Virus record (IMG/VR): IMGVR_UViG_3300037189_006726
Location: 1-30,422 of that record
Reading direction: 5' to 3' (one strand)
Origin: a virus
DNA length: 30,422 bases
Position 1 is the stretch's first letter. Each line of letters starts with the position of its first letter. Below are positions 1 to 30,422 of the stretch, one piece after another. The notes below the pieces were generated by a model. That model worked only from the letters and a program-made list of their open reading frames with translations, searched no databases and had not been told where the DNA came from. The position numbers and the translations under genes were made by a program.

Positions 1-1043
1 TAGAAACTGCTAATATATTACAGCGCGATGGTTTAGAAGTTCAAGGCATAGAACTACAACTTGCTGAAAAGCGTCGTAGTTATGATCCTGATGAACTAGC
101 TATCAGAAAGTTAAAATTAGATCTTGATAAACAGCAACAAGAAGAAACTAGTAAATTAGCTAATTTAGAAATCACCTATTTAAAAGAAGTAAATAGACTT
201 GTAAAAGAGTATGTAAATACTAAGCCTGGTCAAGAAGGTGCAGCGCGCAGAGCTGAAATTGAACAGGATATGGCAAATCTGAGTAAACGTTATGAGACAG
301 AATATAACGGAATCACTAGAGTTGCTGAAGCTAAACGCAAATTATCATTAGAAGATGCACAGTATTCTCAAAGAGCATTGGCTTATGGAGACGTATTTGA
401 GAAAGCTTTCCAAGGTATGGCTGACGTTATGGTAGAGTTTGCTAAAACTGGTAAGATGAATTTTGGCGGCTTAATTGATAGTATGATTGAAGGGTTGATT
501 CGTTATGAAATGCAACTGCAAGCTACTGCTATGTATGCTGCAGCGCGACCAGGATTGTTGTCATTTGTTACTTCAGTATTTGGTAGCGGTATTGAAACTC
601 CATCAAGCCGTTTAGGTACACAAGGCGGCTTCAACGATCCATTAGACTTTAATGCTAAAGGCGGAGTATATGATGCGGGCGTTAAAAAGTTTGCTCAAGG
701 CGGAATGTTTAGTAACAGTATTGTAACTGAACCAACACTATTCAAGTTTGCTAAAGGTACAGGATTAATGGGTGAAGGAGGACCAGAAGCAATCATGCCC
801 TTAAAGCGTGATGGTAATGGTACTTTAGGTGTTCAAGGTGGTGGTAGTAAAGTAGATGTAGTTGTTAACAACTATTCTAATGAGAAAGCTGAAGCCACGG
901 AAACTATAGATAGTCGTGGTAATCGTAGAGTAGAAGTAGTTGTGGGAGAAATGACTGCAAGTGAAATAGCAAGAAATGGTAGCCAATCTCAAAAAGCTAT
1001 TCGCGGAACATTTGGACTACAACCTCAGCTAATTAGGAGATAA
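1..1043 (+). CDS. Tail tape measure protein, C-terminal part (5' end outside window)
   Basis: The reading frame is open from base 3, with no stop or credible start before the end at 1043, so this is the C-terminal ~347 residues of a gene that begins upstream. Tape measure proteins fill the tail tube lumen, set its length and are ejected before the DNA. The first ~80 visible residues are charged and helical, as expected for the coiled-coil rod. A helical hydrophobic stretch follows (GGLIDSMIEGLIRYEMQLQ). The C-terminal third has the lambda gpH-type tail: an FAKGTGLMGEGGPEAIMPL segment, close to the FAKGAGxxGEAGPEAIMPL stretch typical of lambda-like tape measures. Seen: the frame and motif. Known: this motif marks lambda-family tape measure C termini. 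The gpM-, gpL- and gpJ-like genes immediately downstream confirm the assignment. The next gene starts 2 bases after the stop. Confidence 0.9.
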   Translation, partial: ETANILQRDGLEVQGIELQLAEKRRSYDPDELAIRKLKLDLDKQQQEETSKLANLEITYLKEVNRLVKEYVNTKPGQEGAARRAEIEQDMANLSKRYETEYNGITRVAEAKRKLSLEDAQYSQRALAYGDVFEKAFQGMADVMVEFAKTGKMNFGGLIDSMIEGLIRYEMQLQATAMYAAARPGLLSFVTSVFGSGIETPSSRLGTQGGFNDPLDFNAKGGVYDAGVKKFAQGGMFSNSIVTEPTLFKFAKGTGLMGEGGPEAIMPLKRDGNGTLGVQGGGSKVDVVVNNYSNEKAEATETIDSRGNRRVEVVVGEMTASEIARNGSQSQKAIRGTFGLQPQLIRR

Positions 1044-1045
1044 TT

Positions 1046-1411
1046 ATGGCATATACATATATTTGGCCAGCCAATATTCCACAAAGTCCACAAAAAGGAT
1101 ACTCAGAATCCAGCGGAGTTCTATTACTTAGATCTCCAATGGATGCTGGTCCAGCAAAACAAAGGTATCGCGGCAAAAAACCAAGTACAATGCAATTGAG
1201 TTTTATTATGACTACTCAACAAGTAGGTTATCTTGAAAATTTTGTTACAAACACAATTAAAGGTGTTGCTAGATTTGGATTTCCTCACCCAAGAACTCAA
1301 CAAACAGTAGAAGCCAGAATAGTTTCACAAAGCGAAGGCGTTCTTTATAATACTACATATATTGCACCAGGTTACTGGTCAGTATCAATGCAATTAGAAA
1401 TATTACCATGA
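1046..1411 (+). CDS. gpM-like minor tail protein (tail tip)
   Basis: A 121-residue protein preceded by a good AGGAG ribosome site that overlaps the end of the tape measure gene. It has the layout of small siphovirus tail-tip proteins that sit between tape measure and gpL: an N-terminal WPANIPQSPQKGYSES segment, then MDAGPAKQRYRGKK, which matches the 'M(D/E)SGPAxQRRR' pattern common in this family, then a beta-rich C terminus (GYWSVSMQLEILP). The lambda counterpart gpM is thought to help join the tube to the tip complex. Assignment rests on the motif and on gene order; I cannot separate gpM proper from related DUF families. The ATG of the next gene overlaps its stop (ATGA), which suggests translational coupling. 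Confidence 0.75.
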   Translation: MAYTYIWPANIPQSPQKGYSESSGVLLLRSPMDAGPAKQRYRGKKPSTMQLSFIMTTQQVGYLENFVTNTIKGVARFGFPHPRTQQTVEARIVSQSEGVLYNTTYIAPGYWSVSMQLEILP

Positions 1412-1929
1412 GTAGATTAGCTACAATGTCACCAGACGCTATCCGTGCTGTGTTTTCACCAGAAGCGGATAGCGATTTACTTTTCTTACTAACCGTCTAT
1501 GATCCAGTTAATACTAATACAGTTATAGCTAGATTATCGGACGGTTTTACTACGCGTATTAGTGAAACTGCTGATGAAGTAATTTATGGTGTAACTAGCA
1601 ATGGCGAAAATTTTGTATTTTTACCTATGGAAGTAAGTTTACCTACAGAAGAAGAAGCACAAGCGCCAAGATGTAGTATAACTATGCATGATGTTACAAG
1701 AACTCTTACACCTATAATTAGAAGTATTACTGCTCCATGTAAATTAAAAATGGAACTAGTATTAACTAAATCTCCAAATATTATTGAAGCTTCATTTAGC
1801 GGTTTCTATATTACTAGTTTTAATTATAATTCACAAACAGTAACTGCAGAGGTAGCTATGATAGATTACGAACGTGAACCGTTTCCTATGCATAGTTTTT
1901 CACCAGCATATTTTCCAGGAATGTTCTAA
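1408..1929 (+). CDS. DUF1833 / gpL-like minor tail protein
   Basis: A 173-residue protein that fits DUF1833, a functional analogue of lambda gpL in the tail tip. Recognisable points are the FLPMEVSLPTEEEAQAPR segment (family form: F.FE..LP.D.E..LPR) and the C-terminal DYEREPFPMHSFSPAYFPG, matching the conserved EPFP..RF.P..FPGLF ending. Unlike lambda gpL it has no C-terminal four-cysteine Fe-S motif; only two scattered cysteines are present. The start overlaps the previous stop by ATGA, and its own TAA overlaps the next ATG (TAATG), so the tip genes are probably translated as a coupled set. It should sit between the tube end and the central fibre protein. Confidence 0.8.
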   Translation: MSRLATMSPDAIRAVFSPEADSDLLFLLTVYDPVNTNTVIARLSDGFTTRISETADEVIYGVTSNGENFVFLPMEVSLPTEEEAQAPRCSITMHDVTRTLTPIIRSITAPCKLKMELVLTKSPNIIEASFSGFYITSFNYNSQTVTAEVAMIDYEREPFPMHSFSPAYFPGMF

Positions 1930-4900
1930 TGTGGTCAAATAAATATATAGGCATCCCATTTAAAGATAAGGGCAGAGATATAAACGGCATTGACTGCTGG
2001 GGATTAGCTCGCCTTGTATATAAACAAGAATATAACATAGATTTACCTAGCTTTAGTAGTGATTACGAAGCAAACGATAATCTACGTATGCAAGATTTAA
2101 TTGCTCAATACAAAGAAGGCTGGGAAAAAATAGAAACTCCTATAGAAGGATGCTTAGTATTATTTAATATTATGGGTTCTGAGACCCATATTGGTGTAGC
2201 AGTTAGTGATACTCATTTTATCCATACCAGAGACGGCATGGATAGTGCAATTGAATCATTTGATTCATTTAAATGGAACAAACGAATTTCAGGATACTAT
2301 AAGTATAGTGAAAATAAGAATAGTATTTTAAATGTAGTACCACATCCATTACGTACAGAAAGATTTACAGTACCAATTTTACCAGGTACAACATTAATTC
2401 AATTAGCTGATTGGATTAAAACAGAATATAAAGTTGCAGATGAAATAAAAAGCAGAATACATATTTTAGTAAATGGTGTTGTAATACCACAAGATAAATG
2501 GTCTGCTGTTATATTACAAGAAAGCGATAGTGTAGAATATAGAGCCGTACCAGGTGGTGGCGGCGGCAATCCTTTTCGTTTACTTTTAACATTAGCACTT
2601 GTTATTGCAGCACCTTATATTGCAAACTTTGTTTTAGGTGGTAGTATTGGTGTTGCTGTTGGCGCCGCTGGAGGTGTACTTGCAGGCTCACCAATTTTAG
2701 CAAGTTTAGCTGTAGCAGGTGTAACAATGCTTGGCGGTGCATTAATTAATGCTATTGCACCAATTCGTCCACCATCAGACTCAGGCAGAAACGATCCAGG
2801 ATCTAGTGAACGTCAACTAATGGTTAATGGCGGTGCTAACAGATCTAACCCTTATGGAGCAATCCCAGTAATTCTTGGTAAAGTTAGAGTGACTCCACCG
2901 CTTGGTTCATTTAATAATTTAACCTATGAAAATGATGTAGAAAGTTATTTAACCATGCTTTTGGTATGGGGATATGGGCCACTGAAAATTAACACTGATA
3001 CTTTGCAAATTGGTAACGTATGGTTGGGAGAATACGAATTACCACGACTAGACGTTTTTGAAGGTAGAGAAAGTAAAATCCCATATACAGTAGCTGCTGT
3101 ATATAATCAAGATGGTGATTTGACTAGACCAGCATATGTTACAACACCATACGATAGAAAACTAGCTGATCTTGCAAATACATATGGAAAAGATCAACAA
3201 CCAGTAGTTAAAAATCTTCAACTTGCTTGTGCAGGAGAATATGATGCACCTTTAGCAGGTGATTATATTAATCAAACAACTTTAGGCACATACGGGCCTT
3301 GGACAACTATATCAAGTGGGCCTACAAGATACGATAATACAGGTAAAGTAATACCTATTACTCATTGTACATTATCTTTTCATTTTCCACAAGGTTTAAG
3401 AAGAATTAGTACTGAAGGTAGTGACGCAGGTACAGCATATGACGCAAAAGTTGCTTATGAAATACAAATAAAACGTGGTACTACAGCTTGGGTTGTTTGG
3501 GAAAATGGTCTTTTTGGCGATGGTACAGCTAAAAAAGATGCTTTTACTATAAATAAAACTATCTACGATTTAGATACTACTACTCAAGAAATACAAGTAC
3601 GGGTTCGTAGAAAAACTGGTGCTAATGCTGAATGGACTGCTAATGCAAATGGTGCTGGTAATACAAAATCTCAAATGTATACTGCGGTTATATTTTTGCA
3701 AGGAGTATTTGTTCGTAATGCTGACCCCATTGTATTCCCACTAAACTGTACTTTGGCACTTACTGCTTTAAAAATTAAAGCAAATGATCAGTTAAATGGT
3801 AATATTGAAGGTATTAATGCTATAGTTCAAACATGGGCTCCAGCCTGGACAGGAAGTCAATGGGTAGAAGCAGAAACTAATAATCCAGCAGCATTATTTT
3901 TATATGTTTTAAAACATCCCGCAAACCCACAAAGAGTAAAAGATGCAGACGTATCTAGTAAAATAAATATGCAGCAAATACAATATTGGCATCAATATTG
4001 TGTAACTAAAGGATTTCAATATAATAGTGTTTTAGCTAGTCAGCGTAGTATACTAGAAGTATTGCGAGATATATGTGCTGCTGGCAGAGCAAGTCCAGCC
4101 ATGATAGACGGTAAATGGTCTGTTGTAATTGATGAACCTAAAACTAATATAGTTCAACACTTTACTCCTCATAATAGTTGGGGATTTGAAGGCAGTAAAA
4201 TTTTACCTAAAATGCCTGACGGATTAAAAGTTAATTATTTTGACGAAGACGAAGAATTTCAAGAAGCAGAAATAATTGTATATAATACTGGTAAAAATGC
4301 TAACAATGCCGAATTGTTCGAAAGTATTTCGCTTCCAGGAGTTACTAAAAAATCATTAGCAATTGATCACGCACGCTGGCATTTTGCCCAAGCTAAACTA
4401 AGGCCAGAAATTTATAAACTTAATTGTGATATTGAGTATATAGTATGTAATCGTGGGGATCGTGTAAAAGTTTTACATGATATACCTATGTGGGGAATTG
4501 GTAGCGGCAGAGTCAAAACAAAAATAAGTTCAATTACTTTTGAATTAGACGAACAAGTATTAATAGATATCACAAAACCATATACAATACGTTTCAGAAC
4601 TCAAACTGGTGCTAGCGTAGAACGAACAGTTAGTATGTCAGGAGTTACCAGCGGGTATATATCACAAGTTACAGTTACTGAAAGTGCTGATAGTGTTACA
4701 CCAGGCGATTTATTTATGTTTGGAGAACTACATAAAGAATCACAAGATTTAATAATTCTTGGTATAGAAACTTCATCAAATAAATCTGCTTTAATAACTA
4801 TGGTAGATTATGGAGTAACGGATAGTTATAATTTATTTACAGACTATTTAACACTAACCGAAAGTACAGTATTTTCATCAAATATGACATTACCTTCAAT

Positions 4901-5618
4901 GTATTTAAGAGATGGATTTAAAGATACTGATGTACCAACTATTACCGAAATAGTTAGTGATGATTCTAGTGCTCGACTAGTTAACCCTAGTACTTTAGAA
5001 CATAGAATAAGCGTTAGCTATATTAATCCGCAAGATTTACCTAAAGGGGTAGAAAAAGTACAGTGTAGTTACTATTTAGCTACAAATAATGTTATTAATG
5101 AAACTCTAATTACTACTGATTATAATGCTGGAGCTATTCATATTACTGGTGTCAGTACTGGCGAAACATATAAAATAAAATTAAGATATGTTACTACTGA
5201 TAATAGAGTAGGTGCATGGTCAGCAGTAAGTACACATATTGTTGGCAGTATTAAAAATTATGGAACTGTTAGTCAGTTAGACTTAGATGTAAATGGCAAG
5301 TATTTAGTAATGAAACCAACTGCAGCTGTAAATCCTAGCATGTTTAAATCATACGAATACAGAATTTACAGAAATAGTGGGTCTGCAGATTTCTGGGAAA
5401 TAGTTCCAAATAGTAACAATGAAATTAAAGTAGTAAAAGCAACAGGTACTGGACAACTAGATTTAACAGAATTCAGTACTTCGGATATTAACCCAAGACT
5501 ATCAGAAGCAGGAGTTACTTATAGAGTCGCATGTAGAACATTAGATATTAATGGTCAATATAGCTCTACAAGTTTATTAGGATCAGTGCAGTTAAAGACT
5601 ATTCAAACTGCTGAGTAA
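1929..5618 (+). CDS. Tail tip fusion protein: NlpC/P60 peptidase + gpI-like + gpJ-like
   Basis: A 1229-residue protein that joins three functions encoded separately in lambda. Residues 1-130 form an NlpC/P60 domain with GIDCWGLARL (Cys23) and THIGVAV (His87) and a third polar residue at His99, the expected catalytic set; this domain cleaves peptidoglycan stem peptides during DNA entry. Residues ~134-208 resemble the gpI-type beta-grasp segment. A glycine- and alanine-rich hydrophobic stretch (~209-280) follows, also as in gpI. From ~290 onward is the gpJ-like central hub (RQLMVNGGANRSNPYGAIPVILGKV, split here only by description; key residues ANRSNPYGAIPVILGK), ending in fibronectin type III-like strands (~1015-1120 and after). 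The start ATG overlaps the previous stop. The hub should carry the central fibre encoded by the next gene. The absence of a lambda gpK JAB/MPN domain is notable. Confidence 0.87.
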   Translation: MWSNKYIGIPFKDKGRDINGIDCWGLARLVYKQEYNIDLPSFSSDYEANDNLRMQDLIAQYKEGWEKIETPIEGCLVLFNIMGSETHIGVAVSDTHFIHTRDGMDSAIESFDSFKWNKRISGYYKYSENKNSILNVVPHPLRTERFTVPILPGTTLIQLADWIKTEYKVADEIKSRIHILVNGVVIPQDKWSAVILQESDSVEYRAVPGGGGGNPFRLLLTLALVIAAPYIANFVLGGSIGVAVGAAGGVLAGSPILASLAVAGVTMLGGALINAIAPIRPPSDSGRNDPGSSERQLMVNGGANRSNPYGAIPVILGKVRVTPPLGSFNNLTYENDVESYLTMLLVWGYGPLKINTDTLQIGNVWLGEYELPRLDVFEGRESKIPYTVAAVYNQDGDLTRPAYVTTPYDRKLADLANTYGKDQQPVVKNLQLACAGEYDAPLAGDYINQTTLGTYGPWTTISSGPTRYDNTGKVIPITHCTLSFHFPQGLRRISTEGSDAGTAYDAKVAYEIQIKRGTTAWVVWENGLFGDGTAKKDAFTINKTIYDLDTTTQEIQVRVRRKTGANAEWTANANGAGNTKSQMYTAVIFLQGVFVRNADPIVFPLNCTLALTALKIKANDQLNGNIEGINAIVQTWAPAWTGSQWVEAETNNPAALFLYVLKHPANPQRVKDADVSSKINMQQIQYWHQYCVTKGFQYNSVLASQRSILEVLRDICAAGRASPAMIDGKWSVVIDEPKTNIVQHFTPHNSWGFEGSKILPKMPDGLKVNYFDEDEEFQEAEIIVYNTGKNANNAELFESISLPGVTKKSLAIDHARWHFAQAKLRPEIYKLNCDIEYIVCNRGDRVKVLHDIPMWGIGSGRVKTKISSITFELDEQVLIDITKPYTIRFRTQTGASVERTVSMSGVTSGYISQVTVTESADSVTPGDLFMFGELHKESQDLIILGIETSSNKSALITMVDYGVTDSYNLFTDYLTLTESTVFSSNMTLPSMYLRDGFKDTDVPTITEIVSDDSSARLVNPSTLEHRISVSYINPQDLPKGVEKVQCSYYLATNNVINETLITTDYNAGAIHITGVSTGETYKIKLRYVTTDNRVGAWSAVSTHIVGSIKNYGTVSQLDLDVNGKYLVMKPTAAVNPSMFKSYEYRIYRNSGSADFWEIVPNSNNEIKVVKATGTGQLDLTEFSTSDINPRLSEAGVTYRVACRTLDINGQYSSTSLLGSVQLKTIQTAE

Positions 5619-5627
5619 AGGATAAAA

Positions 5628-8600
5628 ATGTCAGCACAACTAAATTCAGGTATACGAGCATTACATTTAGTTATACCAACTCCGTATGATTTAAGCAGAA
5701 CTACAGACGTACGCGATGATTTAATTGCTGTTAAAGTTTGGTATAGTACTACTAGTGGTTTTAATCCTAGATTAAGTCAAGGCACACTATTCTCTGAAAC
5801 TAATAGTTTGTCTGTGACTATTACTGGGCTAGAAACTAATAAAATATATTATGTAAAATATGCATTAATTAGTGATATTGATCCAACACATTATACTATA
5901 TCTAAAGAATATAGTGCAATGACTTATGACGAAAATACTAGTTTATATGGATATTTAACTAATGACCCAACAGGACTCTCCACTGCTAGTGATGGTAGTG
6001 GAGGTAACTGGGCCGTAACTCAAGGTACATTTAAACTATTTAGTTATAGTGAAGACGTTACTGGTAAAAATGATTTTACTAATGGTCCTTTCTATAGCAT
6101 TAAACCAAATTCTACAATAGGTGGATTAGTAGCTACTATTGACTCACATACGGGCGTGTATAGTGCTAGTGCCATGACTGGTAACAGTGGTAGTGTAGTC
6201 TATAGGGCTGTCTATAAAAATATGACGGTTGAAAAAGTATGGAATGTTTATAAAGGCCCAGCAGGCCAAACAGCTCCAACTATTCAACTAACTACTCCAA
6301 TTAAAGAGTTTATATATAAAGATGTTAATCAAAAGCGTAGCACTACAGCAAGTACTACAATTACAGCTACACTTAAAAATTTAACAGGTACGCCAACTTG
6401 GAGTACTAGAGCCTTTAGCCGTGAAGGTGTAGAGCTGGGAGCACAGTTTGGTGACCAACAAATTGCGTATACAACATCCGCAAATGGTTTAAGTATTACC
6501 ATTACTAATGATCAATTTAGCAATCCACTGGACTATAATGTTGACTTAGGTTATGTAGTAGTTAAAGCAAGAATTGGCGAAGTAGCTTTTGATGAACTGT
6601 CTATTTATAGAATTTGTGACGGCTCTACACAAATTCAAGTTGAACAAAGTAATCAAGCTCACCAAATTACTGCAGACGAAAGCGGCGGAACAGATTCCCT
6701 AAACTATGTTGGTAGCGGAACAACTTTTACAGTTAAAAAAGGTGCGCAAACATTAGCAGTAGATAATACTGGTACAGATGCAGGCGGATTTTCAGCAGAT
6801 ACTTGGCGAATTATTAATGTTGATGATACTCATGGAATTACTCGAGGAACAACAAATATAGGGTCTACATTTATAGAATATGGTAATGCTTCTGCTATGA
6901 CGGCAGATGTTGCTTATATTGATTATACTATACGTGTTCAAATTACTGGTAGTCAAGAAGGTAACTTATATCAAGATTTTGTTCAGCGTCAAAGTTTTTC
7001 AAAATCAAAACAAGGTGTGCGCGGTAATACTGCAAAAGCAGTTAATTTAACTTATGATAAACTAGGATTTTTAACTGATAATTCTACTAATACACCAACT
7101 ATTACTCCTTCAAATTTTATTACCTTTACAGCTACAGCCAGTAATTATACTGGAGCAGCAACATATACTTGGTTAGTAGACGGCATAGCACCTACTACTA
7201 GTGTCGGTATTACTGAAGGAAATGTATTTAAACTTAAACCTTTCCCAGTAGGTGAAGCTAGACTGGTAAAAGTAACAGTTAGTGAAGATGCAGTTACTAG
7301 TTTTGATGCTCAAAGTGTTGTTAGTATATTAGTAGGCAGTGATGGTTATAGCGCACTAATTGGTAATCAAAATAGAAATATTGTATGTGATAGTACAGGT
7401 GCTCCTGAACAAGGACAATTTCCAATTACTGCAACATTTTTTGTATATAAAGGAGCTGTACCAGCTACTGGTGTTATTTTTGAAAAAATTAGTTATAATG
7501 GTGGCAATGATGCTTCTTATGACATTAACAGAACATCTGGCGTAATTACTATTAATAGCAGTAGTATTACTAGTTCAGAAGCAGTATTTAAAGCAACAGC
7601 AGGTGGATTTACAGTAACTAAATCACTATTTCTTAATAAAACTAAAGATGGAAAAACACCAATAAAAGGTACAGACTATAATGACGGTACAAGCGTTGTT
7701 ATACAATATAGCTTAAATGGATTACCAGATCCCGCTCAATGGCACGATAACTATATTCAAGGTGACGTATTTATTAGAGTTGGATATAAATATCCTAATG
7801 GTGCTATAGATTGGGGTCCTGCACAAAAATATATACCTACGAAAGGTATAGAGTATTTTGATGGCAAAAGTTCATATTTACACATTAAGTACAGTAATGA
7901 TGTAACTGCTACAACTGTAGGTGGAGTTACTACTTATATAGCCAACAGTTTTACAAGCTCAAATGGTGAAACGCCTGGTGATTTCATGGGTACTTATACC
8001 GATGAAAATCCTAGTGACAGTAATAATAAAGATTTATATACTTGGGTCCGTATAAAAGGGGAAGAAGGTCCTAAAGGACCAAGAAATGCTAGTGGGTTTT
8101 TATACTATCAAGTTAGTGGTACTAGCCCCCCAGGAGCTCCTACTATTACTGATGCAATTAAAGCTTCTTGGAATTGGACTACAGGTACTTTTGGAACATA
8201 CCCAAGTAGTTGGAATACTACTCCTTTTACCCCAAATGCTGGTGAAAAAGCTTATGCAATTAGCTATTATGTTAGTGAATCCGCTTTTGGAGTAACTCCA
8301 GTAAATGTAAGTTTAGGTACAGTCACAACATCAATTACATTTGATGGATTAGTAACATTTACTAATCTGAATGGTAAAGCAAATACTAGCGATTTAAATA
8401 ATAAAGTTAGTGTTGGTGGAGCAGCTACTGATATTAATAATTATAGAAATACTACAAAAGTTTTAGGCGGAGCTATTGAAGCAGGTACAATTGATGCAAA
8501 TGCATTATATATTGGAAAACTTGATAGAACTGGAGATAGACTCGAAATTACTAATAGTACTATTAAAGTATTTTCAGCTGTTGGTGGCGGTAATGCTGAT

Positions 8601-8636
8601 AGAGTACGAGTTATTATAGGTAATTTAGCTGCATAA
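5628..8636 (+). CDS. Central tail fibre / gpJ C-terminal-like stalk protein
   Basis: A 1002-residue beta-rich protein starting 9 bases after the hub gene with an AAAGGA ribosome site at good spacing. Residues ~1-95 look like a fibronectin type III domain (ETNKIYYVKYALIS). The middle holds repeated Ig-like segments, each opening with a threonine-rich strand, and a short collagen-like GPKGPR near 8063. The last ~100 residues contain GGAIEAGTIDANALYIG and end in VRVIIGNLAA, the type of C terminus seen in gpJ/central-tail-fibre proteins ('GG.I.A.TI.A..L.VG ... VRIG'). I read this as the stalk that in lambda is the C-terminal part of gpJ, here on a separate gene. It probably trimerises and projects from the tip. 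Receptor specificity is not demonstrated by the sequence. Confidence 0.75.
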   Translation: MSAQLNSGIRALHLVIPTPYDLSRTTDVRDDLIAVKVWYSTTSGFNPRLSQGTLFSETNSLSVTITGLETNKIYYVKYALISDIDPTHYTISKEYSAMTYDENTSLYGYLTNDPTGLSTASDGSGGNWAVTQGTFKLFSYSEDVTGKNDFTNGPFYSIKPNSTIGGLVATIDSHTGVYSASAMTGNSGSVVYRAVYKNMTVEKVWNVYKGPAGQTAPTIQLTTPIKEFIYKDVNQKRSTTASTTITATLKNLTGTPTWSTRAFSREGVELGAQFGDQQIAYTTSANGLSITITNDQFSNPLDYNVDLGYVVVKARIGEVAFDELSIYRICDGSTQIQVEQSNQAHQITADESGGTDSLNYVGSGTTFTVKKGAQTLAVDNTGTDAGGFSADTWRIINVDDTHGITRGTTNIGSTFIEYGNASAMTADVAYIDYTIRVQITGSQEGNLYQDFVQRQSFSKSKQGVRGNTAKAVNLTYDKLGFLTDNSTNTPTITPSNFITFTATASNYTGAATYTWLVDGIAPTTSVGITEGNVFKLKPFPVGEARLVKVTVSEDAVTSFDAQSVVSILVGSDGYSALIGNQNRNIVCDSTGAPEQGQFPITATFFVYKGAVPATGVIFEKISYNGGNDASYDINRTSGVITINSSSITSSEAVFKATAGGFTVTKSLFLNKTKDGKTPIKGTDYNDGTSVVIQYSLNGLPDPAQWHDNYIQGDVFIRVGYKYPNGAIDWGPAQKYIPTKGIEYFDGKSSYLHIKYSNDVTATTVGGVTTYIANSFTSSNGETPGDFMGTYTDENPSDSNNKDLYTWVRIKGEEGPKGPRNASGFLYYQVSGTSPPGAPTITDAIKASWNWTTGTFGTYPSSWNTTPFTPNAGEKAYAISYYVSESAFGVTPVNVSLGTVTTSITFDGLVTFTNLNGKANTSDLNNKVSVGGAATDINNYRNTTKVLGGAIEAGTIDANALYIGKLDRTGDRLEITNSTIKVFSAVGGGNADRVRVIIGNLAA

Positions 8637-8644
8637 GGAAAACT

Positions 8645-8980
8645 ATGGCATACGGAATGAAATTATTTGATTCAATGGGTGCTGTAACGTATGATACTAG
8701 TAGTCAGGGAGGGGTGTTTGTGGAATTTGCAACCCTCCCTTTCCTAGATTATAATACTGCTGAAAATATACAGTATACACAATTAACTGGCTGTAATTTA
8801 TATGTTATACCACTTAAAGCAGGTGACCATCAATATAAATTATACGGTCCACAGGATACTGTACCAGGATTTGTAGCGCCTGTAGGATACCCTGTTATAC
8901 AATATCAACAAAGTAGTACTTTGGGTACTTATGGTTATTATTATTTACGTCCAACAATTTTAATGGTATTTGCAAGATGA
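8645..8980 (+). CDS. Small tail-tip protein (DUF6453-like)
   Basis: A 111-residue protein starting with MAYGMKLFDSMGAVTYDTSS, preceded by TAAGGA at suitable spacing. This opening recurs at the start of the next gene (MSYGFKFKNDKSTPELIIDD) and again inside it near 9466 (GYGVQVFKENSQCMFD), so the three copies form a small family of tail-fibre modules. The fold appears to be all beta. Similar short proteins of 'MAYGLRVFN...' type follow gpJ genes in other siphoviruses, where they are thought to decorate the tail tip. Function is inferred from position only. Its stop overlaps the next start (ATGA). Confidence 0.6.
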   Translation: MAYGMKLFDSMGAVTYDTSSQGGVFVEFATLPFLDYNTAENIQYTQLTGCNLYVIPLKAGDHQYKLYGPQDTVPGFVAPVGYPVIQYQQSSTLGTYGYYYLRPTILMVFAR

Positions 8981-11900
8981 GTTACGGTTTTAAATTTAAA
9001 AATGATAAGTCTACTCCAGAGTTAATTATTGATGATAGCAATGTAAAACCTTGGCTTTATACAGGTTCTTATATTGGTTTAAATTACGAAACTACTCAAA
9101 ATACTACTGACTTTAATATGATAACTGATCGAGCATTTTATCATAGTTATAGTAATAATACAGATACTCATTGGAATGTATATGAAGTTAAATATGTTGC
9201 TCCAAGTGGTGTTAATAGTTTTGTAGCTTTTAAACTACCAGACACCGCTTCCCTAGATGTATGGTATTCTCCTGGAGTAGGCGGACCATTAATAACTACA
9301 AGTACTCCTCAAGTTACTATACCTCAAGCAGGTAGTTATTATCCAACTACTTCTATTTTTATAATGATTTCTCAAGGTACGCTACTAAGTATTACTCAAG
9401 AACAAATATTAGCATTATTACCAACACCTTATTTTTTTGCTACTGATGCTGTACTTAATCCAGGTACTGGATATGGTGTACAAGTGTTCAAAGAAAATAG
9501 TCAATGTATGTTTGATAGTAATAAAAAACATATTAAACTAAATGACTACTCTTTTGCTTATATGCAAGTAAATAATTTTGCAGATTTTGTAGGCCCAACA
9601 CTTCCTGGTACTATGAGTAAATTTACATACAATATATCGGGCAGCACTGGCAGTAATTTAGCATTTGTATTACCAGAAGGAAAAACCGATAGATTTAGTA
9701 GTAGTGGTAGAATGTACCAAAGTAGAATTTGGTATCAAAAAAGTGGCAATACTTTATATAATCTAAATCAAGACGCTAATTCATATACAGTCAGCCCCCT
9801 TAGTTATGGTTACAGTAATCTAGTATCTGGCTCTAGGTATAATATAAATACAGAAACTTTACAAAACTTTTACAATTACTCAGACGGTAGTCAGTGGCAA
9901 TATACTACATTATACCAACGTGCATTAATTTTAGATATTGCAGGATTTGATGTACCATACACAGCTACAGAATTTCCAGCCGGATATTCATTAAGCAAAA
10001 ATTTGGATGAAGGTGATGACGCTGAATACCAAGATTTACGTGATAAGTTTTATACTAAAATTACACTTACAACTACAGCACTTCCTAACGGTACTCAAGT
10101 ACCTTATACTATTACAGGTACTGGTATAACTGCAAATGATTTTGCTTTTGCTTTTGATGTGTATAGACCTGGTCAAACAATACCAGATCCAATAAACGGT
10201 TACTTTACAATAAATTCAAATCAAGGTATACTAGATTTTAATTGGAAAGATGACAGTATTATAGAAGGTACTGAAACTATGACTTTATCATTAAATAATG
10301 GTAAAGGTAGTATAAGTGTACAAATCAAAGAACGTAAAAACTATGTACTAGAATGGATAACTCAACCAGATTCAAGTAATGCTTTTAACGAAGGCGACAC
10401 TGTTCAATTTAGACTAACTACTAAAAATGTAACTAGTAGTGAGTTTCCACAATGGGCACTAATAGCTAATCAAAATACTGACTTTAATGCTAATGATGTA
10501 ACTAGCTATTCACTAACAGGCGGCTGGTCAAATCTTACGCAAACAGGCAGTGTTATAACTGCAACAGGTAGTTTTACTTTACGGAATGACATAACAACAG
10601 AAGGTCTTGAAAAGTTTGTTATAACACTAACTGGCATTAGTCAACAAATAGCATATTTAGCGGCTAGTGTTAACGATACTTCAGCACCTGTTAGTTATAG
10701 TTTAAGATATGGTACTCAAACTACTGGTAGTATATTTGCAAATGAAGGCGATACTTTAACTTTTACTATTGTAGGTCAAAATGTGCCTAATGGTACTAGA
10801 GTATACCCTGGGTATTCGCCACTATTTGGCACAGTAAGTGTAGATGATATTGATTTAGACAGTGTTGCTAGTTGGTATACACCTTCCGAAGGTTTGAAAG
10901 GTGTTGTTATGCAAAATAACTTAGCAACATTTAGTTTCAAAATAAAAGAAGATCAATTAACTGAAGGCACAGAGTCTATAAACTTAAAAGTATGGAGTAC
11001 ACCAGACAATCAAGATTCTAGTAAAATTATAGCACAATGGGATTATGGTGTAGGAGGTATGATTTATATTAATGATACCAGTAGATCCGTTGGATATACA
11101 ATAAACACTTATAATAATGTTAGTGCTGTAAATGAAGGCGGCTATGTACAAATCGATATAAATGCTGATAGATACTCAGGTAATGTAATATATTGGCGTC
11201 TTGACGGGGTAGATACTAACGATATAAATTATATTAATGAGATACAGTGGGATGGTGAAACCTATAATTGGGTAGGAATAAGCATAGCAACAACAGGTAG
11301 TTTTATAATTGATGGATCACTAACTAAAAGTTATCAAATAGGTATTCGTAATGACTATACTTTTGAAGGTACTGAAACAATGGCATTTTCAGTACGTACT
11401 GGTAGCAGTAATGGTAATATAGCAGCCAGTAAAAATATTACCATTTACGATACTAGTATTCCAACTGCTACTGTTTATAATGATACTGAGTTTGGTGTTT
11501 TGGCTGCTGAAGGTCAAACTATTCGCTGGAACATATATACTCAAGGTATTCCTAATGGTACATATTTATATTGGAATAATACTGGTACTACTACTGCAGC
11601 AGACTTTAATGATGTATATGGCAATACTAATTATGGCAGTGTATTAATTATGTACAATGCTGGTTGGTTTGAACGAACATTGAAAAATGATATCACAACA
11701 GAAGGTGATGAAACTATTACTATGCAAATACGTTATGGTAGTAATAGTGGAACATTACTAACAACAGCTGAAACTATTTCTGTTGTTGATACTAGTACTA
11801 ACCCAACTGCTACTATTTATCCTAGTACTACTAGTGTTAATGAAGGTGGTACTGTTCGTTGGAACATAGAGACTACTAATATACCTAATGGTACATATTT

Positions 11901-12933
11901 ATATTGGACTAATACTGGTACTACTACTGGAGCAGACTTTAATGATGTATATGGCAATACTAATTATGGCAGTGTATTAATTATGTACAATGCTGGTTGG
12001 TTTGAACGAACCCTTACAAATGATGGTACTATTGAAGGTTATGAAACTATTACTATGCGTTTAGATATTGGTGGTAACAATGCTAACTTACTAGCAACTG
12101 CTACTACAGTAGCTGTTAATGATACAAGTGTACCAACATATAATGAAATAGTAACAGTTACTCCAAGTAGTGTTCAATATCCTAATGGCATAACATTTAG
12201 AATTACTGGTGGCTGGCCAAATGATAGATACTATTATAGTGTAAATACTCAAGACTATGACAATCAATTAACCTTAGATGGTAATGGCTATACTAGCAGT
12301 GCAGATGGTGCAGCAGCCACAGGTTTTGCAGCTGGTTCTTATACAATTTATGTATATTTTTTAAATACTGGGCATTTTCGTCAAGCAAGCTGGACAGTTA
12401 CTGCAGCATACCCAGCAGCAGGTACATATCAAGGACAATTCTGTCAGGTAGGTACATATGATTTGTATAATATTTATGCAAATGGTAGTGGTGGTACTTA
12501 TAATCAATTAGCACAAGCTAATGCTCCTACATGCGGTTATGTAGCACCTAGTGGCCCACAAACTAGTAACTATAGTCTTAGCTATGAAGATCAATATATA
12601 GAAGCCTGGGGAACTCCGAGTGCTACATACGACGGATTACGTTGTAGAGGTATGGGCAGAACAGGTATAGATGTTTATGTATCTAGAACGTTTTACTTAA
12701 ATCAAGCAGCTACAATTACTGGATACCTACACGTAAGCAGTGAATTAAATTATGACTTTGGTGAAATGTATTTTGATGGAGTATTATATGCACGTGGAAG
12801 CGGTACATATGAAAGCGGGGCCATCAGCGGCCCAATTTCAGCAGGATACCATACTGTCAAGTGCAGATATACAACAGACTATAGTATAAATAGTGGAACT
12901 GATTCAGCATTTGTAGAGTATGTAATAAGTTAA
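8977..12933 (+). CDS. Large tail protein with about six Calx-beta-like repeats
   Basis: A 1318-residue protein. Residues ~1-200 carry two copies of the 'YGxxx' module shared with the preceding small gene. Residues ~355-1048 hold about six Calx-beta-like repeats, each with an opening (N/A)EG(D/G/Q)T.. strand and a closing (I/T)EGxETMTxxL strand; examples are VNEGGTVRWNIETTN and TTEGDETITMQI. Calx-beta domains are extended beta-sandwiches found in surface adhesins. Repeats five and six are nearly identical at the DNA level. A short cysteine module follows (GQFCQVGTYDLYNI ... APTCGY, near 12435-12540), then a C-terminal ~130-residue all-beta domain (from ~12560) that I do not recognise and that could be the tip or a sugar-binding module. 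The gene is the last before a strong terminator. Likely a side or tip fibre; the ligand is unknown. Confidence 0.75.
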   Translation: MSYGFKFKNDKSTPELIIDDSNVKPWLYTGSYIGLNYETTQNTTDFNMITDRAFYHSYSNNTDTHWNVYEVKYVAPSGVNSFVAFKLPDTASLDVWYSPGVGGPLITTSTPQVTIPQAGSYYPTTSIFIMISQGTLLSITQEQILALLPTPYFFATDAVLNPGTGYGVQVFKENSQCMFDSNKKHIKLNDYSFAYMQVNNFADFVGPTLPGTMSKFTYNISGSTGSNLAFVLPEGKTDRFSSSGRMYQSRIWYQKSGNTLYNLNQDANSYTVSPLSYGYSNLVSGSRYNINTETLQNFYNYSDGSQWQYTTLYQRALILDIAGFDVPYTATEFPAGYSLSKNLDEGDDAEYQDLRDKFYTKITLTTTALPNGTQVPYTITGTGITANDFAFAFDVYRPGQTIPDPINGYFTINSNQGILDFNWKDDSIIEGTETMTLSLNNGKGSISVQIKERKNYVLEWITQPDSSNAFNEGDTVQFRLTTKNVTSSEFPQWALIANQNTDFNANDVTSYSLTGGWSNLTQTGSVITATGSFTLRNDITTEGLEKFVITLTGISQQIAYLAASVNDTSAPVSYSLRYGTQTTGSIFANEGDTLTFTIVGQNVPNGTRVYPGYSPLFGTVSVDDIDLDSVASWYTPSEGLKGVVMQNNLATFSFKIKEDQLTEGTESINLKVWSTPDNQDSSKIIAQWDYGVGGMIYINDTSRSVGYTINTYNNVSAVNEGGYVQIDINADRYSGNVIYWRLDGVDTNDINYINEIQWDGETYNWVGISIATTGSFIIDGSLTKSYQIGIRNDYTFEGTETMAFSVRTGSSNGNIAASKNITIYDTSIPTATVYNDTEFGVLAAEGQTIRWNIYTQGIPNGTYLYWNNTGTTTAADFNDVYGNTNYGSVLIMYNAGWFERTLKNDITTEGDETITMQIRYGSNSGTLLTTAETISVVDTSTNPTATIYPSTTSVNEGGTVRWNIETTNIPNGTYLYWTNTGTTTGADFNDVYGNTNYGSVLIMYNAGWFERTLTNDGTIEGYETITMRLDIGGNNANLLATATTVAVNDTSVPTYNEIVTVTPSSVQYPNGITFRITGGWPNDRYYYSVNTQDYDNQLTLDGNGYTSSADGAAATGFAAGSYTIYVYFLNTGHFRQASWTVTAAYPAAGTYQGQFCQVGTYDLYNIYANGSGGTYNQLAQANAPTCGYVAPSGPQTSNYSLSYEDQYIEAWGTPSATYDGLRCRGMGRTGIDVYVSRTFYLNQAATITGYLHVSSELNYDFGEMYFDGVLYARGSGTYESGAISGPISAGYHTVKCRYTTDYSINSGTDSAFVEYVIS
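11551..11678 (+). repeat. Direct repeat copy A inside Calx-beta repeat 5
   Basis: A 128-bp segment starting CCTAATGGTACATATTTA that recurs exactly 333 bp downstream with only two base differences that I can count (GGAATAAT versus GGACTAAT, and ACTGCAGCAG versus ACTGGAGCAG). The flanking parts of the two protein repeats are much less similar. The offset is 111 codons, one Calx-beta unit, so the reading frame is kept. Confidence 0.9.
11884..12011 (+). repeat. Direct repeat copy B inside Calx-beta repeat 6
   Basis: Second copy of the 128-bp segment described at 11551. Identity drops sharply on both sides (for example GAACGAACATTGAAAAATG versus GAACGAACCCTTACAAATG at the right edge), which suggests recent local duplication or gene conversion of the domain core rather than slow divergence of whole repeats. 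Confidence 0.9.
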
Positions 12934-12965
12934 TTATACAAAATACTATATAATCCTAAAATTTA

Positions 12966-13001
12966 ATACCCTGTCCAAACTTATGGGCAGGGTATTTTTT
13001 T
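12966..13001 (+). terminator. Rho-independent terminator after the Calx-beta gene
   Basis: An 11-bp stem, ATACCCTGTCC (12966-12976) pairing with GGGCAGGGTAT (12985-12995), with one G-U wobble and an 8-base loop, followed by seven consecutive T (12995-13001). It lies 33 bases after the stop codon at 12933. It should end the tape-measure-to-Calx-beta transcript. Confidence 0.93.
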
Positions 13002-13004
13002 GCA

Positions 13005-13033
13005 TTGACAAGACCCAGCCCTTATGGTATAAT
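13005..13033 (+). promoter_or_regulatory. Consensus sigma70-type promoter for the fibre-bilin-lysis operon
   Basis: TTGACA at 13005-13010 and TATAAT at 13028-13033 are both perfect consensus hexamers with the optimal 17-bp spacer. TG at 13025-13026 gives an extended -10 (TGnTATAAT). The expected transcription start is near 13040, leaving a ~115-base leader before the ATG at 13156. The promoter begins 3 bases after the terminator T-run. All downstream genes in the window are on the same strand with gaps of at most ~50 bases and no further terminator that I can see, so this may drive everything to the lysis genes. Confidence 0.88.
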
Positions 13034-13155
13034 ATATCAAAATGTGAGAAAAAGTTCAGGATTTTTTCGTTCAAGGAATTAACTATGGTCTAAAAGGATT
13101 TTGCCTATTTAGAATAAGTTATTATAACAGTTATAATAAAAGGTGGTATAATACA
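13034..13155 (+). other. 5' leader of the fibre operon
   Basis: Non-coding stretch between the -10 box and the first ATG. It holds a weak GAAAAA/TTTTTC inverted repeat (13048-13068), a weak TCTAAA/TTTAGA pair (13089-13113), a perfect 21-bp palindrome (13119-13139) and a purine-rich AAAGGTGG ribosome site (13139-13146). No open reading frame of useful length is present. I recognise no riboswitch. Confidence 0.6.
13119..13139. promoter_or_regulatory. 21-bp perfect palindrome next to the ribosome site (operator-like)
   Basis: TTATTATAAC, a single central A, then GTTATAATAA: perfect 10-bp arms. It lies about 80 bases after the predicted transcription start and abuts the ribosome binding site of the 13156 gene. 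It could be a dimeric repressor site or, as RNA, a short A-U hairpin next to the Shine-Dalgarno sequence. Which is true cannot be told from sequence. Confidence 0.5.
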
Positions 13156-13749
13156 ATGCAACCAGCAAAAATTAATTATAAAATCTATCAAGGCAGTACC
13201 TTTCAAGAAACATTTCGCTGGGAATCAGAAACCAAAGTATATGTGCCTATTCAGGCTATTGCAAAGTCAGCTCCTTGTGTAGTAACTACTACCACCCCAC
13301 ACAATCTGCCAGTAGGTTGGAGATTTCGTGTTGTAGGTGCAGGCGGTATGAAAGAAATTAATTCAGCAACCGAAGATTATCACCTATCTACGCTGATACC
13401 TACCGCTACAAGTATAGAAATAAATCAAGTAAATAGTTTAAACTATAATACTTATACTAGTGGTGGAGTAGTAGAATTTAATCAACCAGTATCGTTGTCT
13501 GGATTTGCGGCACGTATGCAAATTCGTGAAACAGTAGATAGTCCTACAGTTATTCATGAAGCCACAACACAAAATTCTCAGATTAGTTTAGACAATACTA
13601 CTAAGACTATTCAAATTACATTATTAGCAAATGTTACTCAAAACTTTACGTTTTCAACGGCGGTATATAGTTTAGAGTTATATAATGGAAATAATGTTAT
13701 TCCGTTTATTACTGGAAACCTTACATTAGTTCAGGAGGTTACACGATGA
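13156..13749 (+). CDS. Tail protein with Ig-like fold (baseplate/upper-fibre type)
   Basis: A 197-residue protein, first gene of the second operon. The start is the ATG after AAAGGTGG. The first and last parts resemble a common phage family of baseplate/upper-fibre proteins: an opening IYQGSTFQETFRW ('xxQGSDFxxTFxx'), a middle LSGFAARMQIRETVDSP ('L.GY.A..QIR......'), and an ending [10 protein letters not shown] ('G.....TPEVTR'). Residues ~33-112 (starting VPIQAIAKSAPCVVTTTTP) look like an inserted beta domain that deals with 'NLPVGWRFRVVGAGGMKEIN' type sequence also seen in T4-like cyanophage structural proteins. Probable role: virion adaptor that anchors fibres. It ends with a perfect AGGAGGT ribosome site for the overlapping next gene. 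Confidence 0.65.
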   Translation: MQPAKINYKIYQGSTFQETFRWESETKVYVPIQAIAKSAPCVVTTTTPHNLPVGWRFRVVGAGGMKEINSATEDYHLSTLIPTATSIEINQVNSLNYNTYTSGGVVEFNQPVSLSGFAARMQIRETVDSPTVIHEATTQNSQISLDNTTKTIQITLLANVTQNFTFSTAVYSLELYNGNNVIPFITGNLTLVQEVTR

Positions 13750-14015
13750 CAATTGAAGTAGTTGTAACTCAAAGTGGTGATACTAATGTTATTCAAGAGC
13801 AAGTAGTAAATACCGTAGTAACAGATGATAAGCCTGCTAGAATTATTACTAGCGGCATGATGCCTCCCCCTGCAGTAAACTCTTTAACTAATTCGGCAGA
13901 CGTAGATATTAGCCAGTTAAGAGACGGGGGCGTATTAGTATACAATACAGCAACAAATATGTGGACTGCTACTAACTTGTTGAATAAACAGACCATTGAA
14001 GCTGGTCAATTTTAA
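13746..14015 (+). CDS. Short tail-fibre adaptor protein
   Basis: An 89-residue protein translated from a perfect AGGAGGT site (13733-13739) with its ATG overlapping the previous stop. The second half ([20 protein letters not shown], then KQTIEAGQF) matches a short segment widely repeated in fibre-associated proteins of marine phages ('LxDGxVLVYNxxTxxWxAT ... LxxQxIxGGQF'). The first half is acidic and threonine/valine rich. It probably lies at the base of the fibre encoded next. The opposite-strand reading frame here is a shadow. Confidence 0.6.
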
Positions 14016-14026
14016 AGGACAATAAT

Positions 14027-15358
14027 ATGGCATCGTTTTTAAAGATTAAACGCAGTGAGACTAGTGGTAACCCAGCCGTATTAGGTGCAGGTGAACTAGC
14101 TTATAGCGGATTAACAGATAATGGATCAAATGGTGGTGACAGGCTATACATTGGTATGGGTACTGAAACTGCTGGTAATGCAGTAAATCACATCATTATT
14201 GGTGGTAAGCGTTATACCGATATGGTTGATGCAGCCACAGATTTGAACACAGTTTCGACTTTAGTCAAACGCGATTCAAATGGTGACTTTAGTGCTAGAA
14301 ATATTACTGCTGCATTGATTGGTAATTCAAGCACTACTACAAAATGGTTAAATGCACGTAATTTACAATTAACTGGTGATGCAACTGCAACTTTTACAGG
14401 TGTAGATGGATCAGCAAATATCTCTACCGCAATTACATTAGCAAACACAGCAGTAACTGCTGGCAGTTACGGAGATGCTACTCATATTCCTACTTTTACA
14501 GTTGATAGCAAAGGTCGCTTAACTGCTGCTGGTACAGTAAATGTAGCTACTAATTTATCAATTGCTGGTAATACTGGTACAGATACAGTAAGTTTGTTAA
14601 CAGATACACTAACAATTACTGGTGGTGTTGGAGTTCTTACTACTGTTACAGATAATACAATTACTATTAACTTACCACAAGCACTAGGTACTACAAGTAA
14701 TGTTACTTTTAATGATGTTACAGTAGGCGGTACACTTAATAGTAATGACATTACTGCAACAAATATTTCGATTGCAGGTAATGCAGAAATTACTGGTAAC
14801 TTAACAGTATTAGGTACTGTTACTACTGTTAATTCTACTACTGTATCAATTGGCGATAAAAATATTGAATTGGCTAAGGATGCTACTACTGCTGCACAAG
14901 CAGATGGTGGTGGTTTAACGGTCAAAGGCCCAACAGTTGCAGCAACATTAACTTATAGTAGTGGCGATGATCGCTGGAACTTTAACAAAGACTTAAACGT
15001 TGCAAACGTTTATGCTGAGTTAGTAGGTAATGCAGCAACAGCTACAAAATGGAAAACAGCTCGTAACTTGTCATTAACTGGCGACGCTACAGCAACATTG
15101 ACTAGTGTTGACGGATCGGCAGCAGTAAGTGCTGCACTTACATTAGCAACTGTTAATGCAAATATTGGTAACTTTGGCGATGCAGTCACAGTGCCTACAG
15201 TTACTGTTAATGCAAAAGGTTTGGTAACCGCAGTCACACAAACAGCAATTCCTTATGCTAGTACGTCGGTTAAAGGTTTAGCAAGTTTTGATAGTACACA
15301 ATTTACAGTAACTAATGGATCGGTATTTTTAACGACTGTTGATGCTGGTACTTATTAA
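14027..15358 (+). CDS. T4-cyanophage-type tail fibre protein with 'TKW..AR' repeats
   Basis: A 443-residue fibre protein with an AAAGGA ribosome site. The N terminus ([20 protein letters not shown], then LAYSG) is the attachment module typical of these fibres ('IKRS...G.P..L..GELAYS'). Two long repeats, at residues ~98-170 and ~335-408, share [18 protein letters not shown] and VDGSA..S.A.TLA, ending in a 'VPT.TV.AKG.VTA' strand. A 'tail repeat' stretch between them has [18 protein letters not shown] and [14 protein letters not shown], which I know from T4-like cyanophage fibres. Expected to be a trimeric beta-structured shaft; no receptor-binding tip is recognisable. Confidence 0.75.
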
Positions 15359-15370
15359 TAAAGGACAGTT

Positions 15371-15811
15371 ATGACAACATTAGCTGGACCAATTACTTCC
15401 GCTGTACAATACGATAGTATTGTGGCTTATAATGGACAAACAGATATAGTAGTAAATGGTGGTAATGGTGATGCTAGAATCAGTATTAATAATGGTGTTA
15501 TAACTGTAACTAATCCAGGAACTAGCTATCGCGCAGGATTTGCAACTATAGGCGGCGGTACTAGAATTGTACTAACAATTAATGCACAACCTAAAATACA
15601 AGTTAGAAGAAGTGCTGTAGCAGGAAAAGTTCCTAGTATAGCTGATTTAGAAGATGGTGAGTTAGCACTAAATACTGCAGACGGCATACTTTACTATAAA
15701 AATAGTCAGGGTGCTGTATCTTCACTTTCTAGTGGTGGTGGTGGTAGCACTGCACTAACTGAACAAATAGCAACAGAAAAAGCCATTATTATGGCTATTG
15801 CTTTGGGGTAA
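15371..15811 (+). CDS. Fibre-associated protein with GxSY repeat and IKRS-like module
   Basis: A 146-residue protein. Residues ~28-75 contain one copy of the 'VTNPGTSYRAGFATI' strand-turn motif that recurs about ten times in the 2009-residue fibre downstream. Residues ~77-115 (IQVRRSAVAGKVPSIADLED, then GELALNTADGILYYK) are the common phage fibre-head module 'IKRS..AGK.PT.ADL..GELALNT.DG.LY.K'. A flexible glycine/serine linker and a short helix (TEQIATEKAIIMAIALG) end the protein. Likely a fibre connector or head. Confidence 0.6.
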   Translation: MTTLAGPITSAVQYDSIVAYNGQTDIVVNGGNGDARISINNGVITVTNPGTSYRAGFATIGGGTRIVLTINAQPKIQVRRSAVAGKVPSIADLEDGELALNTADGILYYKNSQGAVSSLSSGGGGSTALTEQIATEKAIIMAIALG

Positions 15812-15814
15812 ACT

Positions 15815-16135
15815 ATGGCAACAACATTTGTAAATGCAATATCGCGTGCTATTGGAACTACCGAAACAATAGTTTTTACAGCACCAGAAAAATCAATTGT
15901 AATTGGTGGTAGTATTTCAAATTTAAAAACTACTACAATACCTTTTACATTAAAAATTCGCAGAGGTATAGAAGATACCTACATTCATAAAGATAAACGC
16001 GTTGATGCAGGTGATCCTTATGAAATGTCTAAAGGAAATAAATTAGTGCTTTCCGCAGGAGATAAACTAGTAGTTTCCGCCAAAGTAGATAGCAGCATTG
16101 ATGCAGTCTTCTCGATATTACAAGGAGTCTCATAA
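15815..16135 (+). CDS. Small beta-sandwich virion protein
   Basis: A 106-residue protein resembling small structural proteins that recur in fibre operons of marine phages: an opening FVNAISRAIGTTETIVFTAP, a middle PFTLKIRRG and an ending AGDKLVVSAKVDSSIDAVFS ('GD.I.V.A.....D..VS.LE'). All-beta by eye, probably one jelly-roll or Ig-like domain. The TAA overlaps the next ATG (TAATG) and the AGGAG for the next gene lies in its last codons. Confidence 0.55.
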   Translation: MATTFVNAISRAIGTTETIVFTAPEKSIVIGGSISNLKTTTIPFTLKIRRGIEDTYIHKDKRVDAGDPYEMSKGNKLVLSAGDKLVVSAKVDSSIDAVFSILQGVS

Positions 16136-16365
16136 TGAGTGGATTTTACGAAGGCACAGATTTAGCCGACAAAGTGTTATACGGGTTCCGTCTAGACCCC
16201 GACACAGGCAATTTAAATATAGAAATTTTAGACGGAGACACTCCAGTTTCATTACCACAAGATGGTGTAATTGATAAGTATGATTATAAACAATGGTTAT
16301 GGTCAAAAGATACAATTCAATTTGAATGGGGTACCAAGGGACACTTACTTATGAGGCTAATATAA
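16135..16365 (+). CDS. Conserved small phage protein of unknown function
   Basis: A 76-residue protein beginning MSGFYEGTDLADKVLYGFRL and ending GTKGHLLMRLI. I recognise the pattern (MSGFYEGTD...LYGFRxDP..G.L ... W..SGHLxMxF) from fibre gene clusters of marine T4-like phages but know of no function. It is coupled to the preceding gene by TAATG overlap with an AGGAG site at 16123-16127 and is followed after one base by the large fibre gene, so a fibre-related structural or assembly role is inferred. Confidence 0.6.
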   Translation: MSGFYEGTDLADKVLYGFRLDPDTGNLNIEILDGDTPVSLPQDGVIDKYDYKQWLWSKDTIQFEWGTKGHLLMRLI

Positions 16366-16366
16366 T

Positions 16367-19300
16367 ATGAGTCAACTTATTGATCTAGGAAAATTACGCT
16401 TCCACTTTGCTGGTCAGTGGAGCGCTGGCACTACATACGAATCTAATGATATCGTTAAGTACGGTGGCAATGTATATGTTTATACATTTGCGTTAAAAAC
16501 AGCTGGCGTATTGCCAACAGATACTGCTTATTGGGCCTTAATGGTAGAGGGTTTTAACTTTACTGGCGTCTTTAGCACAACTGGTAATTATAAAGTTGGT
16601 GATGGTGTTGCACACGGCGGTGTTGTGTATGTTGCTGTCAAAGACTCTGTAAATATTACTCCTCCTAATGCTACATACTGGTCACGTTTCCTGGACGGTA
16701 TCCAGTACGAAGGCGAGTATTCAGCAACAACTTCTTATCAAAAGAATGATGTTGTTAAATATGGTGGATCTATTTTTGTTGCAAAACAAGACGGAACAAA
16801 TAATTTACCTACAAATACTGTCTATTGGGACAAGTTTGTAGAAGGTGTTAGCCCTAATGGTATCTATAATGATGCTACTGCATATAAACCAAATGACTTG
16901 GTTGCTTATGGTGCTAACATTTATCGTGCTAAAACAGAAACTACTGGACGCGCTCCAAGTAACACTGGTTATTGGGAACTGTATGTTGGTGGTATTAAGT
17001 TTAATGGTAACTATAGTGCTGTAACTGAATATTATGTGAATGATATTGTTGTTTATGGTAATAATATTTATCGTAGCAAATTAACACAATCTAACACATT
17101 GCCAACAGTTGCCGCAAATTGGGAATTGTTAACCGCAGGTAACAGTTACAAAGGTAACTATGTTAACGCTACTGGATATTTCCAAGGCGATATCGTTAGT
17201 TATGGTGGCAATGTTTATATTGCGCTTGGTGTAACAACTGGTAACTTACCTACTGATGCTACTAAGTGGTCGGTATATAGTTCAGGATTTTCGTATCAAG
17301 GTGCCTGGTCTAGCGCAACTTCTTATAAAATTAACGAAGTTATTGGGTATGGTGGTTCACTGTATCGCGCAAAATCTGATAACCAAAACGTCAATCCTAC
17401 TGTTAGTGCTACTTGGGATAAAATTGTTGCAGGATTTAAAGTTAGCGGACCTTGGTCTACTACTACACAGTATGCAACAGATGAAGTTGTTACCTATGGT
17501 GGTAATACTTATATCTCTATTTTACCACACGCTTCCACAGTATTCGCTACTGACTTAGCTGCTAATAAATGGCAGAAATTTAACAGCGGTATTCGTTGGA
17601 TGGGGCCCTGGGTAAGTACTACACAGTATTATAAAGATGACGTTGTAAAAGCCGGTGCTAGTTCATTTATTGCTAATGAAGACAGTTTAGGCGGTAGTAA
17701 CCCAGCTGGTGGAACAAACACAAAGTGGAGTAGTTTTGCTACTGGTGCTGAAGGGTTCTTGTCTAAAGACGGCGATGCGATGTTGGGTATGCTTACCCTG
17801 TATGCAGCCCCAACAGATCCGTTACATGCAGCTACTAAAGCCTACGCAGATTTATTCTTAAGTCGCACGGCAGGCGGCACAGTTACCGGACCAATAGTTG
17901 CTAGCGGTGTTGCTGCTACGTATACTGCCACAGGCGGTGCTACTATTAATATTAGTGGTGGTAGTTTAAATCTTACAAATAATACAACTCTTACAACTGA
18001 CGGTACTTCTACACTAGGGAATACCCGTGTTAGCGGTGATTTAGATGTTGATGGTGATCTCAATATTGATGGCGGTGATTTAACTGTTAGTGGTACTACT
18101 TTCAACCTTGCAAATACCACAGTTACTACAGTTAATTTGGCTGGTGCTGCTACCGCAGTTAATGTTGGTGCTGCAACTGGTACAACTACTGTTAAGAATA
18201 ACTTAACTGTTGACGGTGATGTGCAAGTTAAGGGCGGTGATATCACCACTAACCAAACAACTTTCAATTTATTAAATAATACAGCTACTACAGTAAATAT
18301 TGCTGGTGCTGCAACTACAGTTGAAATCGGTGCTGCAACTGGTACAACTAATATCAATAATAATGTAGTTATTGATGGAGTACTAGATGTTATTAGTGGT
18401 TCTACAGTTACAAATACAACTGTTGACCCTACTGGCTTTGACAATCAGCATCCTGATACTCGCGGTGTTGTAGAGTTTAGCGATAACGGCACACGTGTTT
18501 ATTCGATTGATAAAAACGGTGATGTTACTGTTCGTGAAAACAGTCAGTTTGCTACTGGCACAGCTTATCAAACTGCAGCAATTGCAAAAACATTGGCGAT
18601 TTTTCCAGCTCCAGGCCAAACAAAATTTGTGTATTGGATCGGTGGTATACGTTACGAGAAAACTACTTTAGTAACTAGTACAGCGTCAAACATTAACGGA
18701 TACAATTATTTCTACTTTAGTGGTGCTTCATTAACAAATGGTACTACACGCAATGACGAGATTTTAACTACAAAAGCAAATGTTGCTGCTGTTCGCGGAA
18801 CTAGTCAAAACAATCGTTCAATATCCGTTGAAGATCAACGACACGGCATCTCAATTGATGGAGCTACATTAGCTTATATCAAACGTGCTGAAGGCATTAA
18901 ATTAGTAAGTGGTCACGGTGTTACACCCGGAACTGTTGGTACAGGTACTTATACTAATACTAAAGCTGGTGAATTACGTGATGCAGATTTAACTATTACT
19001 AGTCCTGTAAAAACTGGTAACAAGTTTTTAGTACGTGATGTTAATGACTGGAAATTAGCAGACAATAACGATAATTTATTAAGTTATAAATTAGGTGTTT
19101 TAAGTGGTGTAACAGTTACTGCTCAAGGTAGCGGTTATAGTGGCTTATCAACTACATTGTCTGTACAAGGTGATGGCGAAGGTGCTACAGTAACTCCAAT
19201 TTTGGCAGGTGCTGCATTACAATCAATTACACTTAATAATGGTGGTACTAACTACGCTAATAACTCTACTGTTACACTTGTTGGCGATGGTACTGGAGCT

Positions 19301-22300
19301 ACGGCAACTATTGTTGTCCCACCAGGTAAAAACGTTGCAAGCGCAGCTATTAATAGTGTTGGTTCACGCTATACTAGCGTAACTGGAACAGTTACAGGCG
19401 GCGGCGGTACAGGTGCTACAGTCGCTATAGCACTCAATTTGGGTACTCCAATTGCTGCAGTTCATATGACTAGTTTAGGTAGCGGATATACAACTGCTAC
19501 TGCTACAATTAACGGTGACGGTACTGGAGCTACTGCATCTGTAACTATTGTTGCTGGCGCTATAACAGACATTGACTTAGTAACTCCAGGTAGCGGATAC
19601 ACTTACGCAACAGTAACTATTACTGGTAACGGCACAGGTGCTGCTGCAACAGTTCATACTCGCAAAAGTACTATTCAAAACTATGAAATTACTAATGTAG
19701 GTAGTGGATATACAAGCAATCCTACAGTAACTATTACTGGTGATGGACACGAAGCTACGGCAACTGCTCAAATTACTGCTGGTGGTGTAACTGATATTGT
19801 CATTACAAATCCTGGTCACGGATATACTTATGCTACTATTACCATTACTGGTGGTGGAGGTACAGGTGCTACTGCTAATGCAGTTCTTAGTGGTTATCCA
19901 TTAGGTTCTATAACTGTTACCAATCCTGGTAAAAACTATACTAGTCAACCAACGTTAGTATTAACTGCTAATCAATATGCTGCTGGTGGAGCTGCTTCGG
20001 TAACGCTAGCACAGGGTAATACTATTGAAAGTATTACTTTAAATAATACTGGTACAAATTATACGTACGCAACAGTACAAGTTAATAGTTCCACAGCAGG
20101 CACAGGGGCTAACTTCACAGTTGCTGCTACACCAAGCGGTATTTTAGGTGTTACAGTTACTAATGGCGGACGTCACTATAGTTATGCAAATATTGTTGTA
20201 ACTGATACTGGCGGAGCCACTGGATTTACTTCAACTACAGCATTGACTCCTGTTCCGCAGTATAATAATTATGTTAATGTTAGTACAGGATACGACACAA
20301 ACAATATTCCAGCAGGAAAATTTACTAATACTTACTTTATGGCAGTATCCAGTACTGACCGTGTTGTTAAGATACCTAGTTCGTACTTATTTGATACAGT
20401 GCGTGAAGCTTTCCAATATGCTGAAAAAGAAATAAAAGAATTACAAACATACGGAATACCTTACGCCAATTATAAATTTTTAGGTGTGTCAGTTATTAAT
20501 GCTGCAGGCGAACTGCAGACTATACCTGATACAAATACAGGAAGTGTGTTATACTATGACTTATTAAATAATAGTATTAATGCAGCTCCGTTAAATCCTA
20601 ATGGTGCAAAAGTTGGTAGATCAATAACTACTGATGCAACTGGTAATGCAACACAATGGTTAGGTGCAACAGAGTCTTCAAAAGTTTACTATGTTGCACC
20701 TCACGGCCGTGACGCAGTTACTAGCGGTAGTAATATGTCTACTCCGTTTGCAAGTATTAAGTATGCCTGTCAACGTGCTGAAGAAGGTGCCACAATTTTT
20801 GTTAAGACTGGAACTTACAGCGAGCAGTTACCGATAACAATTCCTGCAAACGTAGCTATTGTTGGTGATAATCAGCGTACAGTTATAGTAGAACCAAAAA
20901 CTGGTAACAGTGATGATGGTGTTACGCCAAACAATCAATCCTCAATGTTTTTAATGAGTAACGGCTCAATTTTAAACAAAATGACTTTTAAAGGTATGAC
21001 TGGCTGGGTACCAGGTTCAACTCCTAGTGATATTACAACTTCTACAATTAAAGGTGTTGTGGTTCGACTTAACCCTGCTTCACCAATTACACATAAATCT
21101 CCTTATGTTTTGGAATGTTCATTTATTGGTTCAGGCGCTATTGGTGCTTTAATTGATGGTACAGTTCATGCAACTGGTGCTAAAACGATGATTTTCCATG
21201 GATATACTATTATTAATGATAATGGTGTTGGCTATTGGGTTAAAGATGAAGGTAAGGCAGAAATTGTAAGTTGCTTTACTTATTACAATTATTTTGGCTA
21301 CATAGCAACTGGTGGCGGATTTATTCGTGCATTAAATGGTAACAATAGTTATGGTACTTGGGGAGCAACATCACAAGGTTTTGGATCTTCAGAAACCGCA
21401 GTAACTGGTCAGTTATTGGGTAAACAACTTAATTTTGTTTATACTGGTGGTACAATTAATGTAGGCGATACATGTACAAGCAGTGCTGGTGGTACTGGTA
21501 TTGTTACTAACGTACAATATAGTGCTAACAAAGTTTATTTACGAAATACTACTGGTACATTTGCTTTTGGTAACGGTTTAACATTTACCAACGGCGGTAC
21601 AGGTACTGTTAGTGCTGGCGCATTAGAAGACCAAAAAGGTTTTGTGCTGGTAATGAACAACTTAACAGCTGCACCTAAACCAGGACAAAGTATTCAGTTA
21701 ACTGGTGATTCGTTTGCTTATGTTGTGCAAAGTGTTACAGGCACTTATACAAATACCAACAGTGAAATTACAGTCATCCTAGCACAAGAAAAACCAAATG
21801 GTAGCGCTAGCGGTACTGCAGTTACTTTACGTAGTAAGTATTCGCAGATTCGTTTAACGGGCCACGATTTCTTGTCAATTGGTACTGGTGGTGTAGCAAC
21901 TACTAATTATCCAGGTACACCAACACAAGCTGCTGCTCAAGGTAATGAAACAAATGAAATCTTTCCAGGACGTGTATATTATGTAAGTACCGACCAAGAC
22001 GGTAACTTCCGTGTTGGTGAATACTTCCGTATTGACCAAGCAACTGGACGTGCTACACTGAACGCTAACGCGTTCGACTTGGCTGGTTTGACTAGTTTGA
22101 AACTGGGATCTATCGGTGCGCAGCTTGGTGAAACTATTAATGAGTTCTCCAGCGACGTTACTATGAGTGGTAATTCAAATACTGCTGTTCCAACAGAGTA
22201 TGCGGTTAAAACTTATGTAGATAATAATAATGAAATATATTTATCTAATACAATCAGTGTGGATAAATCACTGGCCCCTAATAAGTTAGCATTTAGTATG

Positions 22301-22396
22301 GATACACTTACTATTTCTGGTACGGCAACGTATACTATACAGAACGGTGGATATCATACAATTATGAATCCTTCTGGATTTGCACTTTCAAAATAA
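16367..22396 (+). CDS. Giant multidomain tail fibre (CBM-like repeats, collar motif, beta-helix)
   Basis: A 2009-residue fibre. In order: nine ~46-50-residue repeats (residues ~11-460) of carbohydrate-binding module 5/12-like form (SATTSYQKNDVVKYGGSIF, then a W near the end), a family that binds chitin or similar glycans; a phage-fibre motif DGDAMLGMLTLYAAPTDPLH followed by AATKAYAD (~464-495); beta repeats (~540-680) of T4-cyanophage type (LTVDGDVQVKGGDITTN); ten ~37-residue GSGYT repeats (~907-1290); a pectin-lyase-like parallel beta-helix starting VYYVAPHGRDAVTSGS and GTYSEQLPITIPANVAIVGD (~1438-1660); and a C-terminal module STDQDGNFRVGEYFRIDQAT (~1874 on) known from T4-like cyanophage fibres. 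It should be a very long trimeric adhesin, possibly with polysaccharide-binding or depolymerising ability; catalytic residues cannot be named. Confidence 0.8.
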   Translation: MSQLIDLGKLRFHFAGQWSAGTTYESNDIVKYGGNVYVYTFALKTAGVLPTDTAYWALMVEGFNFTGVFSTTGNYKVGDGVAHGGVVYVAVKDSVNITPPNATYWSRFLDGIQYEGEYSATTSYQKNDVVKYGGSIFVAKQDGTNNLPTNTVYWDKFVEGVSPNGIYNDATAYKPNDLVAYGANIYRAKTETTGRAPSNTGYWELYVGGIKFNGNYSAVTEYYVNDIVVYGNNIYRSKLTQSNTLPTVAANWELLTAGNSYKGNYVNATGYFQGDIVSYGGNVYIALGVTTGNLPTDATKWSVYSSGFSYQGAWSSATSYKINEVIGYGGSLYRAKSDNQNVNPTVSATWDKIVAGFKVSGPWSTTTQYATDEVVTYGGNTYISILPHASTVFATDLAANKWQKFNSGIRWMGPWVSTTQYYKDDVVKAGASSFIANEDSLGGSNPAGGTNTKWSSFATGAEGFLSKDGDAMLGMLTLYAAPTDPLHAATKAYADLFLSRTAGGTVTGPIVASGVAATYTATGGATINISGGSLNLTNNTTLTTDGTSTLGNTRVSGDLDVDGDLNIDGGDLTVSGTTFNLANTTVTTVNLAGAATAVNVGAATGTTTVKNNLTVDGDVQVKGGDITTNQTTFNLLNNTATTVNIAGAATTVEIGAATGTTNINNNVVIDGVLDVISGSTVTNTTVDPTGFDNQHPDTRGVVEFSDNGTRVYSIDKNGDVTVRENSQFATGTAYQTAAIAKTLAIFPAPGQTKFVYWIGGIRYEKTTLVTSTASNINGYNYFYFSGASLTNGTTRNDEILTTKANVAAVRGTSQNNRSISVEDQRHGISIDGATLAYIKRAEGIKLVSGHGVTPGTVGTGTYTNTKAGELRDADLTITSPVKTGNKFLVRDVNDWKLADNNDNLLSYKLGVLSGVTVTAQGSGYSGLSTTLSVQGDGEGATVTPILAGAALQSITLNNGGTNYANNSTVTLVGDGTGATATIVVPPGKNVASAAINSVGSRYTSVTGTVTGGGGTGATVAIALNLGTPIAAVHMTSLGSGYTTATATINGDGTGATASVTIVAGAITDIDLVTPGSGYTYATVTITGNGTGAAATVHTRKSTIQNYEITNVGSGYTSNPTVTITGDGHEATATAQITAGGVTDIVITNPGHGYTYATITITGGGGTGATANAVLSGYPLGSITVTNPGKNYTSQPTLVLTANQYAAGGAASVTLAQGNTIESITLNNTGTNYTYATVQVNSSTAGTGANFTVAATPSGILGVTVTNGGRHYSYANIVVTDTGGATGFTSTTALTPVPQYNNYVNVSTGYDTNNIPAGKFTNTYFMAVSSTDRVVKIPSSYLFDTVREAFQYAEKEIKELQTYGIPYANYKFLGVSVINAAGELQTIPDTNTGSVLYYDLLNNSINAAPLNPNGAKVGRSITTDATGNATQWLGATESSKVYYVAPHGRDAVTSGSNMSTPFASIKYACQRAEEGATIFVKTGTYSEQLPITIPANVAIVGDNQRTVIVEPKTGNSDDGVTPNNQSSMFLMSNGSILNKMTFKGMTGWVPGSTPSDITTSTIKGVVVRLNPASPITHKSPYVLECSFIGSGAIGALIDGTVHATGAKTMIFHGYTIINDNGVGYWVKDEGKAEIVSCFTYYNYFGYIATGGGFIRALNGNNSYGTWGATSQGFGSSETAVTGQLLGKQLNFVYTGGTINVGDTCTSSAGGTGIVTNVQYSANKVYLRNTTGTFAFGNGLTFTNGGTGTVSAGALEDQKGFVLVMNNLTAAPKPGQSIQLTGDSFAYVVQSVTGTYTNTNSEITVILAQEKPNGSASGTAVTLRSKYSQIRLTGHDFLSIGTGGVATTNYPGTPTQAAAQGNETNEIFPGRVYYVSTDQDGNFRVGEYFRIDQATGRATLNANAFDLAGLTSLKLGSIGAQLGETINEFSSDVTMSGNSNTAVPTEYAVKTYVDNNNEIYLSNTISVDKSLAPNKLAFSMDTLTISGTATYTIQNGGYHTIMNPSGFALSK
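16397..17749 (+). repeat. Nine tandem CBM5/12-like protein repeats
   Basis: Coding repeats with pattern W/Y-S-x-x-T-x-Y-x-x-(N/G)-D-x-V-x-Y-G-G-x-x-Y-x-A, each ended by a W in 'YW' or 'KW'. Repeat starts read GQWS, GVFS, GEYS, GIYN, GNYS, GNYV, GAWS, GPWS and GPWV. The protein pattern is strong but the DNA copies have diverged. Confidence 0.8.
19105..20250 (+). repeat. Ten GSGYT-type protein repeats
   Basis: About ten ~37-residue units centred on G-x-x-Y-(T/S/A)-x, in order GSGYSG, GTNYAN, GSRYTS, GSGYTT, GSGYTY, GSGYTS, GHGYTY, GKNYTS, GTNYTY and GRHYSY, separated by 'TITGDGTGATA' strands. They probably stack as a beta-solenoid. One related copy is in the 15371 gene. Confidence 0.8.
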
Positions 22397-22411
22397 TAAG
22401 GATACTATTAA

Positions 22412-23383
22412 ATGTCAAAACTTGTAGTAGATACAATACAAAGACCAGGGGGAGCGACATTGTCGTTCCCCGCTGCTGACGGCACAGCGGGTCAATTTTT
22501 AAAAACAGATGCCAGTGGAAATTTAACATTCAGTAATAGTTATACTTTTCCAGAAGTACAGTTACCAATAATTGCCCAAGAAGGTAAAGGTATAGTCGGT
22601 TCTCTAAGTAGTTTTACTGATCGCGCTAACAGCTATAGTTCTCCCGCATGGAACACGTCTGGCCCTAGTGGTAGTGCTTATACTAACTACACAGCTCATG
22701 ATGACCCTAGTTTAATACAGTTTATTAATATGGCATTAGGTGACGGAGTGCCACAAGGTACTAGCGAGTGGTTTATAGGCGATGATGATCGCGGCAGTGG
22801 CTCTAGAGCTTTGCAATTTGCCAACGGCGACCGTTTAGGATATAAACGAGATAGATTTCAATATTCTAATGCTACTTCAAACGGTGGACATACTTTTAGA
22901 ATTATGCCTATCCGTAACACTTCAGCATCAGCTATAAGTGTTAGTTTCTATGCACGAATGTCAGATTACTATTCTTCGGGGTATGAAGGTTGTTGTATGT
23001 TTGTATTAACACCAAATACTAGCACATACAGTACTGTGACTACAGTATCTTCTACTCGACTTTCTTATTCGCAAAGTAGTGGTGATACTAATGGTCCTAC
23101 ATCATATTCAGGCTCACATAGTATTCCCGCAAATACAACAGTATTAGTATGTTTAGCAAGTACTAACTCATATCAAACTACTTATAGATTTAAAGATACA
23201 AATTATTTTTATTATTTAAATACTAGTTATACTTTTGCTAATGCAAATATTGTATGTGATATGCGTATGTTAACCTCATTATACGCCAGTAACTTTAACC
23301 TGCCTAATTCAGGAACCTGTAATGGCACCGGTATTTTAGCTCCTCTTTGGACTAAAACTGCCACTAATTTTGGAGATAGATAA
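22412..23383 (+). CDS. Tail protein, YGDR paralogue 1
   Basis: A 323-residue protein with an AAGGA site 9 bases before its ATG. The N terminus (MSKLVVDTIQRPGGATLSFP, then ADGTAGQFLKTDASGNLTF) is the common attachment module 'MS.L.VD.IQ...G....P..DG..GQ.L.TDG.GNL.F'. The rest (~55-323) is an all-beta domain shared with the proteins at 23791 and 25072: a conserved DR.N.YSS..W stretch, (A/T)IQF.NM.LGDG, GH(T/S)FR..PIRNT, YRFKDTN and CDMRMLTSLY, ending FGDR. I recognise no enzyme motif. Most likely a side-fibre tip or decoration protein. Its last codons hold the GGAG ribosome site of the next gene. Confidence 0.65.
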   Translation: MSKLVVDTIQRPGGATLSFPAADGTAGQFLKTDASGNLTFSNSYTFPEVQLPIIAQEGKGIVGSLSSFTDRANSYSSPAWNTSGPSGSAYTNYTAHDDPSLIQFINMALGDGVPQGTSEWFIGDDDRGSGSRALQFANGDRLGYKRDRFQYSNATSNGGHTFRIMPIRNTSASAISVSFYARMSDYYSSGYEGCCMFVLTPNTSTYSTVTTVSSTRLSYSQSSGDTNGPTSYSGSHSIPANTTVLVCLASTNSYQTTYRFKDTNYFYYLNTSYTFANANIVCDMRMLTSLYASNFNLPNSGTCNGTGILAPLWTKTATNFGDR

Positions 23384-23384
23384 A

Positions 23385-23777
23385 ATGTTTGTAAAATTCA
23401 ATGAACAAAATATGGCAAAAGAAGTTATGGGATTATTGCCACCCACAGAAAATGCAGCAGACTGGACAGTGGTTGATGACGCACTAATGTCGGCTCGCCG
23501 TATTATTAAAGACGGAGATACTATACGTGCTGCAACAGATGCGGAATGTGAGGCTGAATTAGCTACACTTCGTGTCACTGCTGCCGCAAATAAAATGCGC
23601 TGGGAACGTGATCAAGCTTTAGCACTTTCGGATAGTTTAGTGTTACCAGATCGTTTTGCTAAGTTTACGCCCGCTCAACAGGCTAGTATTACTACTTATA
23701 GAGAAGCTTTGCGTAATCTTCCAGAACAAACAGGATTTCCACTTGAGGTTACAATTCCTGGCGCACCAGTACTATAA
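23385..23777 (+). CDS. Tail fibre assembly chaperone-like protein (Phage_tail_APC type) 1
   Basis: A 130-residue protein. I chose the ATG at 23385 rather than the in-frame TTG at 23370 because GGAG at 23372-23375 lies at good spacing. The N-terminal half is an unrecognised acidic domain; the C-terminal ~60 residues (MRWERDQALALSDSLVLPDR, then TYREALRNLPEQTGFP) fit the tail-assembly-chaperone module 'R..RD.LLA.SDW..LPD......YR.ALRDLP.Q.GFP'. Such proteins help fold or attach fibres. It sits between paralogues 1 and 2 of the YGDR family, so its client may be one of these. Confidence 0.7.
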   Translation: MFVKFNEQNMAKEVMGLLPPTENAADWTVVDDALMSARRIIKDGDTIRAATDAECEAELATLRVTAAANKMRWERDQALALSDSLVLPDRFAKFTPAQQASITTYREALRNLPEQTGFPLEVTIPGAPVL

Positions 23778-23790
23778 TAGGAGTTAGAAT

Positions 23791-25071
23791 ATGTCAAAGA
23801 TTATAGTAGACCAACTACAAAAACTAACGGTACCTAGCAGCCCTAGTGTGCTTACGGTTACTAATTCGGGTACAAGTGCTTATACTATTAATTCAGCAAG
23901 TAACCCAACACTAACTTTAGTTAGAGGTTCTACTTATACCTTTAACGTAAATGCATCTGGACACCCTTTTCATATACAAACAGTAAATAGTGCTTATAGT
24001 TCTGCAGATGTCTATACTAGTGGAGTAACTAATCCAGGAGCATCTGTAGGTACTATAACTTTTACAGTACCTAATGGAGCTCCCAATACTTTATATTATG
24101 TTTGTCAAATGCATGCAGCAATGCGCGGAACAATTAACGTAATTGATAATACTGCTGCAGCATTTAATATTCCTGCAACAGATGGAACTACTGGTCAGTA
24201 TATGAAAACTGATGGTAGTAGGAATTTGGGATGGGCCAGTATGACGTATACAGGACCCCAAGTCTTAACAGCAATACCTGTACCAGAAGGCAAAGGTATT
24301 ATAGGTAGTGTTACTACTCACAGTGATCGTCAAAATACTTATTCTAGTGAAGAGTGGACAAGCAGCGGTCCTTGGACTACTTTTTACAACTACGCAATTC
24401 ATGCAGATAATCATGCTATTCAGTTTTGGAATATGTTTTTAGGTGATGGATACGCTAATCGAACTGATACTACTACTGATTATATGCTGGGCGGAGACTC
24501 TGAACACCAATTTGCAAGAACAATACAGTTTGCAAGCGGTAAGCGTTTAGGGTATGCCAGAGATTTTATGCATTGGGATAACGCTACTAGTTATGCGGGA
24601 CATAGCTGGAGAGTTATACCTGTACGTAATACTACTGGATCGCCAATTACAGTTACTATCTCAGCAAGAGCAAGTGATAATGGCGGATCATATGAGGGTG
24701 CTTGTTTAGCAGTATTTGAACCTAATACTACTACATATAGCACAGTTACAAGTGTTACAGGAACTTCGGTTGCCACTTTTCAAAGCCAAGTTCAAAATCA
24801 AAATTTAACTGGTACTTATACTATACCTGCAGGTAAAACTGTGTTAGTATGTTTGGCTAGTACTGACTGTTACATGACTACTTATCGATTCCGTGATACA
24901 AATTTCTTTTATAACCTAGATACGTTATTTCCTACAGGCGTTATTTGTGATATGCGTATGTTGTACAATTTACATAGCAGTAGATTTACAGATATAGCTT
25001 ATACTGGTAGTTTTACCCCACAAATTTCAGCTATTTGGAAACAATGTGCAGTTAACTATGGAGACAGATAA
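23791..25071 (+). CDS. Tail protein, YGDR paralogue 2, with N-terminal cupredoxin-like domain
   Basis: A 426-residue paralogue of the 22412 protein with ~100 extra residues after the first 12. These residues (~20-118) look like a cupredoxin: TLTLVRGSTYTFNVNASGHP, a beta region, then TLYYVCQMHAAMRGTINV. The possible type-1 copper ligands are His58, Cys105, His108 and Met111, with Cys-X2-His-X2-Met spacing as in amicyanin. I know similar inserts in tail proteins of marine T4-like phages but not of any proof that they bind copper. The remaining ~300 residues keep the paralogue blocks (QFWNMFLGDGY, GHSWRVIPVRNT, YRFRDTNFF, CDMRML) and end in YGDR. Ribosome site AGGAG. Confidence 0.7.
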   Translation: MSKIIVDQLQKLTVPSSPSVLTVTNSGTSAYTINSASNPTLTLVRGSTYTFNVNASGHPFHIQTVNSAYSSADVYTSGVTNPGASVGTITFTVPNGAPNTLYYVCQMHAAMRGTINVIDNTAAAFNIPATDGTTGQYMKTDGSRNLGWASMTYTGPQVLTAIPVPEGKGIIGSVTTHSDRQNTYSSEEWTSSGPWTTFYNYAIHADNHAIQFWNMFLGDGYANRTDTTTDYMLGGDSEHQFARTIQFASGKRLGYARDFMHWDNATSYAGHSWRVIPVRNTTGSPITVTISARASDNGGSYEGACLAVFEPNTTTYSTVTSVTGTSVATFQSQVQNQNLTGTYTIPAGKTVLVCLASTDCYMTTYRFRDTNFFYNLDTLFPTGVICDMRMLYNLHSSRFTDIAYTGSFTPQISAIWKQCAVNYGDR

Positions 25072-26034
25072 ATGTCAAGAATTTTTGCTGATCAAATACA
25101 AAAACCTAGTGGAACTGTCTTTAGTTTACCCGTAGGTAATGGAGCTAACAATCAATTTATTCAAACTGACGGGCAAGGTAACTTAAGTTTTGAGAATCCT
25201 GTAATTTACGAACCAGGTTCAAGTTGGTTAGTTGCCCCCGAAACTGCCTATAACATTGGTACTGTAGTTTCACACAGTGACCGCCAACAAATCTATTCAA
25301 CAGGTGAGTGGGGCTCAAGTAGTTCTTGGACTACTTATAATAATTCTGAAATACACACTGACAATAGCGCTATTCAATTTTGGAATATGTTATTAGGAGA
25401 CGGATATAGTAACGCAAGTGCTACTACTGAGCGTATGCAGGGTGGCGATACAGAACATGAACTACCTCGCAGAGTACAGTTTGCAAATGGTAATCGTGTA
25501 GGATATAGACGCGACGTATATCACTATGATAACTCAACAGGCTATTCTGGACATAGTTTTAGATGTTTACCCATCCGTAATACTAATAGTAGCAGTGTTT
25601 CTGTAAGTGTAACTGCTGTTGTATCAAATTATTGGGAAAATGGATATGAAGGAAGTTGTTTAGCTTCTTTTGTTCCTACTGCTGGTAAATATAGTGCAGT
25701 TACTAATGTAACTGGAACAAAAATGGCTAATTTAACCAGTAGTAACAATACTAGGGCAAAAGAAATAACGGGGTCGGTAACTATTCCTGGTAATACAACT
25801 GCTTTAATTGGATTAAGTAGTACTGATTGGTATGAAACTACCTATCGGTTCAAAGACTGTAATATGTTTACTAAATTACATGAAACTTTTACTGGAACTA
25901 GCGGAGTAATTTGTGATATGCGTATGTTATCACATTTGCTTCGTGGAAGACCTCTTATGGCTTCTTCAGGAGCATTAGCTGGTAATTTACCAACACTATG
26001 GACAACTTGCGCAACCCAGTACGGAGATAGATAA
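25072..26034 (+). CDS. Tail protein, YGDR paralogue 3
   Basis: A 320-residue paralogue, closest in layout to the 22412 protein: N-terminal module MSRIFADQIQKPSGTVFSLP and NQFIQTDGQGNLSF, then IQFWNMLLGDGYSN, GHSFRCLPIRNT, YRFKDCNMF and CDMRMLSHLL, ending in YGDR. It starts directly at the stop of paralogue 2 (GATAA then ATG) and uses a GGAG site formed by the GGA GAC codons of that protein's YGDR ending. No insert is present. Function as for the paralogues: a virion beta-structured protein, partner unknown. Confidence 0.65.
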   Translation: MSRIFADQIQKPSGTVFSLPVGNGANNQFIQTDGQGNLSFENPVIYEPGSSWLVAPETAYNIGTVVSHSDRQQIYSTGEWGSSSSWTTYNNSEIHTDNSAIQFWNMLLGDGYSNASATTERMQGGDTEHELPRRVQFANGNRVGYRRDVYHYDNSTGYSGHSFRCLPIRNTNSSSVSVSVTAVVSNYWENGYEGSCLASFVPTAGKYSAVTNVTGTKMANLTSSNNTRAKEITGSVTIPGNTTALIGLSSTDWYETTYRFKDCNMFTKLHETFTGTSGVICDMRMLSHLLRGRPLMASSGALAGNLPTLWTTCATQYGDR

Positions 26035-26412
26035 ATGAGTGCAAATATAATTGAAAACCTAACAATATGTGAAATAAAAGAAGTTATAAGTACTCCTACA
26101 TTTCAAACAAATACTTTTTCACTAACAGATTCATGTACTTTTTACGTAACTAGTAATCCTGGAGCTACTGTAAATTTAACTAATGTTAGCTTAACTTCAA
26201 ATGGTGTAATAACAGTTACTTTTATTAGTCCTAATGGCAGTATGGTAATACCTACTACATTAACTGTTAATGGTACTGCGGTAAGTATTAAATGGCAAAC
26301 TGGCACCGCTCCTAGCCAAAGCACTAACCAAATTCAACTATTAGTATTTTCTATAATTACTTTGAATAATGCTGTAGCACATGTAATTGGTGCAAAGTCA
26401 AACTATAATTAA
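26035..26412 (+). CDS. Small fibre-operon protein of unknown function
   Basis: A 125-residue all-beta-looking protein beginning MSANIIENLTICEIKEVIST. It is translated from the GGAG encoded by the YGDR codons of paralogue 3 (26023-26026), with the ATG directly after the TAA. The C terminus (IQLLVFSIITLNNAVAHVIG, then AKSNY) resembles endings of small fibre proteins ('VDVISF.I.R..SA..VLG....Y') in marine phages. No enzyme motif and no membrane segment. Probably a spacer or adaptor before the glycine-rich adhesin. Confidence 0.55.
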   Translation: MSANIIENLTICEIKEVISTPTFQTNTFSLTDSCTFYVTSNPGATVNLTNVSLTSNGVITVTFISPNGSMVIPTTLTVNGTAVSIKWQTGTAPSQSTNQIQLLVFSIITLNNAVAHVIGAKSNYN

Positions 26413-26420
26413 GGTATAAC

Positions 26421-27347
26421 ATGACAATTCTAAACAGAGTTTCTTCTCCAGTTATACTAGCTTCCCCGTCAGGATCTGGGGCTGATGAAGTAGTAGCACC
26501 CCCAGGACAAGCATTATTTGGCACTAATACTGGCAGCGGCACTTTTAGCTGGACAGTTCCTGCTGGCGTTAAAAGTATTAGCGCAGTAGCTGTAGGTGGT
26601 GGTGGTGGTGGTCCTTATATCTGGGCTTATGCAGGTGGTTGTGGTGGTGGACTAGGCTGGAAAAATAATATTTCGGTTCAACCAGGTCAATCAGTTACTG
26701 TTCAGGTAGGTGCTGGCGGTAATCACTGGAGTTTTGGTGCCAGTCCAGGAGGTGTAAGCTATGTAATTGGTAGCGATGTTGTTCGTGGTGGTGGTGGTTC
26801 CTCAGGAGATAGCGGTTTTTCACAAACTGGTACCTATACCGGTGATGGTGGCGGAAATGGTGGAACTACTGGTTTCTTTGCCTCACCAGGCGGCGGAGCT
26901 GGCGGCTATACTGGTGCTGGCGGTAATGGCGGCAGTGCAAGTTCTAGTTTTGGCGGTGGCGGTGGCACTTTTTATAGTAGTTTTGGCGGCAGTGGTTCAG
27001 GCGGTGGCGTTGGATTACGTGGTACTCAAGTACCGCCTGCTGGTTTCGGAAGCTCAACTGTTTACTTTTACAGCCCTTACAGCGGATATACTAGCTATTC
27101 TGGTTTTGGTAATGGCGGTGGCGGTGGTGCAGGTGGCGGTGGCAATGGTGACCATGGCCAAAGTCCATGGACTAGTTTTGGACCTAATGGAGTACATGCC
27201 AAAGGCGGTATTTACGGTGGCGGCGGCGGCGGTTCAGGTACTCACGGATTTAGTGGATATACTGGCGGTCCTGGCGCTCAGGGTGGTTGCCGTATTATTT
27301 GGGGCAAAGGCAGGGAATTTCCCGGCACTTTAACTGATGATATTTAA
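26421..27347 (+). CDS. Glycine-rich tail adhesin (gp38-like polyglycine type)
   Basis: A 308-residue protein with a short beta domain (SGTFSWTVPAGVKSISAVAV) followed by glycine-rich blocks from residue ~53 to ~290, such as GGGGGG, GGGNGG, GGGAGG, GGGGGAGGGG. Between them lie short aromatic or serine-rich loops (FYSSFG, YSGYTSYSGFG). The C terminus is GCRIIWGKGREFP. This design is like the T-even gp38 adhesin and other phage fibre tips, in which stacked polyglycine helices display variable loops that bind the receptor; a close relation to gp38 is not claimed. The ending 'RIIWG.GR.FP' is common in marine phage tip proteins. A likely receptor-binding protein. The long reading frame in another frame (26767-27333) is a shadow of the GGN repeats. 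Confidence 0.72.
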   Translation: MTILNRVSSPVILASPSGSGADEVVAPPGQALFGTNTGSGTFSWTVPAGVKSISAVAVGGGGGGPYIWAYAGGCGGGLGWKNNISVQPGQSVTVQVGAGGNHWSFGASPGGVSYVIGSDVVRGGGGSSGDSGFSQTGTYTGDGGGNGGTTGFFASPGGGAGGYTGAGGNGGSASSSFGGGGGTFYSSFGGSGSGGGVGLRGTQVPPAGFGSSTVYFYSPYSGYTSYSGFGNGGGGGAGGGGNGDHGQSPWTSFGPNGVHAKGGIYGGGGGGSGTHGFSGYTGGPGAQGGCRIIWGKGREFPGTLTDDI

Positions 27348-27351
27348 AAAC

Positions 27352-27837
27352 ATGAAATTATATATTAAACTTGACGGAAGCGGTGGTGTTATAAATCACC
27401 CAATGCAATTTGAATCTGCACAAGTCAGCGTAAGTTTTCTTTTAAATAAAGAAGCTGGATCAGTAACTGAAGAAGAAATATTAGCAAATTATTTTGCAGT
27501 ATTTGAAAATCCTGCAATTGATGTTGCCGAAGAAGTTATTAGCGATAACGGGTACAAACAACTGCCTAATGGTAATTGGACTAGAAATCTTGTTTTAAAA
27601 AGTTTAACACAAAAAGAAAAAATAGATAAGTGGGTTCGCGGTGTTCGTGATCACAGATTATATGTTAGTGACTGGTCACAATTATCAGATAATGAATTAA
27701 CTGATAAAGAACGTGCTAAATGGACAGAGTATAGACACTATCTAAGAAAAATGCCTGAAATATATGCAGATGTAACACATCCCGAAGAAATAGTATGGCC
27801 AGAACCTCCACTGCGTAAACCATTACCTAAAGTTTGA
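27352..27837 (+). CDS. Tail fibre assembly chaperone-like protein (Phage_tail_APC type) 2
   Basis: A 161-residue protein starting MKLYIKLDGSGGVINHPMQ, the opening typical for this family ('MK.YVKLD.DG....HP'). An in-frame ATG at 27337 overlaps the previous gene; neither start has a good ribosome site, so the start is uncertain and rests on the family N terminus. The C-terminal ~65 residues (VRDHRLYVSDWSQLSDNELT, then WTEYRHYLRKMPE and IVWPEPP) match the tail-assembly-chaperone module. This module is paralogous to the one at 23385. Its place right after the glycine-rich adhesin, like chaperones after fibre tips in other phages, suggests that adhesin as the client. The heme oxygenase ATG follows two bases after its stop. 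Confidence 0.75.
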   Translation: MKLYIKLDGSGGVINHPMQFESAQVSVSFLLNKEAGSVTEEEILANYFAVFENPAIDVAEEVISDNGYKQLPNGNWTRNLVLKSLTQKEKIDKWVRGVRDHRLYVSDWSQLSDNELTDKERAKWTEYRHYLRKMPEIYADVTHPEEIVWPEPPLRKPLPKV

Positions 27838-27839
27838 AA

Positions 27840-28361
27840 ATGACTACATTAAAAGAATTAACACATAAAAATCATGTGTTAGCTGAACAACATAGTTTTA
27901 CAAAATTGTTGTTAAGTGGCAAGATACCTAGTGGTATTTATGCCACTTTTTTAGCTAATCAACTACTACAGTATCAAACACTAGAACATTGTGCACACCA
28001 CTTATTGGCACAAATTCCAGGATTAGCTCGTAGTGAATTGATTATGCAAGATGTACTAGATTTAGATGAGCCTGTAATCTTTTTTGATACAACAGCTAAT
28101 TATTGCAATCATGTTAAACAACTAAATGACCATGATTTGTGGGCACACATATATACAAAACATATGGGTGACTTATATGGTGGACAGATTATTAAAAAAT
28201 TAATTCCTGGTAGTGGTTTAATGTACGAATTTAATAACAGAAAATTAATGATAGATGAACTAAGAACTCACTTAGATATTTCAATGGCAGATGAAGCAAA
28301 CTATAGTTTTGAATTTGCAATAGAATTATTTGACAGGATTGCTGATGAGTACAATCTTTAA
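27840..28361 (+). CDS. Heme oxygenase (biliverdin-forming), compact phage type
   Basis: A 173-residue protein of the HO-1 family, which oxidises heme to biliverdin IXalpha, CO and Fe2+ in the cytoplasm using electrons from ferredoxin. The N-terminal THKNHVLAEQHSF aligns with the 'AT(K)xxHxxAEN..F' helix and gives His12 as the proximal heme ligand. YTKHMGDLYGGQIIKKLI (residues 105-122) is the distal helix GD(L)xGGQ motif, with Gly110, Asp111, Gly114 and Gly115. At 173 residues it is shorter than cyanobacterial enzymes (about 240), but both heme-contacting motifs are intact. I chose ATG 27840; the TTG at 27834 is in frame but inside the previous stop region. No good Shine-Dalgarno is visible, so coupling to the preceding gene is likely. 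It overlaps the bilin reductase gene by 17 bases. Confidence 0.93.
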   Translation: MTTLKELTHKNHVLAEQHSFTKLLLSGKIPSGIYATFLANQLLQYQTLEHCAHHLLAQIPGLARSELIMQDVLDLDEPVIFFDTTANYCNHVKQLNDHDLWAHIYTKHMGDLYGGQIIKKLIPGSGLMYEFNNRKLMIDELRTHLDISMADEANYSFEFAIELFDRIADEYNL

Positions 28362-29031
28362 TAAACTAAAACGGCACGCTGCAGAAATGGAAAACATTAT
28401 CAGTACGCGTGCTTTTTTACTGGACAGTGGTGATAATTATAGTTGGGTAAATAAAGTATATAAATGTGCTTGGTTTCGTAGAGCGCATATGGATATTATA
28501 GATGCTATTGATACTAAAAAATTGTATATGATGCATATATGTGTATTTCCGCACGTATATGATAGTGCACCACTTTATGGTTTTGATATTATAGCTGGCA
28601 CAAATAAGGTAACTGGTGCATTTTTAGACTTTAGTCCTGTTGGTAATGCAGAACATCCACTGTGCAAATATTTTACGGAATTAGTTGAAGGTACTCAGTG
28701 GTCAAAGCCACGAGAACTGCCTGAATGGGCACGTAATATTTTTAGTAAACATATGGTAGCTGCTGGAAATATTAACACAGATTTTGAACTGGACGTTGTA
28801 TTAGAATTGTCTAAAAAATCACTATTACATTACATAGACAATATTAAAACGCACAGACCTGCAATGACCTATGATGATCAAGTTAAAAAGTATAACTTTA
28901 CTGATCAACAAAATTATTATTGCCAACAACAAAAACAGAATCCACATACTCCTAGAGTATTAAAAGGATTAGGTTTCACAGAGGAAATGGCACATGATTT
29001 TATACATAAAGAGTTATTTCCAGAAATATGA
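28345..29031 (+). CDS. pcyX: Ferredoxin-dependent bilin reductase, PcyX-type (predicted phycoerythrobilin synthase)
   Basis: A 228-residue protein of the FDBR family (PcyA, PebA, PebB, PebS, PcyX), which reduces biliverdin IXalpha with electrons from ferredoxin. HICVFPHVYDSAPLYGFD (residues 64-81) matches the PcyA stretch 'HCVMFPRPEYDLPMFGCD', placing His64 and Asp81 at PcyA His88 and Asp105 with the same 17-residue spacing. FLDFSP and the C-terminal YYCQQQKQNPHTPRVLKG match 'I(A)DLSP' and 'NYC..QQQN.KTRRVL'. PcyA's catalytic Glu76 (in HLE) corresponds to Asp50 (in HMD), as in the PcyX group. PcyX makes phycoerythrobilin, so that is the inferred product. Near the C terminus, PcyA's Asp220-Lys221 is replaced by Pro200-His201. 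I chose the ATG at 28345 because AGGA (28335-28338) is six bases upstream, not the TTG at 28330. PcyA alignment is from memory. Confidence 0.88.
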   Translation: MSTIFNKLKRHAAEMENIISTRAFLLDSGDNYSWVNKVYKCAWFRRAHMDIIDAIDTKKLYMMHICVFPHVYDSAPLYGFDIIAGTNKVTGAFLDFSPVGNAEHPLCKYFTELVEGTQWSKPRELPEWARNIFSKHMVAAGNINTDFELDVVLELSKKSLLHYIDNIKTHRPAMTYDDQVKKYNFTDQQNYYCQQQKQNPHTPRVLKGLGFTEEMAHDFIHKELFPEI

Positions 29032-29079
29032 AATGGAAATATTACAGTATTTAGCAGCGTATGCTGAAGGACACAGCTA

Positions 29080-29514
29080 ATGTGGATATTACAATTTTTA
29101 CCAAATTGGATTTTTTATTTATTACTTTTTACAGGAATAGTAGGTTATATACTTAGTAATACACTATTAAAACTATTACCTTATAGTGATGTAATTAAAA
29201 TTGCTAGTGTATTTGCAATAATATTTGGCATTTTTATGACTGGTGCTATACATGATAATGATACTTGGTTACAAAGAGTATCAGAATTAGAGAAAAAAGT
29301 GTTAGATCTGGAAACTAAAAGTGCTGAGGCTAATACTAAATTAGTGCAAAAAGTTATTGTTAAAAAACAAATTGTTAAAGAACGTGGTGATGATATAATC
29401 AAATATATTGACCGCGAAGTTGTCAAAGATAATGAAGTTGTAAAATACATTGAACATTGCCCAAAATTGCCTAATGAAATAGTTAATACACTAAATAAGG
29501 CGGCTAAACCATGA
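29080..29514 (+). CDS. Two-TM coiled-coil lysis protein (inner-membrane spanin-like)
   Basis: A 144-residue protein starting at AAGGA-(8)-ATG. Two hydrophobic segments at residues ~8-29 (WIFYLLLFTGIVGYILS) and ~38-58 (VIKIASVFAIIFGIFMTGAI) precede a charged coiled-coil-like region (~63-125: LEKKVLDLETKSAEANTKLV) and a C terminus with CPKLPNEIVNTLNKAAKP, a pattern I know from phage Rz-type proteins. The next gene is an overlapping lipoprotein, the usual o-spanin partner. Canonical i-spanins have one N-terminal TM; two suggest a hairpin, possibly with holin activity. Topology would put the coiled coil in the periplasm only if the N terminus is also periplasmic. Holin versus spanin is unresolved. 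Confidence 0.65.
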   Translation: MWILQFLPNWIFYLLLFTGIVGYILSNTLLKLLPYSDVIKIASVFAIIFGIFMTGAIHDNDTWLQRVSELEKKVLDLETKSAEANTKLVQKVIVKKQIVKERGDDIIKYIDREVVKDNEVVKYIEHCPKLPNEIVNTLNKAAKP

Positions 29515-29774
29515 AGTATACAATAATTATTTTAGCACTATTACTTACTGCTTGTTCTACAACTGTACCAATTAAACAAAACTTTCCTAAAGCACCAGAC
29601 GTATTATTTGTTAAATGTAAAGAATTACAATTAGTAGAACAAAATGCTAGTATTATAGATGCTACTAAAGTAGTAGTTAATAATTATATCGAGTACTATC
29701 AATGTAGTACTCAAGTTGATGGTTGGATTGAATGGTATCAAATTCAACAAAAACTTTTTAAGGAATTACAATGA
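29511..29774 (+). CDS. Lipoprotein spanin subunit (Rz1-like)
   Basis: An 87-residue protein with a signal peptide and lipobox: MKYTIIILALLLTACSTTVP, with Cys15 as the lipidated residue (L-T-A-C) and Ser at +2, which favours outer-membrane sorting. The mature part has two cysteines (~36 and ~65) and the ending QVDGWIEWYQIQQKLF, a pattern ('C......VDGWI.WY') common in small lysis lipoproteins of marine phages. It starts within the last codon of the two-TM protein (ATGA overlap). Together they would bridge inner and outer membranes and fuse them after peptidoglycan loss. It lacks the proline-rich region of lambda Rz1. Confidence 0.72.
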   Translation: MKYTIIILALLLTACSTTVPIKQNFPKAPDVLFVKCKELQLVEQNASIIDATKVVVNNYIEYYQCSTQVDGWIEWYQIQQKLFKELQ

Positions 29775-30388
29775 CTGAACTAACCATAGATCAACTAAAA
29801 CAAATAATTCCTAAAAATAAATATCATCAGCACTGGTTTGATGTATTACAACAACTATTACCAGATTACGAAATTAATACGCCACAACGTATTGCTAGTT
29901 TTTTAGCACAATGTGCTCACGAGTCTGGAGAGTTTCTTTTTATTAAAGAAAACTTAAACTATCGTGCTGCTACCTTACTAAAAGTATTTCCAAAATATTT
30001 TCCTGATTTGGCGTTGGCATCACAATATGCTGGCAAACCTGAACGCATAGCAAATCGTGTATATGCTAATCGTATGGGTAATGGTAATGAAGAGTCAGGT
30101 GACGGTTATCGTTATTGTGGCCGTGGGTTAATTCAGGTTACTGGTCATGATAACTATACTTGGTTTTCTGATTCGTTAAATATTACTCCTGAAGAAGCTT
30201 CCGAATATATGGAAACTTTTGAAGGTGCCGCACAATCGGCTTGTTGGTTTTGGGAAACAGCCAATTTAAATGCAATGGCAGATCGTGGTGATATTAAAGC
30301 CATGACAAAAACTATTAACGGTGGTTACATTGGTCTAGAAGATCGTATTAGCCACTATGAACATGCACTTCACGTTTTAGGAGTTTAA
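29771..30388 (+). CDS. Endolysin, GH19 chitinase-like muramidase
   Basis: A 205-residue protein with an AAGGA site and an ATGA overlap with the spanin gene. AQCAHESGEFLFIKENLNY (residues ~46-64) contains the two GH19 acids, Glu51 and Glu60, nine residues apart as in bacterial GH19 enzymes. YRYCGRGLIQVTGHDNY (~113-129) is the conserved substrate-cleft segment, and AQSACWFWE plus KTINGGYIGLEDR complete the family pattern. GH19 phage endolysins cut the glycan backbone of peptidoglycan. There is no signal peptide, so release should need the holin function. It is not fused to a separate cell-wall binding domain. Confidence 0.92.
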   Translation: MTELTIDQLKQIIPKNKYHQHWFDVLQQLLPDYEINTPQRIASFLAQCAHESGEFLFIKENLNYRAATLLKVFPKYFPDLALASQYAGKPERIANRVYANRMGNGNEESGDGYRYCGRGLIQVTGHDNYTWFSDSLNITPEEASEYMETFEGAAQSACWFWETANLNAMADRGDIKAMTKTINGGYIGLEDRISHYEHALHVLGV

Positions 30389-30389
30389 T

Positions 30390-30422
30390 ATGGCAGAAAA
30401 AACAGTAGAACAAGCACACGAA
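30390..30422 (+). CDS. Start of a downstream gene (cut by window end)
   Basis: AGGAG at 30379-30383, six bases before ATG 30390, opens an uninterrupted frame MAEKTVEQAHE to the window end. Only 11 residues are visible, too few to assign. It starts 1 base after the endolysin stop and may be another lysis gene, since no holin is otherwise certain here. Confidence 0.6.
   Translation, partial: MAEKTVEQAHE

Follow-up and report, generated by a model that had tools for sequence, protein, structure and literature searches.

Cupredoxins, the phage protein family PHROG 677 and structural iron in phage tails are all already known. A typical cupredoxin of the plastocyanin/azurin superfamily (PF00127) is a secreted electron carrier: amicyanin is the electron acceptor of methylamine dehydrogenase, and rusticyanin and AcoP of Acidithiobacillus are single-domain carriers of acidophiles. 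In phages, PHROG 677 ('baseplate wedge tail fiber connector', gp9 of cyanophages) ends in a domain of approx. 110 aa that bears no cupredoxin name in PHROGs or Pfam. Iron-bearing tail fibres have been proposed for T4 gp37, for marine fibres with HxH motifs and for alterophage R22Y (PMC11705849).

Among the open-access papers that we searched, none describes a cupredoxin domain in a phage tail or a virion with a type-1 copper site. The present analysis concerns a 30,422-nt stretch of DNA from an aquatic phage (IMG/VR record IMGVR_UViG_3300037189_006726, positions 1 to 30,422), referred to below as the window. Relative to that literature, the new elements would be the recognition of the PHROG 677 C-terminal domain as a predicted copper-site cupredoxin, the finding that it exists with and without ligands, and its employment in phage tails as a module.

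Results

The window contains a lambda-like tail module (tape measure, NlpC/P60+J and tail assembly chaperones), followed by genes for heme oxygenase and bilin reductase (Table 1). The NlpC/P60–J protein is apparently a fusion of two tail-tip genes that are usually separate. The two chaperone genes are related to each other and are interleaved with the genes of three paralogous tail proteins. The adjacent heme oxygenase and bilin reductase genes correspond to the hemO-pcyA/X cassette described for aquatic phages (PMC11480375); the nearest phage relative of the bilin reductase occurs in Pelagibacter phage Mosig (43%).

Table 1. Coordinates of the features discussed (positions in the window)
Feature	Position	Strand	Basis or remark
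NlpC/P60 domain, then lambda J-like central tail fibre, 1229 aa	1929-5618
2009-aa protein	16367-22396		several CBM_5_12 carbohydrate-binding module matches, best near N terminus
Paralogous tail protein without the domain	22412..23383	+	BLASTP, 46% vs aa 122-426 of the 426-aa protein
Phage_tail_APC tail-assembly chaperone	23370-23777
Tail protein, 426 aa, with inserted cupredoxin domain	23791..25071	+	ORF list, translation, PHROG 677 match, tail-gene surroundings
Cupredoxin domain, aa 19-120	23845..24150	+	AlphaFold model, Foldseek, family profile
His58, predicted equatorial Cu ligand, GHPF motif	23962..23964	+	invariant in A3; all-or-none with Cys105 and His108
Cys105, predicted Cu thiolate ligand, only Cys of the domain	24103..24105	+	translation, A3 alignment, copy counts
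His108, predicted equatorial Cu ligand	24112..24114	+	translation, A3 alignment, copy counts
Met111, predicted axial Cu ligand (Gln in one bacterial copy, L097)	24121..24123	+	A3 alignment
Paralogous tail protein without the domain	25072..26034	+	BLASTP, 46% vs aa 121-426 of the 426-aa protein
Phage_tail_APC tail-assembly chaperone	27337-27837
Heme oxygenase	27834-28361		PF01126, E 6e-17
Ferredoxin-dependent bilin reductase	28330-29031		PF05996, E 1e-24

An inserted domain in one of three paralogues

The 426-aa protein is probably a receptor-binding or adhesin-type tail protein, a role deduced for its C-terminal part. Its two paralogues align with it only from aa 121-122 onward (BLASTP; E about 1e-80 to 1e-86), in agreement with the preliminary description of this DNA, according to which both sister proteins lack the domain. 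At the N terminus the three proteins have in common an MS[KR] peptide with IQ or LQ at its end, and the extra residues (approx. 110 aa) are placed in the linker between this peptide and a conserved segment resembling GQxxKTDGxxNL. Their location between two segments common to the paralogues supports an insertion; of the earlier proposal that the domain had been inserted at one N terminus, the position therefore stands, while the direction of the event is one that we infer. The same position of the domain was observed in approx. 10 distinct IMG/VR relatives, whose C-terminal parts are 60-91% identical, which indicates that the insertion is older than the phage studied. Purifying selection acts on both the domain and the C-terminal part of the protein, and among close relatives the ligand codons differ by synonymous changes alone. 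The homologous region spans about aa 19-120 (23845-24150), slightly more than the extent first given for the domain (23845-24144).

The predicted fold

An AlphaFold2 model of the domain, based on 31 aligned sequences, had a pLDDT of 97.4 and a pTM of 0.88; the full-length protein, modelled from a single sequence, had a pLDDT of 32.6. The best 50 matches of the domain model in a Foldseek search of the PDB were all cupredoxins, and 92 matches had E <= 0.001. Rusticyanin (E 5.7e-6) was the best of these, AcoP reached E 2e-5, and the others included three-domain copper nitrite reductases (CuNiR), laccases, other multicopper oxidases, plastocyanin and a pseudoazurin with an engineered amicyanin loop; the TM-scores against PDB cupredoxins were moderate (about 0.5-0.7). 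As in cupredoxins, Cys105 terminates a strand (82-87 in domain numbering), and His108 and Met111 lie in the loop preceding the last strand. The geometric check suggested earlier, a clustering of the four ligands in the model, was addressed indirectly: their placement in the secondary structure and the fold matches are in accord with it. The cupredoxin fold, for which structure prediction or a fold search had been suggested as a check, is thus borne out by this model and by its closest PDB matches. These predictions support the assignment of the domain to the cupredoxin superfamily, as a Greek-key beta-sandwich with a predicted type-1 ligand set.

A profile built from an alignment of 34 diverse phage and bacterial copies (A3) matched PDB sequences of CuNiR (E 1.3e-5), plastocyanin (E 1.1e-3) and amicyanin (1sfd, E 4.5e-4; 1aac, E 0.003), and a small profile-profile test, confined to five Copper-bind proteins, gave a probability of 65%, which does not decide the matter on its own. 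A single-sequence phmmer search of the PDB returned only a weak cutinase match. The Pfam model Copper-bind (PF00127) scored 14.6 bits against a cut-off of 21.2 (E 0.047; profile positions 19-98 of 99), and the models DUF4352 and At5g54830 outscored it, yet also remained below their cut-offs. The NCBIfam amicyanin model TIGR02657 had no match to the 426-aa protein at E 0.01. Taken together, the sub-threshold PF00127 score and the unmatched TIGR02657 model indicate a member of the cupredoxin superfamily that is not an amicyanin. The original reading, a cupredoxin-like domain with amicyanin-type ligand spacing, is supported by the predicted structure, the fold search, the profiles and the conservation of the ligands; the nearest folds are not that of amicyanin but those of rusticyanin, AcoP and the CuNiR domains.

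The ligand residues

Translation of the gene confirmed the reported order of residues, His58 followed by Cys105-X2-His108-X2-Met111. Only eight columns of A3 are invariant (G28, F33, H40, P41, Y85, C87, H90 and M93 in domain numbering), and the four predicted ligands account for half of them, although identity between the phage copies and the bacterial ones is only about 50%. As far as sequence conservation can tell, the ligand set is well beyond chance, given these columns and the purely synonymous changes in the ligand codons. Within HPFH, conservation across the domain family does not extend to the second His. The C..H..M pattern is present in 180 of 181 intact copies; 174 of the 181 have a single Cys, which argues that this residue does not serve an internal disulfide. 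Among the intact sites the axial residue is replaced in a single case, a bacterial copy (L097) with Gln instead of Met, and Gln is the natural axial residue in stellacyanin.

The copies were collected in three scans. The first two used patterns that contained the ligands, and the near-100% ligand conservation that they gave is biased; the third, based on the ligand-free pattern GTITFTVP, exposed many ligand-free copies. Among the 241 distinct full-length copies, His58, Cys105 and His108 were all present in 182 and all absent from 54, whereas one of them was present in 5 and two in none. If the columns were independent, about 131 mixed copies would be expected instead of the 5 observed, a contrast that is inflated by sequence relatedness. 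When the ligand columns were left out of the tree, the ligand states needed about 8 changes, of which well-supported branches alone force only 2, and ligands appear to have been lost at several places. In one protein (L045/L050) a ligand-free copy (Q/S/Q) stands alongside an intact one. Such co-retention and co-loss of His, Cys and His fits a metal site, and we read the pattern as that of a putatively obligate site, dropped as a unit by several lineages which kept the fold.

There is a large sister group of ligand-free copies (L220, L080, L250, L276 and about 50 more IMG/VR copies), with Asn, Ser, Asp, Leu and similar residues at the ligand positions. In many cases these copies belong to virion structural proteins (phrog_10938), where they occupy approx. 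aa 170-300.

This sister group is a copper protein fold turned structural. The occurrence of ligand-free copies in virion proteins shows that phages can benefit from the fold by itself, with no need of a metal. Since the scaffold alone suffices elsewhere, it may be argued that the metal adds something where the ligands are kept.

A second sub-class of the domain, with HPI or HPL, was represented by L022 (4649-4915), by S-TIM5 (L327) and by bacterial proteins of the PS1 clade (L082-L107). The L022 copy has a Cys-X2-His-X3-Met loop. In PS1/OCS116 bacteria one copy of each sub-class is present, in tandem, within a single protein.

Distribution of the domain

Homologues were detected by tblastn in 354 of 50,697 phage records, nearly all of them cyanophages; the domain is also present in many IMG/VR contigs. 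The match to PHROG 677 covers aa 15-119 (E 1.1e-25; profile positions 302-410 of 412), and the domain therefore equals the unnamed C-terminal part of this family. The ligands are intact in phage proteins annotated as tail fibre-like (P-SSM2), gp9 (S-SSM5, P-TIM68) and minor tail protein (S-N03), and fold matches in BFVD include proximal tail fibres and gp9 connectors. Far from being peculiar to one fibre, the domain is a module, widespread but unnamed, that occurs in the tail and baseplate proteins of phages and mainly in those of cyanophages. In S-CREM2, for which a virion proteome has been published, it was absent from the parts covered (42-106.5 kb and 128-174.9 kb).

In phage proteins the domain is repeatedly found next to a subtilase (peptidase S8) domain or in fusion with one (L016; L321 of S-SCSM2R; ACG-2014e and ACG-2014h in BFVD). 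The same fold was also found, with E about 1e-8, in 'Beta-sandwich proteins' of pitho- and marseilleviruses (BFVD A0A481Z6J5, A0A481YVH3 and others).

Bacterial homologues occur in Flavobacteria, Myxococcota, Acidobacteriota and alphaproteobacteria. They have the appearance of lipoproteins, of surface proteins on a stalk and of anchored proteins, their export being judged by eye from the sequence. This apparently exported or surface setting would be oxidising and copper-accessible, and it counts for a copper site. The gene neighbourhoods of the flavobacterial relatives gave no functional hint.

Discussion

We consider it likely that the domain is a cupredoxin with a complete predicted type-1 site, inserted in one of three paralogues, and, with less confidence, that it acts as a copper-locked rigid tail module. 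The virion would be assembled with an empty site, the cytoplasm being reducing and copper-poor, and a copper ion would be captured once the cell has lysed or on arrival at the surface of a host. The bound metal would then lock the sandwich into a rigid, protease-resistant module decorating the tail, near the N-terminal and probably virion-proximal end of the adhesin, where it could support docking or adhesion. Of all the steps in this explanation, what the copper is for is the least certain.

A copper-holding rigid accessory module is favoured over redox chemistry. It seems unlikely that, when the phage meets its host, the site exchanges electrons with a partner on the host surface or in the periplasm, for instance as the trigger of a conformational step or as a way of tapping the electron transport of the host. 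Type-1 sites are indeed electron-transfer sites, the proteins with the nearest folds (rusticyanin, AcoP and the CuNiR domains) are electron-transfer proteins, and the phage has redox genes in its repertoire, those for heme oxygenase and the ferredoxin-dependent bilin reductase. However, the products of the bilin genes work in the cytoplasm and have no link to the domain, no redox partner is known, the domain is part of an extracellular tail protein without a cofactor chain, and ligand-free versions persist in other virion proteins.

Two further explanations are less probable than electron transfer, and about equally so. The first, a purely structural beta-sandwich whose ligands are kept by descent or packing and hold no metal in life, is consistent with the retention of the domain in the ligand-free sister group and with the frequent recruitment of beta-sandwich modules by phage tails. 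It does not readily explain why three residues, one of them distant in sequence, are kept or lost jointly (5 mixed copies vs about 131 expected), nor why the ligands are invariant between phage and bacterial copies that differ at about half of their positions. The second is copper acquisition, with virions acting as a 'copper Trojan horse' or copper ligand that brings copper to the host or exploits copper-uptake receptors. Picocyanobacteria are copper-sensitive, and the domain is abundant in their phages. The idea also parallels the iron/HxH proposal for tail fibres (PMC11705849), but no receptor link was found, and a tight, slow-release site would be a poor delivery vehicle.

Slightly less probable still is the occupation of the site by another metal (Zn, Fe or Co), or by copper only adventitiously. 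His2Cys(Met) sites take Zn and other metals in vitro; against this, the combination of a cupredoxin fold, CX2HX2M and a His upstream of it is the classic copper set, and axial Met/Gln variation is typical of blue copper proteins. Finally, a captured host plastocyanin gene (petE) kept as an auxiliary metabolic gene is hardly credible: cyanophages do carry petE and one homologue (S-SCSM2R) is labelled PetE, but the domain is distant in sequence from plastocyanin and lies within a tail protein, without a signal peptide and at a position fixed in approx. 10 relatives, and a petE origin was rejected on this architecture.

A wider extension of the copper-locked module is more doubtful than the module itself: aquatic tailed phages, including many T4-like cyanophages, might possess functional blue-copper tail centres for metal- or redox-dependent host recognition or infection, several lineages having since lost the copper and kept the fold.

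The analysis suggests an identity for the unnamed C-terminal domain of PHROG 677, and raises the possibility of copper in phage particles. Should the metal indeed be bound, cyanophages with known sequences would, by the hundreds, be bearers of copper proteins, with consequences for marine trace-metal speciation and for the copper sensitivity of adsorption, and the finding would bear on the recruitment of enzyme folds by phages as tail modules. The natural copies with and without ligands constitute ready-made controls.

Comparison with known systems

With the cupredoxins in general, the phage domain has in common the predicted fold, the His...Cys-X2-His-X2-Met ligands, the strand order and the ligand loop. 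It differs from them in its score below the PF00127 cut-off, in the GHPF context of the first His and in being part of a tail protein. The Cys-X2-His-X2-Met loop is shared with amicyanin, which is also aligned by the family profile; however, the domain has no methylamine dehydrogenase context, and none is expected near a tail module. Rusticyanin and AcoP are the best fold matches, yet they are only 15-25% identical to the phage domain, which, unlike these carriers, is built into a tail protein.

Iron in the HxH fibres (T4 gp37, R22Y) provides a precedent for a metal ion in a tail fibre, as proposed here for copper, but it is held by HxH motifs, repeated along a trimeric fibre, and the fold and ligands are unrelated to those of the cupredoxin domain. 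The direct homologue is the C-terminal part of PHROG 677, which has kept the ligands in gp9 of S-SSM5 and P-TIM68; there the domain is C-terminal in another parent protein, whereas in the 426-aa protein it is N-terminal.
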